Shown here: piece by piece, positions 1-64,000 of the stretch
How the letters are laid out: each line of letters starts with the position of its first letter
Numbering within the stretch: position 1 is the stretch's first letter
NCBI GenBank assembly: GCA_030445745.1
Contig: JASUTE010000001.1
Span: 1 to 64,000 of the forward strand
From: Candidatus Cloacimonadota bacterium
GTDB taxonomy: Bacteria; Cloacimonadota; Cloacimonadia; Cloacimonadales; TCS61
Direction: 5' to 3'
Length of the DNA stretch: 64,000 nucleotides
Program-made: the position numbers and the translations under genes
Notes under the pieces: generated by a model
The model's database searches: none
The model's input: only the letters and a program-made list of their open reading frames with translations
Told to the model about the DNA's origin: nothing

Positions 1-33
1 GATTTTCCCAACCGAGATGTTGCAGAAAAGCAT

Positions 34-222
34 TTACTCTTTCCACAGCTTGTCTTTTGGGATACATTTTTTGGAATGTAGGAGAATGCTGTTGAACTTT
101 CCCCGGGTAAGGTTTTCTAACTTGGAATGTTCTTGTGCATCCCTTTTCAGAAGTTTTGAGATTGCAAAAAGGTTTGTGCCTTGGGTAACTAAAAGTGAGA
201 GGTAATTCATTTTGTGGGACAC
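34..222 (-). pseudogene. possible tyrosine recombinase C-terminal remnant
   Basis: A 62-residue open stretch reads QGTNLFAISKLL and then ENLTRGKFNSIL. It resembles the end of a phage-type tyrosine recombinase, where a helix ending in LLGH precedes the YAHLT segment with the catalytic Tyr. Here the LLGH and the Tyr are lost, and no Arg or His box precedes the stretch, so it cannot be an active enzyme. There is no credible ribosome binding site. The rest of 1-393 holds only AT-rich sequence leading to the next gene. The match is short, so chance similarity remains possible. Confidence 0.3.
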
Positions 223-393
223 ATTTTTACAATTCAGCTTGACTCATTTTAATTTATTGTTTAAATGTAATAATAGAAAAATAATTTATTGGTTAGGTAG
301 TAGTCAAGATGATTTTAGTGATTATAATTTATTTATTATTAATGTGTTATGAAATATAAAGAAGCTTAATCTAGATAATTAAACGGAGGTTAT

Positions 394-1092
394 ATGAAAA
401 AAGACGCGACAGCTAAAATAGCTAAATTAATGCAGTATTTCTTTATTTTATTAACAATTTTAGCCATTATCATCAGCGTGATTTATGCTCAGTGGGAAAA
501 CTTATTGAGTGCTTTTATGACCCTCATATTATTTTTAATTCCAAATATGTTTTATAAGCGTACTAACTTGGTAATTCCGCCCATATTTAAAATAATAATT
601 TTAATTTTTATTTTTGCTTCAATGTATCTGGGAGAAATACACAGCTTCTTCTATCGCATTCGCTGGTGGGACGTAATAATGCATTCAACATCTGGTATGC
701 TATTAGGTTATATAGGTTTTCTTATAATCTATGCTTTAAATAAAGGCAAGAATATAAAAGTAAAACTTAGTCCCGTCTTTATAGCTATTTTCTCATTTTC
801 ATTTGCCGTTTCTATTGGTGTTATTTGGGAAATATTTGAATTTGGAGTAGATAGTATTCTGAATATGAATATGCAAAAAGCAAGAAATTTACAAGAAGTT
901 TACAACTATTTCGATACTAGGTTGGGGGTTATAGATACCATGCGTGATCTTATCGTTAATGCTATTAGTGCTTGCTTCATATCCATTATCGGTTTCTTTT
1001 ATAGTAAAAAAAAGCTAAAAAAAGATAGTTCTTTTGCCAAGTTGACCGAAGAGTTTGTAGAGAACAATCCTAAATTGTTCTCATTGGATTAA
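394..1092 (+). CDS. YjdF/DUF2238-like integral membrane protein
   Basis: This 232-residue protein has about six hydrophobic membrane segments, near residues 12-30, 34-50, 65-80, 95-112, 128-148 and 183-203. Between them lie conserved-looking polar motifs: RWWDVIMH, VIWEIFEFG and DTMRDLIVN. This set (D/H, WE..E, DT..D) recalls the YjdF/DUF2238 family of membrane proteins, whose biochemical role I do not know. The start is supported by GGAGG seven bases upstream. The gene stands alone and runs into a strong terminator shared with the convergent thioredoxin gene. The C-terminal 35 residues are charged and probably cytoplasmic. Confidence 0.6.
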   Translation: MKKDATAKIAKLMQYFFILLTILAIIISVIYAQWENLLSAFMTLILFLIPNMFYKRTNLVIPPIFKIIILIFIFASMYLGEIHSFFYRIRWWDVIMHSTSGMLLGYIGFLIIYALNKGKNIKVKLSPVFIAIFSFSFAVSIGVIWEIFEFGVDSILNMNMQKARNLQEVYNYFDTRLGVIDTMRDLIVNAISACFISIIGFFYSKKKLKKDSSFAKLTEEFVENNPKLFSLD

Positions 1093-1126
1093 TCTGTCTA
1101 TACCTTGAATTTAGCTTTATTTAAGA

Positions 1127-1162
1127 AAAATTGGAGCAAGATATCATTCTTGCTCCAATTTT
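1127..1162. terminator. bidirectional rho-independent terminator
   Basis: A perfect 15-bp stem (1127-1141 with 1148-1162) encloses a 6-base loop. The stem has an A-run on one side and a T-run on the other, so it can stop transcription from both sides. It lies between the convergent membrane-protein gene and the thioredoxin gene. Confidence 0.9.
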
Positions 1163-1185
1163 ATTTCACTTATAAGCTGGGAGAA

Positions 1186-1539
1186 TTAATTTATTTTTAG
1201 TATATCAGCTATTGCTTTTTTAAAAGATTCTTTCGGCAGAGCACCTGTAGCCATTTGTGGCTGCCCATCTTTGGGAATGAACAAGATAGAAGGGATAGAG
1301 CGAATTTGGAAAGCAGCCGCCAATTCCTGTTGTTCTTCGGTGTTAACTTTGTAAATATTTAATTTACCATTGTATTCTTTGGCTAAATCTTCCAAAACAG
1401 GTGCTACCATTTTGCAGGGACCACACCAGTCGGCATAAAAATCGATTATAGCTGGCAAATCACCTTCGAATTTCCAATCTTTATTTTTTTCATAGTTAAA
1501 TATCTTCTCCTTGAAAGTTTCTGTTGTCAAATGTTCCAT
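1186..1539 (-). CDS. trxA: thioredoxin
   Basis: A 117-residue cytoplasmic thioredoxin that reduces protein disulfides. It carries the WCGPC active site (Cys39, Cys42) after DFYAD, the buried K/M-V-A-P segment, and the cis-proline loop SIPSILF. The open frame extends 32 codons upstream, but only the ATG at 1539 has a ribosome binding site (AAGGAG, about 7 bases away). The upstream extension lacks thioredoxin similarity, so I chose the shorter form. The N-terminus has about ten residues more than E. coli TrxA between the first strand and the active-site helix. The gene is monocistronic and divergent from the cysteine desulfurase gene. Confidence 0.93.
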   Translation of the reverse strand: MEHLTTETFKEKIFNYEKNKDWKFEGDLPAIIDFYADWCGPCKMVAPVLEDLAKEYNGKLNIYKVNTEEQQELAAAFQIRSIPSILFIPKDGQPQMATGALPKESFKKAIADILKIN

Positions 1540-1671
1540 TGTTTTACTCCTTATCATTTTTGTAATTAATATAAGGCAATCTTTCACAATGTCAAATTGT
1601 AGTTTTTTGTTTTCATTAAAAAACTTGCCAATCAACCAATCAGTTCCAATTTTAGTTATAAAGGAAAATAT

Positions 1672-2838
1672 ATGATATATTTAGATTATAACGCGACCAC
1701 ACCTTTAGCGCCAGAGGCTGCAACTGCCATGCAACCTTATTTGGGAAAAATTTATGGCAACCCTTCCAGCTTGCATGCTTACGGCCAGCAAATGCGTTTA
1801 GCATTAGGAAAAGCACGCCAGCAAGTAGCAAATTTGCTTAACTGTTATCCTTCACAGATAATTTTTACTAGCGGTGGTACCGAAAGTAATAATCTGGCAC
1901 TAATTGGCTATACTTTAGCCAATCGCAGGGAAGGGAATCATATCATAACTAGTCAAATCGAGCACCCAGCAATTTTAAATGTTTGTTCCTACTTGGAAAC
2001 CAGAGGCTTCCAGATAAGTTATCTACCAGTTAACCATGCAGGTCAGGTAGAACCAGAAACATTAAGAAAAGCCATACAACCAAATACAATTTTGGTTTCC
2101 ATAATGCATGCCAATAACGAAACGGGAGCAATTCAACCGATTTCTCAGTTAGTTGAAATTGCCCATGCCAATAATGCCGTTTTTCATACAGATGCCGCCC
2201 AAAGTTGTGGGAAAATTGCAGTTGATGTGCAAAAAATGAAAGTAGACATGCTTTCCATGGCCGGACATAAATTGTATGGTCCGACTGGTTGTGGTGCCTT
2301 GTTCGTAGCTTCCCATATAAAACTGCAAAACATACTTTTTGGAGCAGGACAAGAACTGGGTTTACGTCCCGGCACAGAAAATGTTGTCTCGATAGTGGGG
2401 CTGGGAGTTGCTTGCAAGATTGCAACCGAAAAATTAACCGAAAACAACAACTGGTTACTGAAATGTTCTGATAGATTTTACCAGCTAATAAAAGAAGCCT
2501 ACCCTGATGTAAGATTAAACGGCAGCTGGCAAGATAAACTACCCAACACCTTGAATCTAAGTTTTCCAGGTTGGCAAGCGCAAGAATTATTGGAACAGAT
2601 TCCGCAAGTAGCTGCTTCTGCTGGCTCTGCCTGCCATAGTGGACAAGATACTATCTCACCCGTACTAGCTGCTTTGGGAATAGAGCTCAAACAGGCACAG
2701 GGCAGTATTCGCTTTTCTACTGGACGTTTTACCACTTTAGAAGAGATAGACTTAGCTGCAAAACTAATAATAAAAGCTTTACAAAAGAAACCCATTTCTC
2801 AAAATTCTGTAAACGAAACGAATTTAGGGGAGACATAA
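1672..2838 (+). CDS. cysteine desulfurase (NifS/IscS family)
   Basis: This PLP enzyme (388 residues, the usual length) takes sulfur from L-cysteine for Fe-S clusters, thiolated tRNA or other acceptors. The schiff-base lysine is Lys200 in SMAGHKLYG. His98 (IEHPA) and Asp174 (HTDAAQ) line the cofactor pocket. The sulfur-carrying loop reads SAGSACHSG, with Cys321. The start is the ATG after AAGGAAAATAT. No iscU or iscR lies next to it, so its acceptor is unclear; the demand of the hydrogenase and the many Fe-S proteins in this window is an obvious use. A small membrane protein gene follows 3 bases later. Confidence 0.93.
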   Translation: MIYLDYNATTPLAPEAATAMQPYLGKIYGNPSSLHAYGQQMRLALGKARQQVANLLNCYPSQIIFTSGGTESNNLALIGYTLANRREGNHIITSQIEHPAILNVCSYLETRGFQISYLPVNHAGQVEPETLRKAIQPNTILVSIMHANNETGAIQPISQLVEIAHANNAVFHTDAAQSCGKIAVDVQKMKVDMLSMAGHKLYGPTGCGALFVASHIKLQNILFGAGQELGLRPGTENVVSIVGLGVACKIATEKLTENNNWLLKCSDRFYQLIKEAYPDVRLNGSWQDKLPNTLNLSFPGWQAQELLEQIPQVAASAGSACHSGQDTISPVLAALGIELKQAQGSIRFSTGRFTTLEEIDLAAKLIIKALQKKPISQNSVNETNLGET

Positions 2839-2841
2839 ATT

Positions 2842-3093
2842 ATGCCGATTATGATTTTCAATATTTTCCTATGTGCCCTCGTTTCGCTTTGGGGAATTAT
2901 AGTGTATGTCTGTAAGAAAGAACAGCTCGGTAAGCTCATAGCGATATCTTTTTTGCTATTTGGAATCTCACATCTACTTAACATATTAGATTACGATACC
3001 ACTATGGTTGGATTTGTTTTTATAGTAGTAATCAGAAGCATCGCTTATTTGTTTATTGTTTTTGGATTAGATAAATTATTACGGAAAAAATAA
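2842..3093 (+). CDS. small three-helix membrane protein, function unknown
   Basis: This 83-residue protein has three hydrophobic stretches (about 3-23, 32-48, 56-78), short polar linkers and a basic C-terminal tail (LLRKK). I do not recognise a family. It starts 3 bases after the cysteine desulfurase stop and ends 15 bases before the malic enzyme gene, so it is probably in one operon with both. There is a GGGGAG-like sequence ahead of the start. It has no Cys or His motif, so it is unlikely to be a metal or Fe-S carrier. Confidence 0.6.
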   Translation: MPIMIFNIFLCALVSLWGIIVYVCKKEQLGKLIAISFLLFGISHLLNILDYDTTMVGFVFIVVIRSIAYLFIVFGLDKLLRKK

Positions 3094-3108
3094 AAAATAG
3101 AGGTATTT

Positions 3109-4569
3109 ATGAAAGATTTCGATCTCTCTCTAGAAAATTTAGAAAAGTTATTCCCCGCTGAATTGACTCCTGCCCAATTAGCCCAAGCTAAGACTGTGTT
3201 TTTTAAAGAACTTTCTCTGCAAGCCCATAAATTCTATCAGGGGAAGGTGCAGGTGCTGCCCAAAGCAGGACTTTTTGGATTTAATTGGTTCAATGTTTGG
3301 TACACTCCAGGTGTCTCCAGTGTTTCCACCGCTATTCGCGATGATAACAACAGCTCTTTTCAACTTTCCAATCGAGGTAATACAGTAGCAGTAGTTAGCG
3401 ATTCCACCCGTGTACTAGGAGATGGTGACTGCACTCCACCCGGAGGTTTGGGAGTGATGGAGGGCAAAGCTCTGCTGATGAAATATCTTGGTGGTGTAGA
3501 TGCCTTTCCGTTGTGTATCAATAGCCGTGATGAAGATGGTATTCCACAAGCCGAAAAGATAATTGATTTTGTAAAGATGTTGGAACCCAGTTGCGGAGCA
3601 ATCAATTTGGAAGATATATCTCAGCCCAATTGCTATAAAGTACTAGATGAACTTCAGGCAGCCTGTAATATTCCAGTTTGGCACGATGATGCTCAGGGCA
3701 CTGCCTGCGTTACTATGGCTGGCCTGTTCAATGCTTTGCGCTTGGCAGAAAAAGATATCTCTCAGACTAAATTCGTGCTTATGGGTGCCGGTGCTTCCAA
3801 CACCACCATCGCTCGCCTTATTTTGGCCGCTGGCGGTGATCCACAGAAATTATACGTTTTCGATTCCAAAGGTGGACTGCATAAAGAACGTTATGATATT
3901 GCCCAAAAACCTGAATATTATCGAAAATGGGAATTATGCACAAAAACTAACCCCGAAAAAATAAGTAATATAGAAATAGCTTTGCAAGATGCTGATGTGT
4001 TGATAGCTCTTTCCAAACCGGGCCCAGACACAGTAAAACCAAGCTGGATTAAAAAAATGGCAGCCAAACCGATTGTATTTGCCTGTGCCAATCCTGTACC
4101 AGAGATCTACCCCTATGCGGCCCAGGAAGCAGGTGCTTTTATTGTGGCTACCGGTCGCGGCGATTTTCCCAATCAGGTGAATAATTCACTTGGATTCCCT
4201 GGTATTTTAAAGGGAGCACTTTTGGTTAAAGCAAAAAGGATAACCGACAACATGGCTTTGGCGGCAGCCAAAGCATTGGCAGACTTTGCAGCAGAGAAGG
4301 GATTAACCACCGAATATATTATTCCCAATATGGAAGAAACTGCAGTTTTTCCCAAAGAAGCTGCAGAAGTAGCTATGCAGGCTATTAAAGAGGGAGTTGC
4401 TCGCACTCCACTTAGTTTCGAAACAGTTTATAATAAAGCCCAATCCGACATAAACCTGGCTCGCGAACAAACCCGGCATCTGCAAAAACAGGGCTATATT
4501 GCGAAACCACCAAAAAAAATGCTTGAAAATGCGCTAAATAAAGCGCTACAAACAGTAGGAAAGGAATAA
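3109..4569 (+). CDS. NAD(P)-dependent malic enzyme
   Basis: It oxidatively decarboxylates malate to pyruvate, CO2 and NAD(P)H in the cytoplasm. The 486 residues carry the short bacterial form: an N-terminal malic domain (TVAVVSDSTRVLGDGD, then LGVMEGKALLMKYLGGVDAFP) and a Rossmann NAD-binding domain from about residue 220 (LMGAGASNTTIARLI at 224-238). VFACANPVPEIYP and VATGRGDFPNQVNN are family signatures. There is no phosphotransacetylase domain, unlike E. coli MaeB. The C-terminal tail of about 70 residues is longer than in the shortest members. GAGG before the ATG supports the start. In a fermenter with the carboxyltransferase genes at 41,313-44,996, it plausibly links C4 acids to pyruvate. 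Confidence 0.92.
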   Translation: MKDFDLSLENLEKLFPAELTPAQLAQAKTVFFKELSLQAHKFYQGKVQVLPKAGLFGFNWFNVWYTPGVSSVSTAIRDDNNSSFQLSNRGNTVAVVSDSTRVLGDGDCTPPGGLGVMEGKALLMKYLGGVDAFPLCINSRDEDGIPQAEKIIDFVKMLEPSCGAINLEDISQPNCYKVLDELQAACNIPVWHDDAQGTACVTMAGLFNALRLAEKDISQTKFVLMGAGASNTTIARLILAAGGDPQKLYVFDSKGGLHKERYDIAQKPEYYRKWELCTKTNPEKISNIEIALQDADVLIALSKPGPDTVKPSWIKKMAAKPIVFACANPVPEIYPYAAQEAGAFIVATGRGDFPNQVNNSLGFPGILKGALLVKAKRITDNMALAAAKALADFAAEKGLTTEYIIPNMEETAVFPKEAAEVAMQAIKEGVARTPLSFETVYNKAQSDINLAREQTRHLQKQGYIAKPPKKMLENALNKALQTVGKE

Positions 4570-4570
4570 G

Positions 4571-5056
4571 ATGTATTTTTTAAGAACATCTAAGCAATTA
4601 GAAGAAAAAACCCGTAGACATTACAAAGAACTGGCTCGTAAATGCGCTCTTACACCCGGTATCAAAAATATCCTGGAAAAACTGAGCCATAATTCTGATG
4701 AAATAATAACATGCCTGAATAAGGAAATGAATGAAGAAAAATGGCAGTTTGAAGATAAAAAGCTCTTTCAGAAAGCACAAAACTTATTACAAACACTAAA
4801 AAATGAAGAAGAAACTTTCAGCTGTTCTATACAGCAAAAAAGCCTCTACGAAAAAGCTTTAAAATTTGCTCGCCATAAAAAAACATTCTACGAATATGCC
4901 CTAGTAAATCGCCCCACAAGACGAGATATTATCTTAAAGCTATTAGCTGGACAGAAAAAACAAATCACCTTCTTGGAAAATATCATCGAGATGCTGGAAA
5001 AACCAGATTATTGGGTAGAAAATGCTGAATTCACTCATATGAATGATGATTATTAA
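4571..5056 (+). CDS. rubrerythrin/ferritin-like protein with missing iron ligands
   Basis: A 161-residue, almost wholly helical protein starting one base after the malic enzyme stop. Two similar helical hairpins are visible: residues ~10-50 (HYKELARKCALTPGIKNIL) and ~95-145 (ALKFARHKKTFYEYAL ... LLAGQKKQITFLENIIEML), followed by KPDYWVENAEFTH. The layout and ending resemble ferritin-like rubrerythrin-domain proteins. In those, each second helix carries an E-E-x-x-H iron motif. Here the equivalent positions read NSDEIIT and GQKKQIT, so both ExxH motifs are absent. If the family call is right, it is a non-metal or structurally reused version. The assignment rests on pattern only. Confidence 0.5.
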   Translation: MYFLRTSKQLEEKTRRHYKELARKCALTPGIKNILEKLSHNSDEIITCLNKEMNEEKWQFEDKKLFQKAQNLLQTLKNEEETFSCSIQQKSLYEKALKFARHKKTFYEYALVNRPTRRDIILKLLAGQKKQITFLENIIEMLEKPDYWVENAEFTHMNDDY

Positions 5057-5111
5057 CAGATAATATTTGCTTTAACTTAAATTTGTTCTACCATTTTGGG
5101 AAGGAGTTTGT

Positions 5112-6263
5112 ATGGGGGAAAAAGTGTATCTTTTCATGTTTATAGATGCAATGGGCTGGGAAATCCTAAAAAATCGTGACTTTTTAAAACAAGAACTTCC
5201 CTATAGGAAAGCTGTAAACATGCAATTAGGCTATTCTTGTACTGCTATTCCCACCATCCTTACTGGACAGCCACCGGTGGTACATAAACATTTCACTTTT
5301 TATTACTACGACCCTCAAAATTCGCCTTTCAAAATCTTCAAATATCTCAAATATCTACCAAAACAAATATTCAGTCGTTGGCGTGTACGACACTTACTTT
5401 CCAAAATGATTGCAAAACACAATGGCTACACGGGGTATTTTGAAATGTATGCTATGCCTTTCGATCGCATTCAGTACTTCAACTATGCCGAAAGAACCGA
5501 TCTCTTTGAACCTGGCGGATTATATCCAACTCCAAATTTAGCAGATCTGTTGGTAGAAAAGAATATACCTTATCATATTTCCAATTGGCGGCACAGTGAA
5601 AGTGAAAATATTGAAGCAATGAAACAAGATCTGAAAAGAGGTGATATAGAATTTGCCTTCCTTTACACTGCCGACTTGGATGCACTTCTACACCGGGTTA
5701 CCAAAGATGGGAAGGAAATAACCGCCAAAATTAACTGGTATGCCTCACACATTAAGGAAATTATGAATTTAGCTGCTGAAAACTATGAAGATTACGAAAT
5801 GTACGTGTTTAGCGACCATGGTATGACCAGTTTAGCTGGCACGGTAGATGCCAAACAGCATTTTGAAAAACTAAATTTAAAATTTGGTAACGATTATGTT
5901 GCAGTTTACGATTCTACCCTGATTCATTTTTGGTTTTTTAATAATCAAGCTCGCCGAAAAATAATGCTAGAAGCTCAAGTTTTACCCCATTCACATATTC
6001 TCAACCGACAAGAAAAACAAAAATATGGCATCGATTTTTCTGATGATATGTATGGCGAAGAGATTATTTTAATGGATCCAGGCTATCAGATAGAACCCAG
6101 CGATATGGGCCTGAAAGCATTACCGGCAATGCATGGCTTTTCACCTGAACACCACGATTCCAAGGCAAGCTTTCTAGGGACCAATGATCCTGAAATATCA
6201 GTTAATTGGGTGGGCGATTACTTTCAAGTTATGAAAAATAAAATTGAAAAGCTGAAATACTAA
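5112..6263 (+). CDS. alkaline-phosphatase-superfamily phosphodiesterase/pyrophosphatase-like enzyme
   Basis: A 383-residue protein with the metal-binding skeleton of the alkaline phosphatase fold: FIDAMGWE (first Asp), the nucleophile segment YSCTAIPTILTG, YTADLDALLH (Asp/His), FSDHGM (Asp-His) and MHGFSPEHHD (last His). This is the type I phosphodiesterase/nucleotide pyrophosphatase branch. There is no signal peptide, so it is probably cytoplasmic. The substrate cannot be told from sequence; a phosphonate, a nucleotide-sugar or a phospholipid headgroup is possible. AAGGAG precedes the ATG. It lies downstream of the malic enzyme cluster after a 55-base gap and before a lower-GC methyltransferase gene. 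Confidence 0.75.
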   Translation: MGEKVYLFMFIDAMGWEILKNRDFLKQELPYRKAVNMQLGYSCTAIPTILTGQPPVVHKHFTFYYYDPQNSPFKIFKYLKYLPKQIFSRWRVRHLLSKMIAKHNGYTGYFEMYAMPFDRIQYFNYAERTDLFEPGGLYPTPNLADLLVEKNIPYHISNWRHSESENIEAMKQDLKRGDIEFAFLYTADLDALLHRVTKDGKEITAKINWYASHIKEIMNLAAENYEDYEMYVFSDHGMTSLAGTVDAKQHFEKLNLKFGNDYVAVYDSTLIHFWFFNNQARRKIMLEAQVLPHSHILNRQEKQKYGIDFSDDMYGEEIILMDPGYQIEPSDMGLKALPAMHGFSPEHHDSKASFLGTNDPEISVNWVGDYFQVMKNKIEKLKY

Positions 6264-6425
6264 AAAAAATTGCCCCGTCCTGAAATAGGTTGACAGAAAC
6301 CTAAACTAAGGAGATTTATAAGAAACTGCAAATTAGGTGTTGATATAGCAAAATATGGGAAGATGATATTATGAAACTCGAAAACTAGGTTATATTTACC
6401 CAAATTAAGGAGAAATATTTAATTC
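6264..6425. other. intergenic region with a possible insertion-sequence end
   Basis: The start of this gap reads CCGTCCTGAAATAGGTTGAC and is followed by AAGGAGATTTATAAGAAACT. It looks like an IS terminal sequence followed by a transposase ribosome binding site whose ATG has become ATA. No transposase frame survives. A second AAGGAG lies just before the methyltransferase start. The IS reading is from memory of similar ends and is weak. Confidence 0.25.
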
Positions 6426-7139
6426 ATGTTGTTTAGATTAAAAAAAATGGTTCCTGGTTTTGCAAAAAAAATATTAAGACCAGTTCACAATATTTTAGCT
6501 AACAAGTATTCCTCAGAATTGGAATTCTGGAAAAGTAGACATAGAGAAGACAATGGAAAATTCAATAATTCATTCTACAAAGACATGATGCTTGCAATCG
6601 CAAATGAATCAAATGAAGAATTCATAAATAACAAAATAATTGCGGACTTTGGTTGTGGACCCCGGGGCAGTCTAGTATGGGCTAATTCTGCAAAATTGAG
6701 ACTTGGTATAGATGTTTTGGTAGATCGTTATGCAGATGAATTTAAGCAAGATATCATATCTCATAATACACTATATATAAAATCTACTGAAAAATGTATA
6801 CCAATTCCTAACAATTACGTTGATATAGTTTTTTCAATAAATGCTATGGATCATGTAGATAACTTTTCAGCAATGTGTGCGGAAATATTAAGAATTCTAA
6901 AGATAGGAGGATTCTTGTATTGTAGTTTTAATCTTGGTGAACCAAAATCTGCAACAGAACCCCAAAAATTATCTGAATCGATAATTCATACAAATTTGTT
7001 AAATAAAATGAAAATACATGAATATCGGATAACAAACAAGGGTCCCCAAGGGAACATCTATAAACCATTTTATAAAAATGAATTGAGTTACAATAGTAAT
7101 AAAGAGGGATTCCTTTGGTTAAAAGCTTCAAAGCTATGA
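6426..7139 (+). CDS. class I SAM-dependent methyltransferase
   Basis: A 237-residue protein with a Rossmann methyltransferase core. Motif I is ADFGCGPRGSL (about residues 76-86), the acidic post-I loop is LGIDVLVD, motif IV is IVFSINAMDHV and motif V is LKIGGFLYCSFN. The fold matches the Methyltransf_11 type, commonly found in polysaccharide or small-molecule pathways. The substrate is unknown. It is lower in GC than its neighbours, rich in Asn/Ile/Lys, and preceded by a possible IS end, which suggests lateral origin. AAGGAG lies 12 bases before the ATG, rather far. About 240 bases downstream to arsR hold no gene I can support. Confidence 0.8.
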   Translation: MLFRLKKMVPGFAKKILRPVHNILANKYSSELEFWKSRHREDNGKFNNSFYKDMMLAIANESNEEFINNKIIADFGCGPRGSLVWANSAKLRLGIDVLVDRYADEFKQDIISHNTLYIKSTEKCIPIPNNYVDIVFSINAMDHVDNFSAMCAEILRILKIGGFLYCSFNLGEPKSATEPQKLSESIIHTNLLNKMKIHEYRITNKGPQGNIYKPFYKNELSYNSNKEGFLWLKASKL

Positions 7140-7353
7140 AAAAAAATGGTTTTCCTAACAACAATTTCAAGCTTTGGTCTATTTGTAATTGGTTCCCTGA
7201 TAAATCGGTGACGTTGCCCTCAACGAAGGAAATGAATTACGAAAATTTTTCATCCTAAATTTTCAGAATAGATAAAAAACATCTTCCAGGCTACCCTTTT
7301 TGGTTAAGATTTTTAAAAATATTCAGAAAGAGCTTGCCTCTATTTGGCTATTT

Positions 7354-7366
7354 TGCCTAATAGGCA
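7354..7366. promoter_or_regulatory. candidate ArsR operator
   Basis: A 13-base palindrome TGCCTA-A-TAGGCA lies 15 bases before the arsR start, between a T-rich stretch and the ribosome binding site. The flanks CTTGCC (7333-7338) and GGCACAAG (7363-7370) extend the dyad imperfectly. Its position in the leader of a self-regulated metalloid operon fits ArsR binding. This is inference from symmetry and place. Confidence 0.4.
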
Positions 7367-7381
7367 CAAGAGGAGACTAAA

Positions 7382-7696
7382 ATGACTCAAGAAGAAAAAA
7401 TTAGATATGAAGAAATGGCTAAAGTAAGCAAAGCACTGGCACATCCCAGCCGGCTGTTTATAATACATAAACTGGCCGAGCAAGAATATTGCGTGCAAGA
7501 TCTTACCAAAATGATCGGAGTGGATATTTCCACCGTTTCCAAACATTTAGCAATATTGCATAATGCCGGTATAATTGCCAAAGAAAAGCGCGGCAACTGC
7601 ATCTACTATTCCCTGCTAACCAAATGTGTTCTGAACATCTTTAGCTGCGTGATAAACGTGATAGAGGCTAACAAAGAAAAAATAAATAGAATTTAG
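7382..7696 (+). CDS. arsR: ArsR-family metalloid-responsive repressor
   Basis: A 104-residue winged-helix repressor. The core reads ALAHPSRLFIIHKLAEQEYCVQ, and the recognition helix is VDISTVSKHLAILHNAGI, followed by the wing KEKRGNCIYYSL. Cys37 sits in the helix that carries ELCVCD in E. coli ArsR, but only one Cys is present there. Cys73, Cys82 and Cys89 could complete an As(III)/Sb(III) site, as in variant ArsR proteins with relocated sensor cysteines. GAGGAG precedes the ATG. It heads the operon whose last genes are acr3 and arsC, which supports arsenic as inducer. Confidence 0.88.
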   Translation: MTQEEKIRYEEMAKVSKALAHPSRLFIIHKLAEQEYCVQDLTKMIGVDISTVSKHLAILHNAGIIAKEKRGNCIYYSLLTKCVLNIFSCVINVIEANKEKINRI

Positions 7697-7705
7697 GAGA
7701 AGAAA

Positions 7706-9007
7706 GTGAGCTGGAAAGAAGAGTGGAAAAAACTGCTGTTGATGCTAACCGTATTTTTAGTTGCTTTTTTCATGCCTCTAAGCTCTGGACGTCTGCAAAA
7801 TGCCATAATGGAAGCCTTGCACATGCTGCAAGAATATGCACAGCTGCATGTAGTTTTCTGTTTGCTGCCAGCCTTTTTCATTGCCGGCGCCATCAGCGTA
7901 TTTGTAAGCCAGGCAGCTGTTATAAAATATTTAGGAGCGCGGGCCAAAAAAGTTACTGCCTATGCCGTAGCTTCGGTTTCGGGAGCTATTTTGGCGGTAT
8001 GTTCCTGCACCATCTTGCCGCTATTTAGTGGAATTTACAAGCGTGGGGCCGGTTTAGGCCCAGCTGTAACCTTTTTATATTCCGGTCCTGCCATAAATGT
8101 GTTGGCGATAATTCTTACTGCCCGCGTGCTGGGTGTAGGAATAGGAATTGCCCGTGCTGTGGGTGCTATAATTTTCAGTGTTATCATCGGGTTGATAATG
8201 GCGTTTATTTTCCGTAAAGAAGAACTGGAAAAAGCTAATAAACAACTAAATATGCCAGAGCCAGAAGCTACTCGTCCCTTGTGGCAGGAAGCTATTCATT
8301 TTGGTATAATGGTATTAATCCTCATCTTTGCCAATTGGAGCGCGCCTAAAGTAGATTCTGGAGTTTGGGCTGCTATTTACAATGCTAAATGGCTCATCAC
8401 GGCAGGGTTGGCAGTAGGATTTGGCATAGTCTTAAACAGATTTTTCCACCTGAAACTTTGGAAAATATTGATAATTGCAGTAGCTGTGATTGTTGTCCAC
8501 TTCATATTTAATGGGAATCCCATGCTCACCTTTGTAACCGGTATTATTGGCCTTTCCTATTTTAGCAGTACTCACGAAGGTGAATTGGGCGACTGGTTCA
8601 GCTCTACCTGGGGCTTTGCCAAACAGATCCTGCCACTGCTGTTCATAGGTGTACTTATTGCCGGTTCTTTGTTAGGAAGACCCGGCCAAGAAGGTCTTAT
8701 CCCCTCGGAATGGATTCAAACTTTAGTAGGCGGTAATTCGCTCTGGGCAAATCTGTTTGCCTCTGTAGCTGGCGCTTTTATGTATTTTGCCACGCTTACC
8801 GAAGTTCCCATACTGCAAGGACTCATGGGTAACGGCATGGGAAACGGGCCCGCTCTGGCACTGCTTTTGGCTGGCCCAGCGCTTTCACTTCCTAATATGC
8901 TGGTAATTCGCAGTGTGATGGGAACTAAAAAAACTTTGATATTTATCGGATTGGTAGTGGTGATGGCTACTACTTCCGGAATGATATTTGGCACTTATTT
9001 TGCCTAA
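7706..9007 (+). CDS. ArsP_1/YraQ-type permease
   Basis: A 433-residue membrane protein with about ten helices in two halves. The first half carries SGAILAVCSCTILPLFSGIY and YSGPAINVLAI; the second carries FATLTEVPILQGLMGNGMG and LLAGPALSLPNMLVI. The CSC motif and the paired G-P-A segments mark the ArsP_1 (YraQ, DUF318) family, in which some members export organic arsenicals. Translation starts at GTG 7706 with AGGAGA at 7695-7700. It sits between arsR and a small thioredoxin. A related but different permease occurs in the copper operon at 35,258-36,313. The exact substrate here is unproven. Confidence 0.82.
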   Translation: MSWKEEWKKLLLMLTVFLVAFFMPLSSGRLQNAIMEALHMLQEYAQLHVVFCLLPAFFIAGAISVFVSQAAVIKYLGARAKKVTAYAVASVSGAILAVCSCTILPLFSGIYKRGAGLGPAVTFLYSGPAINVLAIILTARVLGVGIGIARAVGAIIFSVIIGLIMAFIFRKEELEKANKQLNMPEPEATRPLWQEAIHFGIMVLILIFANWSAPKVDSGVWAAIYNAKWLITAGLAVGFGIVLNRFFHLKLWKILIIAVAVIVVHFIFNGNPMLTFVTGIIGLSYFSSTHEGELGDWFSSTWGFAKQILPLLFIGVLIAGSLLGRPGQEGLIPSEWIQTLVGGNSLWANLFASVAGAFMYFATLTEVPILQGLMGNGMGNGPALALLLAGPALSLPNMLVIRSVMGTKKTLIFIGLVVVMATTSGMIFGTYFA

Positions 9008-9028
9008 AAAAACAAAAGGAGATCTAAA

Positions 9029-9262
9029 ATGATAATTAAAATTCTTGGTTCAGGATGCCCTAAATGCAAGAAATTGGAAAAGAACGCTCGGGAAGCTGTA
9101 GAGCAAACCGGCGTGGAAGCAGAAGTGGAAAAAGTTACCGATATGAACGATATTATGGACTACGGTGTGATGATGACACCTGCTTTGGTGATAGATGAAA
9201 AAGTTGTATCAGCAGGCCGATTACTTTCCGCTAAGAAAATCGTGGAAATTTTAAACCAATAA
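9029..9262 (+). CDS. small thioredoxin-fold protein (TM0996/MTH895 type)
   Basis: A 77-residue redox protein with the active site GCPKC (Cys10, Cys13), the loop MMTPALVID carrying the cis-proline, and the strand KVVSAG. Length and motif fit the minimal archaeal/bacterial redox-disulfide isomerase family typified by TM0996. Such genes often accompany ArsP_1-type permeases. Here it may keep cysteines of the permease or ArsR reduced, or reduce arsenicals; this is inference. AGGAG lies 8 bases before the ATG. Confidence 0.85.
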   Translation: MIIKILGSGCPKCKKLEKNAREAVEQTGVEAEVEKVTDMNDIMDYGVMMTPALVIDEKVVSAGRLLSAKKIVEILNQ

Positions 9263-9271
9263 GGAGAAATT

Positions 9272-9435
9272 ATGTCAGAATGTTGTAGTGGGAATAAAGG
9301 AGTCAGCTTGTTCTAACCGATATGAGATGTGAAAAAGGTAAGACTGAAATAAATGAAGAAACAATAGAAACAGCATTGGAAATTCTAAAAAAAGAACTGA
9401 AAAAAGGAACCAGCACCTCTGGCTATAGTTGCTGA
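9272..9435 (+). pseudogene. DGC-domain zinc-binding protein, internally deleted
   Basis: An intact start with its own AAGGAG reads MSECCSGNKG. After a few codons the useful frame shifts, and LVLTDMRCEKGKTEINEETI continues to a stop at 9435. In the putative zinc-binding DGC family the N-terminus is Cys-rich, and the end carries a similar L-R-V-T-D-L-x-x-E-K-G-K segment. About 90 codons between the two are missing and the join is out of frame. The gene is therefore a remnant of a full DGC protein, a common neighbour of this permease and small thioredoxin. Seen: both ends and the frame break. Inferred: the family. Confidence 0.6.
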
Positions 9436-9452
9436 TAACAAGGAGAAAATTA

Positions 9453-9668
9453 ATGCAAAAAAAGCTCTCTAGAATTATAATAATAGCTGTATTGCTGGTA
9501 ACAGTAATAATTGTATTTATGTTTAAAAACCAAGCTTCCAACCAGAAAAAAGCAACAGGCAATGTGCTGGCAATCGTTGAAGGCCAGAGGATAACCAAAA
9601 AAGATCTGCAAACAGAATATGAAACACTTTCTTCAAACTACAAAGATATGTTCAAGAATGACAAATAG
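9453..9668 (+). pseudogene. SurA/parvulin-type foldase, N-terminal stub
   Basis: The stub has AAGGAG, an ATG at 9453, an N-terminal membrane/signal helix (IIIIAVLLVTVIIVFMF) and then VLAIVEGQRITKKDLQTEYE. The last part is the typical opening of a SurA_N-type peptidyl-prolyl isomerase or chaperone. It stops after 71 residues at MFKNDK, where intact members continue for 200 or more. The chaperone helix bundle and the parvulin domain are missing. It is followed at once by the C-terminal end of a different gene, so a single deletion probably fused the two loci. Confidence 0.55.
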
Positions 9669-9685
9669 CACTTTTTTGGACCTGA

Positions 9686-9794
9686 CTAGAATACTGGCAA
9701 TGGAATGAACGCCCGCAGGAAGCCGTTATATTAAAAAAAAATATGTGGGTTTTTAGTTATCTTAGGTGGATTTTATTTAATTTGGACTGCATAA
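9686..9794 (+). pseudogene. CcdA/DsbD-like membrane protein, C-terminal remnant
   Basis: After the foldase stub, one frame reads LEYWQWNERPQEAVILKK into a run of nine A residues. One base out of frame after the run, it continues ICGFLVILGGFYLIWTA and stops at 9794. The ending resembles the last helix of CcdA-type thiol-disulfide membrane proteins. No start codon or upstream portion survives. A deletion upstream and a one-base slip in the A-run explain the layout. The family call rests on one short helix. Confidence 0.4.
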
Positions 9795-9815
9795 AAAATA
9801 ATTTAGGAGTACGCA

Positions 9816-10877
9816 ATGGCTGAAGAAAATAAGCTTAATTTTTTCGAGAGATATTTAAGTGTTTGGGTGCTGCTTTGTATCATAGTAGGAATATTGATAG
9901 GGCAATATCTGCCTTTTATTCCTAAATTGCTAAGTAAATTGGAATATGCGCAAGTTTCTATTCCTATAGCAATACTAATTTGGCTAATGATATACCCTAT
10001 GATGCTGAAAATAGATTTTTCCAGCATTGTGAATGCTACCAAGCAACCAAAAGGGCTCACCGTTACTCTAGTTAGCAATTGGTTAATAAAACCATTTACT
10101 ATGTATCTGATAGCGTTTTTCTTTCTTAAAATAGTTTTTGCCCCTTGCATCTCTTCCCAGTTGGCAGAACAGTATGTAGCTGGAGCTATTTTGTTGGGAG
10201 CTGCACCTTGCACAGCCATGGTATTTGTATGGAGCTACTTAAGCAGAGGAAATGCAGCTTATACTTTGGTGCAAGTGGCAATAAACGATATTATAATTTT
10301 GTTTGCTTTCACGCCAATAGTTGCTTTTTTATTGGGAATCAGTGATATTACGGTTCCCTATGATACTTTGGTTTTATCTGTTGTTTTGTTCGTGGTAATC
10401 CCATTTTCTTTTGGTTATATTACTCGCAGGCTGGTTATAAAAAAATATAGTATCCAATATTTGAACGAAAAATTCATTCCAAAATTCCAAAATATCACAG
10501 TTATTGGTTTATTACTAACGCTCATAATAATTTTTTCTTTCCAGGGTGATATCATTTTGCACAATCCTATCCATATAGTTCTAATTGCCATTCCCTTGGT
10601 AATACAAACTTTTTTTATATTTTTCTTAGCTTATTTTTGGTCAAAGTTGTGGAAAATATCTCATGATATTGCTGCCCCAGCCGCTATGATTGGCGCTAGT
10701 AATTTTTTTGAATTAGCTGTAGCTGTGGCAATTGCTTTGTTTGGGTTACAATCGGGCGCAACTCTGGCTACTGTGGTAGGTGTTTTGGTAGAAGTACCAG
10801 TGATGCTTACCTTGGTGAGAATTGCTAATAAAACTCGTAACTGGTTCCCATCCCCCAAAATAAATAAGGATAGATAA
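9816..10877 (+). CDS. acr3: arsenite efflux transporter, ACR3 family
   Basis: A 353-residue carrier with ten membrane helices that exports As(III) using the membrane potential. Diagnostic segments are GAAPCTAMVFVWS (with the conserved Cys, about residues 128-140), VAINDIIILFAFTPIVAFLL and GASNFFELAVAVAIALFGL near the C-terminus. Length and motifs match the ACR3 family, not the unrelated ArsB. TTAGGAG lies 8 bases before the ATG. arsC starts 2 bases after its stop, so the two are surely co-translated. Unlike the three broken genes just upstream, it is intact, so the core arsenic function is under selection. Confidence 0.93.
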   Translation: MAEENKLNFFERYLSVWVLLCIIVGILIGQYLPFIPKLLSKLEYAQVSIPIAILIWLMIYPMMLKIDFSSIVNATKQPKGLTVTLVSNWLIKPFTMYLIAFFFLKIVFAPCISSQLAEQYVAGAILLGAAPCTAMVFVWSYLSRGNAAYTLVQVAINDIIILFAFTPIVAFLLGISDITVPYDTLVLSVVLFVVIPFSFGYITRRLVIKKYSIQYLNEKFIPKFQNITVIGLLLTLIIIFSFQGDIILHNPIHIVLIAIPLVIQTFFIFFLAYFWSKLWKISHDIAAPAAMIGASNFFELAVAVAIALFGLQSGATLATVVGVLVEVPVMLTLVRIANKTRNWFPSPKINKDR

Positions 10878-10879
10878 CT

Positions 10880-11290
10880 ATGAAAAAAATATTATTCATC
10901 TGCACACATAATTCAGCTCGCTCGCAAATAGCCGAGGGCTTAACTAATTATTTTTATTCGGAAAATTGGCAAGCCTTTAGCGCTGGCACCCAAAAAACCA
11001 GAGTGAAGCTGGAAGCTACCCAGGTTTTAAAGGAAATTGGCATCGACATTTCGCATCATTATTCCAAAACTGTAGAGGAAATAGGAGACCAGCAATTTGA
11101 TATAGTGGTAACGGTTTGCGATAGTGCCAAAGAGAGCTGTCCCTTTTTCCCAGGTAAAAAAGTGCTACACAAGAGCTTTGCCGACCCCTCCGATGTAAAA
11201 GAAGCAGAGGCGAGGTTAAATGCCTTCCGAAAAACACGCGACGAAATAAAAAAATGGTTAGCAGAAACACTACCAAATATGAATGTTTAA
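10880..11290 (+). CDS. arsC: arsenate reductase, thioredoxin-coupled type
   Basis: A 136-residue cytoplasmic enzyme of the low-molecular-weight phosphatase fold that reduces As(V) to As(III) for export by Acr3. The P-loop CTHNSAR begins at Cys8 and ends at Arg14. The resolving pair is VTVCDSAKESCPFFPG (Cys80, Cys87), and the general-acid loop carries DPSD. This is the three-cysteine relay of S. aureus-type ArsC, which needs thioredoxin; the trxA at 1186 or the small thioredoxin at 9029 could serve. It closes the operon. No terminator hairpin is evident before the tmRNA promoter. Confidence 0.94.
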   Translation: MKKILFICTHNSARSQIAEGLTNYFYSENWQAFSAGTQKTRVKLEATQVLKEIGIDISHHYSKTVEEIGDQQFDIVVTVCDSAKESCPFFPGKKVLHKSFADPSDVKEAEARLNAFRKTRDEIKKWLAETLPNMNV

Positions 11291-11291
11291 T

Positions 11292-11319
11292 TTGACACGG
11301 TAGGCTTTTGAATTAATTT
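11292..11319 (+). promoter_or_regulatory. tmRNA promoter
   Basis: TTGACA at 11292-11297 and TAATTT at 11314-11319 are separated by 16 bases. Transcription would begin about 20 bases before the mature tmRNA 5' end, leaving a short leader for RNase P. Confidence 0.6.
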
Positions 11320-11346
11320 GTTCACAGACCTTTTAAAGTACATAGA

Positions 11347-11767
<421 letters not shown>

Positions 11768-11813
11768 CTCTACCTATCAGAAATCCGCTCCATTCTACGC
11801 CTGGGCAGGCCAT

Positions 11814-12053
11814 ATGTATTATGTATATATTTTAGAAAGTTTACATGATTCAACGAAGCATTACACAGGATTTACGAAAGATTTAAAAAAACGAATTACC
11901 AAACATAACAACGGAGAAGTTCTTTATACAAATAAATTCAAACCATGGAAAATTTCTGTTTATATTGCTTTTGAGGAAGAGAAGAAAGCAAAACAATTTG
12001 AGAAATGCTTGAAAACTCATTCGGGAAGGTCGTTTTCGTATAAACACTTCTAA
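11814..12053 (+). CDS. small GIY-YIG nuclease domain protein
   Basis: A 79-residue stand-alone GIY-YIG domain. The YVYIL and YTGFTKDLKKRITKHNNG segments give the two motif strands, the catalytic Arg (KKRI) and the His/Asn turn. The metal-binding Glu lies in the C-terminal QFEKCLKTHSGRSF helix. Size and sequence fit the UvrC-N-like YhbQ/URI group, many of which are mobile single-domain genes. There is no clear Shine-Dalgarno sequence, only GGGCAGGCC. It begins 116 bases after the tmRNA 3' end with hairpins between, so it probably arrived as a cassette targeting that end. Confidence 0.85.
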   Translation: MYYVYILESLHDSTKHYTGFTKDLKKRITKHNNGEVLYTNKFKPWKISVYIAFEEEKKAKQFEKCLKTHSGRSFSYKHF

Positions 12054-12443
12054 GCATAGCGTAAAGCGTCAAACTTCTAAAATTACGTCCTGATTAAAAA
12101 AGGCTAACACGCCGTAATGAAATGAAGGTAGTCTATGAATTGAATATTTTTTATTGCATGCTCCAAGACTACGTCTCGGCAGGCTAATTATGAAAAATGA
12201 TAAGAATAAATGGTATTTTGTTTACATTTTAAAATCAATATCAAACCCAAACCATTTCTATACTAAATAAATAGATATTTTGATTATAATTTTGTTGTAG
12301 TTTGGGCTTTTGTCCAAAACAAACCTTGGAATCATTCACAATAATAAACTTTTAAAATTAATTACTATTAGATTTAGATATTTACGGTTGACTTCAATTC
12401 CCAAAACTATAGATTGTCTAAGAATTATAAAAGGAGTTTAAAA
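12054..12443. other. intergenic region with cassette remnants
   Basis: Apart from the truncated GIY-YIG frame at 12190-12270, this stretch is AT-rich and has no gene I can support. The motif GGCAGGCTAATT before the second GIY-YIG start resembles GGCAGGCCAT before the first. TTGACT at about 12390 followed by TAGATT 16 bases later may be the promoter of the next gene. Confidence 0.4.
12190..12270 (+). pseudogene. second GIY-YIG gene, truncated
   Basis: A 26-codon frame begins MKNDKNKWYFVYILKS and ends HFYTK followed by a stop. This is exactly the first GIY-YIG strand-loop-strand (WYFVYIL...HFYTG) and then nothing more. Both the position, 137 bases after the first GIY-YIG gene, and the leader GGCAGGC match the first copy. 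The protein sequence differs clearly from the first copy, so it is a related cassette and not a recent duplication. It lacks the catalytic Arg and Glu. Confidence 0.55.
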
Positions 12444-12974
12444 ATGAGAAAAAAAACAGTAGCAACTTTTATTGTGGCAGTTATACTTATGTTTTCTGCT
12501 ATGGTAATGAATGCCCAGACACCTAATGAAGAAACTCAGAAATTATATCAAGAGTACATGACTCTGAATCAGGAATTACGAGCAATTCAACAAAAGGCTT
12601 TTCAAGATTCTGCTATAGCCAAGCAAGCTGAAGAATTATCAGACATGATCGATAAAAAAATGCGCGAAATCGACCCTGAAGCAAAAAAACTAATCCAACA
12701 AAGAGATTCGATCGAAACAGAATTTCAAACTGCTCAAAATGCAGGTGATCAGGGGAAAATTGAAAAATTGCAGCAAGACTACCAAGAATTGAGCACACAA
12801 TTGACACCATTGAATCAACAAGTTATGCAAATGGAAGATGTGCAAAAGAAACAACAAAAACTTAATTCTGATATGATCCAGAAGATGCAAGAGATCGATC
12901 CACAAACGAAAACTAAAATCCAAAGATTGAATGAAATACAGCAGCAATTGCAGCAAACACAGTCTAATAAATAG
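12444..12974 (+). CDS. secreted coiled-coil protein, Skp/OmpH-like in layout
   Basis: A 176-residue protein with a signal peptide (TVATFIVAVILMFSAMVMNA) and then an almost uninterrupted coiled coil rich in Gln, Lys and Glu. A repeated phrase K-M-x-E-I-D-P-x-x-K occurs at about residues 71-80 and again at about 150-160. Composition and layout recall periplasmic Skp/OmpH chaperones, but I see no specific signature. I chose the ATG at 12444 because AAGGAG precedes it and the signal peptide starts there; the frame opens ten codons earlier without these. It is monocistronic with its own terminator. Confidence 0.65.
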   Translation: MRKKTVATFIVAVILMFSAMVMNAQTPNEETQKLYQEYMTLNQELRAIQQKAFQDSAIAKQAEELSDMIDKKMREIDPEAKKLIQQRDSIETEFQTAQNAGDQGKIEKLQQDYQELSTQLTPLNQQVMQMEDVQKKQQKLNSDMIQKMQEIDPQTKTKIQRLNEIQQQLQQTQSNK

Positions 12975-12983
12975 AATTTAGTA

Positions 12984-13021
12984 AAAAAGCAGTTGTTAAG
13001 GCAAATTGACAGCTGCTTTTT
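12984..13021 (+). terminator. rho-independent terminator
   Basis: AAAGCAGTTGT pairs with ACAGCTGCTTT (one G-U) around a 12-base loop and runs into TTTT. It lies 10 bases after the coiled-coil protein stop. Confidence 0.75.
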
Positions 13022-13157
13022 GGGGCTTACTTTCTAAGAGTTTTGAATATTTATTTTTAAAAACACTCTTTTTTGTTTAACAAAAGGCAACAGCCTTTGA
13101 ATATTACCCTAAAACAGGGTCAAGTAGAAAATTTGCCCGCAGGCAGTTGTGAATTTA

Positions 13158-13184
13158 TTGACAAGTTGTTGTTTAATGTATTTT
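13158..13184 (+). promoter_or_regulatory. candidate promoter of the small ORF and 2Fe-2S gene
   Basis: TTGACA at 13158-13163 and TATTTT at 13179-13184 are 15 bases apart, slightly short. The rest of 13022-13157 is AT-rich; it holds one small hairpin (AAAGGC AACA GCCTTT near 13084) and no gene. Confidence 0.4.
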
Positions 13185-13191
13185 TTAACTT

Positions 13192-13338
13192 ATGAATTAT
13201 TTACTGAATAACATTAGTAAAATATCTACCTGCCACAGACCGGATTGTATCACACTCAAGAAACTACAGCTTGAAGGAGAGAAAATATTTGTTCTTAAAA
13301 GGCGCGGTGGAATGGCTTTGTTGTTTAAGGTAATTTAG
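13192..13338 (+). CDS. possible 48-residue small protein
   Basis: An ATG frame just behind the candidate promoter encodes MNYLLNNISKISTCHRPDC and continues to a basic end, RRGGMALLFKVI. A CHRPDC motif could bind a metal. There is no Shine-Dalgarno sequence and no family I recognise. Its last 27 bases include one copy of a 22-base direct repeat that recurs behind the next gene. It may be real, a leader, or chance. Confidence 0.25.
   Translation: MNYLLNNISKISTCHRPDCITLKKLQLEGEKIFVLKRRGGMALLFKVI
13311..13332 (+). repeat. direct repeat, copy 1 (flanks the 2Fe-2S gene)
   Basis: The 22 bases AATGGCTTTGTTGTTTA-A-GGTA match 13695-13716 at 21 positions. The two copies are 384 bases apart and bracket the 2Fe-2S gene exactly. 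Confidence 0.7.
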
Positions 13339-13361
13339 AAAATTAAAAAGAGGTATTACAT

Positions 13362-13685
13362 ATGATTATTGATGGAAAGAAAGTAAGTATCTTATCAACT
13401 GATAAAAATATCGTTGATATAGCTAAGCGAAATAAAATTGCATTACCAGCTCCCTGTTATTTAAGCAATAGAGTCAATGGATGTTGTAAAATATGTGTTG
13501 TAGAAATTGCAGGAAAACAGAAATATGCATGTACAACTGCACCTGAAGATGACCTTGAGGTTATTGTAGATCGACCGGATCTAAATTCTATTAGGAAAGA
13601 ACGTATCGCAGAATACCAACAGGGGAAACATTATAATACTCCTTGTGACTGTCGTTGCTCCTGTTCTGATTCAAGTTGTTGCTAA
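13362..13685 (+). CDS. 2Fe-2S ferredoxin-fold protein with a Cys-rich tail
   Basis: A 107-residue protein. The first 75 residues form the plant-type [2Fe-2S] fold as in NuoG/HydA N-termini: PCYLSNRVNGCCKICVVEIA then YACTT, giving cysteine ligands at about 33, 43, 46 and 58. The last 15 residues are CDCRCSCSDSSCC with seven cysteines, unlike any ferredoxin I know; a second metal site is likely. A helix of about 25 residues joins the two. AGAGG precedes the ATG. It is a stand-alone gene between direct repeats in an accessory region, so it may be a mobile cargo. Partner unknown. Confidence 0.75.
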   Translation: MIIDGKKVSILSTDKNIVDIAKRNKIALPAPCYLSNRVNGCCKICVVEIAGKQKYACTTAPEDDLEVIVDRPDLNSIRKERIAEYQQGKHYNTPCDCRCSCSDSSCC

Positions 13686-13694
13686 ACCCTGAGT

Positions 13695-13716
13695 AATGGC
13701 TTTGTTGTTTAGGGTA
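13695..13716 (+). repeat. direct repeat, copy 2
   Basis: AATGGCTTTGTTGTTTA-G-GGTA matches the copy at 13311-13332 with one change. It lies 10 bases after the 2Fe-2S gene stop and just before the IS relic. Confidence 0.7.
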
Positions 13717-13730
13717 GTGTGAAAGGAATT

Positions 13731-14059
13731 TATATTAAAATTTTTAAAAAGATAACGCTTATCTAAAAATATCTGGGGAGCTGCTTCTAAGAATTGTCTC
13801 TTCCATCTCGCTATCATATTTGGATGTACTTCATATTTTTTCAGATAACTCAGATAAAGTTTGGCCACCTTTCACTGCTTCTTATGCCACCCTCACTTTA
13901 AATTCAGACGAATACTTCTTACGCATAATAATTTTCCTATTTTTTTGAAAAACTTCTTAACAAACCACGAAAAATTGAAAAGGAAATTTTCTAGAAACTC
14001 CATTTCTTGGTAAGTTTTTTTCACCTTTTATCACTGTCCGAATTTTGGGGAGCATTACA
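13731..14059 (-). mobile_element. IS3/IS150-type insertion sequence relic
   Basis: The minus-strand end TGTAATGCTCCCCAAAATTC (from 14059) looks like an IS150-group terminus. About 130 bases inward, an ATG at 13926 begins MRKKYSSEFKVRVA, then a stop, then EAVKGGQTLSELS, and after a frameshift KKYEVHPNMIARWKRQFLEA up to PQIFLDKR. This is the start of an IS3-family OrfA (HTH_Tnp_1). It carries one in-frame stop and one frameshift and breaks off after about 70 codons. No OrfB integrase and no right end are present. Confidence 0.8.
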
Positions 14060-14092
14060 ATACCCCGGAATTTTTTTGAACTAATAATATAA

Positions 14093-15022
14093 TCAATCCC
14101 TAAACTCATTAATTACATCATAAAATTCAGGTATATTAAAATAATCTGCATACCAGTCTAGCTGGTTTATATGAATAGGGTGATAATTTGGATCTGGTTG
14201 ATGGCGATGTAAACAATATCTAGAGCCATCTACACCTTCCCAATCCCATATATTATGATTATCTATTATAGACTGAAGCGAAGCCTCAAATAGGAACAAG
14301 GCAAACTTATCTCCCGTGAGAGCATAATAATCCCATAATCCAAAAGTTCCAAAGAAAATACCATTTAATATATGACAATGGTTTGGATTAGGAATCTCTT
14401 CTTGCCAGTAATAGTTCTTTTCATCTAGACCTATACACCAATAATTAGTAGTATTAGTATATAAAGTTTTATATACTTTTTCAGCTGCTTTTAAATATAC
14501 TTTTTCTTCTAAAAGATCATATGCCATACAAAAAGCAGCTAAAGCTTCTCCTTGTGCCATACTAGAAATCCAATTAGCATCTATATGTAAACTGTCAGCA
14601 TGCATCCACTCGAACTTGTACAATAAGTAATTTTCTTCATTCAAATTTTCTAATAACCAATTTACATTATTTTTAAATCCTCTTAGATAAATATCATCAC
14701 CTTTTTCTAGATATAATTTATGGAAGCTGAAGGCTGTTTCGGCAGTTCCCACAGGTGTAATGTAATCTCCGAAATCGTAATGGACCTCAAACAGCAAATC
14801 CTCATTTAGATTATCAAAATTAATACCCCATGGCATGAAGTATTTTAAGCGATTGTTCAGATGTTGTGTAGCTAAGGTTTCTGCAATTTCAATATCATAG
14901 TATAATATATCTTCTTGATGTTCTTTTAAATTAAAGATTACATTATCTGGTACATCTTCATCTAAAGAGCAACTTGCTAAAACAATAATTCCTAATAGTA
15001 GTACGCAACTTTGCTTAAACAT
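14093..15022 (-). CDS. lipoprotein with D-glucuronyl C5-epimerase C-terminal-like domain
   Basis: A 309-residue protein with a lipoprotein signal peptide (lipobox VLASC, Cys18), so it is membrane-anchored outside the cytoplasm. The body is an alpha/alpha toroid-like fold with WISSMAQGEALAAFCMAYDL, HILNGIFFGTFGLWDYY and YCLHRHQPDPNYHPIHINQL. These segments match the C-terminal domain of D-glucuronyl C5-epimerases (heparosan type). Whether it epimerises an exopolysaccharide or is only a related glycan-binding protein cannot be told; the N-terminal beta domain of the animal enzyme is absent. GGGAGG precedes the ATG. It is isolated, low in GC and next to an IS relic, so possibly acquired. Confidence 0.78.
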   Translation of the reverse strand: MFKQSCVLLLGIIVLASCSLDEDVPDNVIFNLKEHQEDILYYDIEIAETLATQHLNNRLKYFMPWGINFDNLNEDLLFEVHYDFGDYITPVGTAETAFSFHKLYLEKGDDIYLRGFKNNVNWLLENLNEENYLLYKFEWMHADSLHIDANWISSMAQGEALAAFCMAYDLLEEKVYLKAAEKVYKTLYTNTTNYWCIGLDEKNYYWQEEIPNPNHCHILNGIFFGTFGLWDYYALTGDKFALFLFEASLQSIIDNHNIWDWEGVDGSRYCLHRHQPDPNYHPIHINQLDWYADYFNIPEFYDVINEFRD

Positions 15023-15212
15023 TCAAACCTCCCTAATTATATAAATAATTATCACATATTTTATTCATTTAAGTCAAGGTATTTATGTTATAAGCATATA
15101 TATTTTTAAATCATATTTGATATTTTTACTATTTTTAAGTAATATAGCTACTATTATGCTAAGAAGATAATTATACATATTTTTTTCCATTCAACCCATT
15201 CCTACTTTTCTT

Positions 15213-15392
15213 TTGACACACAAAGCCAATTTTTGCTAATTTTCTATACAACCTTACTCGATTACAGCAATAGCTAACAACTAAAGCCAGTTTATAGTAG
15301 ATAAATTTTCCTTGCAAATCTTTATAACTTTTTCTGTGAACCTCATTGAAATGCTCCTTTTGTTTTTTTTAGATTAAGGAGCATTTTCTTTG
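15213..15392 (+). ncRNA. candidate small RNA (orphan promoter-terminator pair)
   Basis: TTGACA at 15213-15218 is followed after 18 bases by TAATTT at 15237. A strong terminator follows at 15349-15386 (AAATGCTCCTT pairs with AAGGAGCATTT, then TCTTT). Between them there is no ATG-led frame with a ribosome binding site. A transcript of about 140 bases would result. The AAGGAG in the terminator stem resembles a Shine-Dalgarno sequence. The rest of 15023-15564 is AT-rich and holds no gene. Confidence 0.3.
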
Positions 15393-15490
15393 CAGCTACT
15401 TTTTAAGGATTTTCATTAATACTATTCCATTGTTTTTCAATAGATTACATTATCAATCTGCTTTTCTCGGGTATAGGTGTAGAAATAATA

Positions 15491-15516
15491 AAAACCGCTG
15501 CGGGTGCAGCGGTTTT
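15491..15516 (-). terminator. terminator of the HtrA/DegP gene
   Basis: An 11-bp perfect GC-rich stem (AAAACCGCTGC with GCAGCGGTTTT) around a 4-base loop is followed on the minus strand by TATTATTTCT. It lies 48 bases behind the protease stop. Confidence 0.85.
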
Positions 15517-15564
15517 ACAGATTTACATCAGTAAGTGTAAATCTTATATAGCTCCTTATGAGCT

Positions 15565-16989
15565 CTATTTATCTAGTTTGATAGCCACAAACATATAATT
15601 GTCATCTCTGGTTTTTACTCTTAGCAAAACAACATCCTTTTTCAGGTCTGCTAATGCTTTTTTGAAATCTTTCACGTTTTTCACTGGTTCATTATCAATT
15701 TCCATTATCACCATTCCTGCTTCCAGTCCAGCTTTTCGGGCAGGAGAATCGGTAGAGACACTGGTAATAACCACACCATAATCTGCTTCAATATTATATC
15801 TTTCAGCGAATTCACTGTCCAGTGAAGTCACCTCAACTCCTAAAAGCTTTTCTTCTTGTGGTTTGCTGCTGTTTTTTGCTAAAATGTCTTCGTTACGTTC
15901 GGTTAGTTCAACTGTTAGTGTTTTTATTTTCCCATTTCGGGAAATTTTTAATGGTATTTCTTCACCTATTTTGCTATTGGCAACAGTTATCATAAATTTA
16001 GAAACATTGGGAATCTTTTTTCCATTGAATTCCAAAATAACATCGCCAGCTTTCAGCCCGGCTTTTTCAGCGGGAGTATCTTCCATAACCTGTGCTACCA
16101 GCACTCCTGCTACCTCTTTTAATTCTAAGCTTTCTTTTAATTCAGGGGTAATTTCTTGGGGGCGAATACCCAAGTAAGCACGACGTACCTTTCCCACATC
16201 GATAAGGTCGGTAACTACTTTTTTAGCCATATTAATAGGTATGGCAAAACCAATTCCTACATTACCGCGGTTAGGAGTAGTGATAGCTGCATTCACTCCA
16301 ATTACTTCACCTTTGATATTTAACAATGGACCGCCACTGTTGCCAGGATTAATCGCAGCATCTGTTTGGATGTAATCCTGATAAATAGGAGAATCTTGGC
16401 CAAAATTTAAATTGGAACGGCCAGTAGCAGAAATTACACCCACGGTAACGGTACGATCTAATCCCAACTGGCCAAAGGGATTACCAATAGCTATTGCCCA
16501 AGCACCCACTTTTATCTCATCGGAATTTCCTAAAGGCGCTTCCACAACCTCCTCAGAATCTTCAACTTCAATTTTTATAACTGCTAGGTCGGTTTCTGAA
16601 TCTAATCCAACTATTTCAGCTTCATACTTTGCTTTATCAGCTAAGGTAACAGTTATTTCACCCTCTTGTCCTTCTTGCACGACGTGGTTATTAGTGATGA
16701 TATAGACATCTTTGCCATCTTGATCAAAGATAAATCCGCTTCCCATACTATAAGATTTTCTTGATTGCGGTGCTCGAGGTATATCGGGAAAGAAAAAACG
16801 GAAAAATTCATCATTAAAAGGAAGTTGGCCAGTGTCCATTTTAACTTCATATTCCACTTGAATGTTTACTACCGATTCACGAATGTTTTCTACAACTTTC
16901 ACAAATGGACTTTCCAGAGTAAGTGGTAGTTGCGCTGTAACACTAGTAAAGATTAGTAATACGAGGCTGAGTGTGATTAATTTTTTCAT
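15565..16989 (-). CDS. degP: periplasmic serine protease/chaperone DegP/HtrA
   Basis: A 474-residue envelope stress protease. A signal peptide (LITLSLVLLIFTSVTAQ) is followed by a trypsin-like domain with the triad His102 (TNNHVV), Asp134 (ETDLAVIK) and Ser218 (NPGNSGGPLLN). Two PDZ domains lie at about 275-360 and 380-470 (RRAYLGIRPQ; GLKAGDVILEFNGK; GLEAGMVIMEID). It degrades or refolds misfolded exported proteins. The LA-loop is short compared with E. coli DegP. GGAGG lies upstream of the ATG. It sits next to Hsp20, nitroreductase and ClpB genes, which makes a stress-response block. It has its own terminator. Confidence 0.95.
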   Translation of the reverse strand: MKKLITLSLVLLIFTSVTAQLPLTLESPFVKVVENIRESVVNIQVEYEVKMDTGQLPFNDEFFRFFFPDIPRAPQSRKSYSMGSGFIFDQDGKDVYIITNNHVVQEGQEGEITVTLADKAKYEAEIVGLDSETDLAVIKIEVEDSEEVVEAPLGNSDEIKVGAWAIAIGNPFGQLGLDRTVTVGVISATGRSNLNFGQDSPIYQDYIQTDAAINPGNSGGPLLNIKGEVIGVNAAITTPNRGNVGIGFAIPINMAKKVVTDLIDVGKVRRAYLGIRPQEITPELKESLELKEVAGVLVAQVMEDTPAEKAGLKAGDVILEFNGKKIPNVSKFMITVANSKIGEEIPLKISRNGKIKTLTVELTERNEDILAKNSSKPQEEKLLGVEVTSLDSEFAERYNIEADYGVVITSVSTDSPARKAGLEAGMVIMEIDNEPVKNVKDFKKALADLKKDVVLLRVKTRDDNYMFVAIKLDK

Positions 16990-17134
16990 TAGAATCCTCC
17001 TTGAATTTTAATGTGAGTATGTATTCTTACTCACTTCTTTCTAATAAAAGGCTTAACAATTATCCAAATTTACCAAACCTCCTTTAATCTTAAGAACAAA
17101 AATATTTGCTGTTTCAAGAAGTCAAATAAAAAAA

Positions 17135-17156
17135 ATAGCCGCATTGCTGCGGCTAT
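17135..17156 (-). terminator. terminator of the hsp20 gene
   Basis: ATAGCCGCA pairs with TGCGGCTAT around a 4-base loop. On the minus strand it is followed by a run of eight T residues. It lies 15 bases behind the hsp20 stop. Confidence 0.9.
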
Positions 17157-17170
17157 CAGGAAAAGTAAGC

Positions 17171-17611
17171 TTATTTAACCGCGATTTTCTTAACAGGTTT
17201 AGGTTCTTTTTTAGGAAGAACTATTTCCAGCACTCCATCTTCAAACTTAGCATCGATATTGTTTCTGTCTACATTTTCGGAAAGAAAAATAGAGCGACGA
17301 TAATTGCCACTATAACGTTCGCAACGATAGTAGGAACCCTTCTTTTCTTCCCTCTTTTCGTCTTGTTGGGCTTCAATTACTAGTTCATTGTCGTCCATAG
17401 AAATGCTTATGTTGTCTTTCTTTATTCCAGGAAGATCTGCAATTACTTGATAATTATCATCATTTTCGATAACATCGATTGCCATCATGCGTTCATTTTC
17501 TTCAGCTATATCTTCATCAAAAAAACGCTGCAGAAAATTATCGAATAAACTTACTGCTGGGAACAAATCTCTGTTTCTTCTATTCGAAGTTTTTTTTGGA
17601 TAATTTTTCAT
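17171..17611 (-). CDS. hsp20: small heat shock protein Hsp20
   Basis: A 146-residue ATP-independent holdase. The alpha-crystallin domain spans about residues 45-137 (MAIDVIENDDNYQVIADLPG ... NELVIEAQQDE ... FLSENVDRNNIDAKFEDGVL), and the C-terminal motif LPKKEPKPVKKIAVK includes the I-x-V-like anchor (IAV). The N-terminal arm has FLQRFFDED. The frame opens 21 codons upstream, but GGAGG seven bases before the ATG at 17611 fixes the start. A CIRCE-like operator lies 72-98 bases upstream, so HrcA control is likely. TATTAT near 17649-17655 on this strand is a possible -10. Confidence 0.92.
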   Translation of the reverse strand: MKNYPKKTSNRRNRDLFPAVSLFDNFLQRFFDEDIAEENERMMAIDVIENDDNYQVIADLPGIKKDNISISMDDNELVIEAQQDEKREEKKGSYYRCERYSGNYRRSIFLSENVDRNNIDAKFEDGVLEIVLPKKEPKPVKKIAVK

Positions 17612-17682
17612 TTTATTACCTCCTTTTTTCAATGTTTTCACAACCAAATATAATACGGATTTCTCAGGATGCAAATAAAAAA

Positions 17683-17709
17683 TTAGCAGACTAACAAAAA
17701 GAGTGCTAA
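17683..17709. promoter_or_regulatory. CIRCE element (HrcA operator)
   Basis: TTAGCAGAC-N9-GAGTGCTAA. The right arm is a perfect CIRCE arm, the spacer is exactly 9 bases, and the left arm differs from TTAGCACTC at two positions. It lies in the divergent region between hsp20 and the nitroreductase gene, next to the TTGACA of the plus-strand promoter. It may therefore control both genes. Confidence 0.8.
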
Positions 17710-17717
17710 AAAATAGT

Positions 17718-17747
17718 TTGACACTTATCCGACCTGACTTAAATTAT
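17718..17747 (+). promoter_or_regulatory. promoter of the nitroreductase gene
   Basis: TTGACA at 17718-17723 and AATTAT at 17742-17747 (18-base spacing) lie 29 bases before the nitroreductase start. The -35 box begins 9 bases after the CIRCE element. Confidence 0.6.
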
Positions 17748-17775
17748 CGGGTGTACATAAAAAATAGGGGGAATT

Positions 17776-18282
17776 ATGGTTTTGAATTCTATTAAAAAAC
17801 GTTTTAGTGTACGTAAGTTTAAGGACAAAAAGATCGAACAGGAAAAATTAGATGAGATATTGGAAGCAGCCAGAATGGCGCCTTCGGCCCGCAATGTTCA
17901 ACCCTGGAAATTTGTCGTTATTACCGATGCTAAAAAACGCGAAAAACTAACCGAAGTATGCAAAGGACAAACTTTTGTATCGCAGGCACCTGCTACCATT
18001 GCGGTGTGTGTAAATAATTTGGGCTACAAAATGGCTTGTGGTTTCCGTGGCGCTGTTATCGATGCTGCCATTGCCGGAGAGCATATTGCTTTGCAAGCTG
18101 TCGAACTTGGTTTGGGAAGCTGCTGGATAGGATCTTTTCATCAAGATAAATTACGTCAACTTATTAATCTGCCGGCCGAATACAAAGCTGTAGCTTTGTT
18201 ACCAATTGGTTATCCAGATATCCAAAAAGGCAGTAGAACTCTAAAAGATAAACAAGAGGTAATAAGTTATAATTCCTTTTAA
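17776..18282 (+). CDS. nitroreductase-family FMN protein
   Basis: A 168-residue flavoprotein of the small NfsA/NfnB-like family. RFSVRKFKDKKI gives the Arg/Ser FMN phosphate site, APSARNVQPWKFVVI the flavin-ring loop, and GLGSCWIGSFH and ALLPIGYPD the second half of the site. Such proteins reduce nitro compounds, quinones or other acceptors with NAD(P)H as homodimers. There is no fused ferredoxin domain. GGGGG lies before the ATG. It shares its regulatory region with hsp20, an unusual pairing that suggests oxidative or electrophile stress. Confidence 0.88.
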   Translation: MVLNSIKKRFSVRKFKDKKIEQEKLDEILEAARMAPSARNVQPWKFVVITDAKKREKLTEVCKGQTFVSQAPATIAVCVNNLGYKMACGFRGAVIDAAIAGEHIALQAVELGLGSCWIGSFHQDKLRQLINLPAEYKAVALLPIGYPDIQKGSRTLKDKQEVISYNSF

Positions 18283-18343
18283 GTAACAAAACCTCGTTTT
18301 CCAGGTGGAAAGCGACTGAAATATAGATTAAGGAGAGATGCAT

Positions 18344-20920
18344 ATGAATGTAAACAGATTAACTATTAAATCGCAAGAAGCTCTGGCCGAGGCCCAGCAA
18401 CTAGCTGCCGATAACGGCCACCAAGAAATATCTTCCTTACATCTTCTGCAGGCTATGCTTAAACAAGATGGTAGTTTTATTGGAAGCTTATTGCAAAAAT
18501 TGGAAGTGGACACTGCGGCCTTGCGTAATAGAGTAGAACAGGAGCTGGAAAAATTGCCTAAAGTTAGTGGTGCTGTGCAGTCCACACTCTCGGCCGAGCT
18601 CAATAAGGTACTTTCGCAGGCGGAAAAAGAAGCTCAGAATTTGGGCGATGAATATGTGAGCTTGGAACACTTGCTGCTCGCAATTGTTGAAACGGCCAAA
18701 TTACCTTTTAATTTGGAGAAATTGGGAGTAGAAAAGGATAAATTGCTTTTGGCTATGCGAGAAATACGTGGTAATCAAAAGGTAACCGACCAAAATCCGG
18801 AAGCTAAATACCAGGCTTTGGAAAAATATACCCGCAACCTTACCCAACTGGCTCGTTTAGGAAAACTGGATCCAGTTATTGGGCGTGACGAAGAGATAAG
18901 GCGGACGATTCAAACCCTATCGCGCCGGCGCAAAAACAACCCAGTTCTTATTGGTGAGCCCGGTGTGGGTAAAACAGCTATCGTGGAAGGCTTAGCCAAA
19001 CGAGTTGTAGATCTGGATGTACCAGAAAACCTAAAAAATAAAGATATTCTGGAACTGGATATGGGCTCGCTTCTGGCTGGAGCTAAGTTCAGAGGCGAAT
19101 TTGAAGAACGTCTGAAAGCTGTGTTAAAAGAAGTTGAAAAAGCAGAGGGTAACATAATTCTATTTATCGATGAGATCCACACAGTGGTAGGTGCAGGCGC
19201 TGCCGAGGGAGCAGTGGATGCTTCTAATATGCTAAAACCGGCTTTAGCCCGCGGAACGTTGCATTGTGTGGGAGCTACTACCTTAGATGAATACCGAAAA
19301 CATATCGAGAAAGATGCAGCCTTGGAAAGACGTTTCCAGCCAGTTTATATTTCCGAACCTTCGGTGGAAGATACTATCTCGATATTGCGCGGAATTAAGG
19401 AAAAATATGAAGTTCATCATGGGGTGCAGATCACCGATAGCGCTTTAGTAGCTGCTGCAGTGCAATCTCAGCGCTATATAAGCGACAGATTTTTGCCCGA
19501 TAAGGCGATCGACCTGGTAGATGAAGCTTGCGCCAGTTTACGCATGGAGATAAATTCTATGCCGCAAGAATTGGATGATGTGGAACGCAAGCTTCGTCAG
19601 TTGGAGATCGAGAAACTTTCAATTAAGAAGGAGAAGGGAAAACTTTCCCATGAAAGATTGGGAAAGATAAACAATGAAATGGAAGAATTGCGAAGAAAGC
19701 AGGCTGATCTAAAAGTGCGCTGGCAGCATGAGAAGGAATTGCTGAAAAATATCAGCCGTATTTCCGAAGAGATAGATGAAATAAAAGCCGAAGCTGTAAG
19801 AGCTGAACGCGAAGGCGATTTGGGGAAAGTTTCTGAGTTAAAATATGGTAAACTGAACCAGAAAAAACAACAATTACAAGAACTTAAAGAGAAATTGGCT
19901 TCTATTCCCAAAGAAAAACGACTGCTAAAGGAACAAATCGATGACGAGATGATCTCGGAAATCATTTCCAAGTGGACAGGCATTCCTGTTTCCAAACTGC
20001 TGGAAAGTGAACAGCAAAAACTGCTGAAGATGGAAGATGAACTGGCGAAACGAGTTGTAGGCCAAGATGAAGGTTTGCAAGCAGTTTCCAATGCTATTCG
20101 CCGCTCGCGCAGCGGTTTGGCAGATATAAAAAAACCCATTGGGACCTTTATGTTCATGGGGCCAACCGGTGTGGGGAAAACAGAGCTGGCTAAAGCTTTG
20201 GCCGAGTTTTTGTTCGATACCGAAAAGGCTATGGTGCGTATCGATATGAGCGAATTTATGGAAAAATACTCGGTTTCACGTTTGGTAGGCGCTCCACCGG
20301 GATATGTAGGTTACGAACAAGGTGGCTACCTAACCGAAGCAGTTCGCAGGCGGCCTTACAGTGTTATTTTGTTCGATGAAATAGAAAAAGCACATCAGGA
20401 TGTTTTTAATATTCTACTGCAAATTTTAGATGATGGTCGCCTTACTGATGGGAAAGGACGCACCGTAGATTTCAAAAATACGGTGATCATCATGACTTCC
20501 AACATAGCTTCTGATATGATCTATGAGCAAGATAAGATGGAAAATGAAGAGCTGAAGGAAAAACTGCGCCTGGCTCTGCGCCAGCATTTCCGTCCAGAAT
20601 TTCTGAATCGCTTGGATGATATTATTATCTTCCACAGACTGAACAAAGAACAAATTAAGCAGATCGTGAAGATACAATTAGGTTATCTGCAGGAAAGACT
20701 GGCGGGAAAAAGCATAGAGCTAAATTTTACCGAAGCAGCTTTGAATGAACTGGCCGAATTAGGATTTGATCCGCAATTTGGGGCCAGACCACTTAAGAGA
20801 GTGGTGCAAAAAGAGCTAGAAAACAAGCTGGCCATGCTACTGTTAGAAGGTAATTTGCACGAAGACAGCAAGGTGAAGGTAGATTATCAGAACAACAAAT
20901 TCAGCTTTACAGAAGAATAA
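18344..20920 (+). CDS. clpB: ATP-dependent disaggregase ClpB
   Basis: An 858-residue Hsp100 chaperone that with DnaK resolves protein aggregates. The N-domain covers about 1-145. NBD1 has Walker A GEPGVGKT at 204-211, and Walker [20 protein letters not shown] follows. The coiled-coil M-domain covers about 400-520 and separates ClpB from ClpA/ClpC. NBD2 carries [17 protein letters not shown], and the C-terminal domain reads [19 protein letters not shown]. No ClpP-binding IGF loop is evident. Two ATGs are possible; AAGGAGAG is too close to 18338 and well spaced for 18344. No CIRCE lies directly upstream, but the gene follows the nitroreductase by 61 bases and may read through. Confidence 0.96.
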
Positions 20921-20926
20921 AATAGG

Positions 20927-20954
20927 ATGGACGAGGCTTTCTGGTCTCGTCCAT
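20927..20954 (+). terminator. terminator-like hairpin after clpB
   Basis: ATGGACGAG pairs perfectly with CTCGTCCAT around a 10-base loop, 6 bases behind the clpB stop. The following ATATATTA is only a poor T-run. The remaining bases to 21207 hold no gene I can support. Confidence 0.6.
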
Positions 20955-21207
20955 ATATTAGGATAAAATGCAAAAGTTATGTGCATTAATTACCACAAAA
21001 GAGCCTTGCCCAAAGCTATTTTTATTGGTTCAACTTTTGTGATATTGGGTAGATTGAGGAAAAGTATTGGGATAATTTAAAATTTCCAAATCTGGCTTTT
21101 GCCAAATAGTTTACTAGCTCTTTTGCAATATATAGAAAATTGCAAAAAATAACTTGCTCTGTCTTCTGCTTTATAGGAATTTTACAAAAAATTATAAAGG
21201 AGTAGTT

Positions 21208-22179
21208 ATGAAACCTAAATTATTTCTAACCCGTAAATTACCCGAAAAGGTAATGCTGGAATTACGAGATAAATTTGAGCTGAAATACAATCAAAAGGAT
21301 AGAGTTTTAACTAAAGATGAGATCATAACAGGTGTAAAATGGGCCGATATTTTGCTCTGTCTGCTTACCGATTCTATCGATGCTGAGATTATCGCTGCTG
21401 GCGAAAATTTGAAGGGTATTAGTAACTATGCCGTTGGTTACAATAACATCGATGTTCGAGCAGCAACCGAGGCTGGAATTCCTATTTGCAATACTCCTGG
21501 CGTGCTTACCGAAACCACAGCCGATATGGCTTGGGCACTTATGTTCGCAGCAGCTCGCAGAGTGGTAGAAGCAGATAATTTTACCCGCAAGGGCAAATTT
21601 AAAGGTTGGGCACCAGAGCTTTTCTTAGGAAATGATATTTTTGGTAAAACTTTAGGGATAGTAGGAGCTGGACGCATCGGCCAAGCAGTTGCCAAAAGAG
21701 CTCGTGGTTTTGAAATGACTATTTTGTACACAGATCAAACCTCCAACCAATATTTGGATGAAGAACTGGGTGCAAAACGAGTGGAACTGGACGAACTTTT
21801 ACAAAATAGCGATTTTGTGAGCCTACATGTGCCGCTAACTCCTCAAACTAACCATCTTATCACCGGCAAACAATTACAAAAGATGAAAAAAACAGCAATC
21901 CTCATAAATACTTCGCGCGGAGCTGTGATAAAAGAAGCAGATCTGTTGCAAGCTTTGCAAAATGGCACCTTAGCTGCTGCTGGGTTGGATGTTTTTGAAA
22001 ATGAACCAAAATTGGAACCAGGTTTAATTGACTGCCCAAAAGTGGTACTTACCCCTCACATTGCCAGTGCCAGCAGACAAACCCGTACCAAAATGGGTTT
22101 GATGGCTGTTAAAAATGCTTGGCAAATGTGGCTGGGAGAAAAGCCTGAAAATATAGTTAATCCCCAGGTCTATAATTAG
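21208..22179 (+). CDS. D-isomer-specific 2-hydroxyacid dehydrogenase (glyoxylate/hydroxypyruvate reductase-like)
   Basis: A 323-residue NAD(P)H-dependent oxidoreductase of the D-2-hydroxyacid family. The Rossmann motif is VGAGRIGQAV (from residue 153). The catalytic residues are Arg in INTSRGAVI, Glu in DVFENEP and His in LTPHIASAS. The N-terminal catalytic half carries YAVGYNNID and TPGVLTETTADMAWAL. The layout fits the GyaR/GhrB-type glyoxylate reductases better than PGDH, as there is no ACT domain. AAAGGAG eight bases before the ATG at 21208 fixes the start; the longer frame has no binding site. It is apparently monocistronic. Confidence 0.9.
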   Translation: MKPKLFLTRKLPEKVMLELRDKFELKYNQKDRVLTKDEIITGVKWADILLCLLTDSIDAEIIAAGENLKGISNYAVGYNNIDVRAATEAGIPICNTPGVLTETTADMAWALMFAAARRVVEADNFTRKGKFKGWAPELFLGNDIFGKTLGIVGAGRIGQAVAKRARGFEMTILYTDQTSNQYLDEELGAKRVELDELLQNSDFVSLHVPLTPQTNHLITGKQLQKMKKTAILINTSRGAVIKEADLLQALQNGTLAAAGLDVFENEPKLEPGLIDCPKVVLTPHIASASRQTRTKMGLMAVKNAWQMWLGEKPENIVNPQVYN

Positions 22180-22215
22180 CTTTAACCTAACTGAGAATGC
22201 GGGTTTATCTTCTAT

Positions 22216-22230
22216 TGAAAATCATTCTCA
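22216..22230. promoter_or_regulatory. Fur/PerR-like box upstream of the hydrogenase operon
   Basis: TGAAAAT-C-ATTCTCA matches the 7-1-7 Fur-family consensus TGATAAT-C-ATTATCA at 13 of 15 positions. It lies about 150 bases before the first hydrogenase gene. A TGAGAATG at 22192-22199 repeats the half-site. TTGACG at 22264 and a quasi-palindrome TTGGAATTCCCAA near 22327 are other candidate control sequences in the same leader. Confidence 0.35.
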
Positions 22231-22382
22231 ATTCCTTTAGCAATGCGGGGTTATAAATTTTTCTTGACGGCAACTGGGTAAAATTTATGGAAGTCATGGA
22301 TTTCTATAACTAAGTAAGTGTTTTAGTTGGAATTCCCAAGTATTTAATAGTTCATGAGTTTATATACATAGGAGGCATTTTA

Positions 22383-22751
22383 ATGAAAACCTTGGAAGAA
22401 TTACGTAAGATTAGGCAAAAAGCTCAGCAACAGATGAAGCTTCGAGACAGCAAACACCGCGTGAAAGTGGTGGTAGGAATGGGAACTGCGGGGATTGCTA
22501 TGGGTGCCCGCGAAGTGATGAAAACCATATTAGACGAAGTTTCTAAACGTAATCTGAGCGATGTTTTGGTAACTCAAACCGGTGAAAAAGGACTTTCCTC
22601 GATGGAACCAGTTGTGGATGTTATAGAAGAAGGAAAACCTGCCGTTACCTATGGAAATATTGATCCAGAAAAAGCTAGAAGAATTGTAGCAGAACACATT
22701 GTGAACGGCAAAGTTGTTAACGACTACGTTGTGGTTACAGAACAAAAATAA
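22383..22751 (+). CDS. 2Fe-2S thioredoxin-like ferredoxin subunit, cysteine-less
   Basis: A 122-residue protein opening the hydrogenase operon. The fold is that of the [2Fe-2S] thioredoxin-like ferredoxins that accompany NADH-linked hydrogenases: VVVGMGTAGIAMGAREVM, then VTQTGEKGLSSMEPVVDV, PAVTYGNIDPEKA and a helical end. In intact relatives the first loop reads G-T-C-G-x-A and the second T-G-C-x-G-x-C. Here all cysteines are replaced (TAGIA, TGEKGLS), and the whole protein contains no Cys, so it cannot hold a cluster. GGAGG precedes the ATG, and hydC starts 11 bases after the stop. A structural role is inferred. Confidence 0.8.
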   Translation: MKTLEELRKIRQKAQQQMKLRDSKHRVKVVVGMGTAGIAMGAREVMKTILDEVSKRNLSDVLVTQTGEKGLSSMEPVVDVIEEGKPAVTYGNIDPEKARRIVAEHIVNGKVVNDYVVVTEQK

Positions 22752-22762
22752 AGGGAGTTTAT

Positions 22763-23221
22763 ATGTACGAAAAGTTTATTAAAAAATACGCTCCAACCAA
22801 AGATAATCTCATTTACATTCTGCACGAAATTCAAGATAATCATCCTCAGCAGTATGTATCGGAAGAGGCTGTGCAAGAGGTTAGTGAATATCTTAAAGTT
22901 TCACCTGCTCATATTTATGGTGTGCTTACTTTTTACACCATGTTCAGCACTAAACCTCGCGGTAAGAATATTATCAGGCTGTGTGAATCTCCTCCATGTT
23001 TTTTGCGCGGTTCCGAACAGATCCTGAAAAAATTAAAAGAGAGCTTGGATGTAAAAATAGGTGAGACAACTAAAGATGGACTTTTTACATTAGAACTTTG
23101 CGCTTGCCTGGGTGTTTGTGGCAATGCACCGGTTATGATGATTAACGAAGATGTTTATGGTGATCTTACCGAAAAAAAAGTCGAAAAAATTATTAATGAT
23201 ATCAAAGGGAGGCAAGAATGA
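22763..23221 (+). CDS. hydC: NADH-linked hydrogenase subunit, NuoE-like (HydC)
   Basis: A 152-residue [2Fe-2S] subunit of a trimeric-type hydrogenase, homologous to NuoE. The N-terminal helical part (LIYILHEIQDNHPQQYVSEE; VSPAHIYGVLTFYTMF) is typical. The cluster ligands are Cys74 and Cys79 (LCESPPC) and Cys115 and Cys119 (CACLGVC). It passes electrons to or from the flavin subunit. It overlaps the next gene by 4 bases, which indicates translational coupling. GGGAG precedes the ATG. Unlike the other two thioredoxin-like domains of this operon, its cysteine set is complete. Confidence 0.93.
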   Translation: MYEKFIKKYAPTKDNLIYILHEIQDNHPQQYVSEEAVQEVSEYLKVSPAHIYGVLTFYTMFSTKPRGKNIIRLCESPPCFLRGSEQILKKLKESLDVKIGETTKDGLFTLELCACLGVCGNAPVMMINEDVYGDLTEKKVEKIINDIKGRQE

Positions 23222-24777
23222 AATTTTATCGCAGCCATATACTAATTGGAATCGATGATTCTTCTTTGCAATCGGGCGTGAAAGAGATTGAAAACAGCCT
23301 CCGCCAGGAATTAGACAAAAATAATTTAAGTGATGAAGTAAATATATTGGAAACAGGCACATTAGGTTATTTCGGAACTGGTGTTAGCATTACTGTGTAT
23401 CCCGACCAAATTACCTATGTGAATATTACAAAAGAAGATATTCCGGAAATCGTTTCCGAACATTTCCTAAAAGGACGCCCAGTACGCCGTTTGATGTTGG
23501 ATAAAGAGTTTACTTCCAAATATGATTTTGGTTACAAACGCCGTATAGTTTTGGAAAACTCTGGTTTAATCGATCCTGAAAATATAGAAGAATACATCGG
23601 AACTGGTGGTTATGAAGGCTGGGAAAAAGCTCTTACCGAAATGAAGCCAAACCAGATAGTGGAAGAAGTGAAACAATCTGGTCTGCGTGGACGTGGTGGT
23701 GCTGGTTTCCCAACTGGACTGAAATGGAGTTTTACTGCTCCCTTAGAAGTCGAGCAGAAATATGTAGTAGTGAATGCAGATGAAGGTGAGCCTGGAACTT
23801 TTAAAGATCGCCTGATAATGGAAGGTGATCCGCATAAATTGCTGGAAGGTGTTATGATAGCATCTCGTGCCGTAGGTGCTTCCAAGGCTTACATCTATAT
23901 TCGCGGCGAATATAAATTATGTATTCAGCGCTTGCAACATGCTATAAAACAAGCATATGATTATGGCATACTGGGTAAAAATATCTTTGGAAGCGATTTT
24001 AACTTGGATATCTACTTAAAAATTGGAGCTGGCGCCTATGTTTGCGGAGAGGAAACTGCGCTTATCGAATCGATGGAAGGTAACCGGGGAAATCCACGTA
24101 ATAAACCACCATTCCCAGGTGTAGAAGGTGCTTGGAAGGCTCCTACGGTTGTGAATAATGTGGAAACTTTGGCTAATGTTCCTTCCATTATAAAAAATGG
24201 AGCTGATTGGTATGCCGCTTTTGGTGTGGAAGGCTGCACAGGCAGCAAAGTTTACACCATTTTAGGAGATGTGAAACATCCCGGACTCTGCGAAGTTGAT
24301 ATGGGAACTCCTCTACGCACCATCATCGATGGCTACGGTGGCGGTATAAAAGATGGTAAAGAATTCAAAGCTGCTCTGGTTGGCGGAGCTGCTGGTGTAT
24401 TCCTACCCAATAAAATGCTGGATGTAAAAATGGACTTTAACAGCTTGCAAGAATATGCGGCTGTGTTGGGTTCAGGAGCTATTTTGGTGATGAATGAAGA
24501 TGCCGATATGGTAGATATGCTGTGGTCTGTAATTCGTTTCTTCCGCCATGAATCCTGCGGAAAATGCTCACCCTGTGCCAACGGTAACGAGATCTTGTAT
24601 CGTTTGATAACCGATATAAGAAATGGCAAAGGCAAAGAAGAAGACTTGGAGCATATGATAATGCTTTCGGAAACAATGAAAGAATCCTCTTTCTGTGCAT
24701 TGGGTCAATCTCTGCTTTTGCCGGTTAAGAGTGCTATTGAAAACTTCAGAGAAGATTTCCTAGCTAGAATGAAATAA
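23218..24777 (+). CDS. hydB: NADH-linked hydrogenase flavin subunit, NuoF-like (HydB)
   Basis: A 519-residue NADH- and FMN-binding subunit. Residues ~1-95 are a thioredoxin-like domain that normally binds [2Fe-2S]; here it has no cysteine (HILIGIDDSSLQSG, ETGTLGYFGTGV). The NuoF core follows: RGRGGAGFPTGLKW, VVNADEGEPGTFKDR for FMN/NADH, and the [4Fe-4S] site ESCGKCSPC plus a Cys in SSFCALGQS. Thermotoga-type HydB proteins end in an extra 2x[4Fe-4S] domain; this one stops after FREDFLARMK and lacks it. It therefore carries far fewer clusters than the textbook HydB. It is coupled to hydC (4-base overlap) and 19 bases before hydA. Confidence 0.93.
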   Translation: MKFYRSHILIGIDDSSLQSGVKEIENSLRQELDKNNLSDEVNILETGTLGYFGTGVSITVYPDQITYVNITKEDIPEIVSEHFLKGRPVRRLMLDKEFTSKYDFGYKRRIVLENSGLIDPENIEEYIGTGGYEGWEKALTEMKPNQIVEEVKQSGLRGRGGAGFPTGLKWSFTAPLEVEQKYVVVNADEGEPGTFKDRLIMEGDPHKLLEGVMIASRAVGASKAYIYIRGEYKLCIQRLQHAIKQAYDYGILGKNIFGSDFNLDIYLKIGAGAYVCGEETALIESMEGNRGNPRNKPPFPGVEGAWKAPTVVNNVETLANVPSIIKNGADWYAAFGVEGCTGSKVYTILGDVKHPGLCEVDMGTPLRTIIDGYGGGIKDGKEFKAALVGGAAGVFLPNKMLDVKMDFNSLQEYAAVLGSGAILVMNEDADMVDMLWSVIRFFRHESCGKCSPCANGNEILYRLITDIRNGKGKEEDLEHMIMLSETMKESSFCALGQSLLLPVKSAIENFREDFLARMK

Positions 24778-24796
24778 TAATTAGGAGGATATAGAC

Positions 24797-26581
24797 GTGG
24801 CTAACAACAAGATGATAAAGTTATGGATCGATAATAAAGAAGTGGAAGTTCCAGAAGGAACAACTATTCTGTCTGCTGCCCAAAAAGCAGATATTCACAT
24901 TCCTACTTTATGTTATCATCCCGACCTGGAACCGTCAGCAAATTGCGGTGTTTGTGTAGTGGAAATCGAGGGACAACCAGTTCCTAAGCGTTCTTGCTGC
25001 ACACCTGTTTGGGAAGGAATGAAAGTGACTTCCAACAGCGTAAAACTACGTCACCTGAGAAAAACATTGGTGGAAATGGTACTTTCCAACCACGATGTGG
25101 TTTGCCCCACATGCAATCAAAATAACAAATGTGAATTGCAAGATCTAGCCTATCTTTTGGGTGTAGATGATTCCAGATTACCCAAAATATTGGAAAAGAA
25201 ACCGATAGATGATGCTGGATTCTCTATTGTTCGCGATCCCAATAAATGTATCTCTTGCGGTCGCTGTATTACCGTGTGCCAGCAAGTTCAAACTGTTAAC
25301 GCCCTCACCATTAACGGACGTGGCTTTGATGGCACCGTGACCACTCCGTTCGATAAAGGAATGAGTGAAAGCCCCTGTGTGAATTGTGGACAGTGTGTTG
25401 TTTATTGCCCTGTTGGTGCCTTGCGCGAAAAAAGTAATACCGAAGAGGTTTGGGATGCACTTTTGGATGATGATAAATATGTTGTAGTTCAGGAAGCTCC
25501 TGCTATTCGTGCTACTTTGGGTGAAGAATTCGGTATGGATCCTGAAAAGGTAACTGTTGGTAAAATGTATGCTGCTCTTAGAAAATTGGGATTTGACCGG
25601 GTATTCGATACCAACTTCAGTGCCGATCTGACAATTATGGAAGAGGGAACAGAACTTATTACTCGCTTAAAAGAAGGGGGTAAATTACCTCTTATTACTT
25701 CTTGTTCTCCAGGTTGGATCAAGTTTATGGAAACCTATTTCCCCGGAATAGCAGAAAACGTTTCTACCTGTAAATCTCCGCAGCAGATGTTTGGAGCTTT
25801 GGTAAAAACATATTTTGCCGAAAAAGAAGATTTGGATCCAGCCAAAATAGTCTCTGTTTCTATTATGCCCTGTACAGCTAAGAAATTTGAGGCTAATAGA
25901 CCCGAGATGAAAGATTCTGGATATCAGGATGTGGATTATGTTCTTACTACTAGAGAATTTGTGAAGATGATAAAAGAAGCTGGCATCGATTTTAAAAACC
26001 TGCCAGAGGAAAAAGCAGATGATTTAATGGGTGCTTACACAGGAGCTGGCACTATCTTTGGTGCTACCGGTGGAGTGATGGAAGCTGCTGTTAGAACAGC
26101 TTACTATGTGCTAACCGGTAGAGAAATGGATAACTTGAATGTGGAAGCTGTGCGCGGGATGAAAGGTGTGAAAGAAGCTTCACTAACTATTCCTACTAAA
26201 GATTTGGGTGAAGTCAGCCTCAATGTGGCAGTTGCCCATGGTTTAGGAAATGCCCGCAAGCTGATGGAAAAAGTAGTTTCCGGCGAAAAAGAATATCACT
26301 TTATCGAAGTGATGGCTTGCCCTGGTGGTTGTGTAGGCGGTGGCGGACAGCCCTTCGGTTCTAGTTTGGCCGATCGAGCCCGTCGTGGAATGAGCCTGTA
26401 CAAAGAAGATTCCGATTTGCCTCTGCGCTGTTCACATCAGAACCCAGCCGTTAATAAAGCATATGAAAGCTATCTGGGAGAGCCTAATTCTGAAAAAGCG
26501 CATAAATTATTGCATACTTATTACTTCCAGCGTTCCACAGCCAATGGCCAGACCCAAAAAGAAGTGACCCATAAACACTAA
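24797..26581 (+). CDS. hydA: [FeFe] hydrogenase catalytic subunit (HydA)
   Basis: A 594-residue enzyme that interconverts protons and H2. Domains in order: plant-type [2Fe-2S] (Cys39, 50, 53, 67), His-ligated [4Fe-4S] (His99, Cys103, 106, 112), two [4Fe-4S] (Cys151-161 and Cys194-204), and the H-cluster domain. H-cluster motifs are TSCSPGW (301-307), MPCTAKKFE (357-365) and EVMACPGGC (504-512), with Cys303, 359, 508 and 512. The first motif has Ser where most characterised enzymes have a second Cys. There is no C-terminal [2Fe-2S] domain. Translation starts at GTG 24797 behind TTAGGAGG. With HydB and HydC it forms a soluble NAD(H)-linked, possibly electron-bifurcating complex. Confidence 0.95.
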   Translation: MANNKMIKLWIDNKEVEVPEGTTILSAAQKADIHIPTLCYHPDLEPSANCGVCVVEIEGQPVPKRSCCTPVWEGMKVTSNSVKLRHLRKTLVEMVLSNHDVVCPTCNQNNKCELQDLAYLLGVDDSRLPKILEKKPIDDAGFSIVRDPNKCISCGRCITVCQQVQTVNALTINGRGFDGTVTTPFDKGMSESPCVNCGQCVVYCPVGALREKSNTEEVWDALLDDDKYVVVQEAPAIRATLGEEFGMDPEKVTVGKMYAALRKLGFDRVFDTNFSADLTIMEEGTELITRLKEGGKLPLITSCSPGWIKFMETYFPGIAENVSTCKSPQQMFGALVKTYFAEKEDLDPAKIVSVSIMPCTAKKFEANRPEMKDSGYQDVDYVLTTREFVKMIKEAGIDFKNLPEEKADDLMGAYTGAGTIFGATGGVMEAAVRTAYYVLTGREMDNLNVEAVRGMKGVKEASLTIPTKDLGEVSLNVAVAHGLGNARKLMEKVVSGEKEYHFIEVMACPGGCVGGGGQPFGSSLADRARRGMSLYKEDSDLPLRCSHQNPAVNKAYESYLGEPNSEKAHKLLHTYYFQRSTANGQTQKEVTHKH

Positions 26582-26602
26582 ACTATAAAAACAATAGTAA
26601 TG

Positions 26603-26633
26603 AAAGGGAGATCTGAATAAGGTCTCCTTTTTT
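26603..26633 (+). terminator. terminator of the hydrogenase operon
   Basis: AAAGGGAGATC pairs with GGTCTCCTTT (one bulge) around a 7-base loop and runs into TTTTT. It lies 21 bases after the hydA stop. Confidence 0.75.
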
Positions 26634-26652
26634 GTATTGCTACATTTTAAAT

Positions 26653-26680
26653 TTGACATCTAATTAAAAAAAAATAATTT
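26653..26680 (+). promoter_or_regulatory. promoter of the hydrogenase regulator and maturase operon
   Basis: TTGACA at 26653-26658 and TAATTT at 26675-26680 are 16 bases apart; the spacer ends in a run of nine A. It starts right after the hydABC terminator, so the maturation genes form their own transcription unit. Confidence 0.6.
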
Positions 26681-26748
26681 AGTCTTGAATATATCTAGTC
26701 TTTTGCAGAAATTGGAAAAGACCGGAAAAGTTGATTAAACCTAAGATG

Positions 26749-26811
26749 AAGGAGGATTCTGACATCAAGGGAAAGAGACTATCTTTCACCTTTTGATGCC
26801 ATTATATTATG
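26749..26811 (+). promoter_or_regulatory. Shine-Dalgarno separated from the start codon by a hairpin
   Basis: The only good ribosome binding site (AAGGAGG, 26749-26755) lies 53 bases before the ATG at 26809. Between them CATCAA-GG-GAAAGA pairs with TCTTTC-A-CC-TT-TTGATG (26763-26798), giving a 14-bp stem with a 5-base loop. Folding removes 36 bases and leaves 7 + 10 unpaired bases between binding site and AUG. An in-frame TGA at 26794 rules out a longer protein. Nothing else near the ATG looks like a binding site. Confidence 0.55.
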
Positions 26812-27063
26812 GATAAGAAATTTCATTCTGTAACCATTACTGTTTACGACAGGCAAAAAGCCTTTCCACACGTAAGTGAACTGTTACACAAATATGCCGA
26901 ACACATTCGCTTGCGGGTAGGTTATCCTATGAAAGAACACAATGTAGCCGTCATTTTTATTATTATTGAATTAACCAACGATGAATTGGGTGCATTCAGT
27001 GGCCGTTTAGGCCAGGTGCGCTCGGTAAAGGTGAATTCCACCACTTTAAAATTAGAAAGGTAG
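26809..27063 (+). CDS. iron-only hydrogenase system regulator, TM1266 type
   Basis: An 84-residue ACT/NikR-C-like ferredoxin-fold protein. HSVTITVYDRQKAFPHVSEL, IRLRVGYPMKEHNVAVIFII and GAFSGRLGQVRSVKVNSTTL correspond to the family named after TM1266, always found with hydE, hydF and hydG. Its role is putative regulation, ligand unknown. It carries no DNA-binding domain. It starts behind an unusual hairpin leader, and hydG begins 7 bases after its stop. The gene has no Shine-Dalgarno sequence in the normal place. Confidence 0.85.
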   Translation: MDKKFHSVTITVYDRQKAFPHVSELLHKYAEHIRLRVGYPMKEHNVAVIFIIIELTNDELGAFSGRLGQVRSVKVNSTTLKLER

Positions 27064-27070
27064 CAAAGTT

Positions 27071-28459
27071 ATGCAAAAATCATTTATCCCCACCCAAAAA
27101 ATAAACGAACTGTTGGAACAAAGCAAACAGCCTTCCAAACAGCAGGTAGAAGAAATTTTGGCAAAATCGAAATCGAAACAAAGATTGGAAATGGCAGAAA
27201 CTGCTGCACTTTTGAATCTACAAGATCCGGAATTATTGCAAAAGATCTTTACAACGGCACACGAGCTGAAAGAGGAGATGTATGGCAATCGCATCGTGAT
27301 GTTTGCCCCACTGTATGTAGGTAACGAATGTGTGAACGACTGCGTGTACTGCGGATTTAGGATTTCCAACAAAAATTGTTTCCGTAAAACCCTGAGTAAA
27401 GAAGAACTGATAAACGAAACCCAAGCTTTGGAAAAACGTGGTCATAAACGTCTGATAATGGTGTATGGCGAACATCCCATGTACTCTCCCGAATATATTG
27501 CTGATACAGTTCATACAGTTTATAATACCAAGATAGGAAATGGCGAAATTCGCCGGGTGAACATCAATGCAGCACCTATGGATGTGGAAGGCTACAAAGT
27601 AGTTAAAGATATTGGAATTGGTACCTACCAGATCTTCCAGGAAACCTATCATGAACCAACTTACAAAAAGATTCATCCCAGCGGACCTAAAAGTGATTTT
27701 TTGTGGCGTCTTTATGGGTTAGATAGAGCTATGCAGGCTGGGATAGACGATTTAGGAATCGGTGCACTTCTGGGTCTGCACGATTGGCGTTTTGAAGTAA
27801 TGGGATTGCTGGCACATACTATTCATTTGGAAGAACGTTTTGGAGTAGGGCCACACACTATCTCCTTCCCACGCATAGAACCTGCTAATGGAACCGATTG
27901 GGCGGACAATCCACCCGCTCCGATAAGCGATGAAGATTTTATGAAGTTAGTAGCTATCATCAGGCTTTCTGTGCCCTATACTGGCATGATTCTTACAGCT
28001 CGTGAGCCAGCTGAGATCCGCAATAAAATAATCCCTTTGGGTTGTTCGCAAATAGATGCTGGTTCCAGCATAGGCATTGGCGAATACTCTCAGAATGATA
28101 AAGAATCGTTCAAGAAAAGCCAATTTATTCTAGGAGATCAACGTAGTTTAGACCAAGTAGTGCGCGAGCTATGCCAAGCCGGATTTTTACCTTCCTGGTG
28201 TACTGCCTGCTATCGTTTAGGAAGAACTGGCGAAAACTTTATGAAATATTCCAAACCTGGTGATATTAAATCTTTCTGTCATCCCAATGCTATCCTTACT
28301 TTCTCGGAATATCTCATCGATTATGCCACCCCTGAAACCAAAAAGGTTGGTTTGGCAATGGTAGAACGCGAAATTGCTAAAATTCCCGCTTCCTTCCGCG
28401 GTGAAGTTGAAAAAAATGTAGAAAAGTTGAAAAATGGTGAACGAGATCTCTATTTCTAA
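27071..28459 (+). CDS. hydG: [FeFe] hydrogenase maturase HydG (tyrosine lyase)
   Basis: A 462-residue radical SAM enzyme that splits tyrosine to deliver CO and CN- as an Fe(CO)2CN synthon for the H-cluster. The radical SAM cluster motif is CVNDCVYC (Cys87, 91, 94). The C-terminal auxiliary cluster site is CTAC (Cys377, 380) with Cys403 in KSFCHPN. Other family marks are TYQIFQETYHEPTY and the TIM-barrel strand DDLGIGALLGLHDWRFE. Length is standard. The 3' end overlaps the next small gene by 26 bases. It lies in the maturase operon behind the TM1266-type gene. Confidence 0.96.
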   Translation: MQKSFIPTQKINELLEQSKQPSKQQVEEILAKSKSKQRLEMAETAALLNLQDPELLQKIFTTAHELKEEMYGNRIVMFAPLYVGNECVNDCVYCGFRISNKNCFRKTLSKEELINETQALEKRGHKRLIMVYGEHPMYSPEYIADTVHTVYNTKIGNGEIRRVNINAAPMDVEGYKVVKDIGIGTYQIFQETYHEPTYKKIHPSGPKSDFLWRLYGLDRAMQAGIDDLGIGALLGLHDWRFEVMGLLAHTIHLEERFGVGPHTISFPRIEPANGTDWADNPPAPISDEDFMKLVAIIRLSVPYTGMILTAREPAEIRNKIIPLGCSQIDAGSSIGIGEYSQNDKESFKKSQFILGDQRSLDQVVRELCQAGFLPSWCTACYRLGRTGENFMKYSKPGDIKSFCHPNAILTFSEYLIDYATPETKKVGLAMVEREIAKIPASFRGEVEKNVEKLKNGERDLYF

Positions 28460-28691
28460 AGAGCTAAAAGATTTTCTGCAGCAGTTGCAAATAGAGCATC
28501 ATTTGGGAAATATCTGGCTAGCGAAAAAATATAATAAGCGCTGGGATTACATCTTTGGTTTTCATTCACGCTTGCCGGTGCCTACTAAATTATTGTTAAT
28601 AAAACCTGAACTAGCGCTATTTATCGACCAAGATGCCAAGCTACCGGAAGCAGAAGTTTTAGCTAAAATAGAGGAAATGCTAGATGAATAA
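28434..28691 (+). CDS. small protein between hydG and hydE, unknown
   Basis: An 85-residue acidic helical protein overlapping hydG by 26 bases and hydE by 8. I see no domain. It begins ISKELKDFLQQLQIEHHLG, has WDYIFGFHSRLP in the middle, and ends in an acidic helix, AEVLAKIEEMLDE. There is only a weak binding site, and translation is probably coupled to hydG. A GTG directly follows the ATG codon. The tight overlaps and intact frame argue for a real gene, perhaps an accessory of maturation in this lineage. There is no Cys, so it cannot hold a cluster. Confidence 0.65.
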   Translation: MVNEISISKELKDFLQQLQIEHHLGNIWLAKKYNKRWDYIFGFHSRLPVPTKLLLIKPELALFIDQDAKLPEAEVLAKIEEMLDE

Positions 28692-29760
28692 ATGGAACAA
28701 ACTAGATAAAAAAAACATGGTAAAGCTTTTGCTAAGTGAAGACAAAACAGTTTTAACAGAATTGCAACAGGCAGCCTATAAGGTAAAAAATCGCGAGGTG
28801 GGCAATAAGGTCTTTTATCGTGGTATTATCGAGTTCAGCAACATTTGCAGCAAAAATTGTTATTATTGCGGTATACGCAAAGGTAACCAGCAGGTAAAAC
28901 GTTTTCGCATGCAGCCGCAAGAGATTTTGGAGTGTGCTGAATTTGCCTGGAAACAGAACTACGGTTCGTTGGTGTTGCAGTCTGGAGAGCGCACTGATAG
29001 TGAATTTGTAGACTTTGTGGAAGATATATTGCTGCGTATAAAAAAGATGAGCAATAATGAACTGGGAATTACCCTTAGCTTAGGCGAGCAAAGCGAAGAA
29101 ACCTATCGCCGCTGGTTCCAAGCTGGCGCACATCGTTACCTGTTGCGTATAGAAACTAGTAACAGCCAGCTTTACCGGACTTTGCATCCCCAAGACCACG
29201 ATTTCGATTATCGTTTTGAATGCCTAAAAATTCTGGCAAAATTGGGATATCAGGTAGGGACCGGTGTGATGATCGGTCTGCCAGGGCAAACAGCCGAAAT
29301 GTTGGCCGATGATATCATTTTTTTCCAGGAAAACGACATCGATATGATCGGCATGGGGCCATATATTCCCCATAAACAAACGCCACTTGCTTCCCAGGCC
29401 AAAAATTGGAATAAGCAAAAACAGCTACAGCTGGGTTTAAAGATGATAGCTCTAGCTAGGTTGTATTTACAAGATGTTAACATTGCCGCTACTACTGCGC
29501 TGCAGGCATTGCATCCCGAAGGACGTGAATTTGGCTTACAGGCCGGCGCTAATGTGATAATGCCTAATATAACCCATACCAAATACCGCGATAGCTATAA
29601 GCTTTACGATGGTAAACCATGCACAAATGAAAATGCTAGAATGTGTCGGGTTTGTTTGGAAGGGCGTATTGGCAAGATCGGAGAGGAAATTGGCTACAAT
29701 ATGTGGGGAGATTCTCCACATTTCAAGAAAAAACAAAAGCAGGAGAGGAAAGATGCCTAA
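28684..29760 (+). CDS. hydE: [FeFe] hydrogenase maturase HydE
   Basis: A 358-residue radical SAM protein acting with HydG and HydF in building the two-iron subcluster. The SAM-cluster motif is CSKNCYYC (Cys55, 59, 62) after YRGIIEFSNI, as in the biotin-synthase-like group. Family stretches include LVLQSGER, LRIETSNSQLYRTLHP and GTGVMIGLPGQT. Two more cysteines near the end (CTNENARMCRVC) may be the non-essential second cluster seen in some HydE proteins. It overlaps both neighbours by 8 bases. Confidence 0.95.
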   Translation: MNKWNKLDKKNMVKLLLSEDKTVLTELQQAAYKVKNREVGNKVFYRGIIEFSNICSKNCYYCGIRKGNQQVKRFRMQPQEILECAEFAWKQNYGSLVLQSGERTDSEFVDFVEDILLRIKKMSNNELGITLSLGEQSEETYRRWFQAGAHRYLLRIETSNSQLYRTLHPQDHDFDYRFECLKILAKLGYQVGTGVMIGLPGQTAEMLADDIIFFQENDIDMIGMGPYIPHKQTPLASQAKNWNKQKQLQLGLKMIALARLYLQDVNIAATTALQALHPEGREFGLQAGANVIMPNITHTKYRDSYKLYDGKPCTNENARMCRVCLEGRIGKIGEEIGYNMWGDSPHFKKKQKQERKDA

Positions 29761-30955
29761 AGCACCCCGAGGTGTTAGAACTATAATAGCCCTCACAGGT
29801 CGCCGAAATGCTGGAAAATCTTCTTTGATAAATGCCATAACCAACCAGGATATCGCAATAGTATCAGCTACCCCGGGAACGACCACAGATCCGGTAGCAA
29901 AATCTTATGAACTAATTCCTATAGGACCGGTTACTTTTTACGATACCGGCGGAATCGATGACATTGGCGAACTGGGCGAAAAACGGATAAAATCTACCAA
30001 TAAGATCTTATGGCGCACCGATATCGCTGTGGTGGTTATAGATGATAAAGGTATTACTGCCGATGATAAAAAACTAATCGAAAAGATCGATAAATTGGAT
30101 ATTCCCAATCTTATAATTTTCAACAAGATAGATATTGTTCTACCTGCTAAGCAAGATTTGGAATTTTGTAAACAGCATAACTTGAACTATTGCTTGGTTT
30201 CTGCTTCCCAAGGGCAAGGTGTGGAAGAAGCTAGAAAAAAACTGGTGGAATTAGCTCCCGAGCATCTAAAAAAAGAACGCTCTTTAGCTGGTGACCTCAT
30301 AGAAAAAGGTTCTGTGCTCATGCTGGTTACACCCATCGATCTTTCAGCTCCCAAAGGCAGGCTTATTCTTCCCCAGGTGCAAATGCTGCGCGAAATTTTA
30401 GACAACAACGGAATAGCAATTACTATAAAGGAATCGGAAATAGAGGAAGCTTGGGCAGCTTTGGCTAAAAAACCCGATCTGGTCATTACTGATTCCCAGG
30501 CGATAGAAGTGGTGAATCAAAAAATACCACAGCATATTGCAGTTACCACTTTTTCTATACTCTTTGCCCGCTATAAAGGCGATTTACCAACTTTATATGA
30601 AGGCGCCGAAACTATCGATAAATTGCAGGATAACGATAAAATTCTAATTGCCGAGACTTGTTCGCATAACGTGCAATGCGATGATATTGGCAGATTTAAA
30701 ATTCCAAACTGGTTGCATAAATATACTGGCAAAAAATTCCAATTTGAAGTAGCAGCTGGCCACGATTTTCCCGAAGATCTGGAAAAGTATAAACTGATAA
30801 TTCACTGTGGTGGCTGCATGATAAACCGTACCGAAATGGGTCGGCGTATTTTAGAAGCTAAAAGGCGTGGAGTTCCTATTACAAATTATGGCATCGCCAT
30901 TTCCAAATTGAATGGTGTGCTGAATAGAACTATAAAACCTTTTGACTTGGGATAA
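29753..30955 (+). CDS. hydF: [FeFe] hydrogenase maturation GTPase HydF
   Basis: A 400-residue scaffold that carries the H-cluster precursor to HydA. The N-terminal G domain has the P-loop GRRNAGKS (16-23), switch PGTTTDP, DTGG and NKID. A dimerisation domain follows. The cluster-binding end has Cys303 and His305 (ETCSHN) and CGGC (Cys352, Cys355). The start is the ATG at 29753 behind AGGAGAGG, overlapping hydE; a longer in-frame extension lies inside hydE and is not used. It completes the hydG-hydE-hydF set, so the cell can mature HydA on its own. Confidence 0.95.
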   Translation: MPKAPRGVRTIIALTGRRNAGKSSLINAITNQDIAIVSATPGTTTDPVAKSYELIPIGPVTFYDTGGIDDIGELGEKRIKSTNKILWRTDIAVVVIDDKGITADDKKLIEKIDKLDIPNLIIFNKIDIVLPAKQDLEFCKQHNLNYCLVSASQGQGVEEARKKLVELAPEHLKKERSLAGDLIEKGSVLMLVTPIDLSAPKGRLILPQVQMLREILDNNGIAITIKESEIEEAWAALAKKPDLVITDSQAIEVVNQKIPQHIAVTTFSILFARYKGDLPTLYEGAETIDKLQDNDKILIAETCSHNVQCDDIGRFKIPNWLHKYTGKKFQFEVAAGHDFPEDLEKYKLIIHCGGCMINRTEMGRRILEAKRRGVPITNYGIAISKLNGVLNRTIKPFDLG

Positions 30956-31010
30956 TAAATGGTTGACGCACAACCGCTTGCAGGCAAATTGCCAAGAGAA
31001 AGGATGATTT

Positions 31011-31307
31011 ATGGAACTTACTGGTAAACAAAAAGCATATTTAAAAGGCATTGGAAACGGGCTGGACGATATAGTGAAAGTAGGCAGTAATGGAATAACG
31101 AAGAGCGTAATAAAAAGTTTGGATGAAGCACTTACAGCGCGCGAATTGGTGAAAGTATCGGTAAATAGCCACGAGCGAGATTATCGTAAAAAGGCTGTAG
31201 AAGAATTGGTTTTGCAAACTGGCGCCAAATTGGTAAGTATTAAAGGAAAAGCAGCGCTAATTTTCCGAGAAAATCCGGAAAATAGACAAATTTCCGATAA
31301 ACTTTAA
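31011..31307 (+). CDS. yhbY: YhbY/CRM-domain RNA-binding protein
   Basis: A 98-residue protein with one CRM domain. LTGKQKAYLKGIGNGLDDIV and VKVGSNGITKSVIKSLDEAL give the first half, and the loop LVKVSVNS and GAKLVSIKGKAALIFRE the second half, with the GxxG-like RNA loop. YhbY binds pre-50S ribosomal particles. AAAGGATG precedes the start. It follows hydF by 55 bases, and its last codons overlap the convergent GNAT gene by 4 bases. The ending ENPENRQISDKL is a short extra tail. Confidence 0.9.
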   Translation: MELTGKQKAYLKGIGNGLDDIVKVGSNGITKSVIKSLDEALTARELVKVSVNSHERDYRKKAVEELVLQTGAKLVSIKGKAALIFRENPENRQISDKL

Positions 31308-31732
31308 AGTTTTTTTATCATTTTTTGATGCTGCAAGGTAATCTCTTGGAAAGGTTTACCGTGTTTTTGGTATCCCAGTTTTTCATAGAACCCGACTACG
31401 TTTTGTCTAGAATGAAGAATTATTTCCTGATAACCGTTTTCACGAGCAATTTCTTCAGCCCGTTGTACCAATTTTTTCCCTAGACCTTGATTTTGGAAAA
31501 GAGGAAGTACAGCTAATTGTCTTAAACGCACTGTTTGCAGGGATTTTGGTGACAAAACAACACAGCCCAGCAGTACATCTTCCGAAAAAAGTCCCAGGTG
31601 GATGTCGTTTCGTTCTTGTTGCAGTTCTTTTATGGAAAATTCCAATCCTAAAGGTGTTCTTAACAGATTTTGCCGTAATTTTACTGCTTCCCAGTAGTTA
31701 ATGCTGAAATGTTCTATTTTTTTTATCTTCAT
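31304..31732 (-). CDS. GNAT-family N-acetyltransferase
   Basis: A 142-residue acetyltransferase. The acetyl-CoA loop is QNQGLGKKLVQRAEEIA (about residues 82-98), preceded by the strand LRQLAVLP. It is followed by HSRQNVVGFYEKLGY, where the Tyr is a common general acid. The opening YWEAVKLRQNLLRTPLG resembles the ElaA/YitI-type group. The substrate is unknown. It overlaps the transglutaminase-like gene upstream by 4 bases and yhbY downstream by 4 bases. Confidence 0.85.
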   Translation of the reverse strand: MKIKKIEHFSINYWEAVKLRQNLLRTPLGLEFSIKELQQERNDIHLGLFSEDVLLGCVVLSPKSLQTVRLRQLAVLPLFQNQGLGKKLVQRAEEIARENGYQEIILHSRQNVVGFYEKLGYQKHGKPFQEITLQHQKMIKKL

Positions 31733-34257
31733 TGTACTAATTTTAAGATATAATTTATTGTACCCAAATCGAAATCTTTATTGGAAAAGATAACTTCATT
31801 TTCGCGGTTCAATAAAAATAGAAGGGGAAAACTACTTTCAGTCTGTTTAATTTCAACCAGTTGCTTGGAAGTAATAACATCAAAACTGTCTTCATAACCA
31901 GTTTTTTGGAGTGTTGACTGCACCAGCAAAGTGCCATATTTATGGAATTTTTCTCTTTTTTGGGTTAGTTGTTCCAGAATTCTGAGCTCGGTTTCGCCGC
32001 CATTCCCACTCGAAATGAAATAAAGATAATATTCACTATCATCCAGGTTAGAATTAAACGTAATTAGCTTTTCCAGGTCTTGTCCCTGCCAAATTTCATC
32101 TAAATAGACTTTGGGAGTTACCAGGGTCAAAGTTATATGAGAACTATTTCCTACTTTTTTTACACTGATATTGGCATCGCCGTTGGCATTTCGTACCAAA
32201 CCTTCTAAATAATAGTCCACATTGGGTTTGTGTAAATAGGAAGCCACAAAATCCAAACTATCGTTTTCTCCCTCTAAAAAGGTATAACCAATTGCACTAT
32301 TGCCAGTTTGACTGCAGAGTAGAAAATTTTCCCAGGGAGCAGCTTTTACCTTTTGCTTATCCACAAAAATAGAGATACGCAACTGACGTGTTTCTCCTTC
32401 ATCCTTTTGCTCAGTGACCACGACAGGTTCAAAATGCTTGCCATCGAAATATTCCAGTCGGGCTTGCCAGCGCACCGGTACTCCCAAAAGCTTCAAACTA
32501 TTACCAATAAGCCTGTTTTGATAGGACTCGGGTATGTTTTTCATATTCAAGATCTGTAGCGGATTCAAACAGCCAGAAAAATAGTTCCAATACCAGTCTT
32601 CATCTATGTCGGTGTTGTTTTTTACCCAGTTAACCACATTTTGCTTGGTTTGGTTCAGGTTGGAAGTTGCCAGCGGTGCAATTTTATCGTAAAATTCTTG
32701 TTGCCAACCATTTTGTGGCGGGTCAGTTTGTTTGCGAGTGTGGCCAATTACATGTTTCACAAAAATAGAATCCGGAATCTGCTGGGCAAAACGTGTTTTT
32801 GCCTGATTATAGATATCTGCTATTTGTAAAATAGTTGTGCTGTCTGGAATTTCCACCAAATCTTTAATATCCCACTGCTGCAGCATGTGCAAGATCATTT
32901 TGGGATGGTTGGTATTATTTAAAGCTGTAATGAAATCGTCTGTATTTGCTGCTAGCTCCTTGGTTTTTTCCAAAAAAGCAGCTCTTGTTTGTCTATAGTC
33001 AGCATTTTTGGTAGCAGCGAACTCTTCATCATAGAAATTTAAGAAGGGAATTATATTCTGTTGCTCTAATAATCTAATTTTACGAGCTTGTTTTCGTATT
33101 TTTCTTCTGAGATAAAATTCTTCACCCAGAATTTCTACATTGGCATAGGGATTGGGTTTGTCGTCTGGTAGCAGGAATTTCATATCAAAATTGGTGTCAG
33201 CCAGATTTTTTTGTAGTTTTAGCTCTACCGAACTGCTATCGATAGTGCAAAGCATATTGCCAGCTATTAAGCTATCTTTATGAGCTGTGATGTACACGGT
33301 TCCTTTTCCCAATGGGAACTGGGCTCTACCATTTTCATCGGTTTGGAAGCTGGCTATAGGGAACAGGCCGCCCCAGGAAGCTGCATACAGATAAACATCT
33401 GCTTCAGCAGCTGGCTTGCCGTCAGCGGTGCTTACACTAAAATTGCACATTACTGGCTGAGTATAATATTCTATGGAGCTAAGGATAGTACTATTGTTCT
33501 CTTGCTTTATAGTATTGTGACTGTTATAGTTTCCCTGAGCGTAAGAAGTGATAAGAACAGCACGCTGAGTAGTTTTGCTGAACCAAGTACGATTGGGAGA
33601 ATTTTCTGCTTCTCCCAGATATTTCCAACCTTCAGGTGTCCAAAATTCCACCCAGGCATGGTTGTTGTCCATAAAGCTCCAATATGGAGCACTGGTGGGG
33701 CGGGCTGGGATGCCTACAGCGCGTGCTGCTGCTATGTAGATTATCATCTGTTCTTCGCAACGGCCATAACCGCGCTTAATGGTGGTAAGCGGAGCTTGAT
33801 CACGGCCATGGGTTTGTTTGAAGCTCATCTGCTCAGTTACCCACAAATTTACCAAGATAGCTGCTTTCTCGATATCGGTTTCAGCTTCCACCAGAGGTTT
33901 CAACTCTTGGTAAAATTTCTTGCGCCAATTTTGCAAAGGTTCTTGCGAAATACGATAGGGAAGCACAAAGTGCTGAAAAATTTTATCATTGTATTGGGAA
34001 GTATAGGGGAATTGCCTTGCTTGTAATGCTAATTCCACATTTTCCTGCAGAAATTCTGTGGTAAGAACAGCTAAATCATTAGGACTTGCATTTTCCAATA
34101 AAAAATAGAGGTCGCTATTTTCATTTGTTTGGGAAAGCAATTCTAAAAGTTTGTCTGAATTTTCCCCAGCATATTTTTCTAAACGAGTTTGCAAAGCGTT
34201 TTGTGCAAATAAAAGAGTAGTTATTCCCAATAATAATAAAACAAATATTCTTTTCAT
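31729..34257 (-). CDS. exported transglutaminase-like domain protein
   Basis: An 842-residue exported protein with a signal peptide (IFVLLLLGITTLLFA). A transglutaminase/protease-like domain lies at about 125-250: YGRCEEQMIIYIAAARAVGI gives the Cys, NNHAWVEFW the His, and YLGEAENS has Glu in place of the usual Asp. A second, apparently degenerate copy follows near 510-610 (IGNSLKLLGVPVRWQARLE) without the Cys-His pair. An Ig-like segment sits between. Such proteins act on the envelope, as hydrolases or scaffolds. The start is the ATG at 34257 with GGGAG at proper distance; an in-frame GTG four codons earlier is less likely. Confidence 0.8.
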   Translation of the reverse strand: MKRIFVLLLLGITTLLFAQNALQTRLEKYAGENSDKLLELLSQTNENSDLYFLLENASPNDLAVLTTEFLQENVELALQARQFPYTSQYNDKIFQHFVLPYRISQEPLQNWRKKFYQELKPLVEAETDIEKAAILVNLWVTEQMSFKQTHGRDQAPLTTIKRGYGRCEEQMIIYIAAARAVGIPARPTSAPYWSFMDNNHAWVEFWTPEGWKYLGEAENSPNRTWFSKTTQRAVLITSYAQGNYNSHNTIKQENNSTILSSIEYYTQPVMCNFSVSTADGKPAAEADVYLYAASWGGLFPIASFQTDENGRAQFPLGKGTVYITAHKDSLIAGNMLCTIDSSSVELKLQKNLADTNFDMKFLLPDDKPNPYANVEILGEEFYLRRKIRKQARKIRLLEQQNIIPFLNFYDEEFAATKNADYRQTRAAFLEKTKELAANTDDFITALNNTNHPKMILHMLQQWDIKDLVEIPDSTTILQIADIYNQAKTRFAQQIPDSIFVKHVIGHTRKQTDPPQNGWQQEFYDKIAPLATSNLNQTKQNVVNWVKNNTDIDEDWYWNYFSGCLNPLQILNMKNIPESYQNRLIGNSLKLLGVPVRWQARLEYFDGKHFEPVVVTEQKDEGETRQLRISIFVDKQKVKAAPWENFLLCSQTGNSAIGYTFLEGENDSLDFVASYLHKPNVDYYLEGLVRNANGDANISVKKVGNSSHITLTLVTPKVYLDEIWQGQDLEKLITFNSNLDDSEYYLYFISSGNGGETELRILEQLTQKREKFHKYGTLLVQSTLQKTGYEDSFDVITSKQLVEIKQTESSFPLLFLLNRENEVIFSNKDFDLGTINYILKLVQ

Positions 34258-34474
34258 GTAATCTCCCACTAACTTAATACTGCCAAAAAAGCTCTAAGCA
34301 GAAAATATGCAAGCAAAATTACAAAGATAAACTCGATAAGTTTGACTTTTAGCAGGGAATATTTTTTTAGGGAGAGAAAGGAATAAGAGGTATGAGGGAA
34401 TATTTGGCAAATAAGGAAGTAACAACTGCAGAGTTGATCTCTGTTTTATAAAGTGGAGTTTGGAATAAGGATCA

Positions 34475-34585
34475 GCAGATTATATTGTTCCAGGAGCTTT
34501 GAATCTAGTAAAATTTGGTATAAAAGCTGATTTTGGCGAGTATGTAGAATCCAATGTATGGATCGAGTATAAGCTGGAAGGATAG
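34475..34585 (+). pseudogene. C-terminal gene remnant, unknown family
   Basis: A frame without a start reads ADYIVPGALNLVKFGIKADF and ends in VWIEYKLEG at 34585, four bases before the next remnant. It looks like the natural end of a protein but I cannot name it. The bases from 34258 to 34474 hold no gene I can support, only AT-rich sequence with a few AGG-ATG pairs leading nowhere. Confidence 0.35.
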
Positions 34586-34588
34586 TAA

Positions 34589-35053
34589 ATGGCCTGGTAT
34601 AAGTTTGCGCTTATCTCTGCTTTATTTAGTGCTGGTGCGGCAATTTTGGGAAAAAAACTCTTTTCAAAACTGAAGCTTTAGAATTTTCACTAATTCTAGC
34701 TTGGTGTAACCTGTTGTTTTCCTTGCCGTTGTTATTGGCAGGCAGTTTCCAATATTTCTTTGCTATTGTTATACGGAAAAACAATATTAGGGATGTTTTC
34801 CTTCCTCTGCGTGATGTATGGCATTAAAAATTTGGAAATTGCTGCTAGTGTTAACTCCTGGACTGGCAGCATTAGCTGCTTTCCTATTTTGAGGAGCTGC
34901 CCTAACTTCTTGGGAAATTGTGGTAATGTTGACACTGGCAGGCATTTATGTGCAGCAGTTAGCGAATAAGAGCGATCTGCTGAGCCATTTAAACTCTTTT
35001 ACTATTCCAAAGGGCATTACTACATCGTGGCTGCTTTGGTGATATTATCTTAG
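34589..35053 (+). pseudogene. EamA/DMT-family transporter, broken by frameshifts and deletion
   Basis: It starts with AAGGATAG and ATG: MAWYKFALISALFSAGAAIL, typical for the first helix of EamA transporters. A stop follows, and the sense moves between frames: LEFSLILAWCNLLFSLPLLL, then VMYGIKNLEIAASV, then LVLTPGLAALAAFLF-stop-LTSWEIV and MLTLAGIYVQQLANKSDLL, ending in YIVAALVILS at 35053. At least four frameshifts and one stop are visible, and it is only about 150 codons, half the normal length. The end touches the convergent copZ gene. Confidence 0.75.
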
Positions 35054-35253
35054 TCTATTTTTTCTGCTTTGTAACCGGCTGCTTGCACTGCTTCTATCAA
35101 TTCCTGCGATGAATGCTCGCCTTTTACCTTGGCCATTCCCTTTGCCAAAGATACTTTAACCTTATCTACTCCATCTATAGAGTTTATGGCTTTTTCCACT
35201 CGCATCACACAATGTTTACAGGTCATACCGCTAATTTTGTATTTTGTTTGCAT
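35050..35253 (-). CDS. copZ: HMA-domain copper chaperone (CopZ-like)
   Basis: A 67-residue ferredoxin-fold metal chaperone with the motif GMTCKHC (Cys12, Cys15), the loop GVDKVKVSLAKG and the C-terminal AVQAAGYKAE. It would carry Cu(I) to the CopA ATPase encoded in the same operon. AAGGA lies seven bases before the ATG. It is the last gene of the unit, and its stop overlaps the broken EamA transporter gene. Confidence 0.9.
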   Translation of the reverse strand: MQTKYKISGMTCKHCVMRVEKAINSIDGVDKVKVSLAKGMAKVKGEHSSQELIEAVQAAGYKAEKID

Positions 35254-35257
35254 TTTT

Positions 35258-36313
35258 TCATCCTTTCTTGGTAAATTTATTTTTTAAAAGACGGTAAATG
35301 GAGGGTATAAGCACCAGTGTAAATAAACCGGTGAACACTATAGTAAACCAACTTACCCCTTCATGTAAACTGATTTGTTTAGTTATTGCTGGAATTGCTT
35401 CCAAACTGAAAATATAATTTAGTAGGAAGCCGCCTAAAACGGCAAACACCGAAACTACTCCTAAATAGATAGCTACGAACTTTTTGCCCATAGTTTTTGC
35501 TATTAAAGTTATGGTGGCGGCATTGGTAGCGGGGCCAACTACCAGAAACACAAAAGCAGCTCCAGGGGAAATACCTTTTAGCATCAATGAAACAGCTATG
35601 GGAATAGAAGATGTGGCGCAAACATACATCGGTAATCCTACCACTATCATTAGTAACATACCCAAAAATCCATCTCCACCATATTTTAGGAAGAAATTAT
35701 CGGGAATAAAAAAAGCTATAAAGCCTGCGATAATTATTCCCAATATCAAATGTCCAGCAATATCATCTAAAAATTCTACATAAGCATAGTTCAAAGCATT
35801 GTAGGTCTTTTTCCAAATATTTGGCTTTGTCTCTGGGGTAATTTGGCAAGATTCACAATCGCAGGAAGTAGCTTCTGGATCGTCTTCTGTTTGTTGCTCA
35901 ATTTGTTCATCTGGCGCTGTGTGATTGATAAATATTCCGCCAAAAATACCTGTAACAAAAGCAGCGATGGGACGGAAAATGGCAAACACAGGACCCATAA
36001 GGCCGTATGTTGCAACTACACTGTCTATTCCTGTTTGTGGGGTAGAGATAAGAAACGAGATGGTAGCACCAGGTGAAGCTTTCTGTTTGCGTAAATACAA
36101 AGTGGTGGGAATTACTCCACAAGAACAAAGAGGTAGAGGAACTCCCAGAAGGGCGGCTTTGATTACAGAAAGGGTATTATTGCTTCCAAGATGTTTGGCA
36201 ACCAGCTCACGTGTAAATACAAGATGCATGAATCCGGCAAAAAATAAACCTATAAAAAGATATGGTGCCATTTGAATATAAGTTGTGAAGATTGCATTCC
36301 ACAGTGAATCCAT
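35258..36313 (-). CDS. permease of the SO_0444-type Cu/Zn efflux family
   Basis: A 351-residue membrane protein with about eight helices. LLGVPLPLCSCGVIPTTLYL and ATISFLISTPQTGIDSV are the first conserved block; GLPMYVCATSSIPIAVSLML and VVGPATNAATITLI the second. These CSCG and P-x-T-G segments mark the SO_0444 branch of the ArsP_1-like permeases, associated with copper and zinc export. A cytoplasmic loop holds SCDCESC, a likely metal-binding cluster. It lies between copA and copZ, which supports copper. It is a distant relative of the permease in the arsenic operon. Confidence 0.85.
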   Translation of the reverse strand: MDSLWNAIFTTYIQMAPYLFIGLFFAGFMHLVFTRELVAKHLGSNNTLSVIKAALLGVPLPLCSCGVIPTTLYLRKQKASPGATISFLISTPQTGIDSVVATYGLMGPVFAIFRPIAAFVTGIFGGIFINHTAPDEQIEQQTEDDPEATSCDCESCQITPETKPNIWKKTYNALNYAYVEFLDDIAGHLILGIIIAGFIAFFIPDNFFLKYGGDGFLGMLLMIVVGLPMYVCATSSIPIAVSLMLKGISPGAAFVFLVVGPATNAATITLIAKTMGKKFVAIYLGVVSVFAVLGGFLLNYIFSLEAIPAITKQISLHEGVSWFTIVFTGLFTLVLIPSIYRLLKNKFTKKG

Positions 36314-36326
36314 AATTATTATTCCT

Positions 36327-38555
36327 TTATATTTCTAATTTTTCTTTTTTTAGCAGATTAGCATTGGAAACCACGGTTACAGAGCTAAAAGCCATAGCAG
36401 TTTCGGCAATTACCGGGTGCAGCATTCCTAAAAAAGCTAGGGGAATAGCAACCATGTTATAGGCAAAAGCCCAAAACAAGTTCTGCTTAATTTTACGAAA
36501 AGTTTTCTGAGAGAGCAATACAGCTTTTACCACCGAGTTCAAACTGTTATTCACCAGTGTAATATCGGCAGATTCAATAGCGATATCAGTGCCACTGCCA
36601 ATAGCTATGCCTACATCGGCCTGTTTTAGGGCAGGAGCATCGTTTATACCATCGCCAACCATGGCTACACGCCCGTACTTATTTTGCAGATCTTTTACTG
36701 TTGTCACCTTTTGATCTGGCAAGACATTGGCTATTACCTGGCTAATGTTAGCTTCTTTGGCAATAGCTGCGGCTGTTTCCTGGTTGTCGCCAGTTAGCAT
36801 CACAGTTCTAAAACCTAGTTTATGTAATTTACTAATAGCTGCAGCAGAATCGGGTTTTATCTTATCTGCTATAGCCAAAACACCGATAACATGATCGGCC
36901 TGAGCTAGCATCACCACGGTTTTAGCCTGTTTTTGCAGTGTCTCTATTCTGAGCTTAATTTCCTCAGTCTCTATATTGTTAGCTTGCATCAATTCCAGAT
37001 TGCCCAGCAGGAAATTGTTTTTGTTATGTTTGGCTTTTATACCGTGGCCTGCAATTATTTGGAAATCTGTCATATCTGCAGCTTCTACCTGTTTGGATTG
37101 AGCAAATTCCAAAATTGCTGTGGCTAACGGATGTGTAGAGCCTTTTTCGATGCCGGCTGCCAGTTTTAAAACTTCCTTTTCTTCCAGCTTGGAATAAAAA
37201 TCGGTTACTTGCGGGGTTCCCCTGGTAATGGTGCCGGTTTTATCGAAAACTATTGTATCTATTTGGCGCATAGTTTGAATTGCTTCACCTTTGCGAATAA
37301 GTATACCATTTTCAGCGCCTTTGCCGCTCCCTACCATCAGAGCAGTAGGTGTAGCTAAACCCAAAGCACAGGGACAGGCTATTACCAGCACTGCAACTGC
37401 GGCAAAAATAGCCTGTGAAAGATAGCCTAGTTCCGGGTTTATCCAGGGTAGGAAATTAACAGCCCAAACTAGAACTTTTCCTAAACTTTGTGGGAAAATA
37501 AGCCAAACAGCCAACGAGATGATGGCAATTGCAATAACTGTGGGGACAAAGTATGAGGTTACTTTGTCAGCAAATTCTTGAATGGGAATTTTGGAATTCT
37601 GAGCTTCTTCTACCATTTTTATTATCTGCGATAGGAAAGTATCTTTGCCAATTTTGGTAACTTTTGCTTTCAAGTAACCTTGTTTCAAAATTGTAGCCCC
37701 TATTATGTTATCTCCAGCTGTTTTGTGTACCGGCATCGATTCACCGGTTGCCATCGATTCATCTATAGCTGCTTCACCTTCTATTATCTGAGCATCAGTG
37801 GGAATTTTGCTGCCAGCTTTTACGATAATGATATCGTCCACTTGTAGGGTTTCAACTGGAACTTCCTTTTCTGTTCCATTTTGTAAAATAGTAGCTGTTT
37901 TTGCCCCTAGTTCCAGTAGTTTCCGAATAGCTTGCGAAGCTTTTCCTTTGGCTTTGGTCTCTATGTAACGCCCGGTAAGATGAATTGCCATGATCATAGC
38001 AGCCACTCCGGTAAAACTGGCTATTGGAATAAAAAAGTGCATTATGCCTGTGCTAAGTGCTGCTAATGTACCCATGGCAATAAGAACATCCATGTTTGCT
38101 CCACCATGCGTAACAGATTTAAAAGCAGAACGGTAAGTTGTGCTTCCTACTACAACCAACTGGATTGCAGCCAATGTTAACATTCCAATATGATAAACTT
38201 GTTGGTTAGGCCAAGCTATTCCCCAAAACATTTCTGGTATCATCCACAACATTATGGGTATTGTGAAGATCCAGGCTGTCCACATACGACGGGCAGCAGC
38301 TTTTAATTTTTCTTCAGTGTTATCAGCTGTAGCATCTTCTCGACCTACTCTATAACCAGAATTTTCCACTGCTTTTACTAAACTATTCATATCTACCAAT
38401 TCTGGATCGAACTCTATAGAAGCGACTTCAGTTGCCAAGTTCACGTTTGCTTTTTTTACGCCTTTGGTTTTGTTAAGCGCATTTTGCACAGCTGCTGAAC
38501 AGCTGGCGCAGGTCATGCCGCTAATTGGTAGAATTTTATTGATAGATTTAGCCAT
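36327..38555 (-). CDS. copA: Cu(I)-exporting P1B-type ATPase
   Basis: A 742-residue membrane ATPase that exports Cu(I). It has one N-terminal HMA domain (GMTCASC, Cys16 and Cys19) and eight helices. The membrane metal site is CPC (394-396) in VIACPCALGLATPTAL. The phosphorylated Asp lies in VFDKTGTITRG, with HPLATA, MLTGDN and VGDGINDAPAL further on. The pattern CPC, YN (FAYNM) and SS (FSSVTVVSNA) is the Cu(I)/Ag(I) signature. The first 8 bases overlap the end of the SHOCT gene. Confidence 0.96.
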   Translation of the reverse strand: MAKSINKILPISGMTCASCSAAVQNALNKTKGVKKANVNLATEVASIEFDPELVDMNSLVKAVENSGYRVGREDATADNTEEKLKAAARRMWTAWIFTIPIMLWMIPEMFWGIAWPNQQVYHIGMLTLAAIQLVVVGSTTYRSAFKSVTHGGANMDVLIAMGTLAALSTGIMHFFIPIASFTGVAAMIMAIHLTGRYIETKAKGKASQAIRKLLELGAKTATILQNGTEKEVPVETLQVDDIIIVKAGSKIPTDAQIIEGEAAIDESMATGESMPVHKTAGDNIIGATILKQGYLKAKVTKIGKDTFLSQIIKMVEEAQNSKIPIQEFADKVTSYFVPTVIAIAIISLAVWLIFPQSLGKVLVWAVNFLPWINPELGYLSQAIFAAVAVLVIACPCALGLATPTALMVGSGKGAENGILIRKGEAIQTMRQIDTIVFDKTGTITRGTPQVTDFYSKLEEKEVLKLAAGIEKGSTHPLATAILEFAQSKQVEAADMTDFQIIAGHGIKAKHNKNNFLLGNLELMQANNIETEEIKLRIETLQKQAKTVVMLAQADHVIGVLAIADKIKPDSAAAISKLHKLGFRTVMLTGDNQETAAAIAKEANISQVIANVLPDQKVTTVKDLQNKYGRVAMVGDGINDAPALKQADVGIAIGSGTDIAIESADITLVNNSLNSVVKAVLLSQKTFRKIKQNLFWAFAYNMVAIPLAFLGMLHPVIAETAMAFSSVTVVSNANLLKKEKLEI

Positions 38556-38817
38556 CTTCTAAAACCTGTTTTCTCTCTTCATATTCTTCTTTTGATATTT
38601 TACCTTTAGCATATTCCTGACGGAGAATTTCCAGAGCACTATCTTTTTTGTTTTCGGACTTATCCCTATTGTTCTTGAAAAGAGAATGAACGATCGATAT
38701 TATTAGCGCAATGATGAATATCCACAAGACCCAACTGAGCCAGGAACCTGTTAGAGAGCAGCCGCCACCATAGCCGGCTCCCCAAAATCCAACAGCATTA
38801 TTTATAATTTGTAACAT
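38548..38817 (-). CDS. SHOCT-domain membrane protein
   Basis: An 89-residue protein with one membrane helix (about 29-47, WLSWVLWIFIIALIISIV), a charged linker, and a C-terminal SHOCT motif (ALEILRQEYAKGKISKEEYE, then ERKQVLED). Such small proteins often accompany copper or stress operons; the function is unknown. The N-terminus has GGGCS. It overlaps copA by 8 bases and follows csoR by 9. AGGAGG precedes the start. Confidence 0.85.
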   Translation of the reverse strand: MLQIINNAVGFWGAGYGGGCSLTGSWLSWVLWIFIIALIISIVHSLFKNNRDKSENKKDSALEILRQEYAKGKISKEEYEERKQVLEDG

Positions 38818-38826
38818 AATTACCTC

Positions 38827-39126
38827 CTATTTCATTAATTTGGAAACTGTTCGCATAAGTTCTTTTACCACTTCAGTTTTTCCTTCTTGGATCTGTTCTA
38901 CCACACAACTTTGTACGTGAGCTTCCAGAAGCATTTTACCTACACTTTTCAAGGCAGATTGAACTGCTGCTATCTGATTTAAGATATCATCACAATACAC
39001 ATCTTCCTGAACCATTCTGTTTATACCCCGTACCTGGCCCTCAATACGACCCAACCGAGCTTTTAGCTTATTTTTGAAATCAGCTGAGTGATGCGCATGC
39101 CTAACATCGCGAACTTCACATTCCAT
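38827..39126 (-). CDS. csoR: CsoR-family copper-sensing repressor
   Basis: A 99-residue all-helical repressor (DUF156). The Cu(I) ligands are the conserved Cys45 (EDVYCDD), His70 and Cys74 (LLEAHVQSC). RLGRIEGQVRGINRMV is the DNA-contacting first helix. The ATG at 39126 has AAGGAGG at ideal distance, and a CsoR-type operator lies 12-30 bases upstream. The frame extends 21 codons further, through the operator, so I reject that start. It heads the copper operon and most likely represses it until copper binds. The His-rich N-terminus (RHAHH) may add a site. Confidence 0.92.
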   Translation of the reverse strand: MECEVRDVRHAHHSADFKNKLKARLGRIEGQVRGINRMVQEDVYCDDILNQIAAVQSALKSVGKMLLEAHVQSCVVEQIQEGKTEVVKELMRTVSKLMK

Positions 39127-39137
39127 CTTTACCTCCT

Positions 39138-39156
39138 TATACCCTATGGGGGTATA
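39138..39156. promoter_or_regulatory. CsoR-type operator
   Basis: On the minus strand TATACCC-CCATA-GGGTATA, a perfect 7-bp inverted repeat with a 5-base centre. G/C tracts flanked by TA are typical for CsoR/RcnR-class sites. It ends just before the csoR ribosome binding site (39131-39137), so bound repressor would block transcription start or elongation. Confidence 0.8.
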
Positions 39157-39195
39157 CAGAGAGGGTAAGTGTCTATCGCGAAAATGCAAATAAAA

Positions 39196-39220
39196 AAGGC
39201 ATTCTTTTTAGGAATGCCTT
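39196..39220 (-). terminator. rho-independent terminator behind the mscS relic
   Basis: AAGGCATTC pairs with GAATGCCTT around a 7-base loop and is followed on the minus strand by TTTTATTTG. It once ended the mscS gene and now shields the copper operon from readthrough. Confidence 0.8.
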
Positions 39221-39249
39221 AGATTTATCCGAATATATTTTTATAATCT

Positions 39250-39739
39250 ATTGATGTATATGAATATCTTGCTATGGAAATGGTATAGAGATATTTTCTT
39301 GGCTAAAACGTTTTTTTATTTTTCCATGAAGCTCGAAAGGTAATGTCCAGTAGTCATTGGTTTTCACCCAGAGGCGAACCACAAAATTTATATTGCTATC
39401 AGCCAATTCGGTAACTCCCACAGTTGGTTTAGGGTTTTTAATATGCGTTCATCTTCTTGCAATATTTGCCACAAGGTTTTCTTCACCTTATCCAGATCGT
39501 CGGAATAACTAACTCCCACCACCATATTCAGCCGGCGGGTTTCGTTAGCGGTAAAATTGGTAATATTGTCGTTGATAAGTTTGGAATTTGGCACTATTAT
39601 TTTGCGGTTATCAGGTATTTTCACTCACTGCAAGTCTTTACTAAGCCACCAAGCCCACTTTAAATTTAAAATAAATTTCTAAGTTTAGAGATTTCTTGTA
39701 AAATTCCAAAATTTTCTCCACCTCCGGCGCTGTGCTCAT
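39250..39739 (-). pseudogene. MscS-family mechanosensitive channel, internally deleted
   Basis: A start at 39739 gives MSTAPEVEKILEFYKKSLNL and loses the frame after about 30 codons. Then IPDNRKIIVPNSKLINDNIT and ETRRLNMVVGVSYSDDLDKV appear, the beta domain of MscS, up to ILQEDERIL. After one more frameshift PTVGVTELADSNINF and VRLWVKTNDYW continue to the family's end. The whole pore region is missing. Upstream, 39740-39832 holds only a G-rich stretch and no gene. Confidence 0.8.
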
Positions 39740-39832
39740 CTTTTCCTAAAACCGGGGCTGTTTGGGACACGTTCATATTGAAACAAACAGTTAGGAGGAG
39801 GGGGGAGGATGATAAGGGGTCTGGGTAGAGAG

Positions 39833-40324
39833 TTAAAAGATATTCTCATTTTTAAGTGAAAAATATCTATGGGTTTGCTTAAAATTTTTGATAAGCTGAT
39901 AACAGGTAACAGAATCAAATGAAGTATCTTTTAAATATTTATTATCTCGTACTAAATTTTGAAAAGCTTCATTTGCATTTGATCCAGAAGAAAAACCTAT
40001 CACTTGACAATTTTCAATATCAGGTTCGATTGAAATAGAATAAGGTTGATATGTAAAGCCTTCAGTGGAAATAAAAATAAATTCTTTTATTTCATCATTT
40101 AATTTGGTATTGTTTTTATTAATAATTTCTGAAACAAAATTATAAGCATCATCTTCTATTATTTCAATTACTTCATCAAAAGGTATTGAGTATTTTGTCA
40201 TTTCTTGTTCGATTTTTTCATTAATATCTATTTTTAGAGTTTTAATATCATTTCCCCATACCAAAACAATTTTTTCCCTTTTTCTGCATTGGAAGAAATT
40301 ATTGACAGACATTAAACTATTCAT
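39833..40324 (-). CDS. unknown protein encoded beside the PLD nuclease
   Basis: A 163-residue soluble, acidic protein I do not recognise. Visible segments are IVLVWGNDIKTLKIDI, a middle IIEDDAYNFVSEIIN, the strand EFIFISTEG and the end QVIGFSSGSNANEAFQNLVR. There are no catalytic motifs. GGAGG lies 5 bases before the ATG. It is 34 bases downstream of the PLD nuclease gene on the same strand and shares its AT-rich, Asn/Ile-rich composition, so the two probably form one acquired unit. An immunity, sensing or partner role is only a guess. Confidence 0.6.
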   Translation of the reverse strand: MNSLMSVNNFFQCRKREKIVLVWGNDIKTLKIDINEKIEQEMTKYSIPFDEVIEIIEDDAYNFVSEIINKNNTKLNDEIKEFIFISTEGFTYQPYSISIEPDIENCQVIGFSSGSNANEAFQNLVRDNKYLKDTSFDSVTCYQLIKNFKQTHRYFSLKNENIF

Positions 40325-40358
40325 TATCCTCCATCCTAACTATTTATATATTCATTTT

Positions 40359-41165
40359 TTAACTATTATGTATAAACCACAGTTTTCGATAAACTCCATT
40401 ACCTAAAAATTCTAGTAATCCTAGATCTCTTAATTTTTGAAGTTGTTGCCTAATTTTATCTAAAATGTGATGATTATTTGGATAAATGGTTTTCAAATGA
40501 TTTTCATATTTGTTAATATCTTGAAGACTAAAGATGTTTTTGGGAATTTGCTCAAGACATTTAAAAATTTCTAACTTCCAACCTCTCAATGTTGATGAAA
40601 TAAGTTCATCCGGTAAATCAATGATATCAAAATTATCTTCAGGGTTATCTATGTTTATTCTTGGTATTCTGATTTTTTTTATTTTGGGCATTTTTGATAA
40701 TAATTGACGTACTTCAGCAATATTTTTTTCGCTAATTACTCCGATATTTTCATTGTTAAATAAGGTTTCAAAATCATTTTTAACTATCCCAACAGTTTTA
40801 ATGTTATCAAAATATATGCCATATTCGAAATTATTTAATAGACCACCATTTGTTAAATTTGAAGAAGATATGATTGCTTTTTTATCATCAAAAATAAATA
40901 TTTTAGAGTGTATTCTAGATAGGTTTCTTACATTCCCATTTGATTTTAATATTTTTTCTAAACCTCCAATATCTAATGATCCCGAATATATATTCATTAA
41001 TTTAAAAGAAGTTATTAAGTCCAATCTTACATTTTTCTTTTTTATATTCAAGATATCATCACATATATTTTCTTTTACAAATGGGGAAGTGATCTTAATT
41101 GTCTTTTCCGTTTGTTGTACTAAATTGAGAAATTCTTTTTTCCAGGGAGTTTTAATAACTTTCAT
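40359..41165 (-). CDS. PLD-family nuclease with DpnI_C-like winged helix
   Basis: A 268-residue protein with two parts. Residues ~10-130 are a phospholipase-D fold with one intact HKD motif: His86, Lys88 and Asp93 in RIHSKIFIFDD, followed by SSSNLTNGG (Asn103) and Glu114. Single-motif PLD nucleases such as BfiI and Nuc dimerise to form the active site. Residues ~198-265 (FSLQDINKYENHL, TIYPNNHHI, KIRQQLQKLRDLGLLEFLG) match the winged helix at the C-terminus of DpnI/Dam-replacing enzymes, which reads methylated DNA. No methyltransferase gene is near. A modification-dependent or defence nuclease is the likely role. Not secreted. Confidence 0.75.
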   Translation of the reverse strand: MKVIKTPWKKEFLNLVQQTEKTIKITSPFVKENICDDILNIKKKNVRLDLITSFKLMNIYSGSLDIGGLEKILKSNGNVRNLSRIHSKIFIFDDKKAIISSSNLTNGGLLNNFEYGIYFDNIKTVGIVKNDFETLFNNENIGVISEKNIAEVRQLLSKMPKIKKIRIPRINIDNPEDNFDIIDLPDELISSTLRGWKLEIFKCLEQIPKNIFSLQDINKYENHLKTIYPNNHHILDKIRQQLQKLRDLGLLEFLGNGVYRKLWFIHNS

Positions 41166-41261
41166 AAATAATCCATTTTATTTTTATTTAAAATTCTGCA
41201 ATAAATCCACGACTGTCAAGCATAAAATTATTAACTAACGTAAATTATTTCTATAAACACA

Positions 41262-41287
41262 AAGGGAGCACCTCACGATGCTCCCTT
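41262..41287. terminator. terminator of the carboxyltransferase operon
   Basis: AAGGGAGCA pairs with TGCTCCCTT around an 8-base loop, 26 bases behind the biotin-subunit stop. T-rich sequence lies on both sides (TTTGTGTTT on the minus strand). Confidence 0.75.
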
Positions 41288-41312
41288 CTCTTTTCTATAT
41301 TTTCTCTTTTAT

Positions 41313-43229
41313 TTATTCTTTAGGTCCTATCACCAGCAGTATATCGCCTTTACCCACCGATTCACCTTCGCCGAACTTGGTTTCTTTTACCACACCGGTG
41401 ATAGGCGCTTCCAAGTTGTTGAACATCTTCATAGCTTCCAGCACTACCACAGTGTCGCCTTTTTGCACTTCGTCGCCCTCTTTCACCTTATATTCCACTA
41501 TCATGCCGGGAATAGGAGCCTGCAGAGCGCCGATGTCGCCTTCCTCCTCATCTGCTTTTTTCTTTTTGCGGCGGGGGCCGGATATCATAGCAGTAGCATT
41601 GGGGTCAGCTACTTCCACCTCGAAATATTCGCCATCTACATAAACATCGAAATTGCGCAGGTTAGCAGGTTTATCTTTCTTGGCTTTGGTGGTAAGCTCG
41701 CCCGAGAGTGCTTTGCGTACCAGTTCCTCTTCTGCTTTCACCTGTTCCATGGTTTTGGGTTTAGCTTCTTCGGGAACTTCGGCTTTGCCGTATTTCCATT
41801 TCAAGAAGCGCTTTCCGGTAACCGGATACAAGGCTACTATCAGCTCGTCATCAATATCTTTGGCTAGGTCTTTAACCTGTTCTTTTATTTTAGGAAGCTC
41901 CGGCTCCAGAATATCGCCGGGACGGCTTTTTATGGGTTCCTGTCCGCGTGGATAGTTCTTCAGTGCCTTTTCCTGAACTTTCTTATCAATCGGTTTGGTA
42001 GTGCGCCCGTAAAGCCCGAAGCAGAGATCTTTCACCTGCTCGGTTATAGAGGTATATTCCTCTTCACCTTTATCGAACAGCACATTATTCACAGTTTGAA
42101 TTCCCACGATTTGGCTAGTAGGAGTTACCAGAGGTACCTGGCCCAGATCCTTCCTAACTTTAGGTAGTTCGTGGAACACATCGTTCAAGCGGTCCAGCGC
42201 ATCCATCTGGCGTAATTGGTTCACTAGGTTGGAAAGCATACCGCCCGGGGTTTGATGCAGTATCACGTTAGTATCTATTATCGAGAATTTGGTGGAATCG
42301 GCAAAATGTTTATATTTCGGAATCACCTTTTCCATTTCAGCACTTATTTTGGCCAGGTGTTGCACGTCCATACCGGTATCGCGGTTGGTTCCCAGCAGGG
42401 TAATAACCAAAGGCTCGATAGCCGGGTGGGAAGTGCGGTAAGCATAGGGTGACATACAAGTATCGATGATGTCCACTCCTGCTTCCACAGCTTTCAGCAG
42501 GGCCAGATCTCCCATTCCCGAAGTAAAGTGGGTGTGCAGGTGAATGGGAATATCGGTCTGCTGTTTCAGGGCACGAACCAGGTTGTAAGCATCGTAGGGG
42601 CTCACCAAACCGGCCATATCTTTGATGCAGATAGAATCCACACCGAATTCTTCCAATTCCTTGGCTTTATCCAAATAATATTGCAGGTTATAGGTGTCGC
42701 CGCCCATGCGCGGTTCAGTTAGCGAATAGCAGATGGAGCCCTGGAAGTGCTTACCGTTCTTTTTTATTATCTTGGCAGCTGTTTCAAAGTTCCTGAAATC
42801 GTTCAGCGCATCGAAAACGCGAAAAATATCGATACCGTTATCGCAAGCGCGCTGTACAAAAGCTTCTACAACATCATCTGCATAGTTCCGGTAGCCCACC
42901 AGGTTCTGGCCGCGCAGCAGCATGGAAAATGGTGTTTTTTTAATATATTTTTTCAGAGTACGAATTCTTTGCCAAGGGTCTTCATTCAGGTAGCGGTGCA
43001 TAGTATCAAAGGTAGCGCCGCCCCACATCTCCAGGGAATAAAATCCGGCTTCGTCCATCATTTCTGCCATTGGCAGCATATCTTCGGTCCGGCCGCGGGT
43101 AGCAAAAATACTCTGGTGACCATCACGAAAGCTGAGATCCTGTATCTTAACCGGATTTTCGGCTTGAGGACGGTCTTTATCGTAATTCATTTTGGTCATC
43201 TTGAGGATGCCATGTTTATCGTATTGCAT
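41313..43229 (-). CDS. pyruvate carboxylase subunit B / oxaloacetate decarboxylase alpha-type carboxyltransferase with biotin domain
   Basis: A 638-residue protein. The TIM-barrel carboxyltransferase opens with QDLSFRDGHQSIFATRG; the metal ligands include Asp in RDGHQ and the HLHTHF pair. SICIKDMAGL carries the carbamylated-type Lys, and PLVTPTSQIVG is a family mark. A conserved PYC_OADA segment follows. The end is a biotinyl domain with EAMKM, biotin on Lys601. It moves CO2 between oxaloacetate/pyruvate and biotin. Here it pairs with a methylmalonyl/propionyl-CoA carboxyltransferase, as in a transcarboxylase. GGAGG precedes the ATG. The G/C content looks higher than in neighbouring genes, often a sign of high expression. 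Confidence 0.92.
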   Translation of the reverse strand: MQYDKHGILKMTKMNYDKDRPQAENPVKIQDLSFRDGHQSIFATRGRTEDMLPMAEMMDEAGFYSLEMWGGATFDTMHRYLNEDPWQRIRTLKKYIKKTPFSMLLRGQNLVGYRNYADDVVEAFVQRACDNGIDIFRVFDALNDFRNFETAAKIIKKNGKHFQGSICYSLTEPRMGGDTYNLQYYLDKAKELEEFGVDSICIKDMAGLVSPYDAYNLVRALKQQTDIPIHLHTHFTSGMGDLALLKAVEAGVDIIDTCMSPYAYRTSHPAIEPLVITLLGTNRDTGMDVQHLAKISAEMEKVIPKYKHFADSTKFSIIDTNVILHQTPGGMLSNLVNQLRQMDALDRLNDVFHELPKVRKDLGQVPLVTPTSQIVGIQTVNNVLFDKGEEEYTSITEQVKDLCFGLYGRTTKPIDKKVQEKALKNYPRGQEPIKSRPGDILEPELPKIKEQVKDLAKDIDDELIVALYPVTGKRFLKWKYGKAEVPEEAKPKTMEQVKAEEELVRKALSGELTTKAKKDKPANLRNFDVYVDGEYFEVEVADPNATAMISGPRRKKKKADEEEGDIGALQAPIPGMIVEYKVKEGDEVQKGDTVVVLEAMKMFNNLEAPITGVVKETKFGEGESVGKGDILLVIGPKE

Positions 43230-43244
43230 TCAAACCTCCGTTAA

Positions 43245-43430
43245 TTAAAATCGTTTTATGGAAAAATTTCTGTTGGAACGCATTTGCACCTGCATGCGGT
43301 TGTGCATTATCTGCAAGCGGCTGAAGCGTGACCAGCGGTTTACTTTGGGTTTCTGTTCTTCTTCTTCCATCATATAGTAGATAGCGCCAAAAATGGCAGC
43401 TTTCAGTTTCTTTTTTCTTTCATCGTTCAT
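43245..43430 (-). CDS. small basic protein of the carboxyltransferase operon
   Basis: A 61-residue protein: an N-terminal amphipathic helix (KKLKAAIFGAIYYMMEEEEQ), a linker, then a very basic Arg-rich tail (RFSRLQIMHNRMQVQMRSNR). There is no full membrane helix. I do not recognise a named family, but small proteins of this size are often found between carboxyltransferase genes, and a role in complex assembly is plausible. AGGAAA lies ahead of the ATG. Spacing is 9 bases from the upstream gene and 15 to the downstream gene. Confidence 0.65.
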   Translation of the reverse strand: MNDERKKKLKAAIFGAIYYMMEEEEQKPKVNRWSRFSRLQIMHNRMQVQMRSNRNFSIKRF

Positions 43431-43439
43431 AAGAATTTC

Positions 43440-44996
43440 CTAATGCGGGATGTTACCATGTTTTTTGGGGGGAAGAGCTTCGCTTTTGGTGCAAAGAATT
43501 TCCAAAGCATCTATCAAACGGGCCCTGGTTTCGCTGGGTTGAATTATCGCTTCGATATAACCACGCTCGGCTGCAATGTAGGGATTATTGAAAGCATCTT
43601 CGTATTCTTTTATTTTTTCCTGTCGCATAGCTTCCGGGTCATCTGCTTCTTTTATCTGCTTCCTATAGCTGGAAACCACATTCACAGCGCCCTGAGCACC
43701 CATCACCGCGATCTCGGCTGTAGGCCAGGCAAATATCATGTCGGCACCCAAATGCTGCGAACTCATGGCAATGTAAGAACCGCCATAGTTCTTGCGGGTT
43801 ACAACTGTAAGCTTGGGTACAGTTGCTTCCGAATAACTCCACAAAAGTTTAGCCCCATGACGGATGATGCCGCCCCATTCCTGTTGCAGTCCTGGCAGAT
43901 AACCGGGAACATCCACAAAGGTTAACAGCGGAATATTAAAAGCATCGCAGGTACGCACAAAACGACTTATTTTATCGGAAGCGTCGATGTCTAAACAACC
44001 AGCCAGAACAAGTGGTTGATTACCAACTACTCCTACCACGCGTCCATTCAGCCTGCCAAAACCGACTATAGCGTTTTCAGCGTAATATTCGTGGGGTTCA
44101 AAGAATTCGCCATTATCCAAAATAGCGTGGATTGCGTCTTTCATATCGTAGGGTGCTTTGGGGTTATCTGGTATCAGTTCGTCCAGTTCCGGACAGCTTC
44201 TTTTGGGGTCATCGCCAGGAGGAAGTTTGGGTGGATCTTCCATATTGTTAGCCGGCAGATAGCTAAGCAGAATTTTTATCTGTTCGATCGCATCTTCATC
44301 GCTATCGCAGGCAAAGTGGGCATTACCGCTTTTGGTGTTGTGTACCATAGCGCCGCCCAGCTCTTCAAAAGTGGTTTTTTCGCCAGTTACGGTTTCTATT
44401 ACATAGGGGCTGGTAATGAACATGTGGCTTTTCTTTTTCACCATAAAAATAAAGTCTGTCATGGCCGGCGAATACACAGCTCCACCAGCGCAGGGCCCCA
44501 TAATTGCCGATATCTGTGGAATAACGCCGGAAGCGCGCGAATTACGGAAGAAAATCTCACCATAGCCTTTTAAAGCGTCTATACCTTCTTCCACTCTAGC
44601 TCCGCCGGAATCATTCATACCTACTACCGGTACACCGGCTTTTAAAGCTAAATCCATTATCTTGGTAATCTTAGCAGCGTGACGTTCACCTAAAGAACCT
44701 CCGCGTGAAGTGAAATCTTGGGAATAAGCAAAAACAGGACGGCCATTTACCAGTCCGTGCCCTGTTATCACTCCATCAGAATTAACATCTACTTTGTCCA
44801 TACCAAAATTAGTAGAGCGGTGATGTGCCAGCATATCGATCTCACGGAATGTGCCTTTATCAAAAAGTAATTCTATGCGCTCGCGAGCTGTTAGTTTGCC
44901 TTTATCGTGCTGTTTCTTAACTCGCTTTTCGCCTCCCATTTCTTTGACTTTTGCTTCACGCTTTTTCAGCATTTCTAATTTCTCGCTTACTTTCAT
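43440..44996 (-). CDS. methylmalonyl/propionyl-CoA carboxyltransferase subunit
   Basis: A 518-residue crotonase-fold carboxyltransferase (PccB/MmdA type). The N-terminal half has KGKLTARERIELLFDKGTF, SQDFTSRGGSLGE and the oxyanion loop IMGPCAGGAVYSPAMTDF; the C-terminal half has FVDVPGYLPGLQQEWGGIIR and RKNYGGSYIAMSS. It moves a carboxyl group between biotin and propionyl-CoA. AGGAG precedes the ATG. It is first in the operon, upstream of the small basic protein and the biotin/oxaloacetate-side subunit. No biotin carboxylase and no OadB/MmdB sodium pump lies nearby, which favours direct transcarboxylation between methylmalonyl-CoA and pyruvate. Confidence 0.92.
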   Translation of the reverse strand: MKVSEKLEMLKKREAKVKEMGGEKRVKKQHDKGKLTARERIELLFDKGTFREIDMLAHHRSTNFGMDKVDVNSDGVITGHGLVNGRPVFAYSQDFTSRGGSLGERHAAKITKIMDLALKAGVPVVGMNDSGGARVEEGIDALKGYGEIFFRNSRASGVIPQISAIMGPCAGGAVYSPAMTDFIFMVKKKSHMFITSPYVIETVTGEKTTFEELGGAMVHNTKSGNAHFACDSDEDAIEQIKILLSYLPANNMEDPPKLPPGDDPKRSCPELDELIPDNPKAPYDMKDAIHAILDNGEFFEPHEYYAENAIVGFGRLNGRVVGVVGNQPLVLAGCLDIDASDKISRFVRTCDAFNIPLLTFVDVPGYLPGLQQEWGGIIRHGAKLLWSYSEATVPKLTVVTRKNYGGSYIAMSSQHLGADMIFAWPTAEIAVMGAQGAVNVVSSYRKQIKEADDPEAMRQEKIKEYEDAFNNPYIAAERGYIEAIIQPSETRARLIDALEILCTKSEALPPKKHGNIPH

Positions 44997-45282
44997 ATTA
45001 ACTCCTGAAAAAGTGTTTTTTATAAAATGTAAATCTGATAATTTATAGTTTAAATGTAAAGGAAAAAGATTTGTATTTTGGGGAAAAAGGTATTTGGAAG
45101 TTGCTACGGCAGGAGTTTTTCAGGTTTTGCTGCTAACTTAATCTGCCGTAGTTATTAACGAAAGTGGAAGGCTCTAAATTATAGTACCGAATGTTTACAC
45201 CTTCTATAGAATTACGGCTACACAAGTTGTCGATCTGCCAAGAATCCCGATAATTATCGGGGACGGGCTTTATGTAGATGCT

Positions 45283-45475
45283 GTCATCCTGAGGCTTCTT
45301 CCGAACTCATTCGACGAAGAATCTAAATTAAAACACCAATGTTAAATTTGAAACTTCTATTCTTACATTGAGATCTCTCGACTCCACTTCGTTCCGCTCG
45401 AGATGACAATTTTTTTGTCATTTCGACTGGAAGTAGCGAAGCTACTGGAATGGAGAAATCTCTTCTTTTACCTGA
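45283..45475. repeat. composite palindromic intergenic repeat
   Basis: The stretch contains TGTCATCCTGAGG, GACGAAGAATCT, GAGATCTCTCGACTCC, CTCGAGATGACA and TGTCATTTCGAC, which are near-inverse or direct variants of each other. This is the kind of interspersed repeat seen hundreds of times in some genomes (TGTCATCCTGAG type). It is preceded by CCCGATAATTATCGGGG (45252-45268), a perfect palindrome. The rest of 44997-45665 holds no gene. Confidence 0.6.
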
Positions 45476-45608
45476 ACTCCTAAGAGATCTGTGCCAGAGG
45501 ACGCATAAGTACGCTGTAAGCAGATTGCTTCACTCATAAGAGGTTCGCGAAGACGGTTCTTTTTCATCTACAAATGGGTCATTTACGCGAAAGCGGAATG
45601 GATATAAA

Positions 45609-45639
45609 AAAGCCGACTACCATAAAGGCAGCCGACTTT
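45609..45639 (-). terminator. rho-independent terminator of the TetR unit
   Basis: On the minus strand a 13-bp stem (AAAGTCGGCTGCC with GGTAGTCGGCTTT, three G-U pairs) around TTTAT is followed by TTTATATCC. Confidence 0.7.
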
Positions 45640-45665
45640 GTGGGGTTTGTGGGAGGAATCCTTAG

Positions 45666-45995
45666 TTATTTACAAAAATATGTTTGTAAGTCCCAACTGT
45701 AAAATGTTATCAATTCATTTTTATTCCGTGCTTTTTGGTTGGAAAGATTGCGGATATATTCGGTGATCAGCTCATCAGTAGTTGGCTGCCAGTTCAAATC
45801 CGTGCTTGTTCCAATGAAAAATCTCCATTTTGCTACCAAACTTATCATCCCATCTTTGCCGAAAGCATCTTCCAAACTGTTGGCAGATTTTATATTCATG
45901 ATTTTATTTTCCAAAGCTAATTTACGGCATTTTTGCTGATCTACAACTTGGCTAGATAACAATGTAGTAAAGAGTAGAAATGTGTGAGAAAACAT
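45666..45995 (-). pseudogene. possible outer-membrane efflux protein (TolC-type) stub
   Basis: A 109-residue frame starts 13 bases after the tetR stop. The N-terminus has a short hydrophobic signal-like stretch (FSHTFLLFTTLLSS) and then QQKCRKLALENKIMNIKSAN, which resembles the first repeat of TolC-family proteins (L-x-E-C-R-x-L-A-L-E-N-N). From residue ~45 on the sequence no longer fits and ends after 109 residues, where a TolC protein has more than 400. TetR genes of this kind often precede TolC and RND genes. I read it as a truncated leftover; a real small secreted protein is the alternative. Confidence 0.4.
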
Positions 45996-46008
45996 AATCT
46001 TCTCATGA

Positions 46009-46614
46009 CTAATTTACTCCAATTCCATGGTTTACAATATCTACAATCTGTTCTTTTTTCTCTTGCAGGGAAAACTTTTGGTTACGGGTAGACCACTCGG
46101 TAAGCAAAAAGTCCATTGTTCCAAAAATAAGGTAGCTTAAGGCAACTGTGTCTACCTTGCGGATATCTCCTTCAGCAATAGCTTCATCGGCCAGGTTTTT
46201 CAGGTAATCCAGATATTTTTTTAGGGGTTCATAATCTGGGTAAGATTTATAAAAATCGGGACTTTGACGTAGTTCTATAGCTAGGAAACGCGCTACAGCT
46301 TGTTTTTCTGTAAAAAGCTCAATATGGTAGTCGAAAAATTTCAGAAGCTTATCTTTTGCGCTTGCTTCATGTTCTATTCTGTTTTGAATATTAACCAGTT
46401 TTTCTCCGATCAGATCTTCAAATGCATTTATTAGCAGATCATCTTTATTTTTAAAATAAAGGTAAACTGTACCGTCTGCCACGCCAGCTGCTTTAGCAAT
46501 TTGTGAAATTTTTGTCTTGTGAAAACCTCTCCGAGAAAAAAATTCAATCGCAGCTTCAATAATGGCCTTCCGCTTGTTTAATTGCTCAGGTGACATTTTT
46601 TTGTTTCTTTTCAT
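46009..46614 (-). CDS. TetR/AcrR-family repressor
   Basis: A 201-residue repressor. The N-terminal helix-turn-helix reads AAIEFFSRRGFHKTKISQIA and AAGVADGTVYLYFKNKDDLL, matching the FadR/AcrR-like group. The ligand domain (LKFFDYHIELFTEKQAVARF, then LAIEL) is like those of fatty-acid or drug sensors. Two starts are possible (ATG at 46614 or seven codons in), neither with a good Shine-Dalgarno sequence. A palindrome fills its promoter spacer, so it surely regulates itself. It is divergent from the ferredoxin-flavoprotein operon, which may be a target. Confidence 0.88.
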   Translation of the reverse strand: MKRNKKMSPEQLNKRKAIIEAAIEFFSRRGFHKTKISQIAKAAGVADGTVYLYFKNKDDLLINAFEDLIGEKLVNIQNRIEHEASAKDKLLKFFDYHIELFTEKQAVARFLAIELRQSPDFYKSYPDYEPLKKYLDYLKNLADEAIAEGDIRKVDTVALSYLIFGTMDFLLTEWSTRNQKFSLQEKKEQIVDIVNHGIGVN

Positions 46615-46625
46615 TTTAATAAAAC

Positions 46626-46654
46626 AAAATATGAATGAGTGCTCATTCTGTCAA
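46626..46654 (-). promoter_or_regulatory. tetR promoter with operator in the spacer
   Basis: On the minus strand TTGACA (46654-46649), a 17-base spacer and TATTTT (46631-46626). The spacer contains the palindrome GAATGAG-CA-CTCATTC (46633-46648). Bound repressor would cover the whole promoter. The -10 lies 12 bases before the tetR ATG. Confidence 0.8.
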
Positions 46655-46818
46655 TAAAAATATATGAGTCTCGGTTCAAAATTATTACTGTTTCTAACCT
46701 TGAAGTTGATTCATAATAAGAAAAAGGGTTTTTTCTTGACATAAGCAATTCCTTAAAAAATCTAAGATAATTTAAAATAGTTATAAAGTAATAAATATAG
46801 ATGAATAGGAGTAGCCGC

Positions 46819-48885
46819 ATGAAAGATAACCGAATAAAACAGCATCCCATCTTAGATGTGAAGGAACAACCTACAATTACTTTTTATTGGAACAAACAGC
46901 CGTACCAAGCCCAAAAAGGTGAAGTTATTGCTTCGGCGCTGTTTGCGAACGGAATTCGTGTTTTTGGACATCACCACAAGGATGGTTCTGCTCAGGGCAT
47001 TTTTTGTGCCAACGGGCAATGTGCTAAATGCACTGTAATAGCCAATGGAGTTCCGGTAAAATCTTGTATGACACCTGTTAAAGAAAATATGAGGGTGGAA
47101 AGTGTGGAAGGTTTACCACAGCTCCCCGAGGTACAGGAGCGGCCCAATATAGCCGATATCGAAGAGAAAGATGTAGATGTGCTTATCATCGGTGGAGGAC
47201 CTGCTGGGCTTTCTGCTGCTTTGCAAATTAAAAAACAAAGTGTATTGCTTATAGACGATAAAGCAAAACTTGGGGGCAAGTTAGTGCTGCAGACTCATAA
47301 GTTTTTTGGCTCTGTGGAAGATTCTCATGCTGGAACGCGCGGAAACCAGATTGGGCAGATACTGGCAGCAGAGGTGGAAAAACAAAAAAATGTGGAAACG
47401 TGGGTCAATAGTACTGCACTTTATGTTTTCTACGATAAAAAAGTGGGAATTTTAAAGGACGACACATATAAGTTGGTTAAACCAAAGGTTATTTTGAATA
47501 CTGCTGGAGCCAGAGAGAAGTTCCTGAAATTCCCAGGCAATAAATTGGCTGGAATTTATGGAGCAGGCGCTTTCCAAACTCTGGTAAACCGAGATTTAGT
47601 ACGACCTACCAAGCGTTTATTTATTGTTGGTGGCGGAAATGTAGGACTTATTGCTGGCTATCATGCACTGCAAGCAGGTATCGAAGTGGTAGGTCTGGTG
47701 GAAGCCATGCCGCGTTGTGGCGGCTATAAAGTTCATGCCGATAAATTACGCCGCTTGGGCGTTCCTATTTATACTTCCCATACAGTAGCTTCGGCAAATG
47801 GCGAAGAAACCATAGAAAGCGTTACTATTGCCCAGATAGATGAAAACTTTAATATTATAAAAGGAACTGAAAAAACATTTGAATGTGATACATTACTAAT
47901 TGCAGTAGGTCTGGAACCGGTTAACGAATTTGCTTTTGAAGCTGAGAAAGCAGGTATTCCGGTTTTTTCGGCAGGCGATGCCTTGGAGATTGCAGAAGCA
48001 TCTTCGGCTATGTTCAATGGGAAAATAGCTGGGTTGCGGGTAGCTCAGTCTTTTGGAAATGAAGTGAAAAACATACCAGACAGCTGGTACGAAAAAGCAG
48101 AGATCCTAAAATCTCACCCTGGCCCGATATACGATTATGACCTTCCTAGAGAAGAAACAGGCGTGATGCCGATAATTCACTGTTTGCAAGAAATTCCCTG
48201 TAATCCCTGTACCACCATTTGTCCCACCAATTCTATTCGAATAAAGCAAGAAAACCTGATGGGAATTCCTAAATATGTAGGAGGGTGCATAGGGTGTGGA
48301 AAATGTGTGGCTATTTGCCCGGGTTTGGCAATTACTCTGGTCGATTATCGCCAGGAGAGCAAAAATCCTATCGTTACAGTGCCTTATGAAGTAATGAATC
48401 ACCAGGTTAAGGTGGGTGATACGGTTCCAGCTGTGGATATAAACGGGGATTTTCTGGCCGATTTGGAAGTGGTTAAGATAACTCCGATGAAAAATAATAA
48501 GACAAATTTAATTAGGTTGAAAAGTCCCAAAGAGATAGCAAAAAAGATAGTCTCTTTCCGCATTCAAGAAGCAGAGGTAAGCAAACCGTTGTCTCAAGAA
48601 GTGAAATTGCAAGATGAAGAGATGGTATGCCTTTGCGAAAGAGTATCTGCGGGAGAAGTTAGAAAGCTGATAAAGCAAGGTATTACCGACCTGAACCAGA
48701 TAAAGGCAATCACCAGAGCAGGGATGGGTCCTTGCGGTAGTAAAACTTGCGATAATTTGTTGAAACAATTAATGCGCCAGGAAGGAATTCCTTTTGATGA
48801 GATAGTGGAAAATGTGCGTCGACCCGTTTTTGTAGAGGTACCACTGGGTAAATTTGCCGACGGCGAGCAAGGGGGCAAAAAATGA
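46819..48885 (+). CDS. multidomain ferredoxin-FAD oxidoreductase, sarcosine oxidase alpha/HcnAB-like
   Basis: A 688-residue protein. In order: a plant-type [2Fe-2S] domain (FCANGQCAKCTVIANG, KSCMTPV), an FAD/NAD(P) disulfide-reductase-like core (DVLIIGGGPAGLSAAL; LFIVGGGNVGLIAGYHAL; TLLIAVGLEPV; FSAGDALE), two [4Fe-4S] motifs (IPCNPCTTICPTNSI; CIGCGKCVAICPG) and a BFD-like [2Fe-2S] end (CLCERVSAGEV ... GPCGSKTC). The architecture is that of the alpha subunit of sarcosine-oxidase-like, dye-linked proline or amino-acid dehydrogenases. The partner beta flavoprotein overlaps by 4 bases. The start is the ATG at 46819, since TAGGAG fits it and not 46801. The substrate is unknown; an N-methyl or cyclic amino acid is likely. 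Confidence 0.85.
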   Translation: MKDNRIKQHPILDVKEQPTITFYWNKQPYQAQKGEVIASALFANGIRVFGHHHKDGSAQGIFCANGQCAKCTVIANGVPVKSCMTPVKENMRVESVEGLPQLPEVQERPNIADIEEKDVDVLIIGGGPAGLSAALQIKKQSVLLIDDKAKLGGKLVLQTHKFFGSVEDSHAGTRGNQIGQILAAEVEKQKNVETWVNSTALYVFYDKKVGILKDDTYKLVKPKVILNTAGAREKFLKFPGNKLAGIYGAGAFQTLVNRDLVRPTKRLFIVGGGNVGLIAGYHALQAGIEVVGLVEAMPRCGGYKVHADKLRRLGVPIYTSHTVASANGEETIESVTIAQIDENFNIIKGTEKTFECDTLLIAVGLEPVNEFAFEAEKAGIPVFSAGDALEIAEASSAMFNGKIAGLRVAQSFGNEVKNIPDSWYEKAEILKSHPGPIYDYDLPREETGVMPIIHCLQEIPCNPCTTICPTNSIRIKQENLMGIPKYVGGCIGCGKCVAICPGLAITLVDYRQESKNPIVTVPYEVMNHQVKVGDTVPAVDINGDFLADLEVVKITPMKNNKTNLIRLKSPKEIAKKIVSFRIQEAEVSKPLSQEVKLQDEEMVCLCERVSAGEVRKLIKQGITDLNQIKAITRAGMGPCGSKTCDNLLKQLMRQEGIPFDEIVENVRRPVFVEVPLGKFADGEQGGKK

Positions 48886-50036
48886 AACAGAATTACGATG
48901 TAATTATTATTGGTGCAGGTTCTGTAGGTGTGCCTACAGCTTTAGCTTTAGCTAAGAATAACATTGAGGTTTTAGTAATTGATGAATTAGCCTCAGTTGG
49001 ACAAGGTAACAACAAAAAAGCTATAGGCGGTATTCGGGCTACTCATTCCGATTATGGTAAAATTAAAATTGGTCAGCGTAGTTTGGAAATCTTTTCCAAT
49101 TGGGAAAAAGAGTATGGCGATGATATTGGCTGGCAGCAAAATGGATATTCTTACCCAGCTTACACTGAAAAAGATGAAAAAATGCTGAAAGACCTGATGA
49201 AGATACAGAGATCTTTTGGTTTGAATATAGAGTGGCTTTCTCCGGAAAAATATAATAAACTGGTACCAGGAATTAATATGGAAAGTTTACGCGGCTCCAC
49301 CTTTTCACCTGAAGATGGCTCTGCTTCACCCCTGTTAGCGATAAATTCTTTTTATTTTAAAAGCAAAGAACTAGGTGCGGACTATCATTTTGGGGAAAAG
49401 GTGCTAGATATTGCTACCCAAAATGAAAAAGTAGTAGGCGTACGAACAGATTGTGGAAAATATAGTTGTAAATATGTAGTAAATGCAGCAGGAAACTTTG
49501 CTAAAGAGATCGGGAAAATGGTAAATTTAGATCTGCCAGTTCAGCCTGATTGCCATGAAGCAGCCATTACCGAGCCGGTTAAACCTTTTTTCCAGCCTAT
49601 GGTTGTGGATATGCGGCCGGCAGCAGATTCAGCAAATTATTATTTCTATCAGAATAATGAAGGACAGGTAGTATTCTGCATTACTCCTGATCCACCAATA
49701 TTGGGAACTTGCAATGAATCTACTTCCCATTTTTTCCCACAAGTAGCTAAAAGAATGGTTGGTTTATATCCCCGTTTGGCTAATTTAAAGGTAAGGAGAG
49801 CATGGCGAGGACAATATCCTATGACTCCTGATGGTTTTCCAATTGTGGGTACGGTTCAACAGTTGGAAGGTTATATAAATGCTGTGGGAATGTGCGGACA
49901 AGGTTTTATGCTAGGGCCAGGCTTAGGAGAGCTTATCAGCAGAATAATAAGTGACAGTAAGAATTTAGATGACGATAAAATATTGGAGAGTTTCGATATA
50001 AACAGAGATTTCAGCGGAACTGAAAAGTTCAAATAA
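48882..50036 (+). CDS. FAD-dependent amine/amino-acid dehydrogenase, DadA/SoxB-like
   Basis: A 384-residue flavoprotein of the glycine/sarcosine oxidase fold. The FAD dinucleotide motif is DVIIIGAGSVGVPTALALAK, NNKKAIGGIRATHSDYGKIK is the second flavin loop, and RAWRGQYPMTPDGFPIVG with GMCGQGFMLGPGLGELIS closes the FAD site. It should oxidise an amino acid or N-methyl compound and pass electrons to the multi-cluster alpha subunit encoded just before it. It overlaps that gene by 4 bases. The DUF362 ferredoxin gene begins 2 bases downstream. Confidence 0.88.
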   Translation: MKQNYDVIIIGAGSVGVPTALALAKNNIEVLVIDELASVGQGNNKKAIGGIRATHSDYGKIKIGQRSLEIFSNWEKEYGDDIGWQQNGYSYPAYTEKDEKMLKDLMKIQRSFGLNIEWLSPEKYNKLVPGINMESLRGSTFSPEDGSASPLLAINSFYFKSKELGADYHFGEKVLDIATQNEKVVGVRTDCGKYSCKYVVNAAGNFAKEIGKMVNLDLPVQPDCHEAAITEPVKPFFQPMVVDMRPAADSANYYFYQNNEGQVVFCITPDPPILGTCNESTSHFFPQVAKRMVGLYPRLANLKVRRAWRGQYPMTPDGFPIVGTVQQLEGYINAVGMCGQGFMLGPGLGELISRIISDSKNLDDDKILESFDINRDFSGTEKFK

Positions 50037-50037
50037 T

Positions 50038-51162
50038 ATGCAAGTTCTAATTGAAAAAATAGCAAGCTACGATTATGACAAGATACGACGATTTTTAGAG
50101 AGCGTAGCTTCCCAAACTGCTCTTTGGCAAAGGTTGGAAGGGAAAAAACGCATCTTGCTGAAACCGAATATGCTAGGAGCTTATGAACCAGAGAGAGCTG
50201 TTACCACTCATCCTGTAGTATTAGAAGTGCTCATCGATATGTTGCGGGAAAAAGATAAAGAGGTGATTGTGGGGGATAGCCCCGGCGGTACTACTTCTGT
50301 GGAGCAAGTTTACCAAAAAACCGGCTTAAAAGAACTAACAGAACGGAAACAGGTTCAATTGGTAAATTTTAGTGAATACGGGGTAGTGAATAAACAAACA
50401 CAGCATCATAACTTTGGAATTTCCAAATATATTTTTGAAGTTGATGCTGTTATAAATGTAGCGAAGTACAAAACCCATAGCTTGATGTATTATACAGGTG
50501 CTGTGAAAAATATCTATGGTACAATTCCAGGACTGAAAAAATCGGATTATCACAAACAAAATCCGGAACTGGAAAAATTTTCTACATTAATTACCGAGCT
50601 CTATTTGGCAGTAAAACCGCAAATTGCTTTGAATATAGTAGATGGAATTATTGGTATGGAAGGAGAGGGCCCTTCCGCAGGTGAAGTGCGCAGGTTCAAA
50701 GTTATGTTTGCTTCGCTTTCGGCTGGAGCTTTAGATACTGTTGCAGCTCAAATGATGGGTTTTAAAAAGGAACAGCTAAAATATATTGAAAAAGTACTGC
50801 AGGCGGAAGGAATTAGCGAAGAAGAAATTCAGCTGGAAAAGCGCTGGCGAAGCTTCCAATTTAAAAAAGTGAAGATAAAAAGGGTGAGTATATTTATAAA
50901 AATCCTTGCCTATTCTCCACCAGTTTTGAAAAATATCTTTCGTAAGTTATATAATTATTATCCTGCTTTCAACGATAATTGCAGGCTGTGTAAAGTGTGT
51001 GTGGAAAGTTGTCCGGTGCAAGCGATTACAATAAAAGAAGGTGCATCTAAACCGGAAATAGATTATGAGAAATGTATAAAATGTATGTGTTGTCATGAGC
51101 TTTGTCCTTATCAGGTAGTGTATATTAAAAAAAGCTGGTTAGCAAAGTTTTTGATACATTAA
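50038..51162 (+). CDS. DUF362 protein with a 2[4Fe-4S] ferredoxin domain
   Basis: A 374-residue protein. The DUF362 part covers about 1-290: LLKPNMLGAYEPERAVTTHP, VGDSPGG, NVAKYKTHSLMYYTGAVKNI. The C-terminus has CRLCKVCVESCPVQAI and CIKCMCCHELCPYQVV, two classical [4Fe-4S] motifs. DUF362 proteins are common in anaerobes, and their reaction is unknown to me. The place 2 bases behind the flavin subunit suggests an electron carrier or acceptor of the same complex. There is no membrane segment apart from a moderately hydrophobic stretch at 285-305. Confidence 0.88.
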   Translation: MQVLIEKIASYDYDKIRRFLESVASQTALWQRLEGKKRILLKPNMLGAYEPERAVTTHPVVLEVLIDMLREKDKEVIVGDSPGGTTSVEQVYQKTGLKELTERKQVQLVNFSEYGVVNKQTQHHNFGISKYIFEVDAVINVAKYKTHSLMYYTGAVKNIYGTIPGLKKSDYHKQNPELEKFSTLITELYLAVKPQIALNIVDGIIGMEGEGPSAGEVRRFKVMFASLSAGALDTVAAQMMGFKKEQLKYIEKVLQAEGISEEEIQLEKRWRSFQFKKVKIKRVSIFIKILAYSPPVLKNIFRKLYNYYPAFNDNCRLCKVCVESCPVQAITIKEGASKPEIDYEKCIKCMCCHELCPYQVVYIKKSWLAKFLIH

Positions 51163-51177
51163 AGTTAGGAGGGATAT

Positions 51178-51813
51178 ATGATTAATATTGAGTGGTTTGG
51201 CCACAGTATGTGGAAAATCTGGGATGAAAGTGTTAGCATAGTTATCGATCCTTTCGGTGATATCGGCTATGACATGCCCCAGAATTTATCTGCAGATATA
51301 TTACTGGTTACTCATCCTCACCACGACCATTCCAACATCTCTTTAATTAAAGGTGATCCTAAATTAATAGCCGTTGATGGTAAATACAAGGTAAAAGGAG
51401 TGCCGATAGAGACTTTCCCGGTATGGCATGATGAGGAAAAAGGTAAACAGCGCGGGCAGAACTTGCTAATGAAATTTGAATTAGCAGGGAAAAAACTGCT
51501 ACATTGTGGAGATTTGGGGCATATGTTATCTGATGAACTCATTACCAAAATAGGAAAGATAGATGTATTGTTTATTCCAGTTGGAGGCAAATTTACTATA
51601 GATGCTAAAACTGGTTATAAAATTTGCCAGCGATTGCAGCCCAAACTAATTTTTCCTATGCATTATAATACCAAAGCTTTAGATTTTGAATTAGATGAGG
51701 TGGACAACTTTACCCAATATTTCCAAAATATAGTTCGCACAAAAAGTAAAAAAATAAAATTAAGAGAAGAGGATTTTTCTGAGCAGAGAATAGTATTGAT
51801 GAACTATGAATAG
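51178..51813 (+). CDS. metallo-beta-lactamase-fold hydrolase (UPF0173-like)
   Basis: A 211-residue metal-dependent hydrolase. The signature THPHHDHSN carries the zinc ligands, GHSMWKI and IDPFGDIGYD lie before it, LLHCGDLGH gives the next His/Asp, and FPMHYNTKA the last His. It belongs to the L-ascorbate-lactonase/UPF0173 branch. The substrate is unknown. GGAGGG lies before the ATG. Its stop overlaps the FtsB/DivIC-like gene by 8 bases, and it probably belongs to the operon of the ferredoxin-flavoprotein genes. Confidence 0.88.
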   Translation: MINIEWFGHSMWKIWDESVSIVIDPFGDIGYDMPQNLSADILLVTHPHHDHSNISLIKGDPKLIAVDGKYKVKGVPIETFPVWHDEEKGKQRGQNLLMKFELAGKKLLHCGDLGHMLSDELITKIGKIDVLFIPVGGKFTIDAKTGYKICQRLQPKLIFPMHYNTKALDFELDEVDNFTQYFQNIVRTKSKKIKLREEDFSEQRIVLMNYE

Positions 51814-52108
51814 GAAAAAAGTATTCAATCTATTTTTTTACCTTATTGTGGCGACTATAATAGTTTATATTTTATTTTTAGGTCCTTTTAGTTTTTACCA
51901 AAAGTATCAGGTAAAACAGCGTTACGAGAGGCTTCAGGAGAATTACTCGGAGCTAGAAGAAGAGAACGAAAGGCTGAAAAAAGAGAATGAAGCCTTGAAA
52001 AACGATGAAAAAGTTATCGAAAAAAAAGCTAGGGAATTTGGAATGCAGAAAGCAGGCGAGGAGATATTTATATTTCAGGAGGAAGATGGGAAAAGTGATA
52101 AAAATTGA
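51806..52108 (+). CDS. FtsB/DivIC-like septum formation protein
   Basis: A 100-residue bitopic protein: one membrane helix (LFFYLIVATIIVYILFLGPF) followed by a coiled coil (YERLQENYSELEEENERLKK, then ENEALKNDEKVIEKKAREFG) and a short acidic tail. Helix, coiled coil, and the end AREFGMQKAGEEIF (like the usual R-E-x-G-x-x-x-P-G-E) are diagnostic of FtsB/DivIC. It stabilises the divisome with FtsL and FtsQ. It overlaps the upstream gene by 8 bases; placing it in a metabolic operon is unusual. After it, 52109-52232 holds no gene. Confidence 0.88.
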   Translation: MNRKKVFNLFFYLIVATIIVYILFLGPFSFYQKYQVKQRYERLQENYSELEEENERLKKENEALKNDEKVIEKKAREFGMQKAGEEIFIFQEEDGKSDKN

Positions 52109-52232
52109 AAAAAAATTGACAAAAAAAGGCAAGTAAGTACTAAATAGCATCAAATACGGGGAACTTGGTAATCCAGTATATTATGAGTATTTTAAATAGA
52201 TGATTATCAAGAGAATTAATGAAGGATTTTAT

Positions 52233-52379
52233 ATGAAGTATGTAAAGAATGAGAGTTTCGCAAAAAAATTTAATGGGGAAAATTATTTTCGAAATTTTGG
52301 CAATTATGAGAAGTTTACTATCGCAAAATGGACAATGACAATTAACAAAAAATCAAAAATGAAGGAGAAACAATTATGA
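52233..52379 (+). CDS. possible 48-residue leader ORF
   Basis: GAAGGATTTTATATG begins a frame reading MKYVKNESFAKKFNGENYF that runs to a TGA overlapping the ATG of the giant gene by 4 bases (ATGA). The peptide is basic and aromatic and resembles no family. The overlap could couple its translation to the 2451-codon gene. A chance frame in AT-rich DNA is the plain alternative. Confidence 0.25.
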   Translation: MKYVKNESFAKKFNGENYFRNFGNYEKFTIAKWTMTINKKSKMKEKQL

Positions 52380-55300
52380 GAAAGGGAATCCTTATTTTAT
52401 TAGTTTCCTTACTACTTGTGAGTATAGCTTGGGCTGCTCCAGAAAAAACAAGAGAGCCCGGCCACACACCTATACCTCAAGAGCGTTTAGATGCACAAGC
52501 AAATGGGCTCACGTTCCAAGTTAGAGGTGATAGAGCACAAGATATAACAATTGAACTTACAGTGGACACTTGGTATGGTGAAGCTTCTTGGAACCTTTAT
52601 AGCTATGTAGAAGGTGCATACTATTATGCCGAAAACCAAGAGTTTACTACTGGAGGAGAAACTGTAACAGAAATTTTATCCTTAGATGAAGGCGATTACT
52701 CAGTTGATTGCTTTGACACTTATGGAGATGGTGGTATAGCAGGAACAGTTTACGATGCAGAAGATAATGTATTGGTAAGCTGGGCAGATGATGCTTATTA
52801 TGACTTTGGTGAATTTCCATTTACCGTAGCTCCACCACCATTCGAATTTGTTGAAAATTTCGATGCTGGGATACCAGCTGAATGGGAAGTAACAGGCGAT
52901 CCTTCTTGGGTTGGTATGACCGAATATGGTTATGGCGCTAGCACCTTAGATGGAACTCCGTTTGCAATGATCGACAGTGATGATGCTGGTTCTGGAACTC
53001 ATGTAGTAGGAGATCTTATTTCTCCTGCTATGGATGTAACAGGTTACGACAGCATGATGTTGGAATTTGAACAATATTATAACAATATCTCTGCTGATGA
53101 AGTGGTAAACGTTCAAGTATGGGATGGAACCGCTTGGCAAGTTGTAGCTGAATTCACAGAAGATATGGGTGCTTGGGGCGCTCCAGATAACCAGGTTATC
53201 GATGTAACCGCTTATGCGAACACTGACTTTAAGGTTAAATTTCACTATGATGATGGTGATGCTTGGGCTTGGTACTGGGCTGTAGATAATGTAAAGGTTT
53301 ACAACCCTATAGCTGGTACCTTAGAAGGTTATGTTTATGCTTATGGCACAACTAACCCCATTGAAGGTGCTACAGTAACTTGTGGTGAAGTTTCAGCTAC
53401 CACGGATGCCACCGGCTTCTATACTTTAGAACCTAATGCTGGCAGCTATGAAGCTGTTGCTGATGCTGAAAATTATTTCCCAGCTACTGAAGCTGTAGAA
53501 ATTGTGACAAATGAAGTAACAACTCAGGACTTTGAACTTACCTGGGCCGAAATTGCTGTAGATCCAGCAGAAGTGAATGTGGAAGTTCCCGGTGGACTTA
53601 CCGAAGAAGCCACATTAACTATTTCTAACCCGGGTGGAACTGCGCCTCTTACATACAATGCTGGCTTTTTTGGAATATCGAAAAGAACTATAACCTTGAA
53701 AGAAACAAAAGAGAGAGGTGAAAACTACTCTGGTTTCTCTAAAACAGAACAGATTACTGTTCCCGATAACCGTGGTACCGGCTGGTATTCCTATTCTCCT
53801 ATTGATGACATGACCAGTCTTACCTGGGCAGCTCCTGAAAGAGCTACCTTCTTCCAGATGGCTGATTTTGGCATTCCTTATCCAGTAGAAATTACTAACC
53901 TTAGTCACTGGTTCTATGAACATTCTAGTTATCCTTGGGATAATGACCAGTTCAAATTCAAGATTTATGCTGCAGACGGCACAACCCTGCTTTATGAATC
54001 TGATAACTTGACAGCTGAACATTTGGTTGAATACAATTATACCCTTGAAGAACCATTAGTAGTAGAAGATGATTTCTGGGTAGCAATTGCTCCTATATCT
54101 GCAAGTGGATTTCCTTCTAGTACAGGAACCAATTTGTATGATGGCCATTCCTATGTTTGGAATCCAGGTACTAATGAATGGGAATTATACGCAGGTCTCG
54201 AATACACTACAGCTGTTGGTTTAAGCCAATGGTTGACAATAAGCAATGCCACAGGTACCATAGAACCAGGTGCTAGTGCAGAAATTACCCTGAATTTAGA
54301 TGCTGCAGGATTGGAAAATGTAACCAAAACAGGTGAAGTATTTATCCAGAACGATGCTTTATATCCGATGGATAAAGGTGAAGACTTCATAGTTCCTGTA
54401 ACTATGGAAGTTGGAGCTGCTGTTCCTATCTTTGAATTTGACTATACTACTACCGACTTTGGTTCAATTCCTATTGGAGCCACCGAAGGCCCTGAAACTT
54501 ATGGAATTCAAAATGTTGGTAGTGGAACTTTCGTAGTAGAAGAACTTACCATTACAGGTGACAATCAAGATGAGTTTATTCTAGATGATTCTCATGAATA
54601 TCCTCTGGAAATTGCACCTGGTGAAAGAATAAATGTAGATGTTTCATTTGCTCCTAATTCTATAGGAGACAAACAGGCATATCTTTTCGTTGTGAACGAC
54701 ATTGGCAGAGAAGTAGAAGTACTTGAATTCACTGGTAACGCTTATGTTCCCGATCTACCTGGTGCTCCTAGTAATCCAACACCTCAAAATGGTCTAGGTG
54801 ATGTTTCAGTGGAAACAGGCCTTAGCTGGGAAAATGGACCGGAAACAGTATCTATAGACTTATATTTTGACACTGTTAATCCACCACAAAATAAGGTGTT
54901 AGATAATGTTACAGCAGTAGAAAACTACGATCCGGGTACACTTGATTTTGAAACAACTTACTATTGGAAAGTTGTAGCTAGAAATATAACCGGTGAAACT
55001 CAAGGCGCAACTTGGTTCTTCATGACTAGTGACCCTGGTACTGGCCCCATGACATTCCTGGAAGAAAACTTCGATACAGGTATTCCAGCTGAATGGGAAA
55101 TAACAGGTGATGTAGCTCCTTGGCATGGTGCAACCGATTATAGTGGTAATACTTTAGATGGCACTCCTTTTGCTTTTGTAGATAGTGATGCAGCTGGTTC
55201 TGGTGGAGTACATGTAAATAGTGACCTTATCACTCCTCCACTCGATACTACAGCTGGGCTTACCGTAAAGCTTGAATTTGATCAGTATTACAATTATATC

Positions 55301-58300
55301 AGTACAAGTGAAGTAGTTAATGTTCAGGTTTGGGATGGAAGCGAATGGCAGATAATTCTGGATCTCACAGAAGATATGGGTGATTGGGGAGCTCCTGATC
55401 ATCAAGAAATTGATATCAGCGATTACTCTAACCAAGAACTGAAAGTGAAATTCCATTATGATGATGGCACATCTTGGGCTTGGTATTGGGCAGTTGATAA
55501 TGTAAAAGTTAACTCCGGTGCACAAATACCTGTATTTACAATTACACCAGCTGAACACGATTTCGGCTCTATTCCAGTTTATACCTGGGAAACCCAAGAA
55601 TTTGTGATTACAAATACTGGTGTTAATGATCTTATAGTTCAGGATTTGTCTGTAACAGGACCTGATGCTGAGCATTTTGAGTTAACCGATAATAATGAAT
55701 ATCCAGTAACTATTTCACCTGAGGATGCCGGTATTACAGTTGAAGTAAAATATGCACCAATGACTGCAGGCGAACATTCTGCTTTCTTAGGTGTATATAC
55801 CGGTGAAGATGCTGAAAATCAACACGTTATCGATATTGCTGGTAGCGCCTACATGCTTCCAGATGGTGATATCGCAGGAAATCCATTCCTAGTAGAATTC
55901 ACCGATGGCTTCTATACAGATAATAGTACCAATGACGGCTTTGAAGATAACTATGATCTACCAAGTAGCGATGGAGCTGATATTGTTTACCAATTCACAT
56001 TAGAAGAAGATACATATATGGATTCAATATCACTCTATGGTTCCGATTTCGACACTAAAATGGCTGTTTATGCTGATGGTGTAGTACCTGGCCCCGACAA
56101 TTATCTGTATTATAATGATGACAGAGCAATACAATCTGCTCTGTATGATATTCCACTGTTTGCTGGAACCTATAACGTTGTAGTTGATGGTTACGGTGGA
56201 GCAGTAGGAAATGTAGTATTCTCGATCGATATTGGTGATCCATTGCCAGCTCCTGTTGCAGCAACCAATCCAAGCCCGGAAAATGGTGCTGTAGAAGTAC
56301 CTGCTGATGGTACTATTCTCACCTGGGAAATTGGCGAATTCACCAAGTATGTAGATGTTTACTTTGGAACTACTTATCCCCCAGAATTAGTACTGGAAAA
56401 TGGTGATAGAATTACTGAGTATGATCCAGGAACACTTGAACCGAATCAGATCTATTTCTGGAAAATAGTTAGCAAGAATACCTCTGGATCAGCTGAAAGT
56501 GAACTATGGGGATTCACCTCTACTTTAACACCTCCAACCGGACTTGCTGCCGAAGTTATAGACTACGTTGATGTAGAATTAACTTGGGAAGGTCCCACCG
56601 GCGGCGGTGGCGGCGGCGGTGGCGGCGGAGGCTCCGGTGATGAATTCACCGAAGACTTCGAAGCTGGCCTACCTAGTGACTGGACAATAATTGATGCTGA
56701 CGGTGATTCCTATAATTGGGAATGGTCCAATACCTTTACCGCTCATAGTGGTGTAGGTGTTATGTACAGTGCTTCCTATCTTAATAATGTAGGTGTTCTT
56801 ACTCCAGATAACTATCTGATTACTCCACAAGTAGAAATTGGAGATAACTCAGAATTTAGTTTCTGGTATGTAGCACAAGACCCAAATTGGCCTGGTGATA
56901 GGGCATATATCAAGGTATCTACTACCGATACAAATCCTGCTTCTTTCACAGAAGAACTTGGATATGTAGAAGCTGGTCCTACCTATACACAAGCTACATT
57001 CGATATGAGCGATTTCTCTGGTGAAACAGTTTATATTGCTCTGGAACATACCGATTGCTCAGATTTCTTCTATATCAATGTAGATGATGTAGCCCTTACT
57101 AATGCTTCTAAAGTTAATAATACTGATGTAGCATATAACACACAGGTAAGCAATGTTGATCCACTGAAAGATGTACGTTTGAGCGAAGCTGAATTTGAAG
57201 CTAAGCTGGAAGCTTACACAGCAAGCCGCGATCGTGCTTTCATTGGTTACAATGTATATCGCGATGGCGAAATAATTGCTGAAAATGTTGCTGAAACATC
57301 TTACTATGATGAAGCAGTTGCTGTTGGTACTCATACCTATGAAGTAAGCGCTGTATATCATGAAGGTGAATCTGCACCTAGTGAACCGGTAGAAGCTCTT
57401 ATTCCTGGTATTGGAATGATCTACGGTACTGTTACCGATGAACATAGTGGTGCTACTATAAACGCAGCAGAGATTACAGCTGTTAATGTAGATGATGAAG
57501 AAATAGTTTATACTGCTACCAGCAATCTCCAGGGTAATTATGAAATACCAGAAGTACTGGAAGGTACCTACACAATTACCTGCGAAAAAGATGGATATCC
57601 TGATGAAGTAGAAACAGATATCTATGTTGGTCACGAAGATGAAGTTGAAGTAAACTTTACACCTAATAACTTTGGTCTACCGCCAACATTAACAGCAGAA
57701 TCTGGTGTAGATGAAGCGGTTCCACTACATGTAAGCCCATGGGGTGGTACTGAAGAATATACCCAGGCCTTCCACGATGGTGGATTTGAAAGTCAACTTG
57801 GTTGCGGTGGCGGATGTGCTCTGGGTGTACGCTTTACACCTGCAGGCTATCCCGCAGAACTTACACACATACAAGTTACCTTCCAGGGTGATGCTAACTG
57901 TACTGCTGGTATATTCAGTGTATACCTTGATCCTGAAGGTGCAGTTGCAGGGCCTCCATCAGCTCCAACAGCACCTGGTGATCCTTCTGCTGTTTGGGAA
58001 TCTGCACCTGGTTCTTATCCACCTGGTGTTTATGACCTCGATATTACCGATGTTACTATCGAAAGCGGTGACGTTTATGTAATGTTCTGGGAAAATAGCA
58101 GTGGCTTTGCCGGTGTTGCAAACGACTTACAGCAGAATCACATTGATCGTAACTGGGGCTATATAAGTTCTACCTGGACTACTATCTACGCAGCTGTAGG
58201 TGGAGATCCTACACTTACCGGTAACTTTGGTATGACTGCTACTTTCGTAGGTGCACCTGGTCAAGCAGTTGTGTATGAACAATCAACAGGTAATGGCGAT

Positions 58301-59731
58301 AATTCTTATAGCCAAGGCTTGAACTTAGCTGTACAAGAAGGTAAAGATATTTCCGATCGGATAAGACCAACTATAGCTGGTAATGTGGGTATAGTACCTG
58401 CAAACTTTGGCGATAGAATCGATGTAAATATTGTTACTGAAGAAGCTGACTATCGCGAAGTAACCGGTTATGAAATCTGGAGATCACTTGATGGTGAAGA
58501 CTTCGGTACGGCACCATATCATGTGATCGAAGGTAGTGGTCCTCAAGATTGGACAGACGAAGACGTAGTTAACGATACTCAGTATTGGTACTATGCAAAT
58601 GTTATTGAAGATGGCACAACTCCAGGAGACCCTTCCGAAATAGTTACTGCTACTCCTCATGACGGTGTTGCACCAGGACCAATTGAAGATTTCAACTACG
58701 TTGTTGATGTTCCTAACAAAACTGTAGACTTCTCTTGGGTAGATCCTTCCTTAAATGAAGATGGAACCCTTTGTGAAGACTTAGTTGGAATAGAAATCTA
58801 TCGTGATGGTAACCTTCTGATTACCATAGATCCTTGGGTAGGCTCCTTCCAGGATGTAGTTCCTGAAAATGCAGATTACACCTATGAATTCTATGCAATA
58901 GATGAAGTTCCTAACATGAGCGAACCTGTTGTGCGTACAATCTATGTAGATTACATCCTCTTCATGGAAGACTGGAGTAATCCAATGGATTGGACTTTAG
59001 CAGGTGCATATCAGAATAACTGGATAATTCCTTCAGAAACAAATAGCGCCGGTGGAGAAGCACCTGAAGCAGAATTTGACTGGCTGCCAGATTATGGCTC
59101 AGTAGATACTGCTTATCTGGTATCTCCAACCTTCAGCACCGCTGGTATGACCAATATGACAGGTCAGTTCAGACAATATCTTGACTGGTATTCTAACACA
59201 GTAACACTTGGTGTAGCTACTTCCAGTGATGGTGGTTCAACTTGGAATGATGCTTGGAGTCAAATTTACAGTGCAGATTCTGGCCCAGAAACAATTAACT
59301 TCGAAATTGATACACCAGATGTTGGTTCTAACAACTTCCAGATGTGCTGGTACATAGAAAGTGATCCTTGGGATATTATGAGTTGGTACATCGACGACCT
59401 TCGCGTTTCCTATGAAGGTGGAGGAGATTCCAACGATAATAACGACATTCCACTGGTTACTAAGCTGAGTGGCAACTATCCTAATCCATTCAACCCAGAA
59501 ACAACAATTAACTTCTCTACCAAAGAAGATGGAAATGTTAGAATTGATATCTATAACATCAAGGGTCAGAAAGTTAAGACTCTGGTTAATGAGCATATGA
59601 AGGCTGATAACCACAAAGTTGTTTGGACTGGTGAAGATAGTAATGGAAGACAAGTATCTAGCGGTGTTTACTTCTATAAGATGAAAGCCGGTAAATACAC
59701 TTCCACTAAGAAGATGATACTTATGAAATAA
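52376..59731 (+). CDS. giant secreted multidomain adhesin-like protein with type IX-like C-terminal sorting domain
   Basis: A 2451-residue exported protein. It has a signal peptide (ILILLVSLLLVSIAWAA), two near-identical MAM/choice-of-anchor-J domains (about 156-308 and 893-1046), and a carboxypeptidase-regulatory-like fold (about 316-390, GTLEGYVYAYGTTNPIEGAT). Choice-of-anchor-D/ASH segments follow (FGSIPIGATEG, DFGSIPVYTWE), with fibronectin-III-like linkers, a run of eleven Gly (1409-1419), a third anchor-J domain (~1420-1580) and another near 2190-2340. The last 88 residues (NYPNPFNPETTINFS, VRIDIYNIKGQKV, SSGVYFYKMKAG) are the sorting domain recognised by type IX secretion. GGAG precedes the ATG. 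It likely binds carbohydrate, protein or surfaces; no protease or lyase motif is visible. Highly acidic. Confidence 0.88.
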   Translation: MRKGILILLVSLLLVSIAWAAPEKTREPGHTPIPQERLDAQANGLTFQVRGDRAQDITIELTVDTWYGEASWNLYSYVEGAYYYAENQEFTTGGETVTEILSLDEGDYSVDCFDTYGDGGIAGTVYDAEDNVLVSWADDAYYDFGEFPFTVAPPPFEFVENFDAGIPAEWEVTGDPSWVGMTEYGYGASTLDGTPFAMIDSDDAGSGTHVVGDLISPAMDVTGYDSMMLEFEQYYNNISADEVVNVQVWDGTAWQVVAEFTEDMGAWGAPDNQVIDVTAYANTDFKVKFHYDDGDAWAWYWAVDNVKVYNPIAGTLEGYVYAYGTTNPIEGATVTCGEVSATTDATGFYTLEPNAGSYEAVADAENYFPATEAVEIVTNEVTTQDFELTWAEIAVDPAEVNVEVPGGLTEEATLTISNPGGTAPLTYNAGFFGISKRTITLKETKERGENYSGFSKTEQITVPDNRGTGWYSYSPIDDMTSLTWAAPERATFFQMADFGIPYPVEITNLSHWFYEHSSYPWDNDQFKFKIYAADGTTLLYESDNLTAEHLVEYNYTLEEPLVVEDDFWVAIAPISASGFPSSTGTNLYDGHSYVWNPGTNEWELYAGLEYTTAVGLSQWLTISNATGTIEPGASAEITLNLDAAGLENVTKTGEVFIQNDALYPMDKGEDFIVPVTMEVGAAVPIFEFDYTTTDFGSIPIGATEGPETYGIQNVGSGTFVVEELTITGDNQDEFILDDSHEYPLEIAPGERINVDVSFAPNSIGDKQAYLFVVNDIGREVEVLEFTGNAYVPDLPGAPSNPTPQNGLGDVSVETGLSWENGPETVSIDLYFDTVNPPQNKVLDNVTAVENYDPGTLDFETTYYWKVVARNITGETQGATWFFMTSDPGTGPMTFLEENFDTGIPAEWEITGDVAPWHGATDYSGNTLDGTPFAFVDSDAAGSGGVHVNSDLITPPLDTTAGLTVKLEFDQYYNYISTSEVVNVQVWDGSEWQIILDLTEDMGDWGAPDHQEIDISDYSNQELKVKFHYDDGTSWAWYWAVDNVKVNSGAQIPVFTITPAEHDFGSIPVYTWETQEFVITNTGVNDLIVQDLSVTGPDAEHFELTDNNEYPVTISPEDAGITVEVKYAPMTAGEHSAFLGVYTGEDAENQHVIDIAGSAYMLPDGDIAGNPFLVEFTDGFYTDNSTNDGFEDNYDLPSSDGADIVYQFTLEEDTYMDSISLYGSDFDTKMAVYADGVVPGPDNYLYYNDDRAIQSALYDIPLFAGTYNVVVDGYGGAVGNVVFSIDIGDPLPAPVAATNPSPENGAVEVPADGTILTWEIGEFTKYVDVYFGTTYPPELVLENGDRITEYDPGTLEPNQIYFWKIVSKNTSGSAESELWGFTSTLTPPTGLAAEVIDYVDVELTWEGPTGGGGGGGGGGGSGDEFTEDFEAGLPSDWTIIDADGDSYNWEWSNTFTAHSGVGVMYSASYLNNVGVLTPDNYLITPQVEIGDNSEFSFWYVAQDPNWPGDRAYIKVSTTDTNPASFTEELGYVEAGPTYTQATFDMSDFSGETVYIALEHTDCSDFFYINVDDVALTNASKVNNTDVAYNTQVSNVDPLKDVRLSEAEFEAKLEAYTASRDRAFIGYNVYRDGEIIAENVAETSYYDEAVAVGTHTYEVSAVYHEGESAPSEPVEALIPGIGMIYGTVTDEHSGATINAAEITAVNVDDEEIVYTATSNLQGNYEIPEVLEGTYTITCEKDGYPDEVETDIYVGHEDEVEVNFTPNNFGLPPTLTAESGVDEAVPLHVSPWGGTEEYTQAFHDGGFESQLGCGGGCALGVRFTPAGYPAELTHIQVTFQGDANCTAGIFSVYLDPEGAVAGPPSAPTAPGDPSAVWESAPGSYPPGVYDLDITDVTIESGDVYVMFWENSSGFAGVANDLQQNHIDRNWGYISSTWTTIYAAVGGDPTLTGNFGMTATFVGAPGQAVVYEQSTGNGDNSYSQGLNLAVQEGKDISDRIRPTIAGNVGIVPANFGDRIDVNIVTEEADYREVTGYEIWRSLDGEDFGTAPYHVIEGSGPQDWTDEDVVNDTQYWYYANVIEDGTTPGDPSEIVTATPHDGVAPGPIEDFNYVVDVPNKTVDFSWVDPSLNEDGTLCEDLVGIEIYRDGNLLITIDPWVGSFQDVVPENADYTYEFYAIDEVPNMSEPVVRTIYVDYILFMEDWSNPMDWTLAGAYQNNWIIPSETNSAGGEAPEAEFDWLPDYGSVDTAYLVSPTFSTAGMTNMTGQFRQYLDWYSNTVTLGVATSSDGGSTWNDAWSQIYSADSGPETINFEIDTPDVGSNNFQMCWYIESDPWDIMSWYIDDLRVSYEGGGDSNDNNDIPLVTKLSGNYPNPFNPETTINFSTKEDGNVRIDIYNIKGQKVKTLVNEHMKADNHKVVWTGEDSNGRQVSSGVYFYKMKAGKYTSTKKMILMK
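52841..53300 (+). repeat. internal anchor-J domain repeat, copy 1
   Basis: Encodes NFDAGIPAEWEVTGD to DDGDAWAWYWAVDNVKV. It is closely similar in protein and DNA to 55054-55513, about 2.2 kb downstream in the same gene, and points to an intragenic duplication. Confidence 0.85.
55054..55513 (+). repeat. internal anchor-J domain repeat, copy 2
   Basis: Encodes NFDTGIPAEWEITGD to DDGTSWAWYWAVDNVKV, the second copy of the domain at 52841-53300. Most differences lie at third codon positions or in the surface loop near the start. Confidence 0.85.
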
Positions 59732-59782
59732 ACGGGTTAAAGCCCCTGCGGGGGCTACCCTTTGTTTTGTAATACAAAATAG

Positions 59783-59811
59783 AACCCCGGTGCTTTTTTA
59801 GCACTGGGGTT
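59783..59811 (+). terminator. strong rho-independent terminator of the giant gene
   Basis: AACCCCGGTGCT pairs with AGCACTGGGGTT (one mismatch) around TTTTT and runs into TTTTT. A second hairpin (AGCCCC-TG-CGGGGGCT, near 59742) lies between the stop and this stem. The pair separates the giant gene from convergent comEC, whose stop lies 3 bases further on. Confidence 0.9.
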
Positions 59812-59813
59812 TT

Positions 59814-62150
59814 TTATAATGTATTGTCGTGAATTATAATAGAGGATAAGAGGGTTTTAATATCAACACTGCTTCCATCACTATTTAAAATTACTGCACC
59901 ATCTTTGCCAGTGATAAAGAGGTTATCATTAAGAAAAGAGAAGGACTGCAGAGTTTCAGGCTGTGGAAAATTGAAACGATTATGCAGTGAAGTGGAAATT
60001 ACAGCATATTCAGGAGAGGTTGCTTGAATAAATTCTAAACTACTAGAAGTTTTGCTGCCATGATGACCCGCTTTTAAAAAATCTACATCCAAAAGATCGG
60101 TATATTTGGAAATAAGATAAGCTTCGCCTTCCTCTTCCAAATCACCAGTAAATAAAACCGATAACTGTTGGTAATCTAAGCGCATCACTATAGACATATT
60201 ATTTATATTATCCGAGGAATAGTTATCATCTGGATGTAAAATAGTCATTTTGACATCATCTGTTTGGAATTGGAGGGTGTCTTGGATAATAATTTGCTGA
60301 CATTTGGGTTCATTTATGTAGTAAGTTTGCAGATCCTGCCAAACCTCGCTTTTTATGAACTCATCGGTAATTACGAAGTTTTTTACATTTAGTTTATCGA
60401 ATACATTTGGTAAACTACCAAAATGGTCTTCGTGAGCATGGGTAATTACTAAGTAATCGAGGGTTTTGATTTTTTTTTGAATTAGATAAGGTAAACATGA
60501 ATTGCTGAATTTTTTAGCAGTTTTAGCAGAACCAGTATCGATAAGTATGTTTTTATTACTTGGAGTTTCTACCAAAATAATGTCACCTAAGCCACAATCG
60601 AAAAATGTTATTCGCAAATTTTGTGTAACTTCACGATTAAGGAGGAAGAAGGAAACTGTAGCTAGCACAATAATTCCCAGAAGCAAGCGCAAACGTTTCT
60701 TATTTAATAACAAGAATATAGAAAAAAGGACGATATAAAGTAGAAGAACTTGTAATGTGGACAGTGAAACAAAATCGGAATAGAGGGGGAAATTAGCTGA
60801 GAGGGTGACCCATTTTTCTAATATGAAATAGAAAAAACTGAAGGCTGCTTGATAAACAGACCAACCGACCGGTAATATAATTATCAACATTGTGAGGGGG
60901 ATAAGAATTATTCCCATTAATGGCATAGCTACAATATTAGCAATAGTTCCATTCAGGCTAAATTGGTGAAAGTAGAAAATTGTGATAGGAGCTAAGGTGA
61001 TTCCCAATAAGAGAGAAGAAATAATGATGAGAGCAGCCCAGTTAAGGAATTTTTTTATGTAAGACATCGATTGTTGATCAGTTTTTTGCAGAGTGATAAA
61101 TTTAAATTTAGGGATAAAGTTAACCAGGGTGAACACTGCTAAAAATGAGAGCTGAAATCCCGGAGTAAACATCTGATGGGGATCAAAGATTGTGATTATA
61201 ACGAGGCTGAGTGCTAAAATGTTGTTAGGTAGAGTAGTACGCTGGATATTACGAGCGATAAAATAGACTGATAGCATTATAACAGCCCGGGTTACCGAGG
61301 CTCGCCATTGACAAATTGCCGCATAGTAGAGTAAAATGAAAATAAGAAGATAACGGATAGTGGGTTTGTGTTTTATAAAAAGATGTAAGATTATAAAAAT
61401 AACACTACTAATGATACCAACATGCAGCCCACTAACAGCGAAAATATGGCTTAACCCAGCTTTGACAAAATTCTGTTTTGCATCGCCTAAATCTTTTTTG
61501 TCTCCAAGTAAAATTGCTTTAACAAAAGCGCTATTTTTCCTGAATTTTTTGGTAATCTGCTTTTGCAAATATACTCTGCTGTTAATGATGAAACGACTTA
61601 AAAATGAACTTTGATTCCCCAAAATTTGTATAGTTGTTCTGGCAATACCTGTTCCATAAATCTGTTTGGTTTCCAAGAAAGAACGATAATTGAAGGCGGC
61701 AGGATTGGAATTTTTAGTTATAGGAAAAATAGAAGCAACTGTTCTGATTAAATCTCCATAATTTAGACTATCGTTTTTAGTATAGAGAAATATATTGCCG
61801 CTGGTTGCAAATTTTTTTATTTTTTTCAATTCCAAAATATAATGATCTTCGCGATATTCAGAGATAATTCTACCCGTTATGGGTTGTTTTATATGCCTGT
61901 TTCTATCTAAAATTAGCTGTATATGCCCTTTTGGCAATTTTTGTTGAAGTTGATAGTTCAAAGCTGCCAAACAGAGAATGATAATTAACAAAAAAAGCGA
62001 TTGTTTCTTATAAAGGAATATAAAAATTAAGAATAATACGAGCAAAGAAAGTGTTATAAGCGGAATTTGCAAGAGATGAGCTAAGATAAGTCCTGCACAC
62101 CAGAAAATTGCAATTACAACAAAGGGTGGCGGCGAAGACTTCGCTTCCAT
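59814..62150 (-). CDS. comEC: ComEC/Rec2-type DNA uptake channel
   Basis: A 778-residue membrane protein for import of single-stranded DNA. It has N-terminal membrane helices, a soluble OB-like DUF4131 domain (GRIISEYREDHYILELKK), and the competence core with VKAGLSHIFAVSGLHVGIIS and QWRASVTRAVIMLS. The C-terminus is a metallo-beta-lactamase-like domain (FFDCGLGDIILVETP, LIDTGSA, THAHEDHFGSLP, FTGDLEEEGE, KAGHHGSKTSSS) that probably degrades the non-transferred strand. All three parts are present, so it looks functional. No comEA or comF lies in the window. It is apparently in an operon with dxr, 15 bases upstream. Confidence 0.94.
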   Translation of the reverse strand: MEAKSSPPPFVVIAIFWCAGLILAHLLQIPLITLSLLVLFLIFIFLYKKQSLFLLIIILCLAALNYQLQQKLPKGHIQLILDRNRHIKQPITGRIISEYREDHYILELKKIKKFATSGNIFLYTKNDSLNYGDLIRTVASIFPITKNSNPAAFNYRSFLETKQIYGTGIARTTIQILGNQSSFLSRFIINSRVYLQKQITKKFRKNSAFVKAILLGDKKDLGDAKQNFVKAGLSHIFAVSGLHVGIISSVIFIILHLFIKHKPTIRYLLIFILLYYAAICQWRASVTRAVIMLSVYFIARNIQRTTLPNNILALSLVIITIFDPHQMFTPGFQLSFLAVFTLVNFIPKFKFITLQKTDQQSMSYIKKFLNWAALIIISSLLLGITLAPITIFYFHQFSLNGTIANIVAMPLMGIILIPLTMLIIILPVGWSVYQAAFSFFYFILEKWVTLSANFPLYSDFVSLSTLQVLLLYIVLFSIFLLLNKKRLRLLLGIIVLATVSFFLLNREVTQNLRITFFDCGLGDIILVETPSNKNILIDTGSAKTAKKFSNSCLPYLIQKKIKTLDYLVITHAHEDHFGSLPNVFDKLNVKNFVITDEFIKSEVWQDLQTYYINEPKCQQIIIQDTLQFQTDDVKMTILHPDDNYSSDNINNMSIVMRLDYQQLSVLFTGDLEEEGEAYLISKYTDLLDVDFLKAGHHGSKTSSSLEFIQATSPEYAVISTSLHNRFNFPQPETLQSFSFLNDNLFITGKDGAVILNSDGSSVDIKTLLSSIIIHDNTL

Positions 62151-62165
62151 TATAGCTCCTGCAGA

Positions 62166-63311
62166 TTATATAAACTTAGTAAAATTTCTTATGGTAAAGT
62201 CGAAAACCTCTTTATTGGTGTTAATTATTTCTTCCAAATTTGGCTCTGCTTTATTGGGAAATTGATCAGTAATATTAATTATTAGCTTACTAATATCCAG
62301 AAATTGGATTTTATTTTGCAAAAAAAGTGTTATTGCAGCTTCATTAATGCTATTTATGATAGTTGGTAGTAAACCGCCATGGCGGCACAGTTCTACTGTA
62401 TGAAAGAAAAGTGGATATCGTTGTTTGGTAATTTTTCGAAAAGTCAACTCCGCAAGCTGGGATAGATCTGTTTCTACCAAGTGTGAACTGTATCGGTCGG
62501 GGAAGCTGAGAGCATATAAAATTGGGAGTTTCATAGAAGGCTGGCTCATTTGAGCTAAAATAGAACCATCGATAAACTTGACCATAGAGTGAATTATGGA
62601 CTGAGGATGCAATACAACTTCGATATCTTCATAGTTTATATCAAAAAGCCAATGAGCTTCGGTCACTTCCAAAGCTTTATTAAACATAGTAGCAGAATCA
62701 ATCGTTACTTTAGCACCCATATCCCAATTAGGATGATCTAAGGTTTCTTTAAGGGAAACATTTTTCAAAGCTGGTAGAGGGGTATCTCGGAAAGAACCAC
62801 CCGAAGCGGTAAGTATTAAATTTCTGATATTTTTTTTCCCCTCGCCATGCAAAACTTGAAAAAGTGCACTATGTTCGCTATCAACTGGTAAAATTTTGTT
62901 TTTGGTTTGCATTTTTGTCAGTATATGACCAGCCATAACTAGCGATTCTTTATTAGCTAAGGCTAAATCTTTTTCGCATTTTAAAATATTATAGGAAGGA
63001 ATTAGCCCAGCAGAACCGCTAATAGCATTTAAAGCAATATCATATTCTTCATTTTGCAGTAAATTTTGTAGTTCACTCTCGCCAAAATAAAGTTTGCTAG
63101 CTTTGGGAATTTCAAGATTTTGTTTTTGTGCGTTCGCATTAGTGATAACCAAATGGGGAATCTTAAATTCAGCAGCCAAAGAGAGTAGCTCTTTCACATT
63201 ATTGTGAGCAGTAGCTATTTGGATTTTGAAATGTTTTTTTTGTTCGCGTACAACTTCTACTGCAGATTTTCCTATTGAGCCGGTTATTCCTAAGATAGCA
63301 ATTTTTTTCAT
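62166..63311 (-). CDS. dxr: 1-deoxy-D-xylulose 5-phosphate reductoisomerase
   Basis: A 381-residue enzyme making MEP, the second step of non-mevalonate isoprenoid synthesis. NADPH motif ILGITGSIGKSAVEVV (Ile where most have Ser), then ALNAISGSAGL, LANKESLVMAG, and the metal/substrate residues in VDSEHSALFQ. LTASGGSFR gives the flexible-loop region, and HPNWDMGAKVTIDSATM, NKALEVTEAHWLF and HPQSIIHSMVKF complete the active site. Length is standard. It overlaps the porV-like gene upstream by 4 bases and comEC follows by 15. Confidence 0.96.
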   Translation of the reverse strand: MKKIAILGITGSIGKSAVEVVREQKKHFKIQIATAHNNVKELLSLAAEFKIPHLVITNANAQKQNLEIPKASKLYFGESELQNLLQNEEYDIALNAISGSAGLIPSYNILKCEKDLALANKESLVMAGHILTKMQTKNKILPVDSEHSALFQVLHGEGKKNIRNLILTASGGSFRDTPLPALKNVSLKETLDHPNWDMGAKVTIDSATMFNKALEVTEAHWLFDINYEDIEVVLHPQSIIHSMVKFIDGSILAQMSQPSMKLPILYALSFPDRYSSHLVETDLSQLAELTFRKITKQRYPLFFHTVELCRHGGLLPTIINSINEAAITLFLQNKIQFLDISKLIINITDQFPNKAEPNLEEIINTNKEVFDFTIRNFTKFI

Positions 63312-64000
63312 AAATTGAAGCCAACTGAGATCCGATGTGAATTTTCTAATTCTGTATTTTGCTCGAAAGCATAATTAAATTGCCATTTTTTGTAGCCAAA
63401 ACTCATACCAGCAGTCAAATTATCGACATCGTAACCCAGTAGTAGATCAAAATTTTGCAAAATATTCATCTCTAAGCCAGCATGGTAATCTAAGCTGAAT
63501 ATGCTGATGTCTGTAGTAGCGGCGAAATCTCTATTTTCAGCGTAAATATCGGTGCCGAAATATAGTTTGCCATTTTTATTTATTAAAGGCAGCAACAGCG
63601 AGTATTGGGCTTCCAATTGTAAGTTCGGATTGACAAATTCATGGGAACCGTTACTCCACAAAATCTGGGTAGAAAAAAAATCGCGTAAGTTGGCTGCCAC
63701 CATTAATTTTTTGTTTATTGAAAGAAAGGTGGAAATATCCGCACCAAAACCGAAACCATTTTCATCTGCTAATTTGCGGTAAGCAATTTTAGGAGTTAAG
63801 CCCAAATAATAGTTCCCAATTTTTCTAGCAAAGCCAAAGTAAAATACCATATCAGAATTATTTACGGATTTGTATTCATAGGGGCGGTTATCGTAATTCA
63901 CGGAGTTATTAGGGTCTTCCAGTTTTGTTAAGGGGATATCATCGATACCGATACGGGCAATTGTGAAGGAAAGCCGCTGTTTTTTGCCTAAAACTGCACT
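63308..64000 (-). CDS. PorV/PorQ-like outer-membrane beta-barrel protein (partial)
   Basis: The frame is open to the window edge, so the 5' part lies outside. The visible 230 residues begin near SFTIARIGIDDIPLT and alternate beta strands with aromatic ends: YLGLTPKIAYRKLADENGFG, NLQLEAQYSLLLPLINKNGK, FDLLLGYDVDNLTAGMSFGY, ending SHRISVGFNL. This is the PorV/PorQ (UPF0164) barrel family. PorV carries substrates of type IX secretion to the surface, and PorQ/PorV relatives are numerous in such genomes. A GTG at 63901 could be mistaken for a start, but coding similarity continues upstream. It overlaps dxr by 4 bases. Confidence 0.75.
   Translation of the reverse strand, partial: SAVLGKKQRLSFTIARIGIDDIPLTKLEDPNNSVNYDNRPYEYKSVNNSDMVFYFGFARKIGNYYLGLTPKIAYRKLADENGFGFGADISTFLSINKKLMVAANLRDFFSTQILWSNGSHEFVNPNLQLEAQYSLLLPLINKNGKLYFGTDIYAENRDFAATTDISIFSLDYHAGLEMNILQNFDLLLGYDVDNLTAGMSFGYKKWQFNYAFEQNTELENSHRISVGFNL

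Follow-up and report, generated by a model that had tools for sequence, protein, structure and literature searches.

The gene pair described here, a nuclease joining a PLD domain to a DpnI-type winged helix (PLD-wH) and a small gene that follows it, is probably a stand-alone module that cuts G6mATC-methylated invading DNA, as judged from sequence comparison and predicted structure. The pair lies within the window, the 64,000-nucleotide stretch of a Candidatus Cloacimonadota contig that was analysed, and both open reading frames reported by the first-pass annotation (268 and 163 amino acids, reverse strand) were found where it had placed them (Table 1). That annotation had taken the fusion for an enzyme of a new build, which does not hold: Helbrecht et al. 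described PLD-wH fusions in 2024, with 27 predicted, two cloned and tested in vivo, and none purified (PMC11037411). The architecture is therefore no novelty, and the published results on its methylation dependence are mixed. CbaI fits Dam-dependent toxicity, and induction of Aba4572I, which adjoins a predicted CGATCG methyltransferase, was toxic to Dam- cells, with a weaker effect in Dam+ cells (PMC11037411), a Dam dependence opposite to that proposed for the window enzyme. Compared by architecture, both resemble the window nuclease in having the PLD domain N-terminal and the winged helix C-terminal, and enzymes of this kind are stand-alone or methyltransferase-adjacent, as in the loci compared here. 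Unlike here, the partner family and the exchange of nucleases within a cassette were not described for those fusions (PMC11037411).

Table 1. Features of the nuclease-partner locus (window positions).
Feature	Coordinates	Strand	Basis or remark
Partner gene, 163 aa	39833..40324	(-)	ORF; 34 bp 3' of nuclease gene, GGAGG ribosome-binding site in front
Partner conserved C-terminal domain, residues ~77-146, strand-strand-helix-strand	39887..40096	(-)	alignment of homologues
PLD-wH nuclease gene	40359..41165	(-)	ORF, 268 aa; Pfam PLDc_2 + DpnI_C
PLD nuclease domain, residues 1-155 (about)	40701..41165	(-)	VIA-align
HKD motif H86-x-K88-x4-D93	40887..40910	(-)	invariant, 9 homologues
DpnI_C winged helix, residues 190-262	40380..40598	(-)	PF17726; fold match to DpnI 4kyw
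Reader residues K237, R239, Q243	40437..40457	(-)	alignment to DpnI
Terminator-like hairpin separating nuclease gene from OadA-like gene	41261..41288	(-)	consensus match only
MscS-type channel gene remnant, 3' of pair	39272..39624	(-)	PF21082/PF00924 fragments, two frames

Pfam placed PLDc_2 at residues 14 to 135 of the nuclease (E 1.7e-14) and DpnI_C at residues 194 to 261 (E 1.5e-27; 96 bits, with the cut-off at 23). A phmmer search of PDB sequences matched residues 191 to 262 to DpnI (4esj, E 6.9e-17), and in the AlphaFold2 model of the nuclease (pLDDT 77.6) residues 190 to 262 were superposed by VIA-align on DpnI 4kyw with a Z score of 13.0, an rmsd of 1.5 Å over 71 residues and 51% identity. 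The DpnI_C-type domain proposed in the first-pass annotation was thus recovered in sequence and in structure. The single HKD motif that it had called intact is present, with H86, K88 and D93 all unchanged in the alignment. In the same model the PLD part (residues 1 to 155) gave VIA-align Z scores of 17.8 with SauUSI (7clg), 17.6 with NucT (6ehi) and 16.8 with Nuc (1byr), followed by 14.7 with BfiI (2c1l) and 14.2 with NgoAVII (4rct). No Pfam match to PF06044, the PD-(D/E)XK catalytic domain of the DpnI family, was found in the nuclease, which has a PLD fold in its place; nor did Pfam find a B3-like DNA-binding domain, the C-terminal domain being DpnI_C. The RE_NgoFVII profile covered the PLD part only and scored below its cut-off. 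DISARM DrmC was considered and rejected (its NCBIfam score was 34 bits, the cut-off being 133), and no DISARM genes lie beside the pair, whose neighbors are OadA-like, CsoR-like and metal ATPase genes.

The reader residues K237, R239 and Q243 align with K229, R231 and Q235 of DpnI, the importance of which was shown by mutation (cited in PMC10101028). R239 and Q243 are invariant in nine homologues, and K237 differs in one, L009 (L-numbers are labels of the compared loci). Two homologue pairs of the nuclease had dN/dS values of 0.074 and 0.157, which indicates purifying selection. The conservation of the DpnI reader residues supports as probable the earlier proposal of a modification-dependent restriction enzyme. 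DpnI and the DpnI-like enzymes (PF06044 plus PF17726; FcyTI) share the winged-helix reader and its K/R/Q residues with the window nuclease. However, the catalytic domain of DpnI is of the PD-(D/E)XK type with its own 6mA cleft, whereas that of the window nuclease is PLD, and DpnI cuts inside GATC, whereas PLD-wH enzymes are expected to cut outside it. BfiI and NgoAVII resemble the window nuclease in their single-HKD PLD domain and in the dimer and metal-independent chemistry expected of it. They carry a B3-like reader domain and cut unmodified sites beside methyltransferases; in contrast, the window nuclease has a winged-helix reader and no methyltransferase in its locus.

On this basis the pair would form a horizontally acquired, modification-dependent restriction module made up of the PLD-wH enzyme and a small conserved partner. 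The winged helix may bind fully methylated G6mATC of incoming DNA, as its conserved reader residues suggest, and would bring the PLD domain, which would cut nearby as a dimer because each chain has one HKD motif. As in other PLD enzymes, cutting would be expected to pass through a covalent phospho-histidine intermediate and to be metal-free. The host would be spared because it has no Dam/DpnM-type methyltransferase. Neither PF05869 nor DpnM-like genes were found in the host genome (99.3% complete), and no methyltransferase gene lies on the window's contig. Other methyltransferases exist in this genome on other contigs. The one strong D12 gene belongs to an IceA-type restriction-modification cluster and has no phmmer match to Dam or DpnM; the D12-containing cluster on contig C33 (L028:4602-8231) encodes a D12 methyltransferase, a 379-residue protein outside Pfam, an IceA-type HNH endonuclease and an N6_N4/D12-type methyltransferase. 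On contig C3 (L049:1513-2220), an N6_N4 methyltransferase gene covering positions 1 to 204 of 221 contains an internal TAA and adjoins a 378-residue protein, and this cluster looks like a damaged restriction-modification system. The observed/expected ratio of GATC in the window was 0.79, and those of CATG and GTAC were similar, so this value is uninformative.

The GC content of the pair was 0.247, compared to a mean of 0.388 (standard deviation, 0.039) for 1333-bp segments of the window; only 2 of 1254 segments were as low, which places the pair at the bottom of the GC range in the window. The MscS remnant next to it is a real pseudogene, in which the C terminus of the channel is split across two frames, and the pair was absent 3' of the OadA-like gene in same-family relatives wherever this flank was visible. 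These observations bear out the acquisition suggested earlier and point to a recent insertion, for which horizontal transfer into the locus is the simplest reading of the composition and flanks. The terminator-like hairpin that separates the nuclease gene from the OadA-like gene suggests that the pair probably forms a transcription unit of its own. Elsewhere in the window, positions 52376 to 59731 encode a 2451-residue protein with Cleaved_Adhesin, carboxypeptidase-regulatory and type IX secretion sorting domains, which suggests a host with type IX secretion.

Full-length nuclease homologues were found in Bacteroidota (seven, 51 to 57% identity) and in the host's own family (two, 36 to 38% identity), and a whole-genome search added two more, with 54% and 43% identity. 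Of the 124 genomes of the phylum, 3 had the PLD-wH gene, and Flavobacteriales had one full-length copy among 395 genomes. Viral contigs scanned with a profile of the family yielded no relative, and tblastn matches in plasmids and phages were limited to the winged-helix domain. This patchy distribution, the adjoining pseudogene and the strong AT-richness would also suit a decaying passenger gene with no current function in the host genome. We consider this very unlikely, as the reading frame is full length with every catalytic and reader residue present, a Shine-Dalgarno sequence stands in front of the partner gene, and homologue pairs are under strong purifying selection.

The partner had been described as unknown, and it indeed belongs to no family of Pfam, NCBIfam or PADLOC and matches no PDB sequence; however, it is no orphan. 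About 70 residues of its C terminus are conserved in six other PLD-wH loci, directly after the nuclease gene, and genes of the same family also directly follow three DpnI-like genes of Bacteroidota. Its start overlaps the nuclease stop in most homologues, and homologue pairs indicate that the gene is under purifying selection. AlphaFold2 gave a pLDDT of about 56 to 86 for residues 81 to 140 and low values for the remainder, and Foldseek with this poor model found no PDB match. The 76-residue N-terminal extension of the partner (positions 40097 to 40324) is absent from every homologue and has low model confidence. DpnD/PcfM (PF14207) is a small protein encoded directly after the DpnI-type gene, with a strand-strand-helix-strand order similar to that of the partner, and true PF14207 proteins occupy the partner slot of L012 and L013. 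In contrast, the partner has no Pfam match to PF14207 and carries the extra N terminus; hhalign gave a probability of 0.3% between the two, from alignments of only 7 and 2 sequences. A literature search on DpnD function returned nothing useful. The slot is empty in L046 and holds unrelated short open reading frames in L045 and L015. At L066:1290-1493, a partner-family gene persists beside a frameshifted DpnI_C remnant.

A conserved, selected short gene whose start overlaps the nuclease stop could be the antidote of a toxin-antitoxin-like abortive module, and PLD-wH proteins were toxic when expressed without a partner (PMC11037411). This reading is hardly probable: the partner is missing from L046 and replaced by unrelated frames or by DpnD in four other loci, and its retention beside the relic in L066 shows that loss of the toxin does not entail loss of the partner.

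The four Flavobacteriales sequences that matched in the winged helix only are DpnI-like genes; the two that were checked matched PF06044 with E values of 4e-82 to 3e-86. Genes of this type and PLD-wH genes share their surroundings in Bacteroidota. L054, L055 and L057 have the order D12 methyltransferase (almost complete in L055, reduced to a scar in L054, or none), DpnI-like gene, partner-family gene, convergent PF05869 gene and N6_N4 methyltransferase (M2), the last lacking the DPPY motif in all three. L009, L010, L011 and L014 have the PLD-wH gene, a gene of the same partner family and the convergent PF05869 gene. The PLD-wH cassette L011 shares 76% identity in the partner and 77% in PF05869 with the DpnI cassette L055, compared to 79% and 86% with the PLD cassette L010 and 57% and 71% with L009. 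The winged helices, however, group by nuclease type, with 51 to 64% identity between types in Bacteroidota. Whole nuclease genes, and not domains alone, thus seem to take each other's place in a single slot, with the partner serving both, and the module probably originated from such a Dpn-like Bacteroidota cassette. The winged helix is the feature common to both nuclease types, and for this reason the partner might have the helix or gene expression as its target, perhaps restraining the nuclease.

The convergent Dam-like PF05869 gene is conserved beside nucleases expected to cut G6mATC (L009, L010, L011, L014 and L054 to L057). Whichever nuclease type the cassette holds, the gene is nearly always full length; it is under purifying selection (dN/dS 0.12), and its product shares 35% identity with M.Phi93DAM, for which G6mATC methylation is proven (PMC4190342). 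This leaves two options: a different target for the PF05869 protein, or a separation in time of nuclease and methylase.

The first-pass annotation had pointed to the lack of a nearby methyltransferase, and to homologues always standing next to a cognate one as an argument against its proposal. The lack holds for the window copy and three others (L038, L039 and L046 are stand-alone), but not in general, as a methyltransferase gene, mostly of the adenine type, adjoins the PLD-wH gene in 7 of the 11 other loci, and the counter-argument thus applies in part; the neighborhood of L015 stops at a contig end. The state of these genes differs. In L009 (D12, PLD-wH, partner, PF05869, M2), the D12 gene lacks about 49 C-terminal codons and ends where the intact PLD-wH gene starts, M2 has in-frame stops, and the PF05869 motif is TPPY rather than NPPY, so that all three methyltransferases look inactive. 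L038 retains a 16-residue scar of a D12 N terminus 200 bp upstream of PLD-wH. Single stops or truncations in contigs of metagenome-assembled genomes could be assembly errors, whereas the methyltransferase damage in L009 and in Flavobacteriales consists of several separate lesions; the M2 truncations of L054 and L057, however, seem to go back to a single event. L013 has an intact C5 methyltransferase, PLD-wH and DpnD, and L045 an intact N6_N4 methyltransferase and PLD-wH. L012 (positions 224 to 3004) is an operon of a DpnM-like D12 methyltransferase, PLD-wH, DpnD and a CcrM-like N6_N4 methyltransferase, all intact. The best PDB match of its D12 protein (324 residues) is DpnM, with 179 bits versus 120 for Escherichia coli Dam, and its reader helix is near-identical to that of the window nuclease. 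A 6mA-dependent PLD-wH enzyme would therefore restrict its own host there, and L012 conflicts with a purely 6mA-dependent nuclease. No column of the reader helix discriminated between methyltransferase-linked and stand-alone members.

These neighbors raise the alternative of an ordinary type II enzyme with unmodified GATC-containing sites as its targets and the cassette methyltransferases as its protection, the window copy being an orphan that lost them and is silent, weak or partner-restrained. We consider this rather unlikely. It would account for the frequent adjacency, the intact methyltransferases of L012 and L013, and the behavior of Aba4572I beside its predicted methyltransferase (PMC11037411). 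A plasmid C5 methyltransferase 46% identical to that of L013 co-occurs with a BglII/BstYI-family enzyme (GATC-core sites), which also favors it. However, intact stand-alone copies occur in four genomes without a DpnM-like methyltransferase, and in L009 the nuclease has outlasted methyltransferases that look inactive. Adjacency is moreover no proof, as L055 carries its D12 gene beside a DpnI-like gene, and the characterized DpnI-like enzymes are 6mA-dependent. Adjacency alone as a mark of type II restriction-modification was rejected, as DpnI-like genes share the neighborhood and many of the methyltransferases are broken.

Cutting of unmethylated GATC would harm the hosts of the window, L038, L039, L046 and L009 copies. 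Dead or absent methyltransferases beside an intact nuclease therefore argue for the methylation-dependent cutting that we prefer, as a cutter of unmethylated DNA could not persist there. Copies without working methyltransferases outnumber the contrary case of L012. Against 6mA dependence stand the L012 operon, the intact methyltransferases of L013 and L045, the selected PF05869 neighbor and the mixed published data on Aba4572I (PMC11037411). A further, improbable conjecture is that within one Dpn-like cassette the winged-helix nuclease switches polarity between methylated DNA (window, L009, L046) and unmethylated DNA (L012, Aba4572I), with the partner and PF05869 setting or gating the polarity. 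If true, one locus could house both a GATC methylase and a nuclease that reads G6mATC.

The interesting parts of this locus are the common cassette, the partner family and the question of polarity. No branch of the 6mA-reading restriction enzymes is less well understood than PLD-wH, and the methylation dependence of its members is disputed. The loci compared here provide intact natural nuclease-partner pairs, in which the partner may explain failed expression attempts, and they show PLD-wH and DpnI-like genes replacing each other in one cassette. With GATC-type methyltransferases that are intact, decayed or absent, the cassettes make up a natural series in which to ask whether a DpnI-type reader works in both directions.
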